Assembly (NCBI RefSeq): GCF_000055945.1
Contig: NC_008011.1
Location: 1,297,501 to 1,361,500, forward strand
DNA: 64,000 bases
Direction: 5' to 3'
Source of the DNA: Lawsonia intracellularis PHE/MN1-00
GTDB lineage: Bacteria > Desulfobacterota > Desulfovibrionia > Desulfovibrionales > Desulfovibrionaceae
Part shown: one piece after another, positions 1 to 64,000 of the stretch
Numbering within the stretch: the first letter of the stretch is position 1
Layout: each line of letters opens with the position of its first letter
Made by a program: the position numbers and the translations under genes
Notes under the pieces: model-generated
What the model was told of the DNA's origin: nothing
Database searches by the model: none
Seen by the model: the letters and a program-made list of their open reading frames with translations, nothing else

Positions 1-1
1 T

Positions 2-484
2 ATAATTAGTTTAGTTGCACTTATTATTTTTTTAGCTGATCAGCTTACAAAATTTTGGATAACCCATATCATTCCTTTGTATAGTTCGATTAATGTTATT
101 CCTGATTTTTTTGATTTAGTGAACATCCGTAATAGAGGTGCTGCATTTGGTTTTCTAAATCGATCTGATATTGAATGGCAGTTTTGGTTATTTTTAGGTG
201 CAACGTTTTGGGCCATAGTAATCATCTTTTTTTTAGCACGTTCTGCACATTCTAATGAAAGATTTTTATTTTGGGGACTTGGCTGTATCTTAGGTGGTGC
301 TTTAGGAAATCTTTTTGATCGACTCAGGATACGAGCTGTAATAGATTTTTTGGATTTTTATATTGGTGACTGGCATTGGCCTGCTTTTAATGTCGCAGAT
401 ATAGCGATTTGTTGTGGTGGTTTTTTAGTCCTTATTTCTATGTGGCATAATGAGAAAATTAAGAGAAATACTATAAAAGAATAA
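2..484 (+). CDS. lspA: Lipoprotein signal peptidase (signal peptidase II), 5' truncated by window edge
   Basis: Inner-membrane aspartyl protease that cleaves the signal peptide of prolipoproteins just before the lipid-modified Cys. The frame is open from base 2, so the true start lies upstream of the window. Visible family motifs, in order, are DQLTKFW in the first membrane helix, [19 protein letters not shown], the first catalytic Asp in AVIDFLDFY, and the second catalytic Asp in FNVADIAI. The C-terminus is short and basic, as in the family. About 160 residues are present, so only a few N-terminal ones are missing. A lipoprotein gene (CpoB/YbgF-like) follows. Identification is secure. Confidence 0.95.
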
Positions 485-502
485 ATATGCTTTTATTCTT
501 TT
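475..502 (+). terminator. A/T-only hairpin over the lspA stop, possible weak terminator
   Basis: An 11-bp perfect inverted repeat (AAAAGAATAAA and TTTATTCTTTT, 6-nt loop) overlaps the lspA stop codon. The stem has almost no G-C pairs and the 3' arm itself supplies the U-rich run. It could stop transcription only weakly. Confidence 0.3.
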
Positions 503-683
503 CGCTATATTTGGTTAAGCTATTTTTTCAAATTACTGTGGTCTAAGAAGCAAATTATTTATGCTATTTATTCTGATAGGATATAACATAAATAATTTGA
601 TATGGTTATATAGGTACCTTATTGAATTGTTAGAAAAAGAACGATATTATCATACAACAATTTTGTGTTTAGGATGGGGGACT

Positions 684-1544
684 ATGAGAGAAAAGGTAGC
701 TATGGTACTTATATTGGGAAGTTTATTATGTATTTCAGGCTGTTTTGGTCAAAATACAGATACATTGCGACATCAGCTTGATCAACAACAGGAAGAAATT
801 CGCCAACTAAAAGCTCAATTGTCAGGGGTACAACCAGCTCAGGCTGATACATGGGCTCAAGTCCAAAGTTTACGTCAAGAACTAGCTAGCATAACAGGGC
901 AAATTGATGACTTCAATCATGCTACAGGCGCAGTTGGAGGTATTGCAGGTTTAGCAAGTAAAGTAGAAAAAAATGAAGCTGCAATTCGAAAGATTGAGAA
1001 GCAGTTTGATCTAAAATTGTTAGATGATCAGCCTGCTCCATCTTCACCTATTAGCAATACGGCGAGTCCTCCTGTAACCCCTCCTCAAATGAATTCTAGT
1101 ACAGGTTTAAATAACGAGTCTGGGGCACAAACTAACTCTCAACCAAAGCAATCAACTCCAAATAAAATAGATACAGCTACTGTCCTTTATGATACTGGGG
1201 TAAAACTTTTTAATGAACGTAAGTATAAAGAGGCATTACAGTCTTTTACTGATTTTACTAATACATATGGTACACATAAGCTTATTTCTAATGCTTGGTT
1301 TTGGCGTGGTGAGGCTAATTATCAACTAGGTAGTTATCCTGCTGCTGCACTTGATTATGAGCAAGTCATTTCTAAATATCCAAAAAGCGGCAAAATTGTT
1401 TCTTGTTATTTTAAGCAAGCATTGTGTTTTTATAAAACAGGGAAAAAAGATGCAGCAAAGTTTAGATTAGAGGAGGTTATTAAAAAGTTCCCAACTTCTC
1501 CTGAGGCAAAAAGAGCTAAGCAAATACTAAAATCTGATTTCTGA
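684..1544 (+). CDS. Tol-Pal system CpoB/YbgF-like lipoprotein with TPR repeats
   Basis: Periplasmic protein of the CpoB (YbgF) family, which in other Proteobacteria links cell-wall synthesis with Tol-Pal constriction. I start it at ATG 684, behind an AGGATGGGGG ribosome site, rather than at an in-frame ATG at 561. The 684 start gives an N-terminal signal ending in the lipobox ISGC, so the protein is probably lipid-anchored. Family members are often plain secreted proteins, so this is a variation. After the signal come a Q/E-rich coiled coil (about residues 25-110), a P/S/T/N-rich linker (about 135-180), and three TPR-like repeats to the end with typical Y..G..L/F..G.Y..A phrasing. No tol or pal genes are visible nearby, so the Tol-Pal role is inferred from family alone. 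Confidence 0.8.
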   Translation: MREKVAMVLILGSLLCISGCFGQNTDTLRHQLDQQQEEIRQLKAQLSGVQPAQADTWAQVQSLRQELASITGQIDDFNHATGAVGGIAGLASKVEKNEAAIRKIEKQFDLKLLDDQPAPSSPISNTASPPVTPPQMNSSTGLNNESGAQTNSQPKQSTPNKIDTATVLYDTGVKLFNERKYKEALQSFTDFTNTYGTHKLISNAWFWRGEANYQLGSYPAAALDYEQVISKYPKSGKIVSCYFKQALCFYKTGKKDAAKFRLEEVIKKFPTSPEAKRAKQILKSDF

Positions 1545-1568
1545 TACTGTTAATATATCTGTCAACTG

Positions 1569-1591
1569 GCTATACTTTGTTGAAGTATAGC
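1569..1591 (+). repeat. Perfect 9-bp hairpin in the cpoB-cheZ intergenic region
   Basis: GCTATACTT, a 5-nt loop, then AAGTATAGC. It is not followed by a U run, so it is not a canonical terminator. It could be an RNA processing or stability structure, or a protein-binding site ahead of cheZ. Confidence 0.45.
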
Positions 1592-1648
1592 AATGGAATA
1601 TTAAGATAAAAGAAGTATTAATGTCTTTATACTTACTATGAGGTTATT

Positions 1649-2431
1649 ATGCCAGATCCAAAAAGTATATTGCAAGATGATACAATCCAAAAAGTTGTGA
1701 CTGATGTTACAGATAAAATTCTTAAGGAGTTATATGAAATTCTTGCCTCTGAGTTAGCACCAAAAATTTCCTCTACGCTTATACAACCATTTTTAGAAAG
1801 CAAATTTTATCAGCGTATTAGTAATGATATGCAAGATGGGTTAAAACGTATTTATAAGGAAATTTCTACTATAAGTGATAGTCCTGTAAATACAGTCTCT
1901 GTAGATAAAGTGAAAACAGAATCCCTTTTTCATGAGGCATCAGAACAACTTTCAGAAGTCCTTAAGCAGACAGAAAAGGCTGCTATAGCTATTATGGAGG
2001 TTGTTGAGCAAGATATAGTGTTACAGGAAGAAGCTACAACATTGCTTACCAAACTTAACTCTTCCCACATTAATATTGATCCAGATTTTATTCGTCTTAA
2101 AGAGATTATTCATCTATTTGGAGAACATCTTAGTAGTGTTATGCTTTCTTTAAGCTTTCAAGATCTCACAGGCCAGAGGATTAAAAGAGCTGTTTCAGCA
2201 TTGAAAGAAATAGAAAAGACAGTTGTAGAACTTTATTTATCAGCAGGATTATTAATGCAAGCTCGTGACAAAAATCCAAATAAGAGTATAGACGAAATTG
2301 AAGCTGATACACGGCAACAAGTTTTGGCATTAAAGGACATACAAATTATAGGTTCTGAGCTAAAAGGACCAACTTCTGGTGTAGCACAAAAAGATATTGA
2401 TGAACTTATGGCAAAATTAGGTATGGACTAG
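1649..2431 (+). CDS. cheZ: Protein phosphatase CheZ (CheY-P phosphatase)
   Basis: Cytoplasmic chemotaxis phosphatase that dephosphorylates CheY-P to end the motor-switching signal. The diagnostic motif is SFQDLTGQRIKR at about residues 169-180. The Asp and Gln of D-L-T-G-Q are the pair known in CheZ to contact CheY and position the attacking water. The rest is predicted long helices, as in the CheZ four-helix bundle. At 260 residues it is longer than the E. coli protein (about 214), mainly through an extra N-terminal helical part. The C-terminus ends with DIDELMAKLGMD, which resembles the CheY-binding tail of CheZ (D.L...LG.). No other che genes are in the window, but fliJ and a motE-like gene lie 4 kb downstream. 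Confidence 0.88.
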   Translation: MPDPKSILQDDTIQKVVTDVTDKILKELYEILASELAPKISSTLIQPFLESKFYQRISNDMQDGLKRIYKEISTISDSPVNTVSVDKVKTESLFHEASEQLSEVLKQTEKAAIAIMEVVEQDIVLQEEATTLLTKLNSSHINIDPDFIRLKEIIHLFGEHLSSVMLSLSFQDLTGQRIKRAVSALKEIEKTVVELYLSAGLLMQARDKNPNKSIDEIEADTRQQVLALKDIQIIGSELKGPTSGVAQKDIDELMAKLGMD

Positions 2432-2464
2432 GACTAAAATATTAGGTATAAGCTTTTTTCTTAT

Positions 2465-2540
2465 GGACCCATAGCTCAGTTGGTAGAGCTACCGGCTCAT
2501 AACCGGCAGGTCGGAGGTTCGAGTCCTTCTGGGTCCACCA
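2465..2540 (+). tRNA. tRNA with CAT anticodon (elongator Met, or Ile2 after lysidine modification)
   Basis: A complete 76-nt cloverleaf with encoded CCA. Acceptor GGACCCA pairs fully with TGGGTCC, the D-arm is GCTC/GAGC, the anticodon loop is CTCATAA, the T-arm is GGAGG/CCTTC with a TTCGAGT loop, and the discriminator is A. G1-C72 pairing rules out an initiator tRNA. The anticodon stem ACCGG/CCGGC has an A-C mismatch at positions 27-43. CAT alone does not separate tRNA-Met from tRNA-Ile2, which needs TilS action. The acceptor and anticodon arms resemble some tRNA-Ile2 as much as tRNA-Met. Confidence 0.95.
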
Positions 2541-2547
2541 AATTTTA

Positions 2548-2576
2548 ACACCTTACAAGTAGTAAGGTGTTTTTTT
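2548..2576 (+). terminator. Rho-independent terminator after the tRNA gene
   Basis: Perfect 9-bp stem ACACCTTAC / GTAAGGTGT with a 5-nt loop, followed directly by a run of seven T. It lies seven bases after the tRNA 3' end. Confidence 0.85.
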
Positions 2577-2812
2577 ATAAATAGCATGATTGTTTTTTTT
2601 CATTAGTAATGTTGTATAGTATCTAAGGTTAATGTATAGTTAAACTGAGATAGTAATCGTGAAATATTAGTTTATATGAACTAGCAATAACTTACTGTTG
2701 TACTGTTTAAAAAAGTATATTTATATCAATAACTCAATGAATGGATCAACAATATAAGATAATTTAATATTCTTTAATATATTATTGAGAATATAGGTAG
2801 GAAAAAAATATT

Positions 2813-3928
2813 ATGGCAACAGTGTGGATTAATGCTGGAGAAGTTTCTGGTGACTTACAGGCTTCAGTTTTATTAAATGCAATGAAAGAATATCAGCCTG
2901 ACATAAAAGCATATGGGATGGGTGGAGAATATCTTAAAGCTGCAGGACAAAAAAATTTGTTTAGTATTGATGAGTTATCAGTTTTAGGTATTGCAGAGAT
3001 TTTTACAACTATACCACGTGCCATACAGATATTGAGAAAGATAAAATATGAGCTTAAAATACTTCGTCCAGATGTTGTTATTCTTGTAGATGCTCCAGAG
3101 TTTAATTTTCGTATAGCTAAAATTGCTCATGAGCTTGGCTTGTTAGTTTGCTATTTTATTCCACCAAAAGTATGGGCATGGAGGACAAGTCGAATCCACT
3201 TTTTGAAAAAATATGTAGATTGTATTATTAGTATATTACCTTTTGAGCCTAAATTTTATCGCCAATTTGGGATAGAAATAGAATATGTAGGTAATCCTCT
3301 TACTGATCTTGTTAATTGGCCTAGAATAGAGCATATACAACCAGTAGAAGGTCGTATAGGTATTATGCCTGGAAGTAGAAAGAAAGAGGTTGAGCGATTA
3401 CTTCCCGAGTTTAGCTATGCAGCTGAAGAGCTATATACTAAATATCCTCAATTATCTTTTTATTGTATTAAAGCTCCAAATATTTCTACAAGCTATTTAA
3501 AATCACTATGGTTTTCTTCTATCCCGTTATGTATAGAAACATCAGTAGATCGATATTCAGCTATGCGCTCATGTGAATATATTATTGCTGCATCAGGGAC
3601 AGCAACATTAGAAACTGCATTAGTAGGTGTTCCTACAGTAGTTACATATAAAGTTTCTTCTTTATCAGCACTAGTTGCTCGTTTAGCTTTAAAAGTAAAG
3701 TGGGTGAGTTTACCAAACTTGATTTTAGGTAAAGAAGTATTTCCTGAACTTTTGCAAGAAAATGCAAAAGGTTCTAAAATATCTTTTATTTTAGAACATT
3801 GGATGAAACAACAAAATATAACAAAAGAACTTCAAAAAGATCTTCATGAGATAAGAAAGCAGTGTGGAGAGATTGGTAGTGTGAGCCAGGCAGCACGAAT
3901 CATAGTTCAAAAATTTTTGTCTCACTAA
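2813..3928 (+). CDS. lpxB: Lipid-A-disaccharide synthase
   Basis: Peripheral inner-membrane glycosyltransferase that joins UDP-2,3-diacylglucosamine and lipid X to form the lipid A disaccharide. At 371 residues it matches the family length. It opens with the family signature AGEVSGDLQASVL, followed by YGMGGEYLKAAG and ELSVLGIAEI, then YFIPPKVWAW, GNPLTD, and the nucleotide-binding stretch GIMPGSRKKEV. The C-terminal half has AASGTATLETALVGVPTVV, typical of GT-B donor sites. It implies a Gram-negative LPS outer membrane. It ends six bases before the atpZ-like gene, so it probably heads the transcription unit that carries the F0 genes. The 230 bases upstream hold no recognisable gene. Confidence 0.95.
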   Translation: MATVWINAGEVSGDLQASVLLNAMKEYQPDIKAYGMGGEYLKAAGQKNLFSIDELSVLGIAEIFTTIPRAIQILRKIKYELKILRPDVVILVDAPEFNFRIAKIAHELGLLVCYFIPPKVWAWRTSRIHFLKKYVDCIISILPFEPKFYRQFGIEIEYVGNPLTDLVNWPRIEHIQPVEGRIGIMPGSRKKEVERLLPEFSYAAEELYTKYPQLSFYCIKAPNISTSYLKSLWFSSIPLCIETSVDRYSAMRSCEYIIAASGTATLETALVGVPTVVTYKVSSLSALVARLALKVKWVSLPNLILGKEVFPELLQENAKGSKISFILEHWMKQQNITKELQKDLHEIRKQCGEIGSVSQAARIIVQKFLSH

Positions 3929-3934
3929 GGTTAT

Positions 3935-4189
3935 ATGTCAAAAAAAGATCAGTATACTCAACAAAGCACTTCTAAAAGTATATTATGCCTAATGTTGACT
4001 GCAGGTTCTATTGGAGTACATTTGATTTCAGGTATGTTGGTAGGCGTCTTATTTGGCTATAGTATTGACTTTTGCCTTGATAGTTATCCATGGTTCAGTG
4101 GTATTGGGCTGTTATTTGGTATTATTGCAGGTTTTCGTCTTATATGGATAGATACAAAAAAAATGATACATAAGGACCCATATGAGTAG
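3935..4189 (+). CDS. AtpZ/AtpI-family small membrane protein
   Basis: An 84-residue protein with two predicted membrane helices (about 18-42 and 55-72) joined by a short loop, and a GxxxG-rich first helix (GSIGVHLISGMLVGVLFGY). This layout is that of the AtpZ family, found at the head of F0 operons and implicated with AtpI in c-ring or Mg2+ handling. Position supports the call: it is followed, with an 8-base overlap, by an AtpI-like gene, then atpB and atpE. It is translated from ATG 3935 with AAGG a few bases upstream. The exact function is not settled for the family. Confidence 0.75.
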   Translation: MSKKDQYTQQSTSKSILCLMLTAGSIGVHLISGMLVGVLFGYSIDFCLDSYPWFSGIGLLFGIIAGFRLIWIDTKKMIHKDPYE

Positions 4190-4652
4190 GATAAAGAGAC
4201 TACTTCATCTACTTGAGTTAATTTATTGGAAAAGAGAAATTTATAGTCCTGAAATACGAAAAATATTTGTTTGGCAAACAAATATTATCTGTGTATCATT
4301 TATTATTGGTATAGGTACATTTTTTTATTCTAAGTGGATGATATGGTTTTCTATTGTTGCGCTAATTTCTTTATGGAATTTTTATATGTTGGTAAAGCAG
4401 GTAATGAAAGTTGTAAATAAACCATTGATAGCTTCATTACATATTTCTTTTTTAATAAATACAACATTACGGATCTTGATTACATGTCTATTAGGGTATA
4501 TAGCCTTAGTAAACCTTCGTGCTCCTGCTTTAGCAGTATTGTTAGGTTTTTGTTCTATTATAATATGTATACTAGGTATAAATATAAAGGCGCTATTTTC
4601 AAAAAAACAGTTGAATGTTTTTCACATAGACTGTGAAGAAAATAGTAACTAG
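4182..4652 (+). CDS. atpI: ATP synthase subunit I-like membrane protein (AtpI)
   Basis: A 156-residue protein with four predicted membrane segments and short loops, the architecture of the ATP synthase I family, proposed to help assemble the c-ring. Sequence signals are weak because the family is poorly conserved. The call rests on topology plus position between the atpZ-like gene (8-base overlap) and atpB (35 bases downstream). The N-terminal 30 residues are basic and soluble. It is unlikely to be anything outside the F0 module. Confidence 0.7.
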   Translation: MSRIKRLLHLLELIYWKREIYSPEIRKIFVWQTNIICVSFIIGIGTFFYSKWMIWFSIVALISLWNFYMLVKQVMKVVNKPLIASLHISFLINTTLRILITCLLGYIALVNLRAPALAVLLGFCSIIICILGINIKALFSKKQLNVFHIDCEENSN

Positions 4653-4687
4653 TATAGCTGGATGAGAATAAAAGGTGGAGTAAAAAA

Positions 4688-5389
4688 ATGGCTGAACAAC
4701 TTCCTGAACCAGTTCTTTTATCTGAATTGCTTCATATGGATAAAGTTACTATTGCTGGTCAGCTAGTTGAATTTAGACATGTATTTTATACTTGGATTGC
4801 AATGTTGATCCTTTTTATTGTAGGATTGATTGTCCGGCGTAAATTGACACTTGTTCCAGGGAGATTGCAGAATTTTTTTGAAGTTCTTATTAGTAGCTTT
4901 GAAAATTTTACTGTAATCAATATAGGCGAGGAGGGACGTAAATTTTTTCCTGTTCTTATAGGTATATTTTTACTTATTGCAGTTGAAAATTTATTGGGGC
5001 TTATACCTTTGTGTGATGCTCCTACAGCTAATATTAATACAAATATTGGTATGGCTATATTTGTATTTCTTTATTACAATTATGAAGGGATTAAAAAGTG
5101 GGGGTTCCATTATATCCATCATTTTATGGGACCGAGTATAGTCCTAGCTCCTTTTATGATAATTTTAGAGTGTATTTCTCATCTAGCACGGCCATTATCA
5201 CTTACACTACGTCTTTTTGGTAATATTAAAGGTGAAGAGATAGTCTTACTTCTATTTTTTCTTATGGCCCCATTAGTAGGCACAATACCAGTATATTTTT
5301 TATTTTTACTTGCTAAATTGTTACAAGCATTTATTTTTTATATTCTTACTTTGATCTATTTAAAAGGCGCATTAGAGTCTGCTCATTGA
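4688..5389 (+). CDS. atpB: ATP synthase F0 subunit a
   Basis: Integral membrane stator subunit that forms the two half-channels for the coupling ion next to the c-ring. At 233 residues, with five or six hydrophobic helices, it has the family length. The essential Arg lies in [13 protein letters not shown] (about residues 172-184), preceded by [10 protein letters not shown], both hallmarks of subunit a. A second conserved stretch is [20 protein letters not shown]. The ribosome site AGGTGGAG lies 6 bases before ATG 4688. It is followed 60 bases later by atpE. Subunits b, delta and all F1 genes are absent from the window, so the synthase is encoded at more than one locus. Confidence 0.96.
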
Positions 5390-5448
5390 TTATGAAAAAA
5401 ATGATTTTTTATATACAATTATAACTATTACTAGTGAGGAGTAATATT

Positions 5449-5796
5449 ATGTTCAAAGGTGTTATAGGGATATTAGTAACCTTTATTGCATTAGGTATTA
5501 CAAGTGTTGCATGTGCAGCAGATCCTGTTATTGTTGGACATGTGGTGAAACTCGACCCTTCTAGTTTAGGTCTAGCAATCTTTGGTTGTGCAATAGGAAT
5601 GGCTTTAGCTGCACTTGGCTGTGGTATAGGACAAGGTCTTGGTTTAAAGGGTGCATGTGAAGGTATTGCACGTAATCCTGAAGCATCAGGGAAGATACAA
5701 GTTGCTCTTATTTTAGGTCTTGCATTTATAGAGTCTTTAGCTATTTATGCTCTTGTTATAAATTTGATTATTTTATTTGCAAACCCTTTTGTATAA
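5449..5796 (+). CDS. atpE: ATP synthase F0 subunit c, with Na+-type ligand residues
   Basis: Proteolipid of the rotor ring. The start is ATG 5449 behind GAGGAG; an upstream in-frame GTG at 5434 overlaps that ribosome site and is unlikely. The first about 23 residues (to ACAADP) look like a cleavable signal or extra leader before the usual two-helix hairpin. Helix 1 has [12 protein letters not shown], the loop has [10 protein letters not shown], and helix 2 carries the ion-binding Glu95 in [14 protein letters not shown]. Aligned without gaps to the Ilyobacter tartaricus c-subunit, Gln62, Glu95, Ser96 and Tyr100 match its Na+ ligands Gln32, Glu65, Ser66 and Tyr70, while Thr67 is replaced by Leu. 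Na+ coupling is therefore possible but not shown. Confidence 0.95.
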
Positions 5797-5799
5797 AAG

Positions 5800-5820
5800 C
5801 TAGTTAGATCTAATAACTAG
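5800..5820 (+). repeat. Inverted repeat between atpE and rex
   Basis: CTAGTTA and TAACTAG flank a 7-base spacer directly after the atpE stop. There is no following U run, and it does not match the usual Rex operator (TTGTGAA-N4-TTCACAA). It may be a weak terminator, an RNA end or an unrecognised operator. Confidence 0.35.
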
Positions 5821-5841
5821 ATTAAGTGCTAAGTGATAGGT

Positions 5842-6477
5842 ATGTTTCCTCTTAAAAGTGAAAGAATTCCTTTAGCCACAATTCGAAGGCTTGCTTTATA
5901 TGTTCAGGTTCTTGAAGATATAGAACGTAATAATACAGAAGTTATTTCTTCTAAACCATTAGCAGAAGCGTGTGGTGTAAATGCCTCACAGCTTCGTAAA
6001 GATTTAGCTTACTTTGGTGAATTTGGTGTTAGAGGTGTTGGGTATGATGTAACAAGTCTTATTAAAGCTATTAAAGTATCCCTTGGCGTTAACCGTGAAT
6101 GGAAAGTAGCTCTTATTGGCATAGGAAATCTTGGAAGAGCATTATTGAATTATGAAGAATTTAAGCATCGTGGCTTTCATATTATTGGAGCATATGATTG
6201 TGATCCTTTCAAGATTGGAGAGCATGTTTATGGTCTTGAAGTTACTTGTACAACCAAGTTAAAAGAGAATGTAAGAAAACAAAAAATTGAATTAGGTATT
6301 ATTACAACGCCTCCAGAGCGTGCTCAAAAAGCAGCAGATTCTCTTGTTGATGCAGGTGTGCGTGGTATTCTTAATTTTGTTTCTGCAAGAATTCAGGTTC
6401 CTGAGCATGTTATTGTAGAATATGTTAATTTTTTTCACTATTTGTATTCGTTAGCTTTCAAAACTTCTATTGCTTAG
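5842..6477 (+). CDS. rex: Redox-sensing transcriptional repressor Rex
   Basis: Cytoplasmic homodimeric repressor that senses the NADH/NAD+ ratio and, in sulfate reducers, controls energy-metabolism genes. The N-terminal winged helix (about residues 1-80) has IPLATIRRL and the recognition region VNASQLRKDLAYFGEFGVRGVGY. The Rossmann domain has VALIGIGNLGRALLNY and an acidic end of strand 2 (AYDCDP). The C-terminal swapped helix is present. I chose ATG 5842 (211 residues); a GTG at 5833 would add three residues, and neither has a convincing ribosome site. It lies 45 bases after atpE, so it may share the F0 transcript. I found no clear Rex operator in the window. Confidence 0.95.
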   Translation: MFPLKSERIPLATIRRLALYVQVLEDIERNNTEVISSKPLAEACGVNASQLRKDLAYFGEFGVRGVGYDVTSLIKAIKVSLGVNREWKVALIGIGNLGRALLNYEEFKHRGFHIIGAYDCDPFKIGEHVYGLEVTCTTKLKENVRKQKIELGIITTPPERAQKAADSLVDAGVRGILNFVSARIQVPEHVIVEYVNFFHYLYSLAFKTSIA

Positions 6478-6541
6478 CGGTACTATAGTTAACTTATAAA
6501 AATTGTTTAAATAAGATAGTTTTTTTCTCTTAAAAAAGGTT

Positions 6542-6565
6542 TATTCCTTTTTAGGAATATTTTTT
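6542..6565 (+). terminator. Rho-independent terminator after rex
   Basis: Stem TATTCCT / AGGAATA with a 4-base T loop, followed by six T. It sits about 65 bases after the rex stop and about 60 before fliJ, marking the end of the lpxB-atp-rex unit. Confidence 0.6.
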
Positions 6566-6623
6566 GCATAATTTTCTTTAATAGAAAGTCTTCCTCAGTG
6601 ATATATTTAAATAGGTGCCAGTT

Positions 6624-7064
6624 ATGGCTGCTTTTCGATTCTCTCTACAGCAAGTGTTAGATTATCGAGAACAGTTATCTGAACAAGCTCGTGTAGAGTT
6701 AGCAAAAGTAACAGCAGCAGTTATTTCTGAAGAAAGAAAAGTAAAAGAGCTTCAAGAAGCTATTCATACTCAAGAGACTAATTTAAGAGCTCTTGATCTA
6801 AATAATATAGGGGAGCGGTGGTTATTAGAAAATTTTATTAAAGGTCTTCAAGAAGACTTACGTATTAGTTTAGCTCAACTTCAAACTTTACAGAATGCAT
6901 TAAAAGAAGCACAGGGAAAAGTAGCTCAACTTGCTAAAGAACATAAGGTATTAGAAAAACTTAAATCTAAGCAGGCAGAACGTCATGCAAAGAGTGAACG
7001 TCAAAAAGAACAACAAAACTATGACGAAACAGCCTCAATCAGATTCAACTCTAAGACTTTCTAG
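6624..7064 (+). CDS. fliJ: Flagellar export protein FliJ
   Basis: A 146-residue, almost wholly helical coiled-coil protein of the FliJ family, the cytoplasmic chaperone-escort that sits in the FliI ATPase ring of the flagellar export apparatus. The N-terminus FRFSLQQVLDYRE is the typical FliJ opening (FrLq.lLd.r). Heptads of L/A with K/E-rich faces run to about residue 130. I start at ATG 6624, with AGGTG 7 bases upstream, not at GTG 6615, which overlaps that site. The gene overlaps the motE-like gene by 44 bases in another frame, so the pair is probably co-translated. Neither fliI nor fliH is nearby. Confidence 0.85.
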   Translation: MAAFRFSLQQVLDYREQLSEQARVELAKVTAAVISEERKVKELQEAIHTQETNLRALDLNNIGERWLLENFIKGLQEDLRISLAQLQTLQNALKEAQGKVAQLAKEHKVLEKLKSKQAERHAKSERQKEQQNYDETASIRFNSKTF

Positions 7065-7833
7065 ACTATGTCGTTGGATTTTGATCCTTGGGACATTTAA
7101 ATTATTATTTTTAGGTTCTATGTTTATTTTTTCTGAGCCTCAAGTAGTTATAGTTGCAAATAAGGAAGAGGAAATAAAAGAAAATAAGAGCCCTGATACT
7201 TCTATTAAAAATTTTGTTACAAAAAAAGTAGAAAGTCCATTAGCATATGCCCAACCAACTACAGCAGTAAATGTTACTCCTCCTGCTCCTAAAGTACGTC
7301 AGAATACATCTCCTTTTTCTCAAGATATTCAGCCATTTGGGGACACAGCAAATAATTTAGGAGAGGCATATCCAGTAACAATTCCAAAAGCAGATCCTAA
7401 TAATATTTCAACAAGGCCTGATGAAGCTCTTGTAACACCAGCGCCAGCACCAAAATTAAACCCTTTTGTTCCTAAAGACTCTGTCCAGCGTAAACAAGAA
7501 GAGCTTAATCGACGTGAACAAGAACTTTTATCTTTACAGCAACAGATGCAGTCTCGTTTGGATGAATTGCATGCTCTTGAAGGAAAAATTCAGAAGATGT
7601 TAGATGAGGCTAATAATGTTAAAGATCAAAAACTAACACATCTTATAGATGTATACTCTAATATGAAGCCAAAACAGGCAGCTGATGTTTTAGCTACGCT
7701 TGATCCAAAAATTGCAGTCAAAATATTGTCTGGTATGCGTGGCCGTCAAGCAGGAGAAGTTTTAACATATATGGCACCAGAGCCAGCAGCGAAACTCTCT
7801 GAAATGTTAAGTCGAACCCAACTTCCTAATTGA
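7021..7833 (+). CDS. MotE-family protein (MgtE N-terminal-like domain, membrane anchored)
   Basis: A 270-residue protein. It has an N-terminal basic segment and one membrane helix (about residues 15-35), a long P/A/N-rich linker (about 40-145), a Q/E/L-rich coiled coil (about 150-195), and a C-terminal domain with MKPKQAADVLATLDP and MRGRQAGEVLTYM, the repeated helices of the MgtE N-domain fold as used in MotE. MotE proteins sit next to fliJ in many genomes and in Sinorhizobium act as chaperones for the motor protein MotC. Here the fliJ overlap supports a flagellar role. An in-frame ATG at 6985 would add 12 residues; I prefer 7021. It is not a Mg2+ channel, because the MgtE membrane domain is absent. 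Confidence 0.75.
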   Translation: MTKQPQSDSTLRLSRLCRWILILGTFKLLFLGSMFIFSEPQVVIVANKEEEIKENKSPDTSIKNFVTKKVESPLAYAQPTTAVNVTPPAPKVRQNTSPFSQDIQPFGDTANNLGEAYPVTIPKADPNNISTRPDEALVTPAPAPKLNPFVPKDSVQRKQEELNRREQELLSLQQQMQSRLDELHALEGKIQKMLDEANNVKDQKLTHLIDVYSNMKPKQAADVLATLDPKIAVKILSGMRGRQAGEVLTYMAPEPAAKLSEMLSRTQLPN

Positions 7834-7856
7834 TGGTATAAAAAAGAAAGAGTACC

Positions 7857-8630
7857 ATGCCACGTTTGAAATTTACATTAGCTTATGTAGGTACAGCATA
7901 TCATGGTTGGCAAACACAACGTCGAAAAAGCCTTCCAGAGTTACCGACTATTCAATCTACATTAGAAAAGGTTATTGCATCTATTATTGGAAAACCAGTT
8001 CGTGTATGTGGTGCTGGACGTACAGATGCTGGTGTTCATGCTGAAGGTCAAGTTGCTCACGTAGATATTCCAGAATCAAAATTGAAGCTTGATTGGCAGC
8101 TAGTACTTAATGCAAGTCTACCTAAAAATATCCGTGTTGTACATTCTTTATATGTAGAAGATACATTCCATGCACAACATGATGCTGTACAAAAGCTTTA
8201 TGCATATCGTTTGTGGCTTAATCATCGATATACTCCCCCTGTTCTATATCCGTTTGTATGGTCTTGTGGTAGATTAGATCTTGAAGCAATGGATAAAGCA
8301 AGCACATTTCTTTTAGGGACACATAATTTTGTAAGTTTACAGAATAGAGGAACTAAGTTGTTATCTACTGTAAGAACTATATCTGCTCTTTACAGAGAGC
8401 CCTCACAGTTTTTTTCATTGAATGAAAGTCATGAAGTGACATGGTTTTTTAAAGCAGATGGTTTTTTAAAGCAAATGGTAAGAAATATAATGGGACTTCT
8501 TGTACTAGTTGGTCGTAGGAAAATACAACCTGAAAAGATACCTTATATTTTGGAGGCAAAAGACAGAAGACATAGTGCACCTACTGCTCCTGCTCATGGG
8601 TTGACCTTGAAAAAAGTTTTTTATTCTTAA
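7857..8630 (+). CDS. truA: tRNA pseudouridine(38-40) synthase TruA
   Basis: Modifies U38, U39 and U40 in the anticodon arm of many tRNAs. The 257-residue length is typical. The catalytic Asp lies in CGAGRTDAGVHAEGQVAHVD (about residues 52-71), preceded by the TruA opening YVGTAYHGWQ. The C-terminal FLKQMVRNIMGLLV is the second conserved block. It starts 23 bases after the motE-like gene, behind AAAGAAAGAG, so it may share that transcript. Nothing unusual is visible. Confidence 0.95.
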   Translation: MPRLKFTLAYVGTAYHGWQTQRRKSLPELPTIQSTLEKVIASIIGKPVRVCGAGRTDAGVHAEGQVAHVDIPESKLKLDWQLVLNASLPKNIRVVHSLYVEDTFHAQHDAVQKLYAYRLWLNHRYTPPVLYPFVWSCGRLDLEAMDKASTFLLGTHNFVSLQNRGTKLLSTVRTISALYREPSQFFSLNESHEVTWFFKADGFLKQMVRNIMGLLVLVGRRKIQPEKIPYILEAKDRRHSAPTAPAHGLTLKKVFYS

Positions 8631-8881
8631 ATCAATTTTTGATCTGTTTTCATAAATATATTGACGTTACATATTTTTTTTGTATTAATTTATTTCTTCT
8701 TTCTTTATGTTTTTTACTTGTATTATTACTAGTTATTATAAAATAAGCTAACTTGTAATATAAGTAATAAAATGTTTATATTGTTATATAGTTTGTTAGA
8801 AAAATAAATCTAGAGAAAGTCTTGATTTTTATAGCACGTTGTGTAGTTTTAATAAAAATAAGTTCAGTATAGGAGTATGAC

Positions 8882-9304
8882 ATGCCCCAGGTCGCTGCGC
8901 GTATAAGCGAGCAACAAGAACAATGGCTTAAGGATTATTTCCGTACAAAGAGTGCAGGTGCAGAGTTTGTCTTGCCATGGGTTGTGGATACCTTTTTTCG
9001 TGCTGTTACAAATATTAAAAATACATTTTCAAATGTAGAATTAAAAGCCATTATTGAAGCACATAAGGATTTTAAATTATTACCTGCCCATACTCGTCTG
9101 TCTTATCTTATGTTAAGAGTAAATGATGCATGCGATCTTTCTTCTGTACACAATAGGTATGGTGTTAGTAGATCAAGTCTTGAAGCTAAATTAAAGCGTC
9201 TTGATGATACTCAAGCTGCAGCACTAATGGTTTGGGCTTCTGCTTTTTGGGTAAGTCGTAATTGTTCCGCAGATAACATGGATGAGTATATTACTTCTTA
9301 TTAG
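8882..9304 (+). CDS. Conserved-looking protein of unknown function (140 aa)
   Basis: I do not recognise this family. The 140-residue product is soluble, mostly helical by composition, with no signal peptide or membrane segment. It begins MPQVAARISEQQEQWLKDYF, which reads like an amphipathic ISxxQ..WL..YF helix of the kind seen in ribbon-helix-helix-type proteins, but the rest does not continue as a standard DNA-binding fold. A C-terminal portion has RYGVSRSSLEAKLKRLDD, which resembles a helix-turn-helix. The ribosome site TATAGGAG lies 7 bases before ATG 8882, and a strong terminator follows, so it is a single-gene unit and a real gene. Confidence 0.7.
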   Translation: MPQVAARISEQQEQWLKDYFRTKSAGAEFVLPWVVDTFFRAVTNIKNTFSNVELKAIIEAHKDFKLLPAHTRLSYLMLRVNDACDLSSVHNRYGVSRSSLEAKLKRLDDTQAAALMVWASAFWVSRNCSADNMDEYITSY

Positions 9305-9370
9305 TACATACTAAGTATTAACGTAAGCTTAAAAAAATATTATATAGTTAGTGATATTAATTTTTATAAT

Positions 9371-9408
9371 AACCACTTGTTATAATTTATAATAACAGTG
9401 GTTTTTTT
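9371..9408 (+). terminator. Rho-independent terminator after the 8882-9304 gene
   Basis: A 12-bp stem AACCAC(T)TGTTAT / ATAACAGTGGTT with one bulged T, followed by seven T. Confidence 0.8.
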
Positions 9409-9467
9409 ATTAACTAACAAGTTATTTTATTCTTTTATAGCTTTATCTGTAATAAAGAAGTAAAGTT

Positions 9468-9488
9468 AGGTTAACCATTAGTTAACCT
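9468..9488 (+). repeat. Perfect 8-bp inverted repeat upstream of the ferredoxin gene
   Basis: AGGTTAAC, a 5-nt spacer, then GTTAACCT, 84 bases before the ferredoxin start. It could be an operator or an RNA hairpin. It is too far from a U run to be a terminator. Confidence 0.4.
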
Positions 9489-9571
9489 TTAAGTAGATAG
9501 TAGTTGTTGTTATTAAGAATAAAACATTTATTACCCTGAGGACTGCTTCAGGTATAATGTAGAGATAAGTT

Positions 9572-10048
9572 ATGGGTAAATATCGTTTTATAATGCATGA
9601 AGAGAATTGTATAAACTGTAAAGCTTGTGAAAATGTTTGTAGAACTACACATGATACAGCTCCAGGATTATGGTTAGGGAAACTGCTTTATACAACGCCA
9701 GAAGGTAAAATGGAAGCACAAGTAAAGTTTAGAGCTTGTCCTCAGTGTAATCATGCTAAGTGTGTATCTGCTTGTCCAACAGGTGCGCTTATTATGAGAG
9801 ACTTAGATGGGATTGTATATGTTGATGTAGATAAATGCACAGGATGTGGATTATGTCTAATAGCATGCCCCCATGATCTTCTTTGGAAAGATCCTAGGAC
9901 AGGGAAAATTGTAAAGTGTGATATGTGTTATGAAAGAATGGATCAAGGTCTAGAGCCTAGCTGTATAGCAAGTTGTCCTACAAATGCATTGGAACTTATT
10001 GAAAGAAAACCAGGAGAGCCTTTACATAAGATCCATCATAAAAAATGA
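9572..10048 (+). CDS. Four-cluster [4Fe-4S] ferredoxin-like electron-transfer subunit
   Basis: A 158-residue soluble protein of the HycB/DmsB/NrfC type, with sixteen Cys placed for four cubane clusters. The groups are CINCKACENVC, CPQCNHAKCVSACP, CTGCGLCLIACP, and CDMCYER with CIASCP. There is no Tat signal, so it acts in the cytoplasm. Proteins of this form usually pass electrons between a catalytic subunit (hydrogenase, formate dehydrogenase or molybdopterin enzyme) and a partner. No such partner is adjacent: the next gene downstream is convergent rfbD. Its physiological partner cannot be named from the window. Confidence 0.88.
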   Translation: MGKYRFIMHEENCINCKACENVCRTTHDTAPGLWLGKLLYTTPEGKMEAQVKFRACPQCNHAKCVSACPTGALIMRDLDGIVYVDVDKCTGCGLCLIACPHDLLWKDPRTGKIVKCDMCYERMDQGLEPSCIASCPTNALELIERKPGEPLHKIHHKK

Positions 10049-10120
10049 TATTAAGTAATCTCTTGAAAGGTTGAAATTGGCTAACTTTTGATAAAGAAGT
10101 TATTGTAGAAGATGAAACAG

Positions 10121-10996
10121 TTAGGTTTCCATAGGTAGAAAATATGTAAAAATATATTCACGTAAAGCTTGGGGCCAAGGACGGATAGAAATACCTGTTA
10201 TTTGACGGTAACGTTCACAGTTTAACACAGAATAGGCAGGGCGTTTTGCAATGTTTTTCCCCCACTCATTAGTGGAAATACCTTGTATTGTACAAGATAA
10301 GTTTGCTTGTCGAATAGCTTCTGCTGCAAACTCACACCAAGATGCTTGTCCACTATTAGCGATATGGAATATTCCTTTTCCTTTGTTTTCTACTAGAGAT
10401 ATAGAGGCTTCTGCTAGATCCGGTGTATAGGTTGGAGAGCCAATTTGATCATGTACAACATGTAGAAAGTTTTTAGTTTTTGCTAGTTCTAAGATTGTTT
10501 GTATAAAATTTTTTCGTCCTGGCCCAAATAGCCAAGATGTTCTAATAATAGAATAGTTTTCTAATTTAAGTTGAAGTATAGCTTGTTCACCAGCAAGCTT
10601 ACTAGAGCCATATACAGAGAGAGGATATGGTACGTCTTCTTCTACGTATGGGACATTTTTTGTCCCATCAAAAACAAAGTCTGTACTAAATTGTATAAGA
10701 TGAGTAGATGTTCCTTTTAAAATTGTACCTAATAATGAGGGAAGTGTTCTATTAATAAGTAATGCATCATTACTATGTGTTTCTGCAAGATCTACTTGAG
10801 TCCATGCAATGGTATTAAAGATAGCATTAGGAGAACATTTATCAATGTAATTACTCAGAAAATCTGGTTGTAAAATATCTCCATCTTCTCTACCAAGTGT
10901 ATGTACATCCCAGTTTTTTTGTTGAAGGCACCTAACAAGAGACTTGCCAAGTAAACCTGTATTTCCACCAAGGACAAGAGCTACTTTATTATTCAC
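10121..10996 (-). CDS. rfbD: dTDP-4-dehydrorhamnose reductase
   Basis: Short-chain dehydrogenase-type enzyme that reduces dTDP-4-keto-L-rhamnose to dTDP-L-rhamnose. At 291 residues it has the usual length. The N-terminal nucleotide site is GGNTGLLGKSL. The catalytic Tyr/Lys motif is YGSSKLAGEQ (about residues 129-138), and RTSWLFGPG is a family block. It overlaps rfbB by 4 bases (ATGA), so the two are translationally coupled. The other two pathway enzymes, RfbA and RfbC, are not in the window. The likely end use is rhamnose in LPS or another surface glycan. Confidence 0.92.
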   Translation of the reverse strand: MNNKVALVLGGNTGLLGKSLVRCLQQKNWDVHTLGREDGDILQPDFLSNYIDKCSPNAIFNTIAWTQVDLAETHSNDALLINRTLPSLLGTILKGTSTHLIQFSTDFVFDGTKNVPYVEEDVPYPLSVYGSSKLAGEQAILQLKLENYSIIRTSWLFGPGRKNFIQTILELAKTKNFLHVVHDQIGSPTYTPDLAEASISLVENKGKGIFHIANSGQASWCEFAAEAIRQANLSCTIQGISTNEWGKNIAKRPAYSVLNCERYRQITGISIRPWPQALREYIFTYFLPMET

Positions 10997-12012
10997 AAGC
11001 GATCCTTATACCATCTATTCATAAATTCTTTATAGTCTCCTGAAAGAATATTTTGTACCCAATCTCTATGAGAGAGATACCAGTTTACTGTTGCAGCAAG
11101 CCCTTTATTAAATGTTATTTGTGGCATATATCCAAGTTCTTTTGCTGCTTTTGAGAAATCCATAGCATATCTTCGATCATGACCAGGGCGATCTTTAACA
11201 TGATGAATAAGAGAGTTTGGTTTATTAAGAAGATGTAAAATTTCTTTTACTACAGCAAGATTGGTTTGTTCTGCAGAGCCACCAAAGTTATATATATTTC
11301 CTGGTCTTCCTTTCTCCAGAACAAGTAATATCCCTCGGCAATGATCTTCTACATGAATCCAGTCTCTGACTTGTAGTCCATCTCCATAAATAGGTAGAGA
11401 TTCATCCATAAGTGCTCGATGAATCATAAGTGGAATAAGTTTTTCTGGGAATTGATAGGGACCATAGTTATTTGAACAACGAGTGATAATGGTATTTATT
11501 CCATATGTTTTATATGCTGCATGAACAAGCATATCAGCACTTGCTTTAGATGCAGAGTAAGGACTATTAGGGGATAATGGTGTTTTTTCTGAAAATTTTC
11601 CATTAATTCCAAGAGAGCCATATACTTCGTCTGTGGAAATTTGTATAAATTTTGGAACATTCATTGCTCTTGCAGCATCTAGAAGAATTTGGGTTCCTAG
11701 GATGTTTGTGGTAATAAAAGGTAGAGCATTTGTAATAGAGCGATCAACATGACTTTCTGCTGCAAAGTTAATAATAGCATCAAAGGAATAGGACTGTAGA
11801 AGAGACTGAACAAGTGTTGCATTACCAATATCACCATGAATAAAGAGGTATTGATCAGGTTTTGTTGTTTCGATCTCTTTTAGATTATAAGGGTTCCCTG
11901 CATAAGTGAGATTATCTAAGTTTACAATATAGACATCTTTTAACTCTTTCAGGGCAAGTTGGATGAAATTTGTTCCAATAAAACCACATCCACCTGTTAT
12001 AAGTAATTGCAT
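10993..12012 (-). CDS. rfbB: dTDP-glucose 4,6-dehydratase
   Basis: NAD-dependent extended short-chain dehydrogenase that converts dTDP-glucose to dTDP-4-keto-6-deoxyglucose. At 339 residues it has the typical length. It has GGCGFIGTNF at the start, the STDEVYGSLG block, the catalytic YSASKASADML, and RCSNNYGPYQFPEKLIPL, all hallmarks of RfbB. ATG 12012 is preceded on the minus strand by AGGAG with a 6-base gap. It is the first gene of the two-gene rfbBD unit, divergent from cbiK across a 288-base intergenic region in which I see no further gene. Confidence 0.95.
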   Translation of the reverse strand: MQLLITGGCGFIGTNFIQLALKELKDVYIVNLDNLTYAGNPYNLKEIETTKPDQYLFIHGDIGNATLVQSLLQSYSFDAIINFAAESHVDRSITNALPFITTNILGTQILLDAARAMNVPKFIQISTDEVYGSLGINGKFSEKTPLSPNSPYSASKASADMLVHAAYKTYGINTIITRCSNNYGPYQFPEKLIPLMIHRALMDESLPIYGDGLQVRDWIHVEDHCRGILLVLEKGRPGNIYNFGGSAEQTNLAVVKEILHLLNKPNSLIHHVKDRPGHDRRYAMDFSKAAKELGYMPQITFNKGLAATVNWYLSHRDWVQNILSGDYKEFMNRWYKDRL

Positions 12013-12300
12013 CTATACTCCTATTGAGAGATAAGTTAACTTTGCAAAGAGAAATAATTGTTATGTTAGGTTCTAAAAGATGTTTATTTATGTATGATAA
12101 ATAGATACTGAAATATTAGCAGAGAGCCTTTAGTAGGTCAATGTATTCATAATTATAATTTAGTTGTACTGTTTTAGTTAGTGGTGTTTTTATTATCTAG
12201 TAATTGTTAGTATAAAAGTATATCAGGTGAAATGTATTTTATGGTAGTTTATTTAGATAGGGGTACATTTTTATAATACATATTGGTATGTTTTGTTATT

Positions 12301-13092
12301 ATGAAATATGGTATTCTTTTAACCACGTTTGGATCTTTTAATTTGTACTGCAAAGTATCTTTTTCAAATTTTGAGTCTCAAGTTCAAGAATGTTTTCCTA
12401 CTATTCCTATTCGTTGGGCATTTACTTCAAATGCGTTAAAGAAACAGAACATATTTAGGGATGAAAAGATAGGTCTTTTAGATGAAGTATTATCTAAGAT
12501 GGCTTTTGAGCAGTTTACACATATCGCAGTTCAACCCTTACAAGTTATTGCTGGTATGGAATATTCAGGAATAGTATCAAAAATTAAAATACTAGGTGAA
12601 CGTCTTGGTTTTTCTTCCATTTTAGTAGGAGAGCCCCTAATAACAAGTTCTATTCATTCAATTGAAAGAGTTAAAGAAGCTATTTTTTCTGTTATTCCTT
12701 ATAAGAGGAAGCAAACTGAACCTGTTATTTTTATGGGGCATGGGAATAAATCTATGTTTAAGGATAAATATAGAACCTTATCCATTGCTGTGAGGAATAA
12801 TGATCCATTAGTATTTATAGGAACAATGGATGGTAGTTATAGGTTAGAGCATATTTTATCAGCTTTGGAGAATGCATTGCAGACTGTTTGGTTAATGCCT
12901 TTTTTTACTATTATTGGAAAACATGTATTAGAAGATATGGTTGGAAAGTCACCAAATTCATGGCAGTCACGTTTAGAAGCAGCTGGTTTTTCATGCATAC
13001 CTATTTTAAAAGGCTTGCTTGATAATAAGGCATTCTCAGATATATGGATAGAACATTTAAAAATAGTAATAACTAATCTATATAATACTTGA
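12301..13092 (+). CDS. cbiK: Sirohydrochlorin cobaltochelatase (class II chelatase, CbiK-type)
   Basis: Inserts Co2+ into sirohydrochlorin in the anaerobic B12 route; in sulfate reducers, homologues can also insert iron. The 263-residue length from ATG 12301 fits the family. An in-frame TTG at 12283 would add six residues but leaves MKYGILLTTFGS, the normal opening, inside. Visible blocks are the N-terminal LTTFGS, the metal-site His in IFMGHGNKS, GTMDGS (family: GT.eG), and the second His in MPFFTIIGKHVLEDMVG followed by SW. Unlike the periplasmic Desulfovibrio version there is no signal peptide, so it is cytoplasmic. No other cobalamin genes are near. Confidence 0.85.
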   Translation: MKYGILLTTFGSFNLYCKVSFSNFESQVQECFPTIPIRWAFTSNALKKQNIFRDEKIGLLDEVLSKMAFEQFTHIAVQPLQVIAGMEYSGIVSKIKILGERLGFSSILVGEPLITSSIHSIERVKEAIFSVIPYKRKQTEPVIFMGHGNKSMFKDKYRTLSIAVRNNDPLVFIGTMDGSYRLEHILSALENALQTVWLMPFFTIIGKHVLEDMVGKSPNSWQSRLEAAGFSCIPILKGLLDNKAFSDIWIEHLKIVITNLYNT

Positions 13093-13108
13093 ATATATCT
13101 TATATAGA

Positions 13109-13126
13109 AGTATAATAGTTTATACT
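13109..13126 (+). repeat. 7-bp inverted repeat after cbiK
   Basis: AGTATAA and TTATACT around a 4-base loop, between cbiK and the next gene. A/T-rich with no U run, so it is not a convincing terminator. Confidence 0.3.
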
Positions 13127-13155
13127 ATAAGTTGGTTATACATTAAGGATATTAT

Positions 13156-14124
13156 ATGTATCATTTTAATAAACAACTTGTATTATACTATATTGTAGCA
13201 CTATGCTTGTATTTATTAGTAAATATTTCAATAGCTAATGCACGTATTATTGTAGTAATTTATGGTGGAGATACATGTATAACAGCCCAGCAGGCTTGCA
13301 GTATAGCTATTGCTGAAGCTTTATTAATTGAATCAGAAGAGTATCTTTCTCATAAATTTTCTGAGCCTAGACGAGAAGCTATAAAAAAATATTTTAGTAT
13401 GGTTTCTCCTGGTTTAGTATTAAATACTACTGAGTTAGAACCAACCTCATTGGAGGATGGAAGAATAAAAGGCGTATTTGATGTTCCTATACGTAAAACA
13501 GCATTATATCGTTTATTACGTGAGCTAGGCCTCTCTTATACTACATCGTTTATACAACCATATGTACTAAGTATGTTTAATGTTCCTGATGAAATAGCTT
13601 TGCTTGATAAACTATTTTTATTAGAACAGGTAACTGGAGTTGTTCAGAGTGAAAAAGTTGATAATACTTCTCATAAAATAGAGCTACAGCTTAGTTTTGA
13701 GGATGGAATATGGGTGGCAAAGCTTTTGGGGGCAGCGCAACCTATTCAGGCTTCTGGTTACTCAATAGACAATATTTGGAGAGAGATCTGGGGAGCTTTT
13801 TTTTCTCAACGTCAAAAAGAAACTTCTTCATATTTACAAAGCTATTTATTAAGGGTTTCAGGATGGAAACATGCTGTAGAAGTAGAGGCATTGGGAAAGA
13901 CTTTATCTCATTGGGAATCTATTACAAAAAATGTTTTGTTACATGAAGTTAGTATTAGTAAGGGAGTAATAGCAGCTCAGTGGACGTTAACTATATTAAA
14001 TATGGATGGGTTTGAAAAACAGATAAAACAATATAGCTTAGCACGAAAGCTACACTATGAAATAAAGCCGTTTGAGGCTATCATAAAGGATAATAGTATT
14101 GATATACAATGTATTGGTAACTAA
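13156..14124 (+). CDS. Exported protein of unknown function (322 aa)
   Basis: I do not recognise a family. ATG 13156 is preceded by GGATATTAT. Residues 1-29 form a hydrophobic signal or anchor (VALCLYLLVNISIANA), suggesting Sec export to the periplasm. The mature part has alternating helix and strand without repeats and few Cys. An early stretch, TAQQACSIAIAEALLIESEEYL, resembles the helix that follows the first strand in several small periplasmic repeat domains, but the match is too loose to name. It starts 63 bases after cbiK, so it may be co-transcribed. A small frame inside it (13710-13946) is a shadow. Confidence 0.65.
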   Translation: MYHFNKQLVLYYIVALCLYLLVNISIANARIIVVIYGGDTCITAQQACSIAIAEALLIESEEYLSHKFSEPRREAIKKYFSMVSPGLVLNTTELEPTSLEDGRIKGVFDVPIRKTALYRLLRELGLSYTTSFIQPYVLSMFNVPDEIALLDKLFLLEQVTGVVQSEKVDNTSHKIELQLSFEDGIWVAKLLGAAQPIQASGYSIDNIWREIWGAFFSQRQKETSSYLQSYLLRVSGWKHAVEVEALGKTLSHWESITKNVLLHEVSISKGVIAAQWTLTILNMDGFEKQIKQYSLARKLHYEIKPFEAIIKDNSIDIQCIGN

Positions 14125-14411
14125 TATAAAATTACAATTTAGGTTATGAATAACTATTATGAATTTTTTATTATTTGAAATTATGTATATTTAATAAATA
14201 TAGCAGATAGAGGCATAGTATATATTTATTATATATCATTCAGCTTAGTATAAATTAATTCTAATCTACATAGTTAGGTATAGTATTAAGGAGTTAATTA
14301 TTTTCTATATTATTTTTAAAGATAGTAAGATAGAACAAAAATACTTTTTGATAGTAGAAGGTTGTTCATAGTGACTACTTTTTTATTAAGATTAATATCC
14401 AACTTCCTAAC
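14125..14411. other. Intergenic region upstream of the rpmH promoter
   Basis: AT-rich sequence with no convincing ORF, RNA gene or DnaA box. The rpmH-mnmE block that follows is often next to the replication origin, but I see no TTATNCACA cluster here, so I do not call an origin. Confidence 0.5.
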
Positions 14412-14440
14412 TTGACTATAGTATATTATATAGGTATATA
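14412..14440 (+). promoter_or_regulatory. Predicted sigma-70 promoter for the rpmH operon
   Basis: -35 TTGACT and -10 TATATA with a 17-base spacer, 33 bases before the rpmH start. A strong ribosome site, AAAGGAGGG, lies at 14461-14469. Confidence 0.6.
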
Positions 14441-14473
14441 TGCCTGATCTTGGTTTCCTTAAAGGAGGGTTAT

Positions 14474-14608
14474 ATGAAAAGAACATACCAGCCAAGTAAA
14501 CTGAAACGTGCAAGGACCCACGGCTTTAGAGCAAGAATGAGTACTGCTAATGGTAGGGCAATTATTAGACGTCGACGTGCAAAGGGGCGAAAAAGATTAG
14601 CCGCTTAA
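14474..14608 (+). CDS. rpmH: 50S ribosomal protein L34
   Basis: A 44-residue, extremely basic protein of the large ribosomal subunit. The sequence starts [19 protein letters not shown], then carries [20 protein letters not shown] and ends LAA; this is full family length and unmistakable. The SD AAAGGAGGG is optimally spaced. It opens the conserved block rpmH-rnpA-yidD-yidC-jag-mnmE. The rnpA frame is open across its last 13 codons, and the proposed rnpA start lies inside rpmH. Confidence 0.97.
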
Positions 14609-14979
14609 CATACCCAAAAGAAAGTCGGATAGTCGATCGGAAAGATTTTTTAGTTTGTTATAAATTAGGTTATCGTTTTTTTTCTACTCATTTTATTTTT
14701 TTTGTTCGTCCACGATTATCCAATATAGCTATATCACGTTTGGGGTTAGCTGTTAGTAAAAAGATTGGGAATGCAGTTGTAAGAAATCGTATTAAGCGGT
14801 TGCTTCGAGAATGTTTTCGTTTACATCAAGAATATATACCAAAATCAGTAGATATAGTTGTTGTTCCTAAATACCATCTTAGATTAGTACCTATTACATT
14901 ATCTATGGTTATCCAAGATATTATCTTTATTTCAAATAAGATGGAAAAGTTTTTATCTACTAATGGTATTGAGGTATAG
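14596..14979 (+). CDS. rnpA: Ribonuclease P protein component, probable AUU start
   Basis: Basic protein subunit of RNase P, which binds the 5' leader of pre-tRNA and assists the catalytic RNA. Conserved parts are the N-terminal [14 protein letters not shown], then [29 protein letters not shown], which includes the RNR signature. The frame is open from 14569 (stop at 14566), but between there and the conserved N-terminus it holds no ATG, GTG or TTG. The first standard codon is TTG 14740, which would delete the first strand and helix of the fold. ATT 14596 has AAGGGG 8 bases upstream and gives a normal 127-residue protein, so I propose an AUU start overlapping the rpmH end by 13 bases. Gene identity is secure; the start is inferred. 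Confidence 0.85.
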
Positions 14980-15064
14980 ATTAGTGCTAGGTTATTAAAA
15001 TATGCTTATAATAAGTGCTATAATGTCAAGGAACTATAATAATAGTAAGGGAGATTTCATTTAA

Positions 15065-15343
15065 ATGAAAATGAGTTTTCCTTGTTGTTTTTTTGTTACT
15101 ATTATTTATCTTTATCAAAAATTACTATCACCTTTTAGTAAAGGTTGTTGTCGTTTTTACCCTTCTTGTTCTGAGTATGCGATAGCTTCTGTCCGCAGGT
15201 ATGGGGTATTAAGAGGTTGTTTTTTGATATTATTGCGCATTTTACGTTGCCATCCATTTTCCTCTGGTGGCTATGATCCTATCCCTTCCCAGTTTACCTT
15301 TTTGTTATATCAGCAGGAGCATCAAAAATATCATGGAAGATAA
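15065..15343 (+). CDS. yidD: Membrane protein insertion efficiency factor YidD
   Basis: A small (92-residue) inner-membrane-associated protein that improves YidC-dependent insertion. The family signature is complete: IYLYQKLLSPF, then CCRFYPSCSEYAIASVRRYG, then RILRCHPFSSGGYDPIP. The Cys pattern (C-C..YPSCSEY and RCHP) is the diagnostic feature. It lies between rnpA and yidC as usual and overlaps yidC by 11 bases. It was long annotated as a putative haemolysin, which is not supported. Confidence 0.93.
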   Translation: MKMSFPCCFFVTIIYLYQKLLSPFSKGCCRFYPSCSEYAIASVRRYGVLRGCFLILLRILRCHPFSSGGYDPIPSQFTFLLYQQEHQKYHGR

Positions 15344-16931
15344 GCGTATAGTTTTAGCTATAATACTTTCTCTTGTTGTCTTTCTTGGCTGGCACTCTTT
15401 TGCTGAGTATATGGGTTGGATTTCACCAAAGGTACAGCACGTTGCAAATGAACGACATTCTTCTGTAGATCAAACTGCTACTTCAAATATAGCTTTGGAT
15501 TCTGTTCAGTCAGTATTTTCTCCACCTACAGGTAAAGATGTATATATTGAGACACCACTGTATATAGCAAAAATACACTCTAGTGGTGGTATTTTAAGTT
15601 CATTTATTTTGAAGAAATATAAGGTGAACTTGGATAATACTTCTCCTTTAGTAAATCTTGTAAGTCCTGAAGCATCTCAAGCAATGCCATTAGGTATTAC
15701 TTTAAATGGCCAACCCTCATGGAGTAATGGTAATTGGTCTTTTTTAGGTGGTGACTTATATCTCAAGCCAGGAGAAACAAAAGAGCTTACTTTTGTTGGA
15801 ATTGTTAATGGAGTTAAAATAATACGGATATTTACATTTAATGCAGATAGCTATTTAATTCACGAAAAGTTACAACTAGCTTCAGAAAAACAGAATAGTT
15901 GTCCTACAAAAGTTGGCTTACTTGTAGCTGCAACACCCTTTGGAACAGGTCAATATGATCCTACACGTATGGCTTGGAGTATTAAGGATTCATTTAAAGA
16001 GGAAACAAGCATAGATACCTTAAAAGAAAAGGGTATTCAGGAGTCAGGTGAGTTTAACTGGGGTGGAGTAATGAGTAATTACTTTATGAATGTAGTTGCT
16101 TTATCTGATCCACTATATCTTACTATTAAAGGACGGATCCAAAATGATGTTTGGCGTGTAGCACTTGAACGTTCAAATGTTTTAATCCCTGCTGAAGGAA
16201 CTACCTCCATTACAGTTAACTGGTGGTTTGGTCCTAAAGATCGTGAACTTTTATCTCGTGCTCCAGATAAGCTTGAAAATGCTATAGATTTTGGGATGTT
16301 TTCAATTATTGCTAAGCCTCTTTTAACAGCACTTACATTTTTTTATGAATATACAGGGAATTGGGGAGTAGCTATTATTGTCCTTACATTATGTATTAAA
16401 ATAGTTTTTTGGCCATTATCACAAAAGAGTTACAACTCTATGGAGCAAATGAAAAAACTTCAACCAATGATGCAGAAGTTACGTGAAAAATATGCTAATG
16501 ATCGTGATACATTGAATCGTGAAATTATGCAGCTCTATAAGACATATAAAGTAAATCCTGCTGGAGGTTGTTTGCCTATTTTGCTGCAAATACCTGTATT
16601 TATTGGTTTATACCAAGCATTGTTAAACTCTATAGAGCTTCGTCATGCAACTTTTATTTATTACTTGCCTTTTACCCATCTTGTTTGGCTAGCAGATCTT
16701 TCAGCTGCTGATCCTTTTTATATAACACCATTATTGATGGGTGCTAGCATGTTTTTACAGCAGAAGTTGACTCCTGCATCAGGTGATCCTACTCAACAGA
16801 AAATAATGATGGTTATGCCAATTATTTTTACAGTTATGTTTCTTAATTTCCCAGCTGGACTTGTTATTTATTGGCTATTTAATAATCTTCTTTCCATTGG
16901 TCAACAGTGGTGGATGCTTCGTAAGGCATAA
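15333..16931 (+). CDS. yidC: Membrane protein insertase YidC
   Basis: Inner-membrane insertase, working alone or with SecYEG. The start is ATG 15333, giving MEDKRIVLAIILSLVVFLGW, the normal N-terminal helix; an earlier in-frame start at 15267 is buried in yidD. The 532 residues comprise helix 1, a large periplasmic beta-rich domain (about 60-320), and the conserved five-helix core (about 335-530) with ANWGVAII-type GNWGVAIIVLTL, NSMEQMKKLQPMM, a basic KEKYAND loop, and NPAGGCLPILLQIPVFIGLY. This is the Gram-negative form, with the large periplasmic domain. Confidence 0.96.
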   Translation: MEDKRIVLAIILSLVVFLGWHSFAEYMGWISPKVQHVANERHSSVDQTATSNIALDSVQSVFSPPTGKDVYIETPLYIAKIHSSGGILSSFILKKYKVNLDNTSPLVNLVSPEASQAMPLGITLNGQPSWSNGNWSFLGGDLYLKPGETKELTFVGIVNGVKIIRIFTFNADSYLIHEKLQLASEKQNSCPTKVGLLVAATPFGTGQYDPTRMAWSIKDSFKEETSIDTLKEKGIQESGEFNWGGVMSNYFMNVVALSDPLYLTIKGRIQNDVWRVALERSNVLIPAEGTTSITVNWWFGPKDRELLSRAPDKLENAIDFGMFSIIAKPLLTALTFFYEYTGNWGVAIIVLTLCIKIVFWPLSQKSYNSMEQMKKLQPMMQKLREKYANDRDTLNREIMQLYKTYKVNPAGGCLPILLQIPVFIGLYQALLNSIELRHATFIYYLPFTHLVWLADLSAADPFYITPLLMGASMFLQQKLTPASGDPTQQKIMMVMPIIFTVMFLNFPAGLVIYWLFNNLLSIGQQWWMLRKA

Positions 16932-16954
16932 TCTTTGAGGAGAAAGAGGTTTTC

Positions 16955-17968
16955 ATGGAAGAGTTCAGGGAGTTTGAAGAAAGAACACTTGATGAGGCAA
17001 TACGTGCTGCATGCAAATTTTTTGATGCAACAAGAGAACGTCTTGAAATAGAACTTATCCAAGATGCAAAGAATGGTATATTTGGTCTTGTAGGTGCAAG
17101 AAAAGCACTTATTCGAGCAAGACTTGCTCAAATGCAGTCTTCGGTAGACACATTAAAGCAGAAAAAAATATCATCATTATCATTGAGTAAGAAAACAAAA
17201 AAACAAAATAGAAAAATTAACCATCATCAAATAGACCAAGTTGGGAATGTGGGAGAAATTTCTACACAGCAATTAAAATCATCTTATAATCAATCATTAA
17301 ATAATACAGTTGTCAGAGAAGAATTTCCACAGGTTGATAATAAAATAGAGAGAGAAAAGGATAATGAGTTTAGTCAGCTTTTAGATTTATCTATAGAAAA
17401 TAAAGGTAGGTTGGGTCCGGAAGTTGCAACACTAGATGTCAATGAAGAATTATTTAATGATAATTATGATGGTACCACAAAGAATTTTAGTGAATTAGAT
17501 CAAGATAAACTAATTACTGAAGCAACTAATGTTGTAACAAAGCTTATCATCCCTATACTTGGAAATGTTCCTATAGAAGTTACTATTCTTAATAATAGAT
17601 TAGATGTTCATGTTGATTGTGGTGAATATTCAGGACTTATGATTGGTCGTGGTGGTCAAACATTAGCTTCATTACAGTATTTATCTTCTCGTATTTTAAG
17701 TAGAATAATGTCAAGTTCTATACGAATACAGTTTAATATTGGTGATTATCGTGAGCAGCAACATGAAAGACTTCGTCATTTAGCGTTATCTTTAGCTGAG
17801 CGAGTGAGAAATTCTGGTCGTTCATGCTCTACCCGTCCTATGAGTTCTTATCACAGAAGAATTATCCATCTAACATTGCAAAACTATCCAGATATTCAAA
17901 CACGCAGTTCTGGAGATGGGATATTAAAAAGGATAATTATTCAACGTCGTCGTCAAGAAAGACGTTAA
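16955..17968 (+). CDS. jag: RNA-binding protein Jag/KhpB (Jag-N, KH, R3H domains)
   Basis: Single-strand RNA-binding protein encoded after yidC in many bacteria. At 337 residues it has three domains. The Jag-N domain (about 1-52) includes KNGIFGLVGARKALIRARL. A long polar, low-complexity linker (about 55-185) is rich in K, Q, N, S and E. The KH domain (about 190-265) has LMIGRGGQTLASLQYL; the GRGG loop is the RNA grip. The R3H domain (about 270-337) has the R...H signature as RRIIH. The variable linker is longer than usual. The role in the cell is RNA regulation of division or wall genes in other species; no target is visible here. Confidence 0.93.
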   Translation: MEEFREFEERTLDEAIRAACKFFDATRERLEIELIQDAKNGIFGLVGARKALIRARLAQMQSSVDTLKQKKISSLSLSKKTKKQNRKINHHQIDQVGNVGEISTQQLKSSYNQSLNNTVVREEFPQVDNKIEREKDNEFSQLLDLSIENKGRLGPEVATLDVNEELFNDNYDGTTKNFSELDQDKLITEATNVVTKLIIPILGNVPIEVTILNNRLDVHVDCGEYSGLMIGRGGQTLASLQYLSSRILSRIMSSSIRIQFNIGDYREQQHERLRHLALSLAERVRNSGRSCSTRPMSSYHRRIIHLTLQNYPDIQTRSSGDGILKRIIIQRRRQERR

Positions 17969-18033
17969 TATCTTTTGTTTAAGCATAGATTTTTAGTTAT
18001 TTTATAGTTTGATTCATATAGCTATGTATAATT

Positions 18034-19413
18034 ATGTGTGATACTATTGCTGCAATTGCTACTCCTTCAGGAACTGGTGGAATAGGAATTATTCGTATAA
18101 GTGGTCCAAAGTCAAAAGAACGTCTTACAGAATTATTTCATTCAGTTTCGCCAAAATTTACAGACTTTAAACCTTGGATGTTACACAGAGGGTATTTAGT
18201 AGCCCCTACCAATGAATTTTTAGATGATATTTTGGCAGTTTATATGCCAGCACCATATACTTTTACAGGGGAAGATGTGGTAGAACTTCATTGTCATGGG
18301 GGACATTTTTTATTATTAACTATACTTGAAACAGTTCTTTGTAAGAATATTCGTCTTGCAAAACCAGGTGAGTTTTCTCAGCGTGCGTTTTTAAATGGAC
18401 GAATGGACTTAACACAGGCAGAGGCAGTAGCAGAACTAATAGCAGCATCTTCTCGTAACGAAGTATTATTAGCTTCTAATAGACTTAAAGGGCTACTTGG
18501 TCAGAAAATTATAGATATTCGTAGACGAATTGAAGAACTTAGAGTATGGATATGCTTAGCCGTAGACTTCCCAGAAGAAGAGTCAGGTATTTTCCCTTTA
18601 GAAAAATTTATTAATGGACTGTTAGAAATTCATGAAATAATTCAAAAGTTGATACATGCAGCAGAACGTTCTCGTTGTTGGAAAGAAGGTGTTACTGTTG
18701 CACTTGCTGGTGCTGTTAATGCAGGGAAATCAAGTTTATTAAATGCATTGCTTGGAAAAGAGAGGGCAATTGTTACAGAGCACCCTGGAACAACACGTGA
18801 TTTTTTAGAGGAATGTATTATAGTTAATAGCCTTTCGATTCGTCTTATAGATACTGCAGGGTTGCGTGTTACTTCTGATCCAATAGAAGAACAAGGAATA
18901 CAGAAAGGTCGTGAAAAAATTGATGAAGCAGACGTTATATTATTTATTATTGATGGGACGGTTGGTGTTACAGAAGAGTCAAAATTGTTAATTAATAATT
19001 TTGGAGTAGAACGTACAATCCTTGTTTGGAATAAGGTAGATTTGAAAGTACCTCCTTCAAATTGGACTGAATTATATACCTCGAGCCAGGTAAGTGGAAT
19101 ATGTGTATCAGCAAAGACAGGTAGTGGTATAGAAGAATTATTAGTACTATTATATAATTTTGTGCTATCTCAACATAATGCCCAAGAACCAACATTTGAT
19201 ACTATTGTCCCTAACATGCGTCAAGTAGAAGTATTTTCTTTAGTACTTGAAGAGATTAGAAGTCTTTATGAAGACATTCGTTCAGGCATCCCATATGATC
19301 TTTGTGCAGTGATGCTTGAAAATATATCTTCAATGCTTAATTCAATTATAGGTTTTGATACACCAGAAGAAGTCCTTAATCGAATTTTTGCATCATTTTG
19401 TATTGGTAAATGA
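18034..19413 (+). CDS. mnmE: tRNA modification GTPase MnmE
   Basis: With MnmG, installs the 5-(carboxymethyl)aminomethyl group on wobble U34. At 459 residues it has the family length. The N-terminal formyl-THF-like domain begins MCDTIAAIATPSGTGGIGIIRISG. The inserted G domain has GAVNAGKSSLLNALLG (P loop), PGTTRDFLEE (switch I), DTAGLR (switch II) and WNKVD (G4). The extreme C-terminus is CIGK, the catalytic Cys motif. It closes the rpmH-mnmE block. MnmG is not in the window. It starts about 65 bases after jag. Confidence 0.96.
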   Translation: MCDTIAAIATPSGTGGIGIIRISGPKSKERLTELFHSVSPKFTDFKPWMLHRGYLVAPTNEFLDDILAVYMPAPYTFTGEDVVELHCHGGHFLLLTILETVLCKNIRLAKPGEFSQRAFLNGRMDLTQAEAVAELIAASSRNEVLLASNRLKGLLGQKIIDIRRRIEELRVWICLAVDFPEEESGIFPLEKFINGLLEIHEIIQKLIHAAERSRCWKEGVTVALAGAVNAGKSSLLNALLGKERAIVTEHPGTTRDFLEECIIVNSLSIRLIDTAGLRVTSDPIEEQGIQKGREKIDEADVILFIIDGTVGVTEESKLLINNFGVERTILVWNKVDLKVPPSNWTELYTSSQVSGICVSAKTGSGIEELLVLLYNFVLSQHNAQEPTFDTIVPNMRQVEVFSLVLEEIRSLYEDIRSGIPYDLCAVMLENISSMLNSIIGFDTPEEVLNRIFASFCIGK

Positions 19414-19416
19414 AGT

Positions 19417-20013
19417 ATGAATGAAGAATCAGTATACAATGGTAAGTCTGTTTCAAAGGAAGATATTAATATTTTGCCTATTATTACTTATAAGGGCAAT
19501 ATAAAAGTTGTGCAGACAGAAAACGAACTTAGAGATGCATTGGATCTTTTAAAAGATGAAACTGTTCTTGGGTTTGACACTGAAGCAAGACCATCCTTTA
19601 AAAAAGGAAAATCTTATCCTACTGCTTTAGTACAACTAGCTAGTTCACAACACGTTATACTTATAAGACTAAGTAAGGTCCCTTTAGGAGAATTATTAGT
19701 AAATATTCTCTCTTGTGCAAAAATTATTAAGGCAGGCGTTGCCATTCATGAAGATATACGCTTATTACAAAAGTTACATCCTTTTGAAGCAGAAGGTATT
19801 ATTGATATTGCAGAAATGGCTCGTCGATTGCAACTTAAAGCTCAAGGGCTTCGTACATTAGCTGCAAATATTTTAGGCTGTCGTGTTAGTAAGGCTGTAC
19901 AGTGTTCTAACTGGGAAAAAAAAGAATTGTCTCCTCAACAAGTTTTGTATGCTGCAACAGATGCATGGGTTGGACGAGAATTATATTTTAAGCTCCTTGA
20001 AATGGGTGCATAA
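19417..20013 (+). CDS. DEDDy 3'-5' exonuclease domain protein (RNase D-like)
   Basis: A 198-residue single-domain exonuclease of the DEDD superfamily. Exo I is FDTEARPS (D and E metal ligands), Exo II is AGVAIHEDIRLL with Asp, and Exo III is VLYAATDAWVG, with Tyr four residues before Asp, i.e. the DEDDy subtype. It lacks the HRDC domains of true RNase D, so I do not call it rnd. Likely substrates are RNA 3' ends or single-stranded DNA; the sequence cannot decide. It begins three bases after the mnmE stop and is followed 81 bases later by the AddB-like nuclease gene, hinting at a shared transcript. Confidence 0.87.
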   Translation: MNEESVYNGKSVSKEDINILPIITYKGNIKVVQTENELRDALDLLKDETVLGFDTEARPSFKKGKSYPTALVQLASSQHVILIRLSKVPLGELLVNILSCAKIIKAGVAIHEDIRLLQKLHPFEAEGIIDIAEMARRLQLKAQGLRTLAANILGCRVSKAVQCSNWEKKELSPQQVLYAATDAWVGRELYFKLLEMGA

Positions 20014-20094
20014 TTTATTATTTATATTGTCTTTTTACCATAATGGAGTAAATTTTTTATTTTGTTCATTCTTATCATAAGGTAAGATGGTTTT

Positions 20095-23034
20095 ATGCAA
20101 GGTCCTCCATTTCTTATTATACCTTGGGAAAGAGACTTTTTAGAATGTTTATCATCTATTATTATAAAGGAAACAGATGGACATTTAGATAAAGCTGCTG
20201 TGATTTTTATGCATGATCGTCCAAGACGTTATTTAACAGCATATTTTCAACAACATCCCGAACTTTCCAAGCCTTGCATCCTCCCTTATATTTTGACGAT
20301 TCAAGAATTGTTATCTTGTCTTTATTTGGAGCAACATACTTCTTTATGTTATGAAGCAGGTCTTCTTGATCAGGTAGACTTACTTTTTTCCTGTGTAGAA
20401 CAACTATCAGCATTGAATGTCTCCTTATTCAATTTATTATCCAAAGGTGGAGAAGTTGGGTTTTTCCCTTGGGGTCTTCAGTTGGCTTCAGTCTTTGAAG
20501 AATGTTTTACTCAAGGTCTTAAGCCAAGAGATTTACTTTATACTGAAGGTGAAGTGGCGCCTTTTGGTACTGCATTACTAGCATCATTAGGTCAAATTTT
20601 TTTGTTATATAAACAAAAATTAGAACAAGAAGGGATGACAACCCCTGCATTAAAAGCATATGTGCTAGCAGAGCAGATTCGCCAAAGTACTTTTGACTTA
20701 CCATCCTTTCTTAAACAAAAAAGTATATTTCTTGCAGGATTTAGTACATTAACTGGTACTGAGAACATAATTTTTCGATATTTATGGGAAAAAGGTGCAA
20801 AAATTTGTTTACATGTAGACTCTTCTCTTGCTGATACAGGTAAAGGACACTGGGCATGTAGCTCACAAGCTAAATGGATACAATCTTGGAATGCTTCTAC
20901 AGAGTTAGTTTTTCAAACTAAACCAGTAAAAAAAACATGGCATTTTTTTGCTGGTTATGATTTGCACTCTCAGTTAGAAAAATTACAGGATGATTTTTCA
21001 TTACACGAAGATATACAAACTTCTACAGCCATAGTTTTAACAAATAGTAAATCTCTTCTTCCAATATTACATCATTTACCACATAAAAATTGTAATATTT
21101 CTCTTGGATATCCCCTAAATAAATCGTTATTATTTCGTTTGTTAGAAAACATTTTTAAAATTCGTGAGTTGCAACAAGAAGACGGTACAATCTATTGGAA
21201 ATCTTTATTACATCTTATTCGACATCCATATCTTCGTTTTCTTAAAATAGATGGTTTTGAATTGTATAGTTTATTACATAAGCTAGAACAATGGATAGTT
21301 AATGGTCAGAAATATATTGATTTAAACATGTTTTTTAGGGAGGTTGAGTATGAACAACCTCACAAAAAGTATGATTTTTCTGAAAGTGAATGTTTGTTAC
21401 TTAAGCAACTTATTAAGGTTACAGTAGAAAATTGTATAACTATTGATACCCTTGCAAAATTTGCAGATTTTTTAAGTATATTGTGTGATTTCCTTTTGCA
21501 GTTTGGGTATGAGAGTTGGCAACGTTTCCCTCTAGATGCTGAATGTTTATTTAGGTTAGTCCATAAGGTTATTCCTGCATTAAAGGATAATCGTATGGCA
21601 CATACTGTATTATCATGGGATTTACTCCAATCAATGGTTGTAGCTTTGATTCATGATGAAAGAGTTCCATTTGAAGCGGATCCTATAACTGGCTTACAAG
21701 TTCTTGGAATGCTAGAAACCAGATTATTACATTTTTCTAAGGTATTTCTTATAGATGTAACAGACGATCAGCTTCCAGGAAATCCTATAAGAAGTTCTTT
21801 ATTACCTGATAGCTTAAGAAAAATATTAGGACTACCTAATGCACATGATAGAGATGTATTGACAGCATATACTTTTTATAGATTGTTAGCTGGTGCTAAA
21901 GAGGTATACCTTTACTGGCAAGAAGGAATAGAGGTGTCAAACTCCTTTGAAGGCAAAAAGCAAAAAAGTAGATTTGTTGAAGAAATTCTTTGGGAAGAAG
22001 AACAAAGCATTGGTTCACAAATAACTCCAGGAGACTATATATTAAATATAGCTAAACCAGAAGTTTCTCCTCCACTCAGGAGGCGTAGACATATTATTAA
22101 GACTCCTGCAATTCAACGACAATTAAATAGTATATTGAGTCATCCTGTTTCAGCTACACAGTTAGATACTTATTTAATGTGTCCATTACGTTTCTATTTT
22201 GAAAGAGTTGCTATGGTTCGTCCAGTGGAGGTAGTAAATGAAGATGATGATCCAGCATCTGTTGGCCAGTTGTTACATAAAGTATTAAAAGTATTTTTTA
22301 TGGATTATGTAGGTAAAGAATGTATAAAGGAAGATTTGTCAAATGAAAGATTACGAATGTTATTTAAAGAAGAATTACTATCGTCTGGGCTTATAAACTC
22401 TTTACCTCCTGAAAGTTCTATGATGCTTAGTCTTAGTGGACCTGAAAAATTGGTCCGTTTTTTATCTAGGCAACCAGATAAAACAAAAATTATATATCTT
22501 GAGAAATACTTTCAAGCAACTCTACAAATAAATGGTAATACTCGTGTTCTTGAAGGAATTTTAGATAGAGTTGATAAAAGGGGAAATGAAGGAGTTATTA
22601 TTTTTGACTATAAAACTGGTCGTATTAAAAATAACTCTGATAAGTTGTGGCAGGATGAGAGTATTTGGTCAAACCTTGAATCTTTTGATTTAACTTCTTG
22701 TATAGAACATCCAGAAAAAGCTGATGAGCTTCTTTTTACTCTTTCAGAAAAAATTTCAACTATACAGTTGCTTTACTATATATATCTTTATAGAGATGCT
22801 ACAGGTGAAGAAATTCAAGATGCTGCATTTATTTCTCTAGGGGAGGATGGTGCTGAATATTGGTTAATGAGGGACTTGGCAGCAAACATAAAAGAAGATA
22901 TTATTCTGAATAAGATTCCTAAGCTTTTAAAATTTTTATTATACCATATGGAGTATAGGTTAGAAATACGACCACATGAAGGCCGTCATTGTAATTGGTG
23001 CTCTTGGAATAATCTATGTAAGGTGAACGGATAA
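20095..23034 (+). CDS. AddB-like PD-(D/E)XK nuclease with Fe-S staple
   Basis: A 979-residue protein resembling the AddB subunit of AddAB helicase-nucleases, which process double-strand breaks for RecA. The N-terminal two thirds is a degenerate helicase-like region; I see no intact Walker A. The C-terminal nuclease (about residues 685-979) has SATQLDTYLMCPLRFYFE, then the metal-binding core LEGILDRVD and IIFDYKTG, then the QLLYYIYLY motif. One Cys at YLMCP plus three at the end (CNWCSWNNLC) match the four-Cys [4Fe-4S] staple of AddB. The partner AddA would be expected next door but is not in the window; the following gene is an oxidoreductase. Family call is good, pathway role inferred. Confidence 0.83.
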   Translation: MQGPPFLIIPWERDFLECLSSIIIKETDGHLDKAAVIFMHDRPRRYLTAYFQQHPELSKPCILPYILTIQELLSCLYLEQHTSLCYEAGLLDQVDLLFSCVEQLSALNVSLFNLLSKGGEVGFFPWGLQLASVFEECFTQGLKPRDLLYTEGEVAPFGTALLASLGQIFLLYKQKLEQEGMTTPALKAYVLAEQIRQSTFDLPSFLKQKSIFLAGFSTLTGTENIIFRYLWEKGAKICLHVDSSLADTGKGHWACSSQAKWIQSWNASTELVFQTKPVKKTWHFFAGYDLHSQLEKLQDDFSLHEDIQTSTAIVLTNSKSLLPILHHLPHKNCNISLGYPLNKSLLFRLLENIFKIRELQQEDGTIYWKSLLHLIRHPYLRFLKIDGFELYSLLHKLEQWIVNGQKYIDLNMFFREVEYEQPHKKYDFSESECLLLKQLIKVTVENCITIDTLAKFADFLSILCDFLLQFGYESWQRFPLDAECLFRLVHKVIPALKDNRMAHTVLSWDLLQSMVVALIHDERVPFEADPITGLQVLGMLETRLLHFSKVFLIDVTDDQLPGNPIRSSLLPDSLRKILGLPNAHDRDVLTAYTFYRLLAGAKEVYLYWQEGIEVSNSFEGKKQKSRFVEEILWEEEQSIGSQITPGDYILNIAKPEVSPPLRRRRHIIKTPAIQRQLNSILSHPVSATQLDTYLMCPLRFYFERVAMVRPVEVVNEDDDPASVGQLLHKVLKVFFMDYVGKECIKEDLSNERLRMLFKEELLSSGLINSLPPESSMMLSLSGPEKLVRFLSRQPDKTKIIYLEKYFQATLQINGNTRVLEGILDRVDKRGNEGVIIFDYKTGRIKNNSDKLWQDESIWSNLESFDLTSCIEHPEKADELLFTLSEKISTIQLLYYIYLYRDATGEEIQDAAFISLGEDGAEYWLMRDLAANIKEDIILNKIPKLLKFLLYHMEYRLEIRPHEGRHCNWCSWNNLCKVNG

Positions 23035-23090
23035 TACAACAAACCATATAACTAGTGAGCTTTTTATTCACTTTAATTTTGAGGTTTATT

Positions 23091-24221
23091 ATGTCATTTC
23101 CAAGTTTAAAAATAGGTGAGTTATGCGCCAGAGTCCCTATTATACAGGGAGGAATGGGGGTTGGAATATCCCTTTCTAAATTAGCATCTGCTGTTGCTAA
23201 AGAGGGAGGTATTGGAGTTGTTGCTAGTGCTATGATTGGTATGAGAGAGCCTGACGTTGCCAAAAATCCTATAGAAGCAAACTTAAGAGCCTTAAGACGT
23301 GAAATACAAAAAGCTAAGGAGGCAACAAAAGGTATCATTGGTGTTAATATTATGGTTGCACTAACAACTTTTGTTGAGATGGTCCGTACTTCTATTGAGG
23401 AAAAGGCTGATGTAATTTTTTCTGGAGCAGGGCTACCTTTGGAGCTCCCAAAGATTTTACTTGAACTCTGTGAACAAAAAAAAGAAGAATTTAAAACAAA
23501 GCTAGTACCTATTATAGCATCTGGAAGAGCAGCAACACTTATAGCAAAAAGGTGGTTATCTCGTTATGGTTATTTCCCAGATGCGTTTGTTGTAGAAGGC
23601 CCAAAGGCTGGTGGACACTTAGGTTTTCATGAAAAAAATCTATTTGATCCTAACTATGCTTTAGAACAACTTGTCCCAGGAGTTGTTGAAGCAGTGAAAC
23701 CTTTTGAGGATCAAAGAGGTCAAGCAATACCAGTAATTGCTGCAGGTGGTGTTTTTACAGGTGAAGATATTGCTCGCTACTTAGAGCTTGGAGCTTCTGG
23801 CGTACAAATGGGGACACGTTTTGTTGCAACTCATGAGTGCGATGCAGATGATAGGTTTAAACAAGCTTATGTTCAAGCTAAAGAAGAAGATGTGACTATC
23901 ATTAAGAGTCCTGTAGGAATGCCAGGTAGAGCTTTATTTAACACATTTATTGACTCTATGCGTAAAGGTAAAAAGAGACCTTTCAAGTGTATTTTTAAAT
24001 GTGTAAAAACTTGTGAGCATGAAACTACTCCTTATTGTATTGCTACAGCCCTTATTAGTGCAATGCGTGGTAATCTTGAGCGTGGCTTTGCATTTGCTGG
24101 TGCTAATGTCCCACGAATAGATAAGATTATTTCAGTAAAAGAGCTTATAACAACATTACAACAAGAGTTTGATGCATTTATTCAAAGTATTGTCCCAAAA
24201 TCTCAACCTACTGTAGAATAA
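23091..24221 (+). CDS. Nitronate monooxygenase-like FMN enzyme
   Basis: TIM-barrel flavoprotein of the 2-nitropropane dioxygenase / nitronate monooxygenase family. The start is ATG 23091 with GAGG upstream, not an earlier in-frame start at 23055. Visible blocks are PIIQGGMGVGIS, GGIGVVASA, VVEGPKAGGHLG and PVIAAGGVFTGEDIARYLELGASGVQMGTRF, the phosphate-binding part of the FMN site. At 376 residues it is near the family norm, with a Cys-containing insertion near residue 305 (KCIFKCVKTCEHE). In anaerobes the physiological substrate is uncertain, and homologues include FabK-type enoyl-ACP reductases. A FabK role is possible but not shown. Confidence 0.8.
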   Translation: MSFPSLKIGELCARVPIIQGGMGVGISLSKLASAVAKEGGIGVVASAMIGMREPDVAKNPIEANLRALRREIQKAKEATKGIIGVNIMVALTTFVEMVRTSIEEKADVIFSGAGLPLELPKILLELCEQKKEEFKTKLVPIIASGRAATLIAKRWLSRYGYFPDAFVVEGPKAGGHLGFHEKNLFDPNYALEQLVPGVVEAVKPFEDQRGQAIPVIAAGGVFTGEDIARYLELGASGVQMGTRFVATHECDADDRFKQAYVQAKEEDVTIIKSPVGMPGRALFNTFIDSMRKGKKRPFKCIFKCVKTCEHETTPYCIATALISAMRGNLERGFAFAGANVPRIDKIISVKELITTLQQEFDAFIQSIVPKSQPTVE

Positions 24222-24245
24222 TTATATAGTTACGTTACTAGCTAG

Positions 24246-24277
24246 CTAAAAAAGGAGTAGAGCTATTTCTACTCCTT
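24246..24277 (-). terminator. Rho-independent terminator for glk (convergent intergenic region)
   Basis: Perfect 10-bp stem AAGGAGTAGA / TCTACTCCTT with a 6-nt loop. Read on the minus strand it is followed by an unbroken T run, ending the glk transcript. It may also slow plus-strand transcripts from the gene at 23091, where the T run is missing. Confidence 0.8.
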
Positions 24278-24307
24278 ATAGTTTATTCTAACTAAATATA
24301 ATTGTAG

Positions 24308-25291
24308 TTAATTTTTTGAAGAATATATAACACCTGCTTGTGCTGCTCCCCATAGTCCGCTTGCATCATTACAGTTGAGCCAAATTGGCATTCGAGAGAG
24401 TATTTTTTTATGTTCTCCTCCAATGTTTACAAATTCTTTTTTAAAGGAAGGATGATTGACTAATATTTGACATTTTTTTGCTAATCCACCAGTGATTACA
24501 ATCCCTTGTTGGGTCAGACTAAACAACGCCAATGAGCGACATATTCGAGCATAAAAGCATGAAAAGTATGTATGGGTTTCACTATCAATAAACTCAGGTT
24601 TTAAGGTAATTTCTTCAGGCTTAAACTGTTCTTTAGTTAAAAAAAGATGAAGCCAGGTAAGACCTGATCCTGAAAGAACATCATCTAATCGGGCATAATT
24701 AAGTTTTTTCTTTTGACAAAGGAAATTTCCAAACTCAAGCTCATGGTTTGTTATAAAAGGAAAAGCTGAATGTCCACCTTCTGATGCTATAACTTTTGTT
24801 TTTCCATACATATCAAGTTCAAGAACAGCCATTCCTAGTCCTGTACCTGCACCAATGACTCCTAACCTCCCAGACTTATTATTAAATGAAAATACATTGT
24901 TATTATTGTGAAAGGAGTTATGTTTTGGTTCTGGATGTAATAAAACAGCATCTGACATACTTTCTGTAAGACAAGACCAGGCTTGTGCTTCAAAGTCATT
25001 GATAAAAAGAATATTTTTACAGAAAGATAATAAATCTTTTTTTATAATAGAATATGGAAGATTTGAAGGTTTTACTATTTCTTGATTATCTATTGGACCA
25101 GCAATAGCTAATACACACATATCTAATGGTACAGATGCAAATAAAGAATTAGACATTATTTGTTGTAGAATAGTAGTAAACGAAGTTGTATAACTAGAAA
25201 TATACTCTTTATGTATTAGGCATAGAGGGTTATCTTTAAAGAGAGCAAAACGGCTATATGTACCACCAATATCTGCAGCAAGGATATGCAC
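24308..25291 (-). CDS. glk: Glucokinase
   Basis: ATP-dependent phosphorylation of glucose to glucose-6-phosphate in the cytoplasm. The 327-residue protein belongs to the bacterial glucokinase (E. coli Glk) family rather than the ROK group. The N-terminal phosphate loop is ADIGGTYSRFALF, followed by LAIAGPIDN, the catalytic Asp in FINDFEAQAW, GAGTGLGMAVL, and the sugar-binding EGGHSAF. A C-terminal block, GIVITGGLAKK, is the adenosine site. It lies downstream of the SprA-related gene on the same strand with a 141-base gap. Confidence 0.93.
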   Translation of the reverse strand: MHILAADIGGTYSRFALFKDNPLCLIHKEYISSYTTSFTTILQQIMSNSLFASVPLDMCVLAIAGPIDNQEIVKPSNLPYSIIKKDLLSFCKNILFINDFEAQAWSCLTESMSDAVLLHPEPKHNSFHNNNNVFSFNNKSGRLGVIGAGTGLGMAVLELDMYGKTKVIASEGGHSAFPFITNHELEFGNFLCQKKKLNYARLDDVLSGSGLTWLHLFLTKEQFKPEEITLKPEFIDSETHTYFSCFYARICRSLALFSLTQQGIVITGGLAKKCQILVNHPSFKKEFVNIGGEHKKILSRMPIWLNCNDASGLWGAAQAGVIYSSKN

Positions 25292-25432
25292 TTCTATAAA
25301 GCTCCTCTAAAAAATATATTGTATGTTGAAAGTACGTATATAAGATTATTTTTATAAAATAATTAGTATAACTTAATTACATATTATACGCTATTAAGCA
25401 ATTACCCTATATCTCTAATTAATAAATAATCT

Positions 25433-26212
25433 TTATATCATTAGAGATAAAGAGGAGGGTAAGGTTTCTTGTGCTAATTTATCATTGTAAGAATAGAGAG
25501 AAGCGACAGCTTTTTGTGAAGGAGGTAAATGTGCTCCTATCATATTACCATCTATTGTAGTATTCTTTGCAGATGAAAACATAAAAGGCGACGCTAAGAA
25601 TCCAATTAGAGATTCATTTACTGAGAAATTTCCTATTTTATTAATAGATTTTTTTTCTTGTTTTTTTGTTGTAATAGTATTTTTTTCAGAAAGTTTATTC
25701 TTACCATTTTCTGCATTTTCTATAGAATTTTTTTCTATTTTTGCTTGTGCCTCCATTTGGTTTGCCTGAGAAGCAACTTGCATATCCTGACTTGATGGAT
25801 TTGCTGGTGCTAAAGCAGCACTACGGATTTTACGTGCTTTTTCAATAGTTTTTTCAGGATTTCCTTCTTCAGGAGACACATTTATTTGTACTTCACCTCC
25901 TGTTGCATAGCTTTTATTATCTGGTCCTTTTGTAGTTGTATAACTTGCTGGACTGGTTAAATCTCCACCAGCAGTCATATGGGCTTGTTCATGAGTACGT
26001 ACTTCTTGATCACGTTTTTTTAATTCTTCAACTTCTTTTTTTTGCTCAGGGGTAAGTCTAAGTCCTGTTGCATCAGTATCTTTCTCTTTTGAAAGATTAT
26101 TTTGAATTGGAGTATTCGTATTCTCTTTTTTGCTTTTTTGACTGTCACTATGTACAGAACATCCTGAGCATCCTGAGAAACTTATAGAAGAAGATGAAAT
26201 TCCTTCAATCAT
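25433..26212 (-). CDS. SprA-related putative metalloprotease
   Basis: Belongs to the SprA-related/CC_0126-like putative metalloprotease family by its core: LTPEQKKEVEELKKRDQEVR, then THEQAHMTAGG with the HEQAH zinc-like motif, then YTTTKGPDNKSYATGGEV, then NPEKTIEKARKIRSAALAP and PSSQDMQVA. I start it at ATG 26212 (259 residues), behind GGGGATATTAC, not at an upstream TTG (26245). The N-terminus is S-rich with two Cys (GCSGCSVH), and the C-terminal 70 residues are unlike the family. No signal peptide is visible. The substrate is unknown, and proteolytic activity is inferred from the HExxH-like motif. Confidence 0.75.
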   Translation of the reverse strand: MIEGISSSSISFSGCSGCSVHSDSQKSKKENTNTPIQNNLSKEKDTDATGLRLTPEQKKEVEELKKRDQEVRTHEQAHMTAGGDLTSPASYTTTKGPDNKSYATGGEVQINVSPEEGNPEKTIEKARKIRSAALAPANPSSQDMQVASQANQMEAQAKIEKNSIENAENGKNKLSEKNTITTKKQEKKSINKIGNFSVNESLIGFLASPFMFSSAKNTTIDGNMIGAHLPPSQKAVASLYSYNDKLAQETLPSSLSLMI

Positions 26213-26235
26213 GTAATATCCCCATGTGGAAGTTT

Positions 26236-26247
26236 CATTGTACAATG
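26236..26247. promoter_or_regulatory. 12-base perfect palindrome between the small-RNA terminator and the SprA-related gene
   Basis: CATTGTACAATG lies 24 bases upstream of the gene start on the minus strand. A single palindrome in an AT-rich region could be chance; it is a candidate operator only. Confidence 0.25.
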
Positions 26248-26281
26248 TTTATCGGGAGAGTGTTATGAAACTTTAGGGATT

Positions 26282-26326
26282 AAAAGAAAAAAATACGACG
26301 ATCCGGAGGAGGAGGGATCGTCGTAT
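26282..26326 (-). terminator. Strong rho-independent terminator of the candidate minus-strand RNA
   Basis: A perfect 12-bp stem (ATACGACGATCC / GGATCGTCGTAT) closes a 10-nt loop that reads CTCCTCCTCC on the minus strand, followed by T7-C-T4. The direction is unambiguous: a T run follows only on the minus strand. Confidence 0.85.
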
Positions 26327-26505
26327 AGGAAGGAGGAGGAGGATGAGGTGGTTAGGGAGGTTTAGTCTCCTCAAAATAGACTCTCACTAGATTTATTTTG
26401 CTGTGTTGAAGCATTCCAGCGGTCTATGTGTAGCCTGTATATATTAACGGCACTTTGCCGATTGAACTGCCTTGATCCAAAACCAAGGACTTTTGGACTC
26501 ATTTG
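26282..26505 (-). ncRNA. Candidate small RNA with repeated CCUCC (anti-Shine-Dalgarno) segments
   Basis: The transcript would run from roughly 26505 (5' end not defined) to the terminator at 26282. The minus strand has higher G+C than its surroundings and no supported ORF. It has local hairpins near the 5' end (CGGCA-CTT-TGCCG at 26448-26460; TCCAAAA/TTTTGGA at 26476-26497) and a C/U-rich stretch (26325-26365) with CCTCC repeated, plus CTCCTCCTCC in the terminator loop. Such CCUCC loops are known in small RNAs that pair with ribosome-binding sites. No known RNA family (6S, SRP, tmRNA, RNase P, common riboswitches) fits by eye. Alternatively it is a leader of the SprA-related gene ending in an attenuator 70 bases before that start. 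Confidence 0.45.
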
Positions 26506-26848
26506 TCATAATAAAATACAATTACTATATTTTATATATCCTTTTCTAATTTTCTATTAGATTAGAGTCCTTGTTAAGTTTCTATTTTAATAATTTCACT
26601 ATATATATATATATTATAAAATGGACTAACACTTGCTAATACCTTAATAAACACCTTACCTAAAAACTTATATACTTCTTTTTACCACTATGAAGTTATT
26701 AAGAAATAATTGCTAATAAACTTTTTCTTTTATGCGTGTTTTTTTGTTTGATATTTACTTTAAAGCAACTCGTGTGCCAAAAGTATAATATATTGATAAT
26801 ATTTATTATTCATAAATGAAATATACTAAGGGGAGAGTTTTGATATAT

Positions 26849-26889
26849 ATAAAAAATATACATAAAAGAAAGTGCTGTATATTTTTTAT
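26849..26889. repeat. 13-bp inverted repeat, one arm repeated again at 27372
   Basis: ATAAAAAATATAC (26849-26861) and its perfect complement GTATATTTTTTAT (26877-26889) flank 15 bases. The sequence ATAAAAAATATACAT of the first arm recurs at 27373-27387, directly before the kinase start. Confidence 0.45.
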
Positions 26890-27136
26890 GCAGTATATAT
26901 AATTTTTTTGTTAAAATATATAGTATATATTTATTTTTGGATAGGTTAGTTTAAAGGACATGGGATGGGAAGAAAATAGCTTATAATTTCAAATAAATAT
27001 ATAAAAATATATAATTATAGTGTGAATAGCTTGCCAAAAATTATTATCTGGTTACTTTATATTATATATAACTTCATTTTTTCTTTTTATTACATTAGGT
27101 TATAATATTCAATCTGGTTTTATTTTTTACTTTTTT

Positions 27137-27158
27137 TAACATAAGATTAACATAAGAT
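27137..27158. repeat. Tandem 11-bp direct repeat
   Basis: TAACATAAGAT occurs twice without spacing, 230 bases before the kinase gene. One turn of DNA per unit would suit a dimeric regulator, but low complexity makes chance likely. Confidence 0.35.
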
Positions 27159-27388
27159 TTTTATTTTTTGATTATTCTTTATATATAATAATCAGATATA
27201 AAAAAGATAGATAATACCTTTCAACATAATTAATTAGATCGTAACTTATTAAAAAGTATAATTTTTACAATCTAGTATATATAAATAACAGGTAGTTAAT
27301 TTATAGATTAAATATATTTTATATAAACTTACAAAAATTATTTTGATAGGCTAGACAAAAGAGAACTTATGTATAAAAAATATACATT

Positions 27389-29131
27389 ATGTTAATAAAA
27401 ACAACTATGAAAGAATATCAGCCTAAACTTTCTTGGAGAACTATAGGGATATTTTTTTTACTTATCTTATTAGCTACTTTTATTATAGGAAAGTCAGGTA
27501 AACAGTCTCAGAATATTGTTCTGCAGCTTTTTTTAGATAAAGGCTCTACTTTGATTAATTCTATAGCTCATTTAACAAAAGATGATACAATAGGATATAA
27601 TAAGGGATTTCAAATACAATTGGTAATTGATAAGTTAGTAAGGCAAAAAGATGTTTATTTTATTGTAGTTACAACTCAAGAAAAAATATTTTTTGCACAT
27701 TCTTCAGATAGTAACTTTCCTTTAAACCGCTCTGAAATTAACACATTAGTGGATATGGCTTCAGCAACTGTTATACCAGGTGATGGTATAATGTGGAATT
27801 TTTTACAGTTAAACAATAATAATGCTTTTGTTGTATATAGTAGGTCCCCAGGGATAGTTAGTGACTCTCCAGTTAATGTAACACAAGGTAATTTTAAAGA
27901 TGGCTCCTTCATTTTTATTGGATTTAATCCTGAACTTTTTTTAGAGGTACAAGATGCTGATAAGGAACAATCTTTACTATCTATTTGTACTATTTTATTT
28001 TTTTGTCTTCTTTTACTATTAAGTTTTATATTTTTTAGAAACTTTGGATATATTCAAAAAACATATAATGTAATTAATGCATTGACAGAATATGTTGTAT
28101 TAACGTCTAAAGATGGTCTTATGTTACTTGACTCAGCTGGAGCTGTTTTGCAAATGAATCCAGCTGCAGCTCAGTTTTTTCATATAAGTAACCCTATTAT
28201 AGGGTCTTGGGTTTATCTCAGTAATAAAAAACACGATGAGCTTTTCCCACCCATTTTTTATGATGTGATTAAACAGGTTATTGAACAAGGGAAATTAGAA
28301 GAAACAGAGCTCTTCTTATCTTTAGCAGGAGAAGAACATTATATAATAGTTCAAGGTAATTCTTTGGATACATTTAAGAAGGGTCAACCAGAATATCTTT
28401 TATCTTTTAGAGATATTACAAAAATACGACTATTAGAAAAAGATCTTTATCAAAAAGATACGTTAGCATCAATTGGAAGCCTTGCAAGTGGAGTAGCCCA
28501 TGAGATAAGGAGTCCTTTAAGTTCTATAAAAGGATATGTGAACTATCTAGGTGATCGATTACCCTATGATAGTTCTGATCAAGAACTCATTAAAATTATT
28601 ATGCAAGAAATCGATCGTCTTAATCGAGTTATTTCTGACTTAATAGGACTGTCTGTCCCTACAGATGTTTATCCAGAGTATATTGATTTACAAAAAGTTA
28701 TTGAAGATACGTTACGTTTAGTTAAACTTGATGCTAAAAGACATTCTGTAGAGCTTCTATTTTATAGAAATGAAGAGCTTCCTTTTGTTCCTTTAGATCC
28801 AGATCGTATTCGTCAAGTCCTTCTTAATCTTTGTCTTAATGCTCTTGATGCTATGCCAGATGGTGGTTCATTAAAAATAATTTTTGACGTTAACAAAAAT
28901 ACACAGCAGTTTTTTCTTGAAGTGATTGATACAGGCATGGGTATAAATGAAGAAGTGTTACCACGAATATTTGATCCATATTTTACTACAAAATTGAAGG
29001 GCACAGGTTTAGGACTTTCAACAGTCCGTAAGATAGTTGAGGCTCATAAAGGAACAATACTAGTTTCTTCAGAATTAGGGAAAGGAACTATTTTTCGTTT
29101 AGTTTTTCCTCTTAAACTTAATGAGTTATGA
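27389..29131 (+). CDS. Sensor histidine kinase (NtrB/ZraS-type)
   Basis: A 580-residue membrane kinase. Helix 1 (about residues 17-35) and helix 2 (about 196-216) bracket a periplasmic sensor region of about 160 residues. A PAS domain (about 230-330) follows. The H box is SGVAHEIRSPLSSIKGY, with His near 371. The ATPase part has LNLCLNALDAMPDGG (N box), IDTGMGI (G1) and KGTGLGLSTV (G2). It is followed, with no gap, by an NtrC-type regulator, forming a classic pair. Start ATG 27389 or 27407; neither has a clear ribosome site. The ligand is unknown; ZraS-like kinases often sense metals or envelope stress. Confidence 0.88.
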   Translation: MLIKTTMKEYQPKLSWRTIGIFFLLILLATFIIGKSGKQSQNIVLQLFLDKGSTLINSIAHLTKDDTIGYNKGFQIQLVIDKLVRQKDVYFIVVTTQEKIFFAHSSDSNFPLNRSEINTLVDMASATVIPGDGIMWNFLQLNNNNAFVVYSRSPGIVSDSPVNVTQGNFKDGSFIFIGFNPELFLEVQDADKEQSLLSICTILFFCLLLLLSFIFFRNFGYIQKTYNVINALTEYVVLTSKDGLMLLDSAGAVLQMNPAAAQFFHISNPIIGSWVYLSNKKHDELFPPIFYDVIKQVIEQGKLEETELFLSLAGEEHYIIVQGNSLDTFKKGQPEYLLSFRDITKIRLLEKDLYQKDTLASIGSLASGVAHEIRSPLSSIKGYVNYLGDRLPYDSSDQELIKIIMQEIDRLNRVISDLIGLSVPTDVYPEYIDLQKVIEDTLRLVKLDAKRHSVELLFYRNEELPFVPLDPDRIRQVLLNLCLNALDAMPDGGSLKIIFDVNKNTQQFFLEVIDTGMGINEEVLPRIFDPYFTTKLKGTGLGLSTVRKIVEAHKGTILVSSELGKGTIFRLVFPLKLNEL

Positions 29132-29150
29132 CAGTTTTGGCAGAGGTACT

Positions 29151-30566
29151 ATGATGAAACCTATTATTCTTATTGTAGATGATGATGATGTACATCGTAG
29201 TATGTTGTCTGCATTACTAAAGGGGTGGGGGTATGAAACAGATGAAGCAAGTGATGGAGATATTGCAATTACAAAAGCAAAAGAGCATGCATATGATACA
29301 ATTTTATCTGATTTAAAAATGGCAAGAGTTGATGGTATAAAAATGTTAGAATGTATTTTAAATTATAACCCATCCATACCTATTATTATAATGACTGCAT
29401 GGTCTTCAGTAGAGACGGCTGTGCAAGCGCTTCGAATGGGTGCATATGATTATCTTACAAAACCATTAGACTTTGATGCACTGAAAAAAACATTACAAAA
29501 GGCATTAACACATCTACAGGTACATCCTATAGTACGGGATAATGAATCATTTCACAAAGTTAATACAAAAATTGAACAATCTAATTTAGGTATTTTGGGC
29601 CGTAGTCCATGTATGCTTGAATTAATACAAATGGTTAGCACAGTAGCACCATCCGAAGCTACTATTTTAATTGTTGGTGAATCGGGAACAGGTAAAGAGC
29701 TTGTTGCTCGAGCTATAAGACAAGCAAGCCATCGTAGTGACGCACCTTTTGTCACAGTCAATTGTGCAGCATTAAGTCCAGCACTTCTTGAGTCAGAGCT
29801 TTTTGGTCATGAAAAGGGGGCATTCACAGGTGCTGATCGACGAAGAGAAGGTCGTTTTAAACAAGCAGATGGAGGAACACTTTTTCTTGATGAAATTGGC
29901 GAGTTACCTTTATTGCTTCAAGCAAAATTATTACGCGCCATACAGCAAGGCGAGATACAGCGTGTAGGAAGTGATACACCTATAACAGTAAATGTAAGAG
30001 TTATTGCAGCAACTAATAGAGATTTACCAGAAGAAGTTATAGCAGGACGATTTCGTGAAGATTTATATTATCGTTTAAATGTAATAGGGATAGAAGTTCC
30101 ACCACTAAGAAATCGTATTGAGGATATTCCACTACTTGCTACATTTTTTCTAGAAAAATTTGCGCTGTCAAACCGTAAGGTAATAAAAGGATTTACGCCT
30201 CAGAGTATGGATGTACTCCTAAGGTATAATTGGCCAGGTAATGTAAGAGAGCTTGAGAATGCAATAGAGAGAGCTGTTATTTTAACTACAGGAGACTATA
30301 TATCAGAACGAGAATTACCTATGGTTATGACTTCTCCTTCACAACCTAATGTACTTTCTAGTCAATCAGATAAAGAAATAGTCCAATATAAAGATACTGT
30401 TAAACATTTAAGTCAAGAGCAAACCTTAACACTTGAAGAGCTTGAAAAAAGAGCTATTATAAATATGCTTCATGAAACATCTGAGAATAAAAGTGAAGCA
30501 GCACGTAGACTTGGCATCACAAGAGCGACATTACACAATAAACTTAAACGATATGGAATAGAATAA
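29151..30566 (+). CDS. Sigma-54-dependent response regulator (NtrC/ZraR-type)
   Basis: A 471-residue regulator with three domains. The receiver (about 1-120) has the acidic DDDD pocket and phospho-Asp in ILSDLKM. The AAA+ domain (about 140-380) has GESGTGKELVARAI, the sigma-54-contacting GAFTGA loop, DGGTLFLDEIGELP, and RFREDLYYRLNV. The C-terminal Fis-type helix-turn-helix is SEAARRLGITRATLHNKLKRYG. The start is ATG 29151 with AGAGG upstream; a start at 29121 would overlap the kinase. It is the partner of the preceding kinase. It is complete, unlike the receiver-less activator at 43057. Confidence 0.93.
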   Translation: MMKPIILIVDDDDVHRSMLSALLKGWGYETDEASDGDIAITKAKEHAYDTILSDLKMARVDGIKMLECILNYNPSIPIIIMTAWSSVETAVQALRMGAYDYLTKPLDFDALKKTLQKALTHLQVHPIVRDNESFHKVNTKIEQSNLGILGRSPCMLELIQMVSTVAPSEATILIVGESGTGKELVARAIRQASHRSDAPFVTVNCAALSPALLESELFGHEKGAFTGADRRREGRFKQADGGTLFLDEIGELPLLLQAKLLRAIQQGEIQRVGSDTPITVNVRVIAATNRDLPEEVIAGRFREDLYYRLNVIGIEVPPLRNRIEDIPLLATFFLEKFALSNRKVIKGFTPQSMDVLLRYNWPGNVRELENAIERAVILTTGDYISERELPMVMTSPSQPNVLSSQSDKEIVQYKDTVKHLSQEQTLTLEELEKRAIINMLHETSENKSEAARRLGITRATLHNKLKRYGIE

Positions 30567-30698
30567 TACTTGACAGTGATATTATCAAACCCTAATTTAT
30601 TGTTGTCTTATTATAAGTTATAATCCAGTTTATTATTTATTTAGTTATTTATTGTGACTTATTCAAAAAATAAGTTGTCTTAAAAAATAGGGAGAAAT

Positions 30699-31115
30699 AT
30701 GTCAGAGGTTCTGTATGAGTTTTATACAGGTTTAACAATGACACAGGGTAATGATTCAGCTTTAAGTAGTAAATCACCATTGAAGGCTTTTTCAAATCAG
30801 ACTATTGATTGGGACTTATCTCCTGAAAAGGCAGTAACCTTACATCTAGAGTATGGCAACAATAATTGGCATGTCATACATACAGGGGGTTGTTCTGGTC
30901 ATGATTCTTCTGTTTATTTTATAGTTGATACATATAGTGATCCTATACAAGTACGCCTTATTCGAAGGAATTTTGAAATGGCAGAACACCTTATTAGTAT
31001 ACCATTACCGGATACGTTAGTTAAACTTTTTCAAAAAGAGTATGGAAATATTCGTGGTGTATTTGAACCTCTCCCTGAGATTAAGGAATGGCTACGTACA
31101 GAGCTTGGCCAATAG
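30699..31115 (+). CDS. Protein of unknown function (138 aa)
   Basis: I do not recognise this protein. It is soluble, acidic, without signal or membrane helix. The middle part (about 45-110) reads as beta strands: AVTLHLEYGNNNWHVIHTGG, then SVYFIVDTYSDPIQVRLIRR. A GGCSGHDSS motif with one Cys and one His lies between. ATG 30699 has GGGAG 7 bases before it, so it is translated as its own unit. It follows the two-component pair by 130 bases. It converges on the ABC ATPase gene, with only 29 bases between their stops. Confidence 0.7.
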   Translation: MSEVLYEFYTGLTMTQGNDSALSSKSPLKAFSNQTIDWDLSPEKAVTLHLEYGNNNWHVIHTGGCSGHDSSVYFIVDTYSDPIQVRLIRRNFEMAEHLISIPLPDTLVKLFQKEYGNIRGVFEPLPEIKEWLRTELGQ

Positions 31116-31144
31116 TATTTAAGTAGTCCAGTTGTATAATATTA

Positions 31145-32140
31145 TTAGTTATAGAGCCAACAAGAAACATTATGATTATTGCCAATATATGTAGAGGGAG
31201 GTTTTATTATACAACGTTCATGTGCTAGTGGGCAACGAGGTCTAAAGTTGCAACCTATGGGGAGTTTTCCTAAAGCTGGAACCGTCCCAGGTATAGATTC
31301 TAGACGTAATTTGCCCTTTTTTAATAAGGGAATAGCATTCATTAAAGCTTGTGTATATGGGTGTGCAGGCTTTTTGAATAAATCATATACAGATGCGTTT
31401 TCTATAACTTCTCCTGCATACATAACACATACTTCGTCTGCCATTTCAGCTACTACTCCTAAATTATGAGTTATAAGTAGCATACTCATTTGATGTTTTT
31501 CAATAAGCTGTCTAAGTAGCACAAGAAGTTGTCTTTGAATCGTTACATCTAAGGCTGTAGTTGGTTCATCAGCAATAAGTAGACTGGGTGAACAACTAAG
31601 AGCCATAGCAATCATTATACGCTGTCGTATGCCTCCTGATAATTGATGTGGATAGTCCAAAATACGTTTTTCCGGAGATGAAATACCAACAATTTTAAGT
31701 AGCTCTATAGCTTTATGAAGAGCGTCTTTCTTTGAGAAGTGAAGATGTTGAATAAGTGGTTCTGCTATTTGATCTCCTACACGGATGACAGGGTTGAGAG
31801 ATGTCATTGGTTCTTGAAAAATCATTCCAATATCTTTACCTCTTTTTTCCCTTATTTCTGCTTCTGAAAGCTGAGTAAGTTCTTTGTTGTTAAATAAAAT
31901 TTGTCCAGATATAATACGTCCATATTCAGGAAGAAGTTTTAGCAAGGCTAATGCTGTCATAGTCTTCCCACACCCAGACTCTCCAACTAGGCATAACGTT
32001 TTCCCTTTATTAAGACAAAATTGGATATGTTGGAGAATTGTTATAGGGGTATCCAGATTAAACTGTACTGAGAGATCAGTTACTTGAAGAAGGTATTCTG
32101 TTTGTTTAACTAAGTATTGTTGCTGCATAGAGTTACTCAA
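31145..32140 (-). CDS. Oligopeptide/dipeptide ABC transporter ATP-binding protein (DppD/OppD-type)
   Basis: A 331-residue ABC ATPase. Walker A is GESGCGKTM, the signature is LSGGIRQR, Walker B is [12 protein letters not shown], the switch His is in [10 protein letters not shown], and the family's C-terminal Cys cluster is [15 protein letters not shown] (shared by DppD, DppF, OppD and OppF). The insertion [12 protein letters not shown] is also typical. LSGGIRQR replaces the usual LSGGMRQR conservatively. No permease, binding protein or second ATPase is in the window, so it is an orphan here; the rest may lie elsewhere. Peptide import would suit an intracellular bacterium, but that is inference. 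Confidence 0.88.
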
Positions 32141-32234
32141 TAGTGAAATATAATGTTTGTTATATATAATATAATGGTTAGATAACGTATAATAAAAGAT
32201 ATATAAAGTAACTTATTATAAAGGGATACAAAAT

Positions 32235-32253
32235 TCTATTGACAATCATTATC
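32235..32253 (+). promoter_or_regulatory. Fur-type operator overlapping a -35 element
   Basis: TCTATTGACAATCATTATC matches the 19-base Fur consensus GATAATGATAATCATTATC at 15 positions; the right half AATCATTATC is exact. A consensus -35 TTGACA (32239-32244) lies within it, with a fair -10 (CAAAAT, 32262-32267) 17 bases on. Iron-loaded Fur bound here would block initiation of the operon for the Cys-rich peptide, feoA and feoB. Confidence 0.7.
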
Positions 32254-32294
32254 AAAAAGTTCAAAATATTATTATTCTAGAGAGGTAATACATT

Positions 32295-32465
32295 ATGATA
32301 GGTTGGGATTCAGTCCTTACAGGTGGAATTATTATATATACTATTATTTTTGTAACTATTAAGCTTTTTCGGTTAAAGCAATCATGTAATCCCACAAAAA
32401 AAAATAGTTGTACAGGGTGTACTTCAAATCATAACTGTTGTTCTATAGAGCATAGTCTAAAATAA
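32295..32465 (+). CDS. FeoB-associated Cys-rich membrane protein
   Basis: A 56-residue protein, ATG 32295 behind a strong AGAGAGGT. One membrane helix (about residues 8-24) is followed by a short cytoplasmic tail with five Cys (SCNP, NSCTGCTS, NCCS). This is the layout of the FeoB-associated Cys-rich family, whose members are encoded beside feoB and are thought to assist Fe2+ transport. It is the first gene after the Fur-type site and lies 190 bases before feoA. It is short and easily missed. Confidence 0.85.
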   Translation: MIGWDSVLTGGIIIYTIIFVTIKLFRLKQSCNPTKKNSCTGCTSNHNCCSIEHSLK

Positions 32466-32652
32466 CATAAAACTTGGAGTTACGGAACATAGGTAAAAGT
32501 TAATGATATTGAATTAACCCATTATGTTTTTTGTAATATAATTATATAGTTATTTTTTATGATGGCTCCTTTAGATAAAGGATGATTTTTGTCTATAAAA
32601 AGTTTAATTATTATAGATAAATATAGATAGTTTGTAAAAATTGGGAGGAGAT

Positions 32653-32991
32653 ATGTCTGCAGTTGTTGATAGTATGACACCATTTCCTTGTTCAGAACAT
32701 GATGAGCTTCCAGTTATAAATGAAGCAACAGCATGCTGTGTCTTTGATAAGGTAGAGAGTTATATTTCATTGCGTGATTTAAAAGTAGGACAACATGCTC
32801 GTGTTGTACGTGTGCAAGCAGATGGAGAGCTAGGAAGACGTATCCGTGATATGGGTCTTGTCCCAGGGACAGAGGTAACTATTGTTGGGAGGGCACCTCT
32901 TAAAGATCCAGTTGCATTAAGGTTACTAGGTTTTACTCTTAGTCTTAGAAATAGTGAAGCAGACTATGTGATGGTATCACCTATTTCATAA
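32653..32991 (+). CDS. feoA: Ferrous iron transport protein FeoA
   Basis: A small cytoplasmic SH3-like partner of FeoB. From ATG 32653 behind GGGAGGAG the product is 112 residues. The family core is in the second half: ISLRDLKVGQHARVVRVQADGELGRRIRDMGLVPGTEVTI, then VALRLLGFTLSLRNSEADYVMV. The first about 40 residues are an extra acidic N-terminal extension with two or three Cys, longer than usual. It precedes feoB by 128 bases. Confidence 0.92.
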   Translation: MSAVVDSMTPFPCSEHDELPVINEATACCVFDKVESYISLRDLKVGQHARVVRVQADGELGRRIRDMGLVPGTEVTIVGRAPLKDPVALRLLGFTLSLRNSEADYVMVSPIS

Positions 32992-33118
32992 ATAATATGA
33001 GTAAGTATTAAAGTAAAAATATACCATTAATTTGTATATAAAATGGTTAAAGTAACCTTTAGTATTATATAGTTGTTTTTCCCCTTCCATTTGATATATT
33101 ACCAAGTTAAGTGAGATT

Positions 33119-35320
33119 ATGGTTATTTTACAAAAACAAACATTTGCTTTAGCCGGTAATCCCAATTCAGGTAAGTCAACGCTTTTTAATACTATTACAG
33201 GTTCTCATCAGCATGTGGGAAACTATCCAGGTATTACAGTTGAACAGAAAGAAGGCTTTTTACATACAGATACTGATGAAATTTTGCGTATAATTGATCT
33301 TCCTGGAACATACTCTTTAACAGCATACACAGAAGAAGAAAAAGTAGCTCGGATGGTCCTTCTCAATGAACATCCAGATGTTGTGATTAATGTTTTAAAT
33401 GCTAATGCATTAGAAAGGAATTTATATTTAACTGTACAACTTCTTGAAATGGGTATGCCTCTTGTCCTTGCCCTCAATATGATGGACGAAGTTGAGTCAC
33501 ATGGTTTAAGTATTAACATCAAGAAGCTTTCTTCTAAGATGGGTTTACCTGTTGTCCCAACAGTTGCCCGAACAGGAAAAGGTTGTAAAAGATTAATACT
33601 AGAAGCATGTCACTTAGCAGATGCACGAAGAGGTGTGGAAAAAAAACCTTTACTAATTTCTTATGGTCCAGATCTTGATCCTGTAATTAAGTTTATGGAA
33701 GAAAAAATTCAAGAGGCAGAATTTACAATCAAGAATACTCCTGCACGCTGGATTGCACTAAAATTTTTGGAGATGGATGAGGAATTAATAGAAAAAACTC
33801 GTCAGTTAAATCTTAATTTATCAAAACAACTTGAAGAAAAAGTTGCAGAAGTAACTGCTCATTTACATGCAACTTTTGATACATGTCCTGAGGCTGTAAT
33901 AGCTGATTATAGGTATGGATATATTTCTGCTGTTCTGAGAGAAGGAGTTCTTACACAGCAGGATCCTGTGCGTTATAGAATTAAATTGTCAGATAAGCTA
34001 GACACTGTTCTTACACATAAGTTTTTTGGTCCAGTATTCATGTTTTTTATACTTTATGCTATTTATCATTTCACATTTACATTAGGGGCAATCCCTATGG
34101 GTTGGGTAGCATCTCTTTTTTCATTTCTTAGAACACAGGCAGGACTTTTACTGCCTTCAGGACTTTTAAAATCTTTAGTCATTTCTGGTATTATTGATGG
34201 TGTGGGAGGAGTTATGAGCTTTATCCCACTAATTTTATTAATTTTTTTACAGATTGCTGTACTTGAAGATTCTGGATATATGGCTCGGATGGCATATATG
34301 TTAGACCGAGTATTTCGTTTTTTTGGGCTTCACGGATGTTCAGTTGTTCCGTTTATCATTGGGGGGGGTATTGCAGGAGGATGTGCAGTTCCTGGTGTAC
34401 TCGCAGCTAGGACATTACGTAGTCCTCGTGAAAAACTAGCTACATTACTAGTTATCCCATTTATGAGTTGTGGAGCAAAATTACCAGTATTTATTCTCTT
34501 TGCTGGTGTATTTTTCCCAGGTCATGAAGCAAGTATTATGTTTGGGTTAACTCTTGCCGGTTGGGGGATAGCACTATTAACAGCTAAACTTTTTCGTTCA
34601 ACAATTATTAGAGGTCCTTCAACTCCTTTTGTTATGGAGTTGCCGCCTTATAGATTACCTCTTTTAAAAGGACTGTTTATTCATACGTATGAACGTACTT
34701 GGAGTTATCTGAAGAAAGCAGGAACAACTATTCTTCTTATATCAATTTTGTTTTGGGCAGCAATGACATATCCAGAACTTTCAAAAGATAGGTTAGCAAT
34801 ATATTCAAAAAAGGAGGAAGTGATTCAAACAGAAATTAAGCTTACCCAAGCTAAAGGTGGTGATATATCTAGCCTTCAAGACTCACTCCAAGATGTAAAA
34901 AAGCAGGTTGGAGAAGAATCGTTACGTAATTCTCTAGCAGGAAGAGTTGGTTTGTTTCTTGAACCTATAACAGAAATTGCAGGATTTAATTGGCAGATGG
35001 ATATTGCTTTGCTAGGTGGCTTTGTAGCTAAAGAAATTATTATTGCTACATTAGGTACAGCATACTCATTAGGAGATGTAGATCCTCAAGATGCAAAACC
35101 GCTTGCAGAACAACTACATCAAGATAAAAGTTGGACATTGGCTTCGGCTTTAGCCTTACTTGTTTTTGTATTATTATATGCACCATGTCTTGTGACGCTT
35201 GTAACTATTCGTCAAGAAACAGGTTCATGGGGATGGCCTATATTTAGTATGATTTTTAATACACTATTAGCATTTATATTAGCAGTCATTGTTAGATACG
35301 TATCCTTGCTATTTTTATGA
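33119..35320 (+). CDS. feoB: Ferrous iron transporter FeoB
   Basis: Inner-membrane Fe2+ transporter with an N-terminal GTPase. At 733 residues it has typical length. G1 is GNPNSGKSTLFN, G3 is DLPGTYSL, G4 is NMMDE. A helical guanine-dissociation-inhibitor region runs about 170-275. The membrane part (about 290-733) has the two Gate motifs, including GGVMSFIPLILLIF and the conserved Cys-bearing MSCGAKLPVF. A Gly-rich GGGIAGGCAVPG lies in the first gate. Its stop is three bases from the convergent glpC stop. Confidence 0.96.
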   Translation: MVILQKQTFALAGNPNSGKSTLFNTITGSHQHVGNYPGITVEQKEGFLHTDTDEILRIIDLPGTYSLTAYTEEEKVARMVLLNEHPDVVINVLNANALERNLYLTVQLLEMGMPLVLALNMMDEVESHGLSINIKKLSSKMGLPVVPTVARTGKGCKRLILEACHLADARRGVEKKPLLISYGPDLDPVIKFMEEKIQEAEFTIKNTPARWIALKFLEMDEELIEKTRQLNLNLSKQLEEKVAEVTAHLHATFDTCPEAVIADYRYGYISAVLREGVLTQQDPVRYRIKLSDKLDTVLTHKFFGPVFMFFILYAIYHFTFTLGAIPMGWVASLFSFLRTQAGLLLPSGLLKSLVISGIIDGVGGVMSFIPLILLIFLQIAVLEDSGYMARMAYMLDRVFRFFGLHGCSVVPFIIGGGIAGGCAVPGVLAARTLRSPREKLATLLVIPFMSCGAKLPVFILFAGVFFPGHEASIMFGLTLAGWGIALLTAKLFRSTIIRGPSTPFVMELPPYRLPLLKGLFIHTYERTWSYLKKAGTTILLISILFWAAMTYPELSKDRLAIYSKKEEVIQTEIKLTQAKGGDISSLQDSLQDVKKQVGEESLRNSLAGRVGLFLEPITEIAGFNWQMDIALLGGFVAKEIIIATLGTAYSLGDVDPQDAKPLAEQLHQDKSWTLASALALLVFVLLYAPCLVTLVTIRQETGSWGWPIFSMIFNTLLAFILAVIVRYVSLLFL

Positions 35321-35323
35321 CCT

Positions 35324-36538
35324 TTATTGTGGAGTTTGTTTGAGAATTCTATGTAATAAGGTTAGTGGATGAAGAGCTTCTACTCCTGTATGATGGTACA
35401 TTTGTAGTCTACATGTTCCACACTCTGAAAGTGTAAATAATGCACCACTTTTTTTAATTATATCAAATAAATTGTTACCGATAGATGTAGCAATATCATA
35501 TTTATCTTTTTTAAATCCATAACTGCCAGAAATTCCACAGCAGCCAGCTTCTGCATCTTCAATATTAGCTCCTGGTAACCTTTGAAGAAGTTCAAAGCCT
35601 GGTTTACCAATTCCTTGAGCTTTTAGATGGCAAGCTGTATGATAAAGAAGCTTAGTCGAATGGAGTGTTACATTAATTTGTAACTCTTTAGATTCTATAA
35701 GTTTTATAATAAACTCACATGCATCTTCAATATTCCTAGAAAATGAAGTAACTTGATCTATCATCTCTGGGAAAAGTTCTGCATATTCTTGTTTAAGAGT
35801 AAGGGCACAACTAGGACACATTGTGACAATTGGTATGTTTTGTTCTGCATACTGTTGGAGTATCTTACTATTATGGTGAGCTACTTTTTTCCCTTCACTA
35901 TAATAGCCATTAGAAATAAGTGGTAGATTACAACATCTAACTTTTGGTAATATAACTTCGTAGTTTGCTTTTTCCATTATAGCAACAAAGTCCATACCAG
36001 TTTGTGGTTCATAGTAATTAATATAACAGCCAGGGAAAAATACAACTTTTTTTGTATAATGACCCTTCTGTTTTTTTTTATATTTGCTATATAATTTTGG
36101 GAAATATGTAGGTGCGAAAAAAGGGATAGAGGCACGTCGATCAATTCCAATTTTATCAAGTAACCAACGAGTAATAGGACTTTTCATTCCAATAAGTTGT
36201 AATTGATAAGGTATCCACTTTATAAGTTTTGCTAAAAACGGAGCATGCGCAAGAAGCCAGTCTCTAAAGGGAGGACGTCTTGTTCTGTAATATTCGGCAC
36301 GAGCTAACATATTTAGAGAAGAGATTTTTACATTTGAAGGGCAGCTTATATCACAACATTTACAATTAGAACAATAAGATAGTCCTTCTATCTCTTTTTG
36401 TTGTTTGAGTCTAAATCGTTCAGCTGATGGTCCTGTGAGTTTTGGACCTTTAAATTTTTTTGTAGCTGCTATTACAGGACAATTGATAGTACATATAGAG
36501 CAAGTTATACAACTATCAATAGATTCAAGAGGATTCAT
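35324..36538 (-). CDS. glpC: Anaerobic glycerol-3-phosphate dehydrogenase subunit C
   Basis: Membrane-associated electron-transfer subunit that passes electrons from GlpAB to the quinone pool. At 404 residues it matches E. coli GlpC (396). Two ferredoxin Cys groups, CITCSICTINCPV and CSNCKCCDISCPS, hold two [4Fe-4S] clusters. The CCG domains follow, with the Cys-Cys-x-x...G pairs VVFFPGCY..., RCCNLP and AGCCGISG. It is the last gene of the glpABC unit, 11 bases after glpB. Confidence 0.92.
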   Translation of the reverse strand: MNPLESIDSCITCSICTINCPVIAATKKFKGPKLTGPSAERFRLKQQKEIEGLSYCSNCKCCDISCPSNVKISSLNMLARAEYYRTRRPPFRDWLLAHAPFLAKLIKWIPYQLQLIGMKSPITRWLLDKIGIDRRASIPFFAPTYFPKLYSKYKKKQKGHYTKKVVFFPGCYINYYEPQTGMDFVAIMEKANYEVILPKVRCCNLPLISNGYYSEGKKVAHHNSKILQQYAEQNIPIVTMCPSCALTLKQEYAELFPEMIDQVTSFSRNIEDACEFIIKLIESKELQINVTLHSTKLLYHTACHLKAQGIGKPGFELLQRLPGANIEDAEAGCCGISGSYGFKKDKYDIATSIGNNLFDIIKKSGALFTLSECGTCRLQMYHHTGVEALHPLTLLHRILKQTPQ

Positions 36539-36549
36539 AACATTTACCT

Positions 36550-37803
36550 TTATACATTTAGAGAAGCAAAGTATGCTGTAGATATTGCTACACCATTCCC
36601 AGACTTTTCATAGGCAGAGTCATATCCATTAAGTGTATTTCCAATAAAAAAGACATTATCACAAATAGGATTTCCATCAGAGTCAGTTGGACGAAGGAAG
36701 GAATCAACAGTTGGTCCAATCATACTAAATAAATGTGATTTTTTTATTTTAGGATAAAGTTCTTTATTTGCCCAGTCTGGTGATGAGGGATTAGCTGGAA
36801 GATCAATGTTAAAGATAGGTTCCCAAGCACGATTATGCTTTGTAAGAATACCATTACTTATTATCCCTCCTGTAGCAATAATAAAGTGAGTTGCTTCATA
36901 TTTACGAATGTTGCTATTTTGAGTTGTTATTACAGAAATACAGTGGTTATCCTTTACTTCTGCACTTGTAACAGCAGCATTATCAATAATTGTTACATGA
37001 TATTTTTTAAGTATATAACGCAATAGTATGTTTAGTCGATAACCTGTAATGGTAGGAGGTAAAACATCACATTCTCGAATAAGACAGTTACTTTTTTGTT
37101 CAAGTTTATGAAGTAAATGTGGTAAGAAAGTTGTTCCAAGAATAGGAGGAAGAATTATAAGGTCTGACTGATTTCCTTGTTGCTTTATTCCTTGAACAAG
37201 CCATTTTAATCCATTTTCTGTTTCTAAATATTGTGCAACATTGAAAGTAGATATATTTCTCTCTGATTCTGGAAAATGAAGTTTTGCTTGTGTAAATGTT
37301 TTGTTAGCAAAATATTTTTTAGAGGATAACCCTTTGATGATCAACTCAGGGTAAAAGTCTTTCATTCCTTCTATTCCCAGTATACAAATATTTTTTATAT
37401 CAGGTATGATTGACATATCCATAGATTCTGTAACCATCCATGTTGGCTTTATTGTGCCAGCAGCTGTGACTACATAAGTATTTTTTTGACTCCTTGTTTT
37501 ATATATAACATTTTCTTCTCCCACTAACTCACTAAAATTTTTTAATGCATTTCTTACAGTCAATTCTCCTATTAGTTGATATGGATGTCTTTTAGGTAGG
37601 AATGTAACTGCTTCAAAAGGATTACTGACTGGCTTACCATTAGGAAGGTATCCAAGAACATCAATTGTTCCACTACCTATTGTGATAGTTCCATTTCCTT
37701 TTGTGATAAGAATACATTTTTTGCCTTTCCGTGCAGCAAAAGCAGCAGCAGTCATACCAGAAAGTCCACCACCTACTACAATAAGATCGACTTTTCTATT
37801 CAT
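36550..37803 (-). CDS. glpB: Anaerobic glycerol-3-phosphate dehydrogenase subunit B
   Basis: Flavoprotein subunit B of the anaerobic sn-glycerol-3-phosphate dehydrogenase. From ATG 37803 it is 417 residues (E. coli 419). The start is supported by AGGAAA 5 bases upstream on the minus strand; an earlier TTG at 37818 overlaps that site. The FAD loop is IVVGGGLSGMTAAAFAARKG. Near the C-terminus, FFIGNTLNGYDSAYEKSGNGVAISTAYFA is the characteristic GlpB end. It overlaps glpA by 8 bases, indicating translational coupling. Confidence 0.93.
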   Translation of the reverse strand: MNRKVDLIVVGGGLSGMTAAAFAARKGKKCILITKGNGTITIGSGTIDVLGYLPNGKPVSNPFEAVTFLPKRHPYQLIGELTVRNALKNFSELVGEENVIYKTRSQKNTYVVTAAGTIKPTWMVTESMDMSIIPDIKNICILGIEGMKDFYPELIIKGLSSKKYFANKTFTQAKLHFPESERNISTFNVAQYLETENGLKWLVQGIKQQGNQSDLIILPPILGTTFLPHLLHKLEQKSNCLIRECDVLPPTITGYRLNILLRYILKKYHVTIIDNAAVTSAEVKDNHCISVITTQNSNIRKYEATHFIIATGGIISNGILTKHNRAWEPIFNIDLPANPSSPDWANKELYPKIKKSHLFSMIGPTVDSFLRPTDSDGNPICDNVFFIGNTLNGYDSAYEKSGNGVAISTAYFASLNV

Positions 37804-39427
37804 GATTTTCCTGCTCAATATTTAGAGTAGCACTATAGATTTGTCTAAATAGTTCAACTTCACGTAAGGACTCTCCCCATAAAGATGGATAAATGCCAAC
37901 CCATTTTTTTTGTTGGAAAGTTTGTAGTAAATCAGTGATTGGTTCTTTGCTAGAGAGTAAGTTAAATTGTAGAAAGTTTCCTATAGCACGTAGAGCACAA
38001 AAAGTTCCTTGACATGTTCCCATCCCCATTCGTGTTCTGCGAGAGATATCTCCTAGTAGATAAGATGAGGGCTGGCTAGCAATGTATTCAACCTCAGCAA
38101 AAGTAACCATTTCACATTCACATATTAGATCTTTTTTTAGTAGATTATTTTTTATAGCAGTAGAGACTTCATTTATAGAGTTACCTAAGCGGGAGAGTGC
38201 TGGTTCAAAACCTTGTATAGGAAAATATTTTATTTTTTTATGTAATGTAGGATCTACTTCTGTTATAAGTGGTTCTTTTGCTGTATTACATGGAACATTA
38301 TTGTTGAAGTAGTTGCATACTACATTAGAGATTTGTTCAGCCATTAAGCGATATGTTGTAACTTTACCACCACATATGCTTGCCATGCCAGATAGCCCTT
38401 CATTTTTATGATCGATTATACGAAAACTTCTTGAGGCATAGAGTTCTTTAGGTGATTTATACATACTATATAATGGCCGTGTCCCTGCAAAAGATCGTAA
38501 TATTCTGTATTGATGAATTTTAGGGAATAATACACTGCCTATATTTAATAATTCTAGGATATCAGACTGCTCAGGGATTATATCATCTGGTCTATTGGTG
38601 TTTTTAGATGTTGTTCCAAGAATTGTTGTAGATTCATGAGGTACAAAAATATCACCATCAGAAGGTGGATGAAGCCTATTGATAATTTTTTTAGAAAGTC
38701 GATGATTAAAGACAATAAGTGCACCTTTATTTGGAGTTAAGTGAAGTTCAATTCCTGCTTTTGCAGCGACATCACCACACCAGCTCCCTGCAGCATTGAT
38801 AACAAAGTTACAAGTAAGATGTGTTATTTCTTTTGTCCAAAAGTCTTCTATAGTAACACCTGTAACAACACCATTACTGTTTGTAATTGAAGTAACTTTA
38901 GTATAAGTACGAAATTCTCCTCCATATTTTTGGGCTGAGATTACATTATGCCATACTAACTTAAATCCATCTATACTTGCATCAGGAACTTTATAAGCAG
39001 ACAGAATATGTTTTGAGAGAGTAGGTGCTTCTTTTAGTGCATCAGTAATGGAAATAGGTGTGGTTTTGATTTTACAATTGTTACAAGCTGTAACCCAGTT
39101 TTTTTCAAATTCAGGATCATCTTCATTAGTTCTGATAAAAAGACCACCGATATTTTCTATACAAGGCTTACATATTTTAGATAATATTATATTTTCTTTT
39201 GCACAGTCAGTAGCAACACCTTGATCTTTCATTACATATCGTGCTCCACTATGGAGTAACCCATGGAAACGTGAAGTGGTTCCATAAGCAAGATCTTGTT
39301 GTTCAAGTAATAGAGTTTTAAGTCCACGCATTGAGAGATCTCGAAGTGTACCTACGCCTGTAGCTCCTCCCCCAATAACAATTACATCCCAGTGTTGATT
39401 TTTGTAAAATGATAAAGCCTTCATCAT
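37796..39427 (-). CDS. glpA: Anaerobic glycerol-3-phosphate dehydrogenase subunit A
   Basis: Catalytic flavoprotein oxidising glycerol-3-phosphate to dihydroxyacetone phosphate under anaerobic conditions. At 543 residues it matches E. coli GlpA (542). The FAD loop is VIGGGATGVGTLRDL, followed by the family signature GTTSRFHGLLHSGARYV. The C-terminal BFD-type [2Fe-2S] domain has CECEMV and MGMGTCQGTFCAL. It heads the glpABC unit, transcribed towards feoB. glpK, glpF and glpT are not in the window, so the substrate supply route is not visible. Confidence 0.95.
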   Translation of the reverse strand: MMKALSFYKNQHWDVIVIGGGATGVGTLRDLSMRGLKTLLLEQQDLAYGTTSRFHGLLHSGARYVMKDQGVATDCAKENIILSKICKPCIENIGGLFIRTNEDDPEFEKNWVTACNNCKIKTTPISITDALKEAPTLSKHILSAYKVPDASIDGFKLVWHNVISAQKYGGEFRTYTKVTSITNSNGVVTGVTIEDFWTKEITHLTCNFVINAAGSWCGDVAAKAGIELHLTPNKGALIVFNHRLSKKIINRLHPPSDGDIFVPHESTTILGTTSKNTNRPDDIIPEQSDILELLNIGSVLFPKIHQYRILRSFAGTRPLYSMYKSPKELYASRSFRIIDHKNEGLSGMASICGGKVTTYRLMAEQISNVVCNYFNNNVPCNTAKEPLITEVDPTLHKKIKYFPIQGFEPALSRLGNSINEVSTAIKNNLLKKDLICECEMVTFAEVEYIASQPSSYLLGDISRRTRMGMGTCQGTFCALRAIGNFLQFNLLSSKEPITDLLQTFQQKKWVGIYPSLWGESLREVELFRQIYSATLNIEQENHE

Positions 39428-39694
39428 TCAACCTTTCCCCTGAAATAGTATAGTTATATGATGGAGATAAAAGACAACATGTGGAATAAGATGAATCTAA
39501 CAAGAGTATTTTTAATATGCAATATAAAATGCCAATTATACTAGTAAGATATCTATTTAAAGTATTTACTACTACTAAATAATAAGAATTAGGAGGTTAA
39601 TATATATATATATGGTTGTGACTAGCTAGAAGTTATAACTAATAAACTCTATAATTTATTTTTTATTCCTTATAGCCTATATTAGTGTTAGTTC

Positions 39695-39716
39695 TCTAGT
39701 TAGAAGAATAACTAGA
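39695..39716. repeat. 8-bp inverted repeat just downstream of the LysO C-terminal gene
   Basis: TCTAGTTA and TAACTAGA around 6 bases, starting 7 bases after the stop on the minus strand. No T run follows, so terminator function is doubtful. Confidence 0.35.
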
Positions 39717-39722
39717 TAGTAT

Positions 39723-40319
39723 TTATTTATAAAGTAGTGTAATGATAATTGGTACACATATTGTAAGAACAGCACCTGAAAATATAGCTAAAATAGTGTT
39801 CAGTTCTCCAGAGGTACGAGCAATTATAGGTATACATAGTTCACTTGATGCTGCTGCTACAGAAAGAGGACCAAGTCCGCCAACCAAACGTACAAATAGA
39901 GGAGCAAAGGTCATTGCTATAATTTCTCTTGCTATATTTACAAGAAGGGTTAATGCACCAAGGTCAGGTGTAGTAAATTGAGTTACAAGCATACTAGAGA
40001 GACTATAGTAGCCAAGGCCAGATGCGACAGCTATTACGTCTCTAAGGAATATATTTTGAAGAATAAGCCATGAAATTACGGCTCCAAGTAATGTTCCTAT
40101 AAGAATTCCTAATGGAACTAAAAGTATTTTTCCTTTTAATGATCGGATAACTTGCCAGGCTTGAGAGTTAATTCCTATAGTCATGCCAACAGTAAAAAGC
40201 ATAAAGTAGACAATACAGGTGGCTAAGCCTTCATATATAAGCTCTTTTGGGACTAACTCAATATGACCAATAATAATACCTAGTAAAAAACAAGCTAGAA
40301 CAATAAAGGATTCTCTCAT
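39723..40319 (-). CDS. LysO family exporter, C-terminal part (DUF340-type)
   Basis: Membrane protein related to the C-terminal two thirds of the E. coli lysine exporter LysO (YbjE). From ATG 40319 it is 198 residues with about six helices. Family blocks are TVGMTIG near the start, GLGYYSLSSMLVTQF, and NIAREIIAMTFAPL (cf. NxxRE in LysO). The start overlaps the preceding gene by 4 bases (ATGA). An upstream frame start at 40415 lies inside that gene and is not real. In E. coli the whole is one gene; here it is two coupled ones. The substrate is inferred from family. Confidence 0.78.
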   Translation of the reverse strand: MRESFIVLACFLLGIIIGHIELVPKELIYEGLATCIVYFMLFTVGMTIGINSQAWQVIRSLKGKILLVPLGILIGTLLGAVISWLILQNIFLRDVIAVASGLGYYSLSSMLVTQFTTPDLGALTLLVNIAREIIAMTFAPLFVRLVGGLGPLSVAAASSELCIPIIARTSGELNTILAIFSGAVLTICVPIIITLLYK

Positions 40320-40624
40320 TTTAAGTGTTCCTTTAAGTGTTCCTGAATATTTTCTGGAATTATATGGACAAATCGAGATAATAATTTTGCTGCAATGAGG
40401 CTTCCAGCAATACAAAAAAAAGTAATAATTATTGCTTGAATCCCTAATGTATCAAGTTGTTGAATAATAGTAGTATTTGATCCTAAAGAAAGTCCTAATA
40501 AAAAAAGTAAGATCCTTACTGACCAAATTAGACTGTAATCTACTGTTTTTATTAATCGAGGATGATTTCGTATTAAAAAACCAATAGGAGCCCCAAGAGA
40601 AATACAGACAATTTCTGCAACCAT
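40316..40624 (-). CDS. LysO family exporter, N-terminal part
   Basis: A 102-residue membrane protein with three predicted helices, equivalent to the N-terminal third of LysO. It has LGAPIGFLIRN, then ILLFLLGLSLGSN, which fits the conserved Gly-rich segment, then a polar C-terminal tail. It ends ATGA into the next gene, so both halves are translated in step and probably assemble together. I see no frameshift signature that would simply restore a fusion, because the second gene has its own start at the overlap. Confidence 0.75.
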   Translation of the reverse strand: MVAEIVCISLGAPIGFLIRNHPRLIKTVDYSLIWSVRILLFLLGLSLGSNTTIIQQLDTLGIQAIIITFFCIAGSLIAAKLLSRFVHIIPENIQEHLKEHLK

Positions 40625-40932
40625 AAGTTATATTATCCTTATATTATAAATAATATATCTATCAATTATTACTTACTATATAACTATTAAGAACCATTAA
40701 TATATACTTTTTATAACATATGGCTTGAGACACTAATCTAGGCTATAGATATGATCAATAGATATCTTTTGGTTTAGCAAGTAAAAATATAGTTTGTTGA
40801 CCAGTTGTTTCTCTTATTATATTTGAAAATCTGTAGCTGGCCATATACTTTATTTAGTAGTTATATATAAAGCTGCCATTAGTTTTATATACCGTTAACT
40901 TATCGTAGTATGTAGAGAAACAGGGAGTAACT
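40625..40932. other. Divergent intergenic region between lysO and the methyltransferase gene
   Basis: AT-rich, no ORF or RNA gene seen. Presumably carries both divergent promoters; none is clear enough to call. Confidence 0.4.
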
Positions 40933-41586
40933 ATGGAACAAGTTATGGCATTAGAACAAACATGGACTCTTCATCGACCTGAGGATTTTAAAGTTCGTTG
41001 GAAAGAATTTGTTTTAGAATACTTTAAAGTAGGTGAATATAAAAATCCTCCCTATTGGCTTAATTTTTGGCCTTCAAATTATTTTTTGATAGAGTGGTTA
41101 TTTCATCATAAGGAAGATATTGCAGGTGAACTATGTATAGATCTTGGTTGTGGTTTGGGTTTTTCAGCGGTAATTGGTCAATGGTTAGGGGCAAAGGTTA
41201 TAGGGGTAGAGTATGTATTTGAAGCACTGACATATGCAAAGTATAATGCAGCTTCTAATAATATATCACAGCCATATTGGATAAATATGGATTGGGATAA
41301 ACCTGCGATAGTTAAAAATTCTATTCCATATATTTGGTGTAGTGATATTATTTATGATACAAATGATGCTGAGCCCATTATTTGTTTTTTTGATAACATG
41401 CTTAAAGAAGACGGCATAATTTGGATTTCAGAACCTAAACGACCTGCATATGATGTAGTTCTTAATAAACTAGAAAAAAGAGGATGGAATTGTAAATGTA
41501 TGTTTGAAAGCGAAATTCCTCATTGTCGTCCTTTGCCTAAATTTAAACGAATTTATACTCGTATGTGGGAAATTTCTCGTGGTTAG
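40933..41586 (+). CDS. Class I SAM-dependent methyltransferase
   Basis: A 217-residue Rossmann-type methyltransferase. Motif I is CIDLGCGLGFSAVIGQWLGA. The acidic end of strand 2 is VIGVEYVFEAL, and motif IV is WCSDIIYD. The N-terminal NFWPSNYFLIEWL resembles protein-lysine and nicotinamide N-methyltransferase-like enzymes (FAM86/METTL-type, as in PrmA-like ETFB methyltransferases), but a precise substrate cannot be read. ATG 40933 has GGGAG upstream. It precedes nikR by 62 bases on the same strand. Confidence 0.82.
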   Translation: MEQVMALEQTWTLHRPEDFKVRWKEFVLEYFKVGEYKNPPYWLNFWPSNYFLIEWLFHHKEDIAGELCIDLGCGLGFSAVIGQWLGAKVIGVEYVFEALTYAKYNAASNNISQPYWINMDWDKPAIVKNSIPYIWCSDIIYDTNDAEPIICFFDNMLKEDGIIWISEPKRPAYDVVLNKLEKRGWNCKCMFESEIPHCRPLPKFKRIYTRMWEISRG

Positions 41587-41648
41587 TTTCCTCATTTTTA
41601 CTTAGTTAGATGAATATGGATTTTTTTGGTTAAATACAAGGAAAAGAT

Positions 41649-42068
41649 ATGGGAGAAACTGTTCGTTTTGGTGTTTCGTTAGACGAAGATTTACTTAATA
41701 AATTTGATAAGCTTTGTGATCGGCAAGGTTACCCTAGTCGTTCAGAAGCATTACGAGATATGATTCGACAGGCATTAGCAAAGGATATACTACAATCTAA
41801 GGATAGTAATGCAGCAGGTGTCCTTTCGTTAGTATATGATCATCATACACGTGAGCTATCTCGAAAGTTGATAGAGAGACAGCATGAAATGTACGATTCT
41901 ATTATTGCTACATTACATATTCATTTAGATCGTTATAATTGTTTGGAGGTATTAATAATCAAAGGTAATGGAGGTAAAATTCAACAACTTGCAGATATGC
42001 TTTGCTCTATTAGAGGGGTTAAGTTAGGGGCCTTTTCTTTTCTTCCAGTTGAAGAAGATGTTTTTTAA
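41649..42068 (+). CDS. nikR: Nickel-responsive regulator NikR
   Basis: Ribbon-helix-helix repressor that senses Ni2+ and represses nickel uptake. The N-terminal domain is RFGVSLDEDLLNKFD, then GYPSRSEALRDMIR. The C-terminal ACT-like domain carries all four high-affinity Ni ligands at E. coli-equivalent positions: His79, His90, His92 and Cys98 (HIHLDRYNC). The length of 139 is near the family norm. No nik transport genes are beside it. A nickel sensor fits an organism with [NiFe]-hydrogenase or urease, but none is in the window. Confidence 0.95.
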   Translation: MGETVRFGVSLDEDLLNKFDKLCDRQGYPSRSEALRDMIRQALAKDILQSKDSNAAGVLSLVYDHHTRELSRKLIERQHEMYDSIIATLHIHLDRYNCLEVLIIKGNGGKIQQLADMLCSIRGVKLGAFSFLPVEEDVF

Positions 42069-42091
42069 TATTTTTAGGATTATTGTAGCTT

Positions 42092-42868
42092 ATGAAAGAT
42101 ATTCAAAGTACTCCTGCACAGATTGCATTTCCTATTGATCGTGTTGGGGTAAAAGGTCTTAAGTTTCCTATTCAGATTCAAACGCGTGATATTGGAATGC
42201 AACATACTGTTGCTATAGTGGATATGGGAGTTGATCTATCAGTATCATCACGTGGGACTCATATGAGTCGTTTTGTTGAAGTATTACAGGATTGGAATGA
42301 ACCACTATGTTGTGAGTCATTAGAGAGGCTTGTCAAACAAACACAAAAAAAATTACAGTCACAGCATGCTTATATTGCATTTTTTTTCCCTTACTTTTTG
42401 CATAAAAGAGCTCCAAGTACAAATATGTTAAGTTTATTTTCTTATGACTGTAAACTTTCAGCAAAATCTATTAACTATAATATAGAATTTATACTTGAGT
42501 TAACTGTTCCTGTTATGACAGTTTGTCCTTGCTCTAAAGCTATTAGCCACGAGGGTGCGCATAGTCAACGTTCAGAGATATATATTCAATTAAGATTAGA
42601 ACAGTTTAGATTTATTGAAGACTTTATTGTATTAGCAGAGTCATCAGCTTCTTCGCCTTTATATTCTTTACTGAAAAGAGCAGATGAAAAATATGTTACT
42701 GAAGATGCATTTGCTCACCCTAAGTTTGTTGAGGATGTCGTCAGAAATATATCAAGCAAGTTAATTACAGTAACAGATGTTCTTGGTTTTCGTGTCGAAG
42801 TTGAAAGCTTTGAGTCTATCCATGCACATAATGCTTTTGCTTATATTGAACATGAGTTTATTTGTTAG
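42092..42868 (+). CDS. folE2: GTP cyclohydrolase I, type 2 (FolE2)
   Basis: Metal-flexible enzyme that makes 7,8-dihydroneopterin triphosphate from GTP for folate or queuosine. At 258 residues it has the usual length. The conserved catalytic Cys is in MTVCPCSKAIS, followed by EGAHSQR, both signatures of FolE2 (COG1469). A VGVKGLKFPI opening and a C-terminal SFESIHAHNAFAYIE block match. It replaces classical zinc-dependent FolE. It starts 23 bases after nikR, so shared transcription is likely, which may link it to metal status. Confidence 0.94.
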   Translation: MKDIQSTPAQIAFPIDRVGVKGLKFPIQIQTRDIGMQHTVAIVDMGVDLSVSSRGTHMSRFVEVLQDWNEPLCCESLERLVKQTQKKLQSQHAYIAFFFPYFLHKRAPSTNMLSLFSYDCKLSAKSINYNIEFILELTVPVMTVCPCSKAISHEGAHSQRSEIYIQLRLEQFRFIEDFIVLAESSASSPLYSLLKRADEKYVTEDAFAHPKFVEDVVRNISSKLITVTDVLGFRVEVESFESIHAHNAFAYIEHEFIC

Positions 42869-43056
42869 TTATATAAGAAGGGCTTGAGATTAAACTAAAA
42901 AATTAATAAGAGACAAATAAAATAATTCAAATACTTTTTTTGATGTAACTTGTTATATTTAAAGTAAATTTTTGTAAATTCTTCTCTGTCAGACTCTTGA
43001 CACCTTCACTGGATATGGCAAACAGTAAATAGGGGAAAGTATCAGTAGGGGGAAAG

Positions 43057-44106
43057 ATGGAGATTGTAAGCAACGGAATTATTGGAGAGAGTACCACTTT
43101 AAAAGAGGTCTTTCATGTCCTGCATAAAGTTGCACCTACTGATAGCACTGTACTTGTAACTGGAGAGTCTGGAACAGGTAAAGAGCTTCTTGTTCGTGCA
43201 CTACATGCTCAAAGTTTACGGGTAACAAAACCATTTGTTCCTATTAATTGTGGCGCAATTCCTAAAGAGTTATTAGAATCAGAGCTTTTTGGCCATGAGA
43301 AGGGGGCATTTACACATGCTGTTCGTTCAAGAGCAGGAAGATTTGAAGTTGCAGATGGAGGAACTGTTTTTCTTGATGAAATAGGAGAAATGGATCTTAG
43401 TTTGCAAGTAAAAATTCTTCGTGTTTTACAGGAAAAAGAGATCGAACGTGTTGGAGGTACAGGACCACGTAAAGTAGACGTACGAATTGTTGCTGCAACA
43501 AATAGGAATCTTGAACAAGAAGTAGAGCAAGGACGGTTTCGTGAGGATTTATATTATCGTCTAAATGTGATACCACTTCACCTACCACCACTAAGGGAAA
43601 GAGGACGTGATATTTTATTACTCACAGAAAGTTTTCTTACTCGTTTTTGTGCTAGAAAACAACGTCCTATTTTAAAAATTGATCCAGAAGTATCTAAAGT
43701 TTTTTTAGCTTATCATTGGCCTGGTAATGTTCGAGAGCTTGAAAATGTTATAGAACGATTAAGTATCTTAGTAGATGGAAACATTGTTCGACTTCATGAT
43801 CTTCCCAGAAAGATCATTGATTCAGTTGGTACATTAGAAGATTTAACTAATATAGAACTTCCAAAAAGTGTTGAGTCCATTCCTACCTCTATTTCTCCAC
43901 AAGAATTTATTTGGCCTAGGCTAGAAGATATGCGTACTAGAGGAGTGGGATTAAAAGAGTTTTTAGAACAAATTGAAGATCGACTATTGGGAGAAGCCTT
44001 ATTATTATCTGATGGAGTAAAAAATCAAGCAGCAGAAATTTTGGGTATAAAGCGGACAACACTTATTGAAAAGTTGAAAAAACGTCGACTTGATGGAGAA
44101 GTGTGA
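43057..44106 (+). CDS. Receiver-less sigma-54-dependent activator with GAFTHA loop
   Basis: A 349-residue activator that begins almost directly with the AAA+ domain. Walker A is GESGTGKELLVRAL (36-49). The sigma-54-contacting loop is GAFTHA (83-88) instead of GAFTGA. Walker B is GGTVFLDEIGEMD, and the Arg finger region is RFREDLYYRLNV. A spacer of about 60 residues leads to a Fis-type helix-turn-helix ending NQAAEILGIKRTTLIEKLKKR. No receiver or other sensor domain is present, as in PspF-type activators. It precedes the giant TPR gene by 56 bases and probably shares its transcript. Confidence 0.85.
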   Translation: MEIVSNGIIGESTTLKEVFHVLHKVAPTDSTVLVTGESGTGKELLVRALHAQSLRVTKPFVPINCGAIPKELLESELFGHEKGAFTHAVRSRAGRFEVADGGTVFLDEIGEMDLSLQVKILRVLQEKEIERVGGTGPRKVDVRIVAATNRNLEQEVEQGRFREDLYYRLNVIPLHLPPLRERGRDILLLTESFLTRFCARKQRPILKIDPEVSKVFLAYHWPGNVRELENVIERLSILVDGNIVRLHDLPRKIIDSVGTLEDLTNIELPKSVESIPTSISPQEFIWPRLEDMRTRGVGLKEFLEQIEDRLLGEALLLSDGVKNQAAEILGIKRTTLIEKLKKRRLDGEV

Positions 44107-44162
44107 ATCAATAAATGTGTTATAATTTAATATAACGATACTTTTTTACCAGGTATGGTTTT

Positions 44163-47100
44163 GTGAAGTTTTTTATTTACTCATGGTTGTTCCAATTTTT
44201 TTTGATTACTGGAGGAATGATCTTATTTACTGTGGAATATGTAGAGGCAGTTTCATGGAAATGGTCTATGCTCCCAGGGAGAGAAAGAATAATAATTTCA
44301 TATGATACACCTAATCAAGGTAAAAAAGCTTCTCGTATTAGTACAACCCAATTAGAAATTCCTCTTTCAACACCTGCAAAAGATCTTTCACGTATTGGAG
44401 CTTCTCCTTCCCCAGAAAGTTTAGTATCAGATTTATCGTTAGATGGCTCAAAGCTCCATATAAATTTAAGAGATGCAGCATTTGGCTATATTACAACCTC
44501 TACAAATCCTAATCAGTTAATTATTGATGTTTTTTCAGATCCTCTAGGAAATCGTTGGCGTAACCTTGGTGTACCAGCTCCTGCATCTGCTCCTTCTAGA
44601 GCATCATCAGCATTACCTGAAGTTCCTAAAAATATTTCTAAACAGATAAAAGTATCCAATAATGGACAACGGTTGAATAAAGATCAGGAAAAGACGTCAT
44701 TAAGTCAAGAGCAAAAACAAGTAGCAAAAGCACCTGCTGAATCGATAACTTCGGAGGGTAAAGCTGAAAAGAAGCAATCTATTAAAGCTGATACTTCTAA
44801 GGATAACGTAAAAAAATCTCAGGACGTAAAAGGGACTTTACCAGTAGATACAAAAGATAAGCAGCAAGTAAGTAAAAAGGAAAATCAGGAGGCTATAAGT
44901 AAAGAAGAAAAAATTGAAACTGTCCCAACAGTTCCTCCTCCTTCTGTTGATGAACTTACTATGCTTACAGCTAAAGTAGAAAAATCACAATTAGCATCAG
45001 ATGAGTATAGTTGGTCAAAAAAGGCAAAAAGTCCAGCTCAGGAAGATAATACAGAGGAGAAATTAGAAAAAAGCCAGAATAATAACAATCAAAAAGTTAA
45101 TATACTAGAAAATTCTTCTTCTAGCACAGAGGGTACTGTACAATCAAAGCTTACTGAAACACCTATTGTTGAAGCACCAATAGAAGAGACTGTAAATAGC
45201 ATTCATTCAAAATTAAATTTCAAAGGACCAGATGCTTGGCCTAAAGAAAAAGCTTTAAGTACATTGGATAAGTTAGAAGAGGTACTAAATAAAAATAAGC
45301 TTATGCAGCAGCCTGAAACTCGCGATAGTCTTCAACCTTTATCAAAAACTAATGAAGAGAAACCAGTTTCAGAGCCAGTGGTTGTATATGTTGATGAAAA
45401 AGGTAACCCTGTTGGGAAACCACCTGATACAACCGCTATTATTGAAGAAGCAAAAAAAAATATGAGAGCAGGACAAGTGCAAAAAGCTAAAGATTTACTA
45501 GCTACTTTAAAAGGCCATGCACTAGTCCAAGAACAGCATGAAGAGGTATTATATCTATTTAGTGAACTTAATGAAAAAATTTATAAAGATAGGTGGATTG
45601 AAGGGTATGAACCTATCATAACCAGTACTAATAAAGCTATGAATTTTAATCTAAGATCTCCAAGAGTAGCTGAAGCCCTTATGCGTCTTGGAATGGTTAA
45701 TCTTAGAATAGGAAATCAAGATGAAGCTGCTGGTTATTTTGGAGCATTACGAAGAAAATTTCCTCAGAGTGAATTTATACCAGAAGCCTATTTAGCATTA
45801 GGAAAAGATCAATTTTCAAAGGGAGAGTATGCAGATGCTGTAAAAACTTTCCAACTTATTTTAGATAATTATCCAGAAAGTAAAGCAGTTCAAGATGCAT
45901 CACGCTTTATGGCTGAAGCTCTTTTTAAACAAGGACATTATAGCCGAGCTCTTATTCTTGTAGATTTTGTAGATAGACGATGGCCTCGATTATATCTTGA
46001 AGATCCAAATTATTTAAAAATGGTTGGAGATCTTTATTCTAGAGAAAATCGTTTAGATGATGCTCTTAAAGCTTATTGGACATACTATAATTTAGTTCCA
46101 GAAGCAAAAGATAGCCATGATACATTGTTTAAAATTGGTACCAGTTATTTTAAAAAGGGATTAATGCAGGGTGGTAAAGACGTTTTTGAAGAGTTATTAA
46201 AGAAGTTTCCTAAATCTGACTCAGCGCCAAAGGCCTTACTTGCTCTGGGCGAAGAGCAAGTAATTAAAGAAAATCCAACAATACAAGAATTAGTTACTAT
46301 TTTTGAAAATCCTAGTTCTACTATCCCTGAAATTTACTATAAGAAGATTCTTGATGAATATCCTAATAGCCCAGAAGCACAACAAGCAGCAATCCGTTTA
46401 GCTGCATGGAAACTTTGGCATAGAGACATTCCTACAGCTATGACAATGGCTCAACAGTTTTTGGATAAATATCCTGAATCTCCCTATGCTCCAAGAGCAG
46501 AGGAAATTATTGCACGAGGTTTTGACCAGTCTTTTGCATTAGCACTACAAGAAGAGAATTATGAACGGATTCTTTCCTTATGGGAAAAATATCCTTATTT
46601 GCAGATAGCGTATAAAGATATGACTGACGAGTTACGTGTAGCTTTAGCCAGGGCATATTTAAATAGAGGTGATGAAGAGAAGGGTATGGATCTACTTAAT
46701 CAGTTTTTAGAGTCACCACAAGATCCAAATTATGGTGATTATGTTTATAACCTTTATCTTGCTCATTATTTAAGAAAAGAAGACTGGACTAACATTTTGA
46801 AACTTGGTGAAAAAGTTTCTAGTTGGAAGTTTCCTGTATCTGCACGTGCTCAATTAGATTATGCACTAGCTATTGCTTCAGAAAATCTTGGGTTAGGGAA
46901 TAAAGCCTTACCTCTTTGGGAGAGGCTATATCAACGTGAAGATATTCCTTTATACCAAAAAGCTTATGCAAATTATTTTATGGCAAGGGATGCTGAGCGA
47001 CGTAGAGATTTGAATGCAGCATATAAGTTAAACCTAAATACATTAAAACTATTTGTTACATTACAGGAAGAGCGCTCAGATAAAGCAGATCCTGAACGTG

Positions 47101-47393
47101 TACGTGAATCTCTTGCAGCACTTATGGATGTTACTGAAGTTGCCAACCGTTTTGTTGAATCTTTAGAATGGGCAGATCAATATGCAGCATTTGTTCCAGA
47201 AACTTCTCCTGATTATGCAGGACTATTATTTCGTAAAGCACGACTTTATAGAAAGATGGGAGATTTGAGTAAGTGGAAACAATTATTAGATGAAATTGTT
47301 CGTCGTGAGCCAGAAAGTGTATTTGGGCGAATGGCTGCATCAGAGCTACGAACATATGAAGTTTCAAGAGATCTTTCTCGTTTTACACAATAA
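44163..47393 (+). CDS. Large exported TPR-repeat protein (1076 aa)
   Basis: A 1076-residue protein with a GTG start (44163) behind AGG. Residues 1-28 form a signal or anchor. An AMIN-like beta region (about 30-135; SWKWSMLPGRERIIISYDTP and LIIDVFSD) follows. Residues about 140-400 are a very polar K/E/S/Q/P linker. The remainder is made of many TPR-like repeats, with repeated R.A..Y...L..YP.S phrasing. Such proteins act as periplasmic scaffolds for envelope or motility complexes. I cannot name a system. It follows the receiver-less sigma-54 activator. Confidence 0.75.
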   Translation: MKFFIYSWLFQFFLITGGMILFTVEYVEAVSWKWSMLPGRERIIISYDTPNQGKKASRISTTQLEIPLSTPAKDLSRIGASPSPESLVSDLSLDGSKLHINLRDAAFGYITTSTNPNQLIIDVFSDPLGNRWRNLGVPAPASAPSRASSALPEVPKNISKQIKVSNNGQRLNKDQEKTSLSQEQKQVAKAPAESITSEGKAEKKQSIKADTSKDNVKKSQDVKGTLPVDTKDKQQVSKKENQEAISKEEKIETVPTVPPPSVDELTMLTAKVEKSQLASDEYSWSKKAKSPAQEDNTEEKLEKSQNNNNQKVNILENSSSSTEGTVQSKLTETPIVEAPIEETVNSIHSKLNFKGPDAWPKEKALSTLDKLEEVLNKNKLMQQPETRDSLQPLSKTNEEKPVSEPVVVYVDEKGNPVGKPPDTTAIIEEAKKNMRAGQVQKAKDLLATLKGHALVQEQHEEVLYLFSELNEKIYKDRWIEGYEPIITSTNKAMNFNLRSPRVAEALMRLGMVNLRIGNQDEAAGYFGALRRKFPQSEFIPEAYLALGKDQFSKGEYADAVKTFQLILDNYPESKAVQDASRFMAEALFKQGHYSRALILVDFVDRRWPRLYLEDPNYLKMVGDLYSRENRLDDALKAYWTYYNLVPEAKDSHDTLFKIGTSYFKKGLMQGGKDVFEELLKKFPKSDSAPKALLALGEEQVIKENPTIQELVTIFENPSSTIPEIYYKKILDEYPNSPEAQQAAIRLAAWKLWHRDIPTAMTMAQQFLDKYPESPYAPRAEEIIARGFDQSFALALQEENYERILSLWEKYPYLQIAYKDMTDELRVALARAYLNRGDEEKGMDLLNQFLESPQDPNYGDYVYNLYLAHYLRKEDWTNILKLGEKVSSWKFPVSARAQLDYALAIASENLGLGNKALPLWERLYQREDIPLYQKAYANYFMARDAERRRDLNAAYKLNLNTLKLFVTLQEERSDKADPERVRESLAALMDVTEVANRFVESLEWADQYAAFVPETSPDYAGLLFRKARLYRKMGDLSKWKQLLDEIVRREPESVFGRMAASELRTYEVSRDLSRFTQ

Positions 47394-47420
47394 AATGCCA
47401 CAAGGTAATAATTAGAAATA

Positions 47421-48464
47421 TTATGCGTTATTAGAATGCTCTTGTCTAAGTTTGCTTTCTAGTGCTCCTGTGAGATATGCATTTAATAAAGGTACAGTAA
47501 ATGTACTATCATAACGTTCTTTATCATTGGCAAGTAGTTGTGCAGCTGCTTTAGGTGGTATTGCTTGTGCATATGGTCGATTACTTATCATTGCTGCAAA
47601 AGAGTCTGCCACAGCACAAAGTTTACCAAATTTACTTAAATGTGTTTCTTTAAGTTTGTTTGGATATCCTGATCCATCAAGACGTTCTTGATGTTCCATA
47701 ACTGCTTGAGTTATTTCATTAAATCCAAGATTCAACTTTTGGAGAATTTTTACACCAGCAAGTGTATGTAGTAAAATTTTTTCTTTTTCTTCACTTTTAA
47801 GGGGTGTAGCTTTTTCAAGAATAAAAGAAGGTATTTTACTCATTCCTATGTCATGTAAAATAAGTCCCAATGCTGATCGATCCCATTCTCTTCGTATGAG
47901 TTTATCTTCATGTGTAGTCTGTAGAAGCCACAGACCTATAAATAATGTATTAAGAGAGTGGTGAGAAAGAGTATGTTCTGTATAAAGCCGACGCATAAAG
48001 AGTTTAATTCTGTGTTTATCTTGCCAAAGGAATTCAGTAAATACCATTAAATCGTTATAGAGTTTTTCAAAAACAGGTAATACTGGCTGCCCAATAAAGT
48101 CTAATAGTCGCATATCTAATGCTCTTATAAAGATATCAGCTGCCTCTGCTTCCTTAAGATTTGAGTCTAGTAAGACAAGATCAACCTGTTTTACAATATG
48201 TTCAGAGTAAATAGGGTGATCTGTACGAGAAACAAAAAGTCGTCCTTCATTACAAAGTATTTGAATTTCTTCTATTTGTTCATTTGTTAGACGACATCCT
48301 TTACGACTGTATGGATAGAGTTTTAGGATATCTTCACGAAACTGGAAGAGATCTACTGGTGGACGATATTTAGGAAAACTAGAAAGAATTTCATGAGATA
48401 TTTGATAATACTCTTCAGCAATATTTTCTGGGACAGTTGCTTTAGACTGTCTACTGCTTACCAT
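47421..48464 (-). CDS. HD-GYP domain phosphodiesterase-like protein
   Basis: A 347-residue cytoplasmic protein. The N-terminal about 160 residues are an unassigned helical region. The C-terminal HD-GYP domain (about 165-340) has LGLILHDIGMSKIP (HD), HTLAGVKIL, and MEHQERLDGSGYPNKL (the GYP signature), then ADSFAAMISNRPYA. HD-GYP proteins hydrolyse cyclic di-GMP or related dinucleotides. The key residues for metal binding appear intact. It lies 3 bases after the pyk stop on the same strand, so it is probably in the pyk transcript. Confidence 0.86.
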   Translation of the reverse strand: MVSSRQSKATVPENIAEEYYQISHEILSSFPKYRPPVDLFQFREDILKLYPYSRKGCRLTNEQIEEIQILCNEGRLFVSRTDHPIYSEHIVKQVDLVLLDSNLKEAEAADIFIRALDMRLLDFIGQPVLPVFEKLYNDLMVFTEFLWQDKHRIKLFMRRLYTEHTLSHHSLNTLFIGLWLLQTTHEDKLIRREWDRSALGLILHDIGMSKIPSFILEKATPLKSEEKEKILLHTLAGVKILQKLNLGFNEITQAVMEHQERLDGSGYPNKLKETHLSKFGKLCAVADSFAAMISNRPYAQAIPPKAAAQLLANDKERYDSTFTVPLLNAYLTGALESKLRQEHSNNA

Positions 48465-48467
48465 AGG

Positions 48468-49883
48468 TTATTTCCTGAAAATTTTTATAAAGTTTGTACC
48501 TCTTGGTTGAACTGTATGTGGAGCAGATTGTCCAGCTGTAATAATAATATCTTCTCCTATGGCAAAGGTAGGGTTTTGCATGATAAAATTTTCAGTCCTA
48601 AGGAGATCTCCCTCAGAAGATGCCGATAGATATTGGGGGAGTACACCCCAAGAAAAATTAAGTCCTTTAAGTGAAGTTCTTGATGGTGTAAGGGCATAAA
48701 TAGGCTGAGATGGTCTACATGTAGATACATGTCTAGCTGCTGTTCCTGTCATTGTATGTGTAACAATAGCTTTTGCTAACGATTTTTCAGCAAGAAGACA
48801 TGCGGCATATGCTAAAAATTCTTCTGCACTTTTTTCTGCTTCAGGTTCTTTTAGATGACGTGTTTCTATCATAAGCTCTTCTGCTTTTGTCGTAATATCT
48901 CTCATAAAGCCTACTGTTTCTACTGGATGATTACCCATAGCTGTTTCTTCAGAAAGCATAACACAATCAGCACCATCAAGAACAGCATTTGCAACATCGG
49001 TTATTTCTGCCCTTGTTGGTGTAGGGTTTGATACCATGGAAAGAAGCATTTGGGTAGCTACAATAACAGGTTTTGATGCTTTATTGCAAGCACGGATAAT
49101 ACGTTTTTGAATTGCTGGGAGTTCTGGTAAAGGACATTCAATACCTAAATCCCCTCGAGCAACCATGATAATATCGACTTCTTTAAGAATTTCTTCAAGA
49201 TGTTCAATAGCATTACGACGTTCAAGTTTTGCTATTACAGGTATATCATATCCATTGGCTTTAATAATACGTTTTGCTTCAATAATATCTTCAGCAGATT
49301 GAACAAATGAAATGGCAACAGCATCTACTCCAAGCTTAAGACCATCAGAAAGATCTTTTTGGTCTTTTTCTGTAATTGCTGGAACTTTTATTGACTTTCC
49401 TGGAAGAGCTAAACCTTTTCGTGAAGTAATAATACCATCTTCTTGTGCAATAAGAAGGAATGTTCCATTGGAATTTTGTTCTTTAACTTGAAATTGAAGT
49501 GTTCCATCCGCAAGTATGAGTATATCATTAACAACTAGGTCGCTTAGGATTGCTTTATGATCAAAGGGAATATAGGGATAATCATTTGTTCTTTTATCTT
49601 CTGGACCAAGACATAACACATCACCTTTAGATACGTTTAATGCAACATCACCAGGGAGTGCACCTATACGTATTTTAGGTCCTGATAAGTCTTGCATAAT
49701 TGTAATTGGTATTTGATGAATATGTTCTAACTCTCTAATTGTTGAAATAAGTTCTATAAAGGCAGAACTATCTCCGTGTGAGAAGTTAAGGCGAAAAATA
49801 CTCACTCCAGCTTGAATAAGTTGAGAGAGAGTTTCCTTTGAATTAGAAGCAGGACCAATAGTAGCAATTATTTTAGTTTTCAT
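48468..49883 (-). CDS. pyk: Pyruvate kinase
   Basis: Converts phosphoenolpyruvate and ADP to pyruvate and ATP. At 471 residues it has the bacterial length. The N-terminus is MKTKIIATIGPASNS, followed by RLNFSHGD, PIIAKLERR-type PVIAKLERRNA, the Mg2+ site MVARGDLGIE, and ATQMLLSM. The C-terminal allosteric domain is present. It heads the pyk-HD-GYP unit, divergent from mraZ across 205 bases. Nothing anomalous is visible. Confidence 0.96.
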   Translation of the reverse strand: MKTKIIATIGPASNSKETLSQLIQAGVSIFRLNFSHGDSSAFIELISTIRELEHIHQIPITIMQDLSGPKIRIGALPGDVALNVSKGDVLCLGPEDKRTNDYPYIPFDHKAILSDLVVNDILILADGTLQFQVKEQNSNGTFLLIAQEDGIITSRKGLALPGKSIKVPAITEKDQKDLSDGLKLGVDAVAISFVQSAEDIIEAKRIIKANGYDIPVIAKLERRNAIEHLEEILKEVDIIMVARGDLGIECPLPELPAIQKRIIRACNKASKPVIVATQMLLSMVSNPTPTRAEITDVANAVLDGADCVMLSEETAMGNHPVETVGFMRDITTKAEELMIETRHLKEPEAEKSAEEFLAYAACLLAEKSLAKAIVTHTMTGTAARHVSTCRPSQPIYALTPSRTSLKGLNFSWGVLPQYLSASSEGDLLRTENFIMQNPTFAIGEDIIITAGQSAPHTVQPRGTNFIKIFRK

Positions 49884-49993
49884 AATTTTTATATTGTTAT
49901 CGTAGCATCATTATGTGTCAAGATATTTTAAATATACTTTATATAAATTTCAGATAGTGACCTCTTGACAGAATATATAAAATAAAACAAAAG

Positions 49994-50027
49994 TGGAAAT
50001 AAATGGAGATAAGTGGAGATAGGTGGT
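49994..50027 (+). promoter_or_regulatory. MraZ-type operator: four TGG(A/T) repeats at 10-bp spacing
   Basis: TGGA, TGGA, TGGA and TGGT start at 49994, 50004, 50014 and 50024, each exactly 10 bp apart, within 100 bases of the mraZ start. In E. coli MraZ binds TGGGN repeats with 5-base spacers (the same 10-bp period) to regulate dcw. The fourth position is A here instead of G. A TTGACA (49965-49970) just upstream may be part of the promoter. Confidence 0.75.
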
Positions 50028-50088
50028 TAAAAGTATTTTTTCTATTTGATATAGATTCTGTCTTTTTCAATAAGATCAAAGGTAGATC

Positions 50089-50538
50089 ATGCAGTTTCGA
50101 GGTCAGTCATATAGAAATATTGATTCTAAGGGGAGGGTTATTCTTCCTCCAGGATATCGTGAAACTCTAGAAGAGTATTCTAGTGAGGGTTCTTTTGTAC
50201 TGACTACTTATGATAATTGTATTGTAGGTTACCCTGAGCCTCAATGGAAAGAAATAGAAGAAAAGTTTTCTAAGTTAAGAAACAGTTCAAAAAAACTACG
50301 TGATTTTCGTCGACTTTTTCTTGGTGGAGCAGAAAAGCAATCACTTGATCTTCAAGGTCGTGTAAGAATTTCTCGAGCACATATAGAATATGCAAAGTTG
50401 GATCATGAAATTGTTGTATTAGGCCAGGGTGAGCATTTTGAAATATGGGATCAAAACAGATTTAAAGCAGTTCTTGAGCAAGATTTTGATGATGTGGCTG
50501 ATGAACTTGTAGAAAGTGGAATTGATTTTCCTTTATAA
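50089..50538 (+). CDS. mraZ: Transcriptional regulator MraZ
   Basis: A 149-residue AbrB-like DNA-binding protein, first gene of the dcw cluster and its repressor in E. coli. Two MraZ repeats are visible: NIDSKGRVILPPGYRE near the N-terminus and LDLQGRVRISRAHIEYA in the second half, each with the conserved D.(K/Q)GR(V) core. It binds tandem TGGGN-type sites. Repeats of that kind lie directly upstream, so autoregulation is likely. Confidence 0.95.
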   Translation: MQFRGQSYRNIDSKGRVILPPGYRETLEEYSSEGSFVLTTYDNCIVGYPEPQWKEIEEKFSKLRNSSKKLRDFRRLFLGGAEKQSLDLQGRVRISRAHIEYAKLDHEIVVLGQGEHFEIWDQNRFKAVLEQDFDDVADELVESGIDFPL

Positions 50539-50608
50539 CAAATAACAAGATGTATATCGACAGCCTTTAATTGTATTATTAATATTTTTTCTGAATAAAA
50601 GGTAGACT

Positions 50609-51547
50609 ATGCATCAGCCAGTTATGCTTGAAGAAACAATAGCAATGCTTAAGCCTCATGCAAAAGGAAGATATTTAGATGGAACAGTTGGTTTAGGGGG
50701 GCATTCATTTGCTATTTTACAGTCTGCAGGAGATGGCGCTGAACTTTGTGGATTAGATCAAGACAAAAAAGCACTCGCCATTGCAGAAATGACGTTAAAG
50801 CCTTTTAAGAAAAGGGTGCATTTAGTTCATACTAAGTATAGTTCTTTTCCTCTAATATTAAAGGCTCTTGGTTGGAAATTATTAGATGGAGCTCTCATTG
50901 ATATAGGTGTTTCTTCTTTGCAATTAGACAATGCAGAAAGAGGGTTTAGTTTTTTATATGATGGTCCATTGGATATGAGAATGGATCAAGATGCTAATAA
51001 TAACTCACTGTTTGAGATAGTTAATAAAAGTCGACAAGAATACTTAAAAGATATTATTTCTCGATATGGTGAAGAACCACAAGCAAATAGAATTGCTAAA
51101 GCCATTGTACAAAAACGAAGGACTAAGCCTATTACAACCACAAAGGAGTTAGCCGATCTTATAGAACAAGCTTACCCAGCAGCATGGCGTGCTAAGTCTC
51201 GTCATCATCCAGCAACAAAAACGTTTCAAGCTTTTCGTATAGTGGTAAATAGTGAGCTTAATGAGTTAGAAAAATTTTTAAATATGATTATGGGTTGGAT
51301 AGCACCAGGTGGAAGAGTTGCTGTGATTTCTTTCCACTCATTAGAAGATAGAATTGTAAAACAGTATATGAAGTCATGGACAAGAAGTTGTATCTGTCCA
51401 CCATATGTCCCGGTTTGCAAATGCTTTCATAAACCTGAAGCCATACTTATTACAAAGAAGCCTATTCGTCCTTCAGAAAAAGAAATATCAGAAAATATTC
51501 GTTCTAGAAGTGCAAAGTTACGTGTAGCAGAAAAAGTGTTGCTTTGA
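50609..51547 (+). CDS. rsmH: 16S rRNA (cytosine(1402)-N4)-methyltransferase RsmH
   Basis: Methylates C1402 of 16S rRNA. At 312 residues, typical. The N-terminus is MHQPVMLEETIAML, then the SAM site YLDGTVGLGGHSFAIL, SSLQLDNAERGFSF, DGPLDMRMD, and SFHSLEDRIVKQYM. A C-terminal Cys-bearing region (CICPPYVPVCKC) is common in the family. It follows mraZ by 70 bases. Confidence 0.96.
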   Translation: MHQPVMLEETIAMLKPHAKGRYLDGTVGLGGHSFAILQSAGDGAELCGLDQDKKALAIAEMTLKPFKKRVHLVHTKYSSFPLILKALGWKLLDGALIDIGVSSLQLDNAERGFSFLYDGPLDMRMDQDANNNSLFEIVNKSRQEYLKDIISRYGEEPQANRIAKAIVQKRRTKPITTTKELADLIEQAYPAAWRAKSRHHPATKTFQAFRIVVNSELNELEKFLNMIMGWIAPGGRVAVISFHSLEDRIVKQYMKSWTRSCICPPYVPVCKCFHKPEAILITKKPIRPSEKEISENIRSRSAKLRVAEKVLL

Positions 51548-51583
51548 AGAGTTAAATAATTTTTCAATCAAAGATTTATTATA

Positions 51584-51913
51584 ATGCAAAGAAACCAAAG
51601 AAATTTAATTTCAAAAAATAATAAACTAACTTCTCGACCATTTTCTCTTAGTTGGGTTTTATGGTTAACGTTTTCTATTTTATTAAGTATAGGGATGGGG
51701 TTAGGTCTTGTATGGATAAGCATTGAGCATACAGACTTAGCTTACACTATAAAACAACTACAAAATGAGCTGAATAGTCGTGTAGTTTTTAAAAGTAAAC
51801 TAGAAGTAGAAAGAGAACGTTTGCTTGCTCCATTTGAGCTTAAACAAAGAGCAGAGAGTGTTGGAATGCATGAGGCAGATTCCAAACAAATCAGAAGACT
51901 AACTATACAGTAA
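51584..51913 (+). CDS. ftsL: Cell division protein FtsL-like
   Basis: A 109-residue bitopic protein. A basic cytoplasmic N-terminus is followed by one membrane helix (about residues 24-45), then a periplasmic heptad-type segment (LQNELNSRV..SKLEVERERL) and a terminal domain. This is the topology of FtsL, which with FtsB and FtsQ activates FtsWI. Sequence conservation is low in this family, so position between rsmH and ftsI is the main support. Confidence 0.8.
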   Translation: MQRNQRNLISKNNKLTSRPFSLSWVLWLTFSILLSIGMGLGLVWISIEHTDLAYTIKQLQNELNSRVVFKSKLEVERERLLAPFELKQRAESVGMHEADSKQIRRLTIQ

Positions 51914-52052
51914 TTATATAAAAATGGTTATTATAGAAAGTTATAGAAGTATTTGAGAAGTAATTATAGATAGGCTGTATGGATCTCAAATTGTATATTT
52001 TATTGTTTTACTAGTTTTAGTATAGCTAAATTTATAGAGTCAGGTAAAGATT

Positions 52053-54134
52053 ATGAGTTATTTAGGATTATCACATCGACAAAATAAATATCATAAGTTT
52101 ACTTGGACTACTTCTAGGAAAAAAGTAAGAGGAAAATATTTTTCTTTTAGGATAGATAAGTGGAATGCTTTTAGGTTTCAAATTGTAGCTATTCTTTTTT
52201 GTATTGTTTGGTGTGGATTATGGTGTCGATCAGCTTACATCCAACTATGGAAAGGTACTTTTTTTTCAGAAAAGGCCAGACGTCAACATATTGCCTTAGA
52301 AACAGTATCTACTCCAAGAGGAAATATTGTAGATAGGAATGGAAGAATTCTAGCAAAAAGCATACAATGTTATTCTGTTTATGCAGATCCTTTTTCCATA
52401 AAAGACATAGAAAGTACTGCAATAAAGCTTTCAAACTGTCTTCACTTATCAGAAGAAACCATAAGAAAATTACTCCAAAAGCAAAATCGGTTTGTATGGA
52501 TTTCTCGCCATATTGATGATGCTACAGCTATAGCTATTAATCAAATGAAGATTCCTGGAGTTATGTTATTAAAAGAATATGAAAGAGTTTATCCATATAA
52601 ACATGTTGCTGGCCAGCTCCTTGGCTTTGTTGGAGTTGATGGAAATGGCCTTGAAGGTCTTGAGCATTCATTTAATGATTATCTCAGTAGTTTTTCAACA
52701 AAGCAGCTTGTGATGAGAGATGCTTCAGGAAGAAGGTTTTATATCAATAATGGAGAAGAATTACACAATAGTACTAGAGAGTTACAGCTTACAATAGATT
52801 TACAAATACAGTCTATTGCTGAAGATGCTATAGCACAGGCTGTCAGCGAGGTTGGGGCAAAATGGGGTGGGGTTCTTATTGTAGATGTTAAATCAAGCGA
52901 GATATTAGCTTGGTCACAATATCCTTTTTTTAATCCTAATGCATATCGTCAATATAAACCTAGTGAGTATAGAAATCGGTTAGCTTTAGATGCATTTGAA
53001 CCTGGGTCAACATTTAAACCTTTTTTGATTGCTGCAGCTCTTCAAGAAGGTATTGTTACAAAAGATACATTATTTAATTGTGAAGGTGGAGTTTGGAAAA
53101 TTAAAAATGTTGTCATTCGTGATGATGGTACACCACAAAAAGAACTTTCTGTAACAAAAATTTTAAGTCACTCTAGTAATATTGGTTGTGGAAAGATTTC
53201 TTTAGAGCTTGGTTCACAAAAGTTTTACTATTATCTTACTAAATTAGGGTTTGGACAGCCTACTGGACTTAACATTATTGAAAATAAAGGTATTTTACGT
53301 CGTCCTCGTGAGTGGAGTGAAGCCGATCTCATTTCTACTGCTTTTGGACAGAGTTTATCTACTAACGCACTTCAGCTTACACAGGGTTTTTTAACAATTG
53401 CAACTCATGGTATATACAAACCAATAAGTCTTTTTAAGACTCCTTTGAAAAAAGTTTCTGAGCAGCGTATTTTTTCTGAAGATATAAGTAGCGAAGTACT
53501 TACAATGATGCGGCAAGTAGTAGAGTCAGGGACAGGAAAGCGAGCTGCTATATCTGGAGTTTCTATAGCCGGAAAAACAGGTACAGCTCAAAAGGTTGAT
53601 AAAACAGGCAAGTATGGTCAAGAACGTATAGCCTCTTTTGTTGGCCTTTTCCCTGCTGAAGACCCTCATTATTTGATTATGGTTGTTATAGATGAACCAA
53701 TAACAAAAAAATATGGTGGAGTTATTGCAGCTCCAGTGTTTCGTAAGATAGCTACTAAAGTTATGGCTTATGTAGGTTCTCCTGAAAGTCTTCAATATCA
53801 AGTTGTAACAAAAGAGGAAGAAAAAATTAGTTCTAATAAGGTTTCTTCATTAGTTAGAACTAACAAAAAAGAAAAAAGCTGTTCTAATACATTAGAAGTT
53901 CGTCAAAAAATAGATAGAAAAGATCCAATTGAGTACGCTACATCATTAAAAATTCCTGATGTTGTAGGAAAATCTATTCGTAAAGCTATTGAACTTTTTG
54001 CTGGGCAAGGTCTTGTTCCAGAAGTTAAAGGTAATGGTATTGTTGTAATAAAACAAGAGCCAGAAGCCGGAACTCATTTAATCAAACAACATTTATTAGA
54101 TAAGAAGTGTATCCTTTGGGTTTCGGAGAAATAA
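52053..54134 (+). CDS. ftsI: Septal peptidoglycan transpeptidase (FtsI/PBP3-type) with C-terminal PASTA domain
   Basis: Monofunctional class B penicillin-binding protein of the divisome. At 693 residues it is longer than E. coli FtsI (588). A basic N-terminus and one membrane helix (about 44-65) lead to the pedestal domain with TPRGNIVDRNGRILA. The transpeptidase has the nucleophile Ser319 in GSTFKPF, the SSN triad in SHSSNIGCG, and K508TG in AGKTGTAQK. The C-terminal about 60 residues (IPDVVGKSIRKAIELFAGQGL) form a PASTA domain, common in Gram-positive and deltaproteobacterial homologues but absent in E. coli. It ends one base before murE. Confidence 0.94.
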   Translation: MSYLGLSHRQNKYHKFTWTTSRKKVRGKYFSFRIDKWNAFRFQIVAILFCIVWCGLWCRSAYIQLWKGTFFSEKARRQHIALETVSTPRGNIVDRNGRILAKSIQCYSVYADPFSIKDIESTAIKLSNCLHLSEETIRKLLQKQNRFVWISRHIDDATAIAINQMKIPGVMLLKEYERVYPYKHVAGQLLGFVGVDGNGLEGLEHSFNDYLSSFSTKQLVMRDASGRRFYINNGEELHNSTRELQLTIDLQIQSIAEDAIAQAVSEVGAKWGGVLIVDVKSSEILAWSQYPFFNPNAYRQYKPSEYRNRLALDAFEPGSTFKPFLIAAALQEGIVTKDTLFNCEGGVWKIKNVVIRDDGTPQKELSVTKILSHSSNIGCGKISLELGSQKFYYYLTKLGFGQPTGLNIIENKGILRRPREWSEADLISTAFGQSLSTNALQLTQGFLTIATHGIYKPISLFKTPLKKVSEQRIFSEDISSEVLTMMRQVVESGTGKRAAISGVSIAGKTGTAQKVDKTGKYGQERIASFVGLFPAEDPHYLIMVVIDEPITKKYGGVIAAPVFRKIATKVMAYVGSPESLQYQVVTKEEEKISSNKVSSLVRTNKKEKSCSNTLEVRQKIDRKDPIEYATSLKIPDVVGKSIRKAIELFAGQGLVPEVKGNGIVVIKQEPEAGTHLIKQHLLDKKCILWVSEK

Positions 54135-54135
54135 A

Positions 54136-55584
54136 ATGAATAGATATCCTCTTAAAGCCCTTGAGTCCGAACTAGAGAAAAAACATATGCTAATCTGTAT
54201 AGACTCACGTAAAGTTGAGAAAGGGTGTGTTTTTGTTGCACTTCCAGGTAGCAGTGTTGATGGTGGGCTTTTTATTCCAGATGCTGTTTCTAGAGGCGCA
54301 GCATATATTGTTTGTCGCCATAATGAGGTAGAGTATTGTGGTAGTGCAATACCTATTGTTGTGGATGATCCTAGATATACTTTAGGGAGGTTAGCTAGGA
54401 TTTTTTATAATACAGGAAATCTATCCATGCCAATAATTGGAGTTACTGGAACAAATGGTAAAACAACAATTACTTATCTTTTAGAGTATCTTTTTAGGGC
54501 AAAAGGAAACAGGACAGGTGTCATTGGGACAATTGCTTATCGCTGGCCTGGATTTTCTAAAGAAGCACCACTTACTACCCCTCAATGCTTAGACTTACAT
54601 GCAATGCTTGCACAGATGCAGGTAGATAAGACAGAAATTGTGTTTATGGAAGTTTCTTCTCATGCTTTAGATCAAAGGCGAATAGCAGGTATTAGTTTTA
54701 AAGGGGTTATTTTTACAAACTTAACTCAAGATCATTTAGATTATCATAAAGACATGAAAGAGTATTTTCATGCTAAAGCAAGACTTTTTTTTGAATACCC
54801 ATCTAAAAATAAAATAATGGTAGCATCAATGGATAATCAATGGGGGAGGAAATTAGCAAAACTTGTCCCAGAGATAATAGGGTTTGGTTTTAAAAACAAA
54901 CCAACACAAGTTTCAAATTATTTATTTGGGAAAATACTTTCTTCTTCTAGAGCCGGCTTACATCTGCAGATGAGTTTTAAAGATAAGGTTTGGGAACTTT
55001 GTACACCTTTAGTTGGAGTACATAATGCTGAAAACTTGTTGGCTGTACAAGCAATAAGTCTCCAATTGGGTTTAGCTCCTGAGGATTTCTGTTGTTTTGA
55101 AAAGTTTACAGGTGTTCCTGGCCGTCTTGAAAGAATAGTTAATAAAAAACAATTAGATATTTTTGTAGATTATGCCCATACTCCAGATGCACTTATAAAT
55201 GTACTTTCTGCCTTACGTGATGTTGGTTTTAAGCGAATTATAACAGTTTTTGGTTGTGGTGGTAATAGAGATAAAGCAAAACGTCCATTAATGGGGAAAG
55301 CTGTTGCAAAACTATCTGATGTAGCAGTGTTAACATCAGATAATCCACGGAATGAAGACCCAGAGTTAATTATGGCAGATGTTTTACCAGGCCTCAAAAA
55401 AGCTAAACAAATTATTACAGAACCAGATAGAGAGAAAGCAATTCGTCAAGCTATAGAATTAGTTTCACCTGGAGATGCATTACTTGTTGCAGGAAAAGGC
55501 CATGAATGTACACAACAAATAGGATTTATGAAATATCCCTTTAGTGATCAAAGTGTGATACGGAAAATTTTAGGATGCGATTAA
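54136..55584 (+). CDS. murE: UDP-N-acetylmuramoyl-tripeptide synthetase (meso-DAP adding) MurE
   Basis: Adds the third stem-peptide residue to UDP-MurNAc-L-Ala-D-Glu. At 482 residues, typical. It has the ATP loop GVTGTNGKTTITYLL, the carbamate-lysine region EVSSHALDQRR, and the C-terminal specificity motif DNPRNEDP. In the family DNPR marks meso-diaminopimelate use, not L-lysine, fitting a Gram-negative wall. It overlaps murF by 10 bases. Confidence 0.96.
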   Translation: MNRYPLKALESELEKKHMLICIDSRKVEKGCVFVALPGSSVDGGLFIPDAVSRGAAYIVCRHNEVEYCGSAIPIVVDDPRYTLGRLARIFYNTGNLSMPIIGVTGTNGKTTITYLLEYLFRAKGNRTGVIGTIAYRWPGFSKEAPLTTPQCLDLHAMLAQMQVDKTEIVFMEVSSHALDQRRIAGISFKGVIFTNLTQDHLDYHKDMKEYFHAKARLFFEYPSKNKIMVASMDNQWGRKLAKLVPEIIGFGFKNKPTQVSNYLFGKILSSSRAGLHLQMSFKDKVWELCTPLVGVHNAENLLAVQAISLQLGLAPEDFCCFEKFTGVPGRLERIVNKKQLDIFVDYAHTPDALINVLSALRDVGFKRIITVFGCGGNRDKAKRPLMGKAVAKLSDVAVLTSDNPRNEDPELIMADVLPGLKKAKQIITEPDREKAIRQAIELVSPGDALLVAGKGHECTQQIGFMKYPFSDQSVIRKILGCD

Positions 55585-56969
55585 GCTTAGATACTATCCT
55601 TAGCGTTACAGGAGGTACACTTGTAGCCCCGACTACTGGATATAACTCCTATATAGATGGGGTAAGTATAGATAGTAGAGCTATTACTACTAATTCACTA
55701 TTTATATGTATTTCTGGAAACATTACTGATGGCCATAACTTTGTTTTAAAAGCTGTAGAGGAAGGCGCATCTGCAATACTTGCTAGTCATAATCCTTTTG
55801 AAGGAGAAGTGCCTGTACCAGTAATATTGGTTCCAGACACATTGAACGGACTTAAAGTATTAGCACAAGCTGCTCGGAAGATGACAAAAGCCAAAGTTAT
55901 TGGAATTACTGGGACAGCAGGTAAAACAACAGTTAAAGAGTTAGTTGCTCAACTTCTTACATCAAAAGGAAAAGTTGCTAAAAACTATTTAAATTTTAAT
56001 ACTCAAATTGGAATGTCTTTTTCTATTTTAGCAGCTCAAGGAGATGAAGACTTTTGGGTTATGGAGGTTGGTATAAGCAATCCTCAGGACATGGAAGAAT
56101 TAGGAACTATATTAACACCTGATATTGCTCTTATAATAAATGTAGGGCCTGGTCATCTTAGTGGGTTGAACAAACAAGGTGTTGCTTATCATAAGGCACA
56201 ACTTCTTCGATATATGAAAGATGAAGGATTAGGAATTGTAAGTTTGGACTATCCTGATCTTGTTAAAGAGGTAAAGGAACTTCGTTCAGGTAGTTTATTT
56301 TTTTCAGTACTAGACAATCAATGTCGCTATTATAGTAAGTATACAGGTATTGTCGAAAATGGATATGGTACTTATCGATTATGGCTTGATGATGATATAG
56401 TAGATGTAACCTCTCCCTTTTTAGGTAATTTTGGTATGGAAAGTGTCCTTGCATCCGCAACCATAGCTCATAAGTTAGGTGTATCAAGTGATTCTATTAA
56501 ACAGCAATTGTTCCAAGCAATATTACCTCAGAATAGATTTTCTTGTTTCACTCATGGTAACTGGCTGTGTATCGATGATAGTTATAATGCAAATCCTTTG
56601 TCTATGAATGCAGTAATAGAGTCAACATATAAACTTTCAGACGAAAAAAAGCCTCTTGTATATGTCCTTGGTGAAATGCTTGAGCTTGGAGATTCCTCTG
56701 AAGCAGAGCATGAAAAGATTGGTAAGAAACTGGCACAAACAGGAGCTAGTATAATTTTTTGGAAAGGTGGCATGATAGACAATGTTCTTATAGGTCTAAA
56801 AGGAGGTGGCTTTAAAGGTATCTTAGAAAAAATATCTACAGAACAAGAGTTCCAATCACTATTTTTGAAGCATAGGTTAGATGAAGGGATCATTGTGTTT
56901 AAAGGTTCTCGTTCTAATAAAATGGAAGTATTTGTAGACGTATTTATGAAACTAGTAGGAACAAAATAA
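55575..56969 (+). CDS. murF: UDP-N-acetylmuramoyl-tripeptide--D-alanyl-D-alanine ligase MurF
   Basis: Adds D-Ala-D-Ala to complete the pentapeptide precursor. At 464 residues, typical. It has DSRAI in the N-terminal domain, the ATP loop [19 protein letters not shown], and the block [15 protein letters not shown], which is the MurF signature. GTAGKT rather than GTNGKT in the loop is usual for MurF variants. Its stop overlaps the mraY start by one base (TAATG). Confidence 0.95.
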
Positions 56970-58045
56970 TGTTGTATAATATACTGTTCCCTTTAAGTTC
57001 AGACTATACTATATTAAATGTTTTTAAGTATATTACATTTCGTTCTGTTTGGTCTTTAATTACAGCTTTAATTTTAAGCATATTACTTGGACCTTATTTT
57101 ATTCGTTGGTTACAACGTATAAACTTTAAACAACAAATTCACGAAGATGTAAAGATCCATAAGTCAAAGACAGGAACTCCCACTATGGGAGGAGTTCTTA
57201 TATGTTTCAGTTCGCTATGTAGTACTATTCTTTGGAGTGATTTAACAAATATTTATGTTTGGTTAACGCTATTAGTTTTTATAGGTTTTTCTTTTATTGG
57301 CTTTCTTGATGATTATATAAAGATTTTACATCATCAAAATAAAGGTTTTTCAGCAAAAGTAAAATTGTTAGCCCAAGTTGTTGTAGCAGGTATTGCTATG
57401 TTATTTTTAGTGTCAGAACCTGCTTATTCTACAAAGTTAGCATTTCCATTTTTTAAATCTTTACATCCAGATTTTGGTTATTTTTATGTTCCATTTGCAA
57501 TATTAGTTATGGTTGGAGCCTCTAATGCAGTAAATCTTACAGATGGATTAGATGGCCTTGCCATTGCTCCTGTGATTGTGTCTATCTTTGTTCTTTCTGT
57601 ATATATTTATGTAACAGGTAACGTAAAGTTTTCTCAATACTTACAAGTTGACTATATTGCTGGTGTTGGTGAAGTTGCAGTTTTTTGTGGCGCACTTATT
57701 GGAGCAGGACTTGGTTTTTTATGGTTTAATGCATATCCAGCACAAATATTTATGGGAGATGTTGGTTCACTTGGACTTGGGGGAGTTTTAGGGTTTTTAG
57801 CAGTACTTTGCAAACAAGAACTTCTATTACTTATTGTTGGAGCTCTTTTTGTATTGGAAACACTTTCAGTTATTGTTCAGGTTGGATACTTTAAGTGGAC
57901 AGGTGGAAAAAGAATTTTTCGAATGGCCCCATTACATCATCATTTTGAATTAAAGGGTATTCCAGAGTCGAAAATTATTATTCGTTTTTGGATTATATCT
58001 ATTACTTTTGGGTTAATAGCTCTTTCTGCACTTAAGCTTAGGTAA
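56969..58045 (+). CDS. mraY: Phospho-N-acetylmuramoyl-pentapeptide transferase MraY
   Basis: Integral membrane enzyme that transfers the muropeptide to undecaprenyl phosphate, forming lipid I. The 358 residues hold about ten helices. The conserved loops are [45 protein letters not shown] and the terminal [11 protein letters not shown]. Length and motifs are complete. Confidence 0.96.
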
Positions 58046-58058
58046 CATAGGAATAAAT

Positions 58059-59381
58059 ATGCTTTCTATAGCTAACAATTGTTGTATATCTTTAGCTCAA
58101 AATGAATGGCCATTATATAAAGTAGCTGTTGTTGGAACTGGGCGTTCAGGAATGGCAGCTGCAAGATTATTACATTCTCTTGGTGCTTCTATACGTATAG
58201 TAGATAAAACTAGAGAAAACGTATCTAAAACCTTTATGGATTGGATTAAACAAACAAATTGTGAGGTTATGTTTGGAGAACATTGTCCAAAACAGTTTGA
58301 AGATATAGATATCGTTATTCCTAGCCCAGGAGTCCCTCTTAATTTACTTAAGCCACATTTTTTGAATACTATTCAAGTGTTATCTGAGACAGAACTAGCA
58401 TGGTATCAGTTGTCTAATGAAAAAGTCATTGCCATAACAGGGACCAATGGGAAAACAACTATAGCAAGTTTATGTGCAGCAATGTTGGTAGAACAAGGTA
58501 TAAGTGTTTTTGTTGGTGGTAATATTGGAACTCCACTATCAGAATATGTTTTGTGTAAAAAGAAAGTAAGTGTTGTTGTTTTAGAACTTTCAAGTTTTCA
58601 ACTTCAGACATGTTCACTATTTCGTCCTGATATAGCTATATGTTCTAATATTTCTATAAATCATTTGGATTACCATAGAAATATGGATGAATATATTTCT
58701 GCAAAGTTGAATATATGTAAAAATCAATGTGAAAGCGATCTTGCTATTCTTAAGCCAGGGATGGAAGCACTAGTAGATTCATATAATTTGAAAGCTCGAG
58801 TAGTTTTTTATAGAGATTTAGGAAATTTTTCTACAAGTCGATTATTAGGAGTCCATAATCTTGAGAATGCAGAAGCAGCTTGGCTAGCTTGTAAAGAACT
58901 AGGTGTTACAGAGGAGATAGCAAAAAAGGTTGTAACAACTTTTGAACCATTAGAGCATAGGCTTGAACAGGTAAGGCTTTTAAATGGTGTTTTGTATGTA
59001 AATGATTCTAAAGGAACAACAGTTGAAGCACTTCGTGCAGCGCTTGAATCTTTTAAGCAACCAATACTCCTTTTAGCTGGAGGTAGGTTTAAGGGGGGAG
59101 ATCTAACATCATTACGTCCAATTATAAAAAAACAAGTTCGTATAGTTGGGCTGTTTGGTAATAGTCGAGAATATTTTGAAGATGCTTGGGGAGATATTAT
59201 CCCAATAACCTGGGATAACACATTAGAACAAGCTGTAAAACGTCTTTCAAACTTAGCACATAATGGTGAAGTTATATTACTAGCTCCTGCTACTTCAAGT
59301 TTTGATCAGTACATGAACTATATTGAAAGAGGTAATGACTTTAAGCGAATTGTTCATGAGGTGTTGAATGAGCATTGTTAG
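58059..59381 (+). CDS. murD: UDP-N-acetylmuramoylalanine--D-glutamate ligase MurD
   Basis: Adds D-Glu to UDP-MurNAc-L-Ala. At 440 residues, typical. It has the N-terminal VVGTGRSGMAAARLL (uracil-nucleotide binding), the ATP loop AITGTNGKTTIASLCAAML, SSFQLQTC, and VNDSKGTTVEALRAAL, the MurD-specific block. The first about 20 residues before the first strand are a short extension. It overlaps ftsW by 14 bases. Confidence 0.95.
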   Translation: MLSIANNCCISLAQNEWPLYKVAVVGTGRSGMAAARLLHSLGASIRIVDKTRENVSKTFMDWIKQTNCEVMFGEHCPKQFEDIDIVIPSPGVPLNLLKPHFLNTIQVLSETELAWYQLSNEKVIAITGTNGKTTIASLCAAMLVEQGISVFVGGNIGTPLSEYVLCKKKVSVVVLELSSFQLQTCSLFRPDIAICSNISINHLDYHRNMDEYISAKLNICKNQCESDLAILKPGMEALVDSYNLKARVVFYRDLGNFSTSRLLGVHNLENAEAAWLACKELGVTEEIAKKVVTTFEPLEHRLEQVRLLNGVLYVNDSKGTTVEALRAALESFKQPILLLAGGRFKGGDLTSLRPIIKKQVRIVGLFGNSREYFEDAWGDIIPITWDNTLEQAVKRLSNLAHNGEVILLAPATSSFDQYMNYIERGNDFKRIVHEVLNEHC

Positions 59382-60516
59382 ACAACATAGAAGATTATCA
59401 GGATCTAATCGACATAAAGATGATATCAGTGATATAGCATCATATGATTGGTTGTTACTGACTGTTGTTTTGATTCTTTTATGTATAGGGCTGATTATGG
59501 TGTTATCAGCAAGTGGGATGGTAGCAGAGCGTCTTACAGGAGATAAGTATTACTTTTTTAAAAGACAATGTTTATTTACCATTATTAGCGGAATTTTATT
59601 ATGGGTTATGGCAGTTATACCACGCTCATTGATTTACAAACTCCAATATCCATTTTTGTTTGTAATTATTGGTTTATTATTTTTGACGATTACTCCATTA
59701 GGAGCAAAAGTAAATGGAGCAAGGCGATGGATTTCTTTAGGGTTATTTTCTATTCAGCCTCTTGAATTTACGAAAATAGCATTAGCACTGTATCTTGCAT
59801 ATTTTATGAGTACAAAACAAGAACTTGTAAAAACATTTAGTAAAGGCGTCATCCCACCGTTTGCTGTAACACTTATTTTGGCTATTATGTTACTTGTACA
59901 ACCAGACTTTGGTGGTGCAATGATTCTAATTATGATTTTATTTTTTATGTGTCTTGTTGGTGGAACAAGGTTTATTTATCTTTTTTTATCGATAGCTATG
60001 TCGTGTACAATAGCTGCTGCTTTGGTATGGCATTCACCATATAGAGCACGACGTCTTGCAGCATTTCTTAACCCTTTTCAAGATGCGCAAAATACAGGAT
60101 ATCAACTGATACAGTCTTTATATGCATTAGGTTCTGGAGGATTCTGGGGAGCAGGTATAGGTGGGAGTAATCAAAAGATGTTTTACCTCCCTGAGGCACA
60201 TAATGATTTTATTATGTCAGTAATAGGTGAAGAGCTTGGTTTTCTAGGTATTACCATTGTAATGGCATTATTATTTTTGTTTTTTGTACGTAGTTACTTA
60301 ATAGTAGTGAAACAAAGAGAACTAAGGGATCGTCTCTCTGCTTTTGCTGTAACATTAGTTATTGCATTAGGATGTATATTAAATCTTGCTGTGATAATGG
60401 GTATGGCTCCTCCTAAGGGAGTTGCTATGCCATTTTTAAGTTACGGAGGAAGCAGCTTATTAGCAACAATGTGCTGTGTTGGTCTTTTATTAAATTTTTC
60501 TCGAATTGGTCGTTAG
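59368..60516 (+). CDS. ftsW: Septal peptidoglycan glycosyltransferase FtsW (SEDS family)
   Basis: Polytopic membrane protein that polymerises glycan strands with FtsI. At 382 residues it has about ten helices. Family signatures are VLSASGMVAERL, NGARRWISLGLFSIQPLEFTK, the GGSNQKMFYLPEAHNDFIMSVIGEELG extracellular block with the catalytic Asp, and APPKGVAMPFLSYGGSS. Position after murD and before murG marks it as FtsW, not RodA. Confidence 0.95.
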   Translation: MSIVRQHRRLSGSNRHKDDISDIASYDWLLLTVVLILLCIGLIMVLSASGMVAERLTGDKYYFFKRQCLFTIISGILLWVMAVIPRSLIYKLQYPFLFVIIGLLFLTITPLGAKVNGARRWISLGLFSIQPLEFTKIALALYLAYFMSTKQELVKTFSKGVIPPFAVTLILAIMLLVQPDFGGAMILIMILFFMCLVGGTRFIYLFLSIAMSCTIAAALVWHSPYRARRLAAFLNPFQDAQNTGYQLIQSLYALGSGGFWGAGIGGSNQKMFYLPEAHNDFIMSVIGEELGFLGITIVMALLFLFFVRSYLIVVKQRELRDRLSAFAVTLVIALGCILNLAVIMGMAPPKGVAMPFLSYGGSSLLATMCCVGLLLNFSRIGR

Positions 60517-60520
60517 TGTT

Positions 60521-61612
60521 ATGAAATACCGGATAGCAATTACTACTGGAGGTACAGGTGGGCATGTATATCCTGCACTTGCTGTAGCAGAGCAGTTTCA
60601 TGATAAAGCAGATCTATTTTTTATAGGATCTCAATATGGGCCAGAAGCAGAGATGGTAAAAACATTTAATATTCCTTTTTATGGGCTTCCTGTCAGAGGT
60701 GTGCTTGGAAGAAAGTGGAAAGCTTTCTCTGCATTATACAGTATGATAAAAGCTATAGTCAAAGCTAGAAAGATTCTTCAGAAATGTATGCCTGATATTG
60801 TCGTTGGTTTTGGTTCATATGCATCATTTGCTCCATTAGTTGCTGCTAAATTGAAACGTATTCCTACTGCTATTCATGAACAAAATGTTAGGCCAGGATT
60901 AGCTAACCGAATGTTAGCTCGATTAGCGGACAGAGTATTTTTATCTGTGCCAGATACGTTACATATTTTTACTAAAAAAAGTAAGGTTAGGTATACAGGA
61001 AATCCTATTCGTCAATCTATTGTTGATTTACATTATAAATTTGAAGATACAAAAAACTCCTCTACTAGACATTTACTTGTATTAGGTGGAAGCTTAGGTG
61101 CAATAGCTATTAATTCTATTGTCGTTGATGGATTAAGTCGATTGTTTTCAAATAGGATTGTTATTCGTCATCAAACAGGGGTGCATGATTGGGAAAGAGT
61201 GAAAGAAGGATATGCATTATATGGTAGAACAAATTCTCAGGTTACTCCTTTTATTGATGATATGGCTGAAGCATATCAGTGGTCAGATCTTGTTTTATGT
61301 CGAGCAGGGGCAACAACCATTGCTGAGTTGGCTGCAGTAGGGAAGCCATCTATATTGATTCCTTTTCCTTATGCTACTCATGATCATCAAACGTATAATG
61401 CTCAATTTCTTGTAAGAGTAGGTGCGGCAGTCCTTATTCCAGAAAAAAATGTAGTAGAGGTTGATGTGATTGAAAAAATTATAGCATTATTTAACGATAG
61501 AGTAACGTTAGTTAATATGGCTTTAGCTGCACATAAACATGGACGTATAGATGCAGCTACATGTGTAGCAAATGAAATTATTGATCTTTTATCAGCTAAT
61601 GCAATGAAATGA
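60521..61612 (+). CDS. murG: UDP-N-acetylglucosamine--N-acetylmuramyl-(pentapeptide) pyrophosphoryl-undecaprenol GlcNAc transferase MurG
   Basis: Makes lipid II on the inner face of the membrane. I use ATG 60521 (363 residues); a GTG at 60506 would overlap ftsW. The acceptor loop is [17 protein letters not shown], followed by [27 protein letters not shown] (family GGS.GA..ln), and the donor site [25 protein letters not shown]. It overlaps murC by 4 bases (ATGA). Confidence 0.95.
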
Positions 61613-62970
61613 ATAGTAAAATAAAAAGTATTTATATGGTTGGAATTGGTGGTTCTGGTATGAGTGGAATAGCAGAGATTTTATTAAATCTTGGCTATGA
61701 AGTACATGGCTCAGATATTATGGAATCCCATATTATCCACAGGCTACGCAAACTAGGAGCTATTATTTCTATTGGGCACCAGGCAGAAAATTTAGGAGAT
61801 ATCAGCGTTGTTGTAAAATCTAGTGCTGTTACAGAAGATAATCCTGAAATACAGTTAGCACGCCAACATGGTATTCCTGTTATTCCACGAGCTGAAATGT
61901 TGACAGAGCTTATGCGGTTACGTAAGGGAGTGGCTATTGCAGGTACACATGGTAAAACAACAACAACTTCTCTTACTGCAACAGTTTTTGATACAGCAGG
62001 TTTTGATCCTACAGTTGTTATTGGTGGTGTACTTAATGCTTATGGTGCTAATGCAAGATTAGGACAAGGACAATATCTTATTGCTGAGGCCGATGAATCA
62101 GATGGTTCTTTTCTTTTATTGTTACCTATTATTAATGTAGTAACAAATATAGATCTTGATCATTTGGATTATTACAGAAGTTTTGAAGAAATTGAACATG
62201 CTTTTGTAACTTTTATGAATAATGTTCCTTTTTATGGCATGAATGTTGTTTGTGGAGATGATCCTGGTGTTCAACGTGTATTACCTAGAGTGAATCGTCA
62301 GGTTATAACCTATGGTTTTGAGTCATCTAATCATATTTGGGCTGAAATTATTGAATGTGGAATAATAAATAGGTTTAAAGTCATAGCCCATGGAGAGTGT
62401 CTTGGGGAAGTTATACTTACCCAACCGGGGAAACATAATATTCTTAATGCATTAGCTGCAATAGGTGTAGCATTAGAAGTAGGTATTTCACCCAAATGTT
62501 GTATTGAGGGACTTGCTAACTTTAAAGGGGTAGGAAGACGTTTTGAATATAAAGGGGAAAAGAATGGAATTACTGTTATTGATGATTATGGACATCATCC
62601 TATAGAGGTCGCAGCTACATTAGAAACAGCTCGAAAAGTTTTTCCTGATCGACGTATTGTTGTTGCTTTTCAACCACATCGTTTTTCTAGGACCCAAGCT
62701 TTATTTGGTGAGTTTTGCCAAGTTCTTTCTACTGTAGATAAGTTATTATTAACAGAAATTTATCCAGCTTTAGAGAAGCCTATTCCTGGAATAAATAGTC
62801 AAAATTTAGCACAAGGTATTCAACAAATTTCTAAAATAGATGTTACATATTATCCAGATATAGACGCTGTTTTCCATGCATTACCTCACGTGTTGTGTGC
62901 AGGAGATGTGCTGATTACTTTGGGAGCAGGAACAATAACGACGATTGGTCCAAAGTTTTTAACTTGTTAG
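61609..62970 (+). CDS. murC: UDP-N-acetylmuramate--L-alanine ligase MurC
   Basis: Adds L-Ala to UDP-MurNAc, the first amino-acid step. At 453 residues, typical. It has [19 protein letters not shown], the ATP loop [15 protein letters not shown] (GTHGKTTT is MurC-specific), [10 protein letters not shown], and [16 protein letters not shown]. Its start overlaps the murG stop. Confidence 0.96.
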
Positions 62971-63001
62971 CTGTATGTATAATATACTAGGATGGTAGAA
63001 C

Positions 63002-63892
63002 ATGCTACAAATTACTACATCACCTGATTTATCAACACTCACTACATTGAGGCTTGGTGGGAATGCTATAGCATTAATTGATGTCTTTGAAAAAAAAGCG
63101 TTAGAGCAGTTACCCCATCAGATTTATAAGATAGGAGGTAAACCTCATATTCTTGGTGGTGGTAGTAATATTCTTGCTAGTGATGGGAGTCTGCCATTTG
63201 TTCTTATCCGTAGCAAAATTCTTCATGATCCAATAGTTACATATATAGATGAACAAGGAGTTGTTTTTGTAAAAGTTTGTGCAGCAATGGGGTTAGCACG
63301 TTTTTTAGCTTGGTGCTGTAAAGAAGGTTTATCTGGAATGGAGAACTTAGCAGGAATTCCTGGAACTATTGGAGGCGCTGTTGCTGGTAATGCAGGTTCT
63401 TATGGGCTTTCTATTGGAGAATGTATTTATGAGTTAGAGATTTTTTCTTTCAATAATGGTATGAAAATATTGAAAAATGATGAAATACAATATGCATATA
63501 GAAAGTTTTCTATTGATGAAGAACCAGGGGAATTTATTATTATAACTGCCACTGTTAAGTTAAAGTATAAGCAAAAACAGCAGATTATTGAGGTAATTAG
63601 AGAAAATGTTGCAAAAAAAACATCTGTTCAACCTGTACAAGCAAGAAGTGCAGGGTGTATTTTTAAAAATCCTAATGATGGATTATCAGCAGGAAAATTA
63701 CTAGAGCAAGTAGGATTTAAAGGAAAAGGGAAAGATGGAATTGGTTTTTCATCTATTCATGCAAATTTTTTAATTAATGAAGGGAGTAAAAACAGTAAAA
63801 TAGCATTTGAACTTGTTCAAGATGCTAAGCAAGAAGTTCAAAAATCTTTTAACATCATACTTCAAACAGAAGTAAAGGTATGGTCATGTTAA
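63002..63892 (+). CDS. murB: UDP-N-acetylenolpyruvoylglucosamine reductase MurB
   Basis: FAD enzyme that reduces UDP-GlcNAc-enolpyruvate to UDP-MurNAc. At 296 residues it is the short, type II-like form. FAD-binding blocks are ILGGGSNILASDG and GMENLAGIPGTIGGAVAGNAG. The active-site block is SAGCIFKNP, where Cys takes the place of the E. coli proton-donor Ser, a known natural alternative. It is 32 bases after murC and overlaps the next frame by 7 bases. Confidence 0.95.
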   Translation: MLQITTSPDLSTLTTLRLGGNAIALIDVFEKKALEQLPHQIYKIGGKPHILGGGSNILASDGSLPFVLIRSKILHDPIVTYIDEQGVVFVKVCAAMGLARFLAWCCKEGLSGMENLAGIPGTIGGAVAGNAGSYGLSIGECIYELEIFSFNNGMKILKNDEIQYAYRKFSIDEEPGEFIIITATVKLKYKQKQQIIEVIRENVAKKTSVQPVQARSAGCIFKNPNDGLSAGKLLEQVGFKGKGKDGIGFSSIHANFLINEGSKNSKIAFELVQDAKQEVQKSFNIILQTEVKVWSC

Positions 63893-64000
63893 AAGATAAG
63901 AGAAGATACAAAGCTAACAATTATAATAGTAGGATAGCTTCTTATCCCTCCCTACATATTAGTAATGAGAATATTAGATTTGGATCTATTGTTACATGGA
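63886..64000 (+). CDS. ftsQ: Start of a probable ftsQ gene, truncated by window edge
   Basis: ATG 63886 overlaps the murB stop by 7 bases and its frame stays open to the window end (38 codons). The visible part is a basic, polar N-terminus (MLKDKRRYK...), as in the cytoplasmic tail of FtsQ, before its membrane helix would begin. Position after murB in the dcw order supports FtsQ. The protein core is not in view, so the call is by context. Confidence 0.55.
   Translation, partial: MLKDKRRYKANNYNSRIASYPSLHISNENIRFGSIVTW

Follow-up and report, generated by a model that had tools for sequence, protein, structure and literature searches.

Most of what is known of small RNAs (sRNAs) with anti-Shine-Dalgarno (anti-SD) sequences comes from Alphaproteobacteria and a small number of other groups. 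The candidate RNA described here would be encoded in a 64,000-nt stretch of the Lawsonia intracellularis PHE/MN1-00 genome (the window); the assembly comprises four contigs, the main one of 1,457,619 bases. With CcsR1 of Rhodobacter it shares a CCUCCUCC motif in a loop and in a linker, whereas the locus and sigma factor of CcsR1 are unlike those of the window RNA. In Sinorhizobium, the anti-SD seeds of NfeR1 cover the ntrB ribosome-binding site and silence ntrB, and Hfq is not needed (PMC10746234). Like the window RNA, the alphar14/NfeR1 'cuckoo' RNAs carry multiple anti-SD seeds of the CCUCCUCC type that are unpaired, one of them in the terminator loop, and they are Hfq-independent and linked to an Ntr-type two-component system (PMC10746234). 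They differ in being controlled by sigma-70 with LsrB/NtrC in Alphaproteobacteria, in contrast to the sigma-54 promoter and palindromes found here in Desulfovibrionaceae. ZraP, a protein encoded at the corresponding loci of relatives, is related to CpxP. CpxQ serves an envelope-stress two-component system as its sRNA arm and resides in the 3' UTR of the periplasmic CpxP-type mRNA (PMC9438474), an origin that resembles the zraP 3' UTR of relatives. However, CpxQ is Hfq-dependent, made by RNase E and equipped with its own seeds, whereas the present family has anti-SD seeds, a sigma-54 promoter, no Hfq that we could find and stand-alone copies. GlmY, controlled by GlrKR/QseEF, is an sRNA encoded beside an NtrC-type two-component system and has a sigma-54 promoter. 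QseF sites are described at glmY (PMC8745638); GlmY differs in that it is a decoy for RapZ (PMC7073468) and not an anti-SD RNA. Within the same bacterial family, Dv_sRNA2 of Desulfovibrio vulgaris is controlled by the NtrC-family response regulator DVU0679 (PMC3333781); the paper names no ZraP link, and our comparison with this RNA covers its published description. A literature search, with many subscription papers outside its reach, returned no paper describing a ZraP-linked anti-SD RNA family.

The predicted window RNA ends in a strong terminator. On the minus strand, a perfect 12-bp stem (26326-26315 pairing with 26304-26293) encloses the loop CTCCTCCTCC (26314-26305) and is followed by T6-C-T4, which counts as T7 when the final stem base is included. 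Nine different perfect stems of 10 bp or more, with loops of 3-14 nt, occur in the window, and this one alone combines a CCTCC loop with a long U-run after it. Seven overlapping CCTCC copies lie within the 56 nt from 26360 to 26305 (minus strand), compared to a best cluster of three per 75 nt when the whole window was dinucleotide-shuffled 60 times; by such comparison, the hairpin, the U-tail and the CCUCC cluster are far above chance expectation. The fold of this stretch also beats those of its own shuffles (z -2.5). No ORF of at least 50 aa was found on the minus strand across the sRNA region, and a short Pro/Ser-rich peptide was rejected, the relevant frames having no start codon. These results bear out the preliminary description of a GC-containing 12-bp hairpin with a T-run, preceded by repeated CCTCC in a C/U-rich stretch and, at this length threshold, ORF-free; of the two further hairpins that it reported, one (CGGCAAAGUGCCG, within 26464-26432) is common to a congener. 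The conserved segments are equal to the anti-SD tail of 16S rRNA and are mostly unpaired in predicted folds. The CCUCC seeds of the loop have predicted unpaired probabilities of 0.8-1.0; those of the linker are less open, and some CCUCC segments may pair inside the RNA.

Table 1. Features of the sRNA locus and its neighbours (window coordinates).
Feature	Position	Strand	Basis or remark
SprA-related protein gene, downstream, judged its own transcription unit	25433..26212	-	sigma-70-like site; absent in congeners
Predicted primary sRNA transcript, sigma-54 start to U-tract end, ~470 nt	26282..26753	-	promoter position and terminator; no ORF of at least 50 aa
Core: CU-rich anti-SD segments and terminator, homologous to a Desulfovibrionaceae RNA family	26288..26391	-	20.8 bits (E 8.7e-4, 282 kb searched) with covariance model R1, which excludes this genome
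Terminator hairpin, 12-bp stem, loop CUCCUCCUCC	26293..26326	-	sequence, folding, hairpin scans
CU-rich stretch containing ACCUCCCUAACCACCUCAUCCUCCUCCUCC	26327..26364	-	sequence; CCUCC unpaired probabilities 0.32-0.87, varying with transcript form
Small hairpin segment CAAUCGGCAAAGUGCCGUUAAUAUAUACAGGCU	26432..26464	-	82% over 33 nt to the zraP 3' UTR of congener G001
Consensus sigma-54 promoter TGGCACACGAGTTGC	26765..26779	-	motif; same element upstream of 49/53 family copies
Putative operator copy 1, 11/12	26846..26862	+	83 nt upstream of sigma-54 promoter
Putative operator copy 2, 11/12	26876..26892	+	113 nt upstream of sigma-54 promoter
Perfect putative operator TGTATAAAAAATATACA	27370..27386	+	directly before kinase start, divergent ZraS/ZraR-like operon
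ZraS-like sensor histidine kinase	27389..29131	+	profile matches
ZraR-like sigma-54-activating response regulator, presumed sRNA activator	29121..30566	+	profile matches

The sigma-54 promoter lies 388 nt before the core on the same strand (Table 1). We placed the transcript start about 12 nt past the -12 GC of this promoter; the likely 5' end is thus ~26753 and the primary transcript would have ~470 nt unless it is processed, a shorter processed form being possible. The 5' end near 26505 that was proposed earlier is therefore probably wrong. The AT-rich region between promoter and core (26510-26750) stands where relatives carry zraP. It yielded no convincing zraP remnant; one reading, THKRKSLLAII, resembles the start of a zraP signal peptide and is possibly a relic, but is too short to claim.

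The kinase and regulator genes are transcribed divergently from the sigma-54 promoter of the sRNA. In NCBIfam they match ZraS and ZraR best, with scores under the equivalog cut-offs, and for this reason we call them only 'ZraSR-like'. A scan of genome contigs with the kinase alignment mostly matched unrelated kinases. The palindrome TGTATA-N5-TATACA was first spotted by eye in the promoter regions of relatives. Allowing at most one mismatch, it occurs three times in the window, always in this intergenic region, with 0.09 occurrences expected; none of 100 shuffles contained three. In most cases the palindrome pair of relatives falls near -83 to -105 and -115 to -137, a spacing similar to that in the window, and in some relatives the second palindrome is weak or absent. 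Across relatives, the palindromes scored on average 10.3/12 versus 7.6 in simple shuffles, the sole control used. From their position and co-conservation, we infer that the palindromes are sites of the ZraR-like regulator.

In Desulfovibrionaceae relatives, the ZraSR locus drives zraP, and a terminator whose loop is rich in CUCC can close the zraP 3' UTR. The order in congener G001 is a kinase-regulator pair, divergent sigma-54 promoters, two zraP-like genes (Pfam Metal_resist) and a 270-nt 3' UTR with many CCTCC copies and the terminator loop TCTCCTCCTC. Its UTR and the window share a 33-nt hairpin segment at 31 bits, a score equalled in none of 300 shuffles (best 23.8). As with CpxQ, the RNA of G001 shares its transcript with a parent mRNA of the CpxP/ZraP type; in the window, there is no ORF from promoter to core. 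Congener G003 has the zraP terminator loop CTCGCCTCCTCCTGC, kept in the absence of a recognisable sigma-54 promoter or operator, and congener G002 has kept promoter and palindrome on a contig that stops after them. We found 162 terminator-like hairpins across 454 kb of related loci; four have CCTCC in the loop, and all four stand at the ZraSR/zraP position: in the window, in G001 and, within a third genus, in two genomes including G165. The only other zraP-like gene of the Lawsonia genome (C1:869541-869825), apparently downstream of a tRNA-like 3' end, has no sigma-54 promoter, no palindrome and no CCTCC in its UTR.

The zraP-type loci of one genus, g52, led to a strongly conserved RNA consisting of CCUCCUCCUUUGAACAGAACCUCUAACCAUCGGAACAUCCUCCCUCUC and a terminator, which is present in more than 40 genomes of this genus with 1-5 copies per genome. 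A sigma-54 promoter lies within 1300 nt upstream in 49 of 53 copies (G001 and the window included), compared to one on the reverse strand of the same stretches; since the copies are related by descent, these counts are not independent. Two architectures occur: zraP lies between the sigma-54 promoter and the RNA, or the RNA stands alone with 121-424 nt from promoter to core. Several stand-alone copies per genome were seen in G226, G160 and G169 (L321-L329), with a nearly constant 146-154 nt between sigma-54 promoter and core, which looks like amplification of a cassette. The window element is of the stand-alone kind, divergent from ZraSR-like genes. A covariance model of 19 g52 sequences (R1), searched against 282 kb, gave convincing matches outside g52 only for G001 (E 6.7e-6) and the window, whose score is modest and owes something to low-complexity CU composition; the window's genome was absent from the results of a whole-genome R1 scan run with stricter filters. 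For these reasons, the claim of homology rests on synteny, promoter, palindromes, shared hairpin and core together. The window element shows the marks of the family in combination, that is, a modest R1 match, a sigma-54 promoter with paired palindromes and a stand-alone sigma-54 unit. Plain DNA similarity, by which conservation was to be checked according to the preliminary description, gave only chance-size matches across relatives, because the RNA diverges too fast. Together, these sequence comparisons suggest that the window RNA belongs to a widespread RNA family that is missing from Rfam. Several relatives outside the main genus (g21, G084) also have CUCC-rich zraP UTRs, with weak or no R1 match. 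The zraP 3' UTR of G084 (~1440-1740 on the minus strand of L127) contains about nine CCUCC and several small hairpins and matches the g52 model weakly.

At the gathering score, the window region matched no Rfam family, which agrees with the RNA having been called undescribed. With permissive settings, the best leads were two anti-SD families, alphar14 (RF02344; E 0.023, 25.6 bits versus a gathering score of 58.8) and CcsR1 (RF02791; E 1.1, 15.5 versus 65.3), both short of membership. The window RNA has several unpaired anti-SD motifs, as alphar14 does, with seven CCUCC; it lacks the alphar14 layout of three hairpins each showing CCUCCUCCC, strong exposure in a hairpin being confined to the terminator loop and the remaining motifs lying in the linker.

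We searched for Hfq in this genome and in five relatives and detected none, with positive controls (E. coli, B. subtilis and others) recovered; a divergent Hfq could escape such a search. The genome contains ~350 GGAGG-N(3-11)-ATG sites versus ~290 for the reversed pattern, and duplex energies with 45 translation initiation regions averaged -12.5 versus -11.4 kcal/mol for shuffled sequences, which is no useful difference. As SD-like sites are common and duplex energies uninformative, individual targets could not be predicted.

We consider it likely, at a probability of roughly 0.7, that the window encodes a trans-acting, Hfq-independent anti-SD sRNA, induced by ZraR and sigma-54, that represses translation and was kept though zraP left the locus. 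By analogy with ZraSR, metal or envelope stress would activate the sensor kinase, and the response regulator would bind the paired palindromes at -83/-113 and then drive the sigma-54 promoter. The transcript would terminate at the CUCC-loop hairpin, and its unpaired CCUCCUCC segments and loop would mimic the 3' tail of 16S rRNA, pairing with the Shine-Dalgarno sequences of mRNAs and blocking initiation in an Hfq-independent way. Relatives would make the same RNA either as the 3' UTR of zraP mRNA or from a stand-alone sigma-54 unit; at the Lawsonia locus, the RNA alone would be left. The earlier interpretation is supported in part. Conservation, the promoter with its putative operators and the two architectures of relatives speak for an undescribed sRNA of anti-SD type, and anti-SD action is the best inference for this RNA.

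Other explanations deserve consideration. The CU-rich, G-poor and partly unpaired stretch right before the terminator resembles a rut site, so that the element might be only a terminator with a Rho-loading 3' end, backing termination of an untranslated RNA or a former zraP mRNA and having no role in trans. This we regard as unlikely: CUCC also occurs within the terminator loop, where it would be useless for a rut site, the core is conserved across many genomes in exact sequence and not just in composition, and ORF-less stand-alone sigma-54 copies exist, up to five per genome. Still less probable is a decaying remnant: in this view, the reducing genome has lost zraP, and its promoter, palindromes and 3' UTR survive as relics. 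Although zraP is indeed missing and the remaining intergenic region is AT-rich and ORF-free, the promoter, the perfect 12-bp stem, seven CCTCC copies and two palindromes spaced as in relatives have persisted while the coding part vanished, and stand-alone forms exist in relatives as well.

The preliminary description had offered as its alternative that the element serves the SprA-related gene as attenuator or leader; this gene starts at 26212 on the same strand, 70-80 nt after the terminator. We find this reading unsupported and very improbable, because congeners have the hairpin at the end of zraP transcripts and yielded no SprA-like gene, and because a separate sigma-70-like site (ATAACA-N18-TACAAT, 26266-26237; a 9/12 match, in itself weak evidence) lies between terminator and gene.

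If the sRNA reading is right, a separate lineage without detectable Hfq seems to own an anti-SD family linked to sigma-54 and to a regulator of the ZraSR type, in parallel to CpxP/CpxQ. Sulfate reducers, and also a reduced intracellular bacterium whose RNA regulation is little known, would then have an sRNA regulon open to testing, and the RNA would be a natural example of a 3' UTR sRNA existing also as an independent gene. More tentatively, and at somewhat less than even odds, sigma-54/ZraR-induced mimics of the 16S tail may act in the Desulfovibrionaceae as broad, Hfq-free brakes on translation under metal or envelope stress, with the RNA alternating between zraP 3' UTR and independent multi-copy gene and, in Lawsonia, having outlived the zraP of its locus.

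CUCC-rich 3' ends were also seen after other genes. In G171 (L010, 1501-1594, minus strand), a gene whose end resembles a small c-type cytochrome is followed by a 3' UTR that is rich in CCUCCUCC and has CUCC in its terminator loop. On contig C278 of G002 (L144, reverse complement ~430-500), two consecutive terminator-like hairpins with the loops CCCCUCCUCUCC and CCCUCCUCC end an apparent universal stress protein gene and may form a further anti-SD 3' UTR; the Rfam alphar14 model matches them with an E value of 5e-5, under the gathering score.
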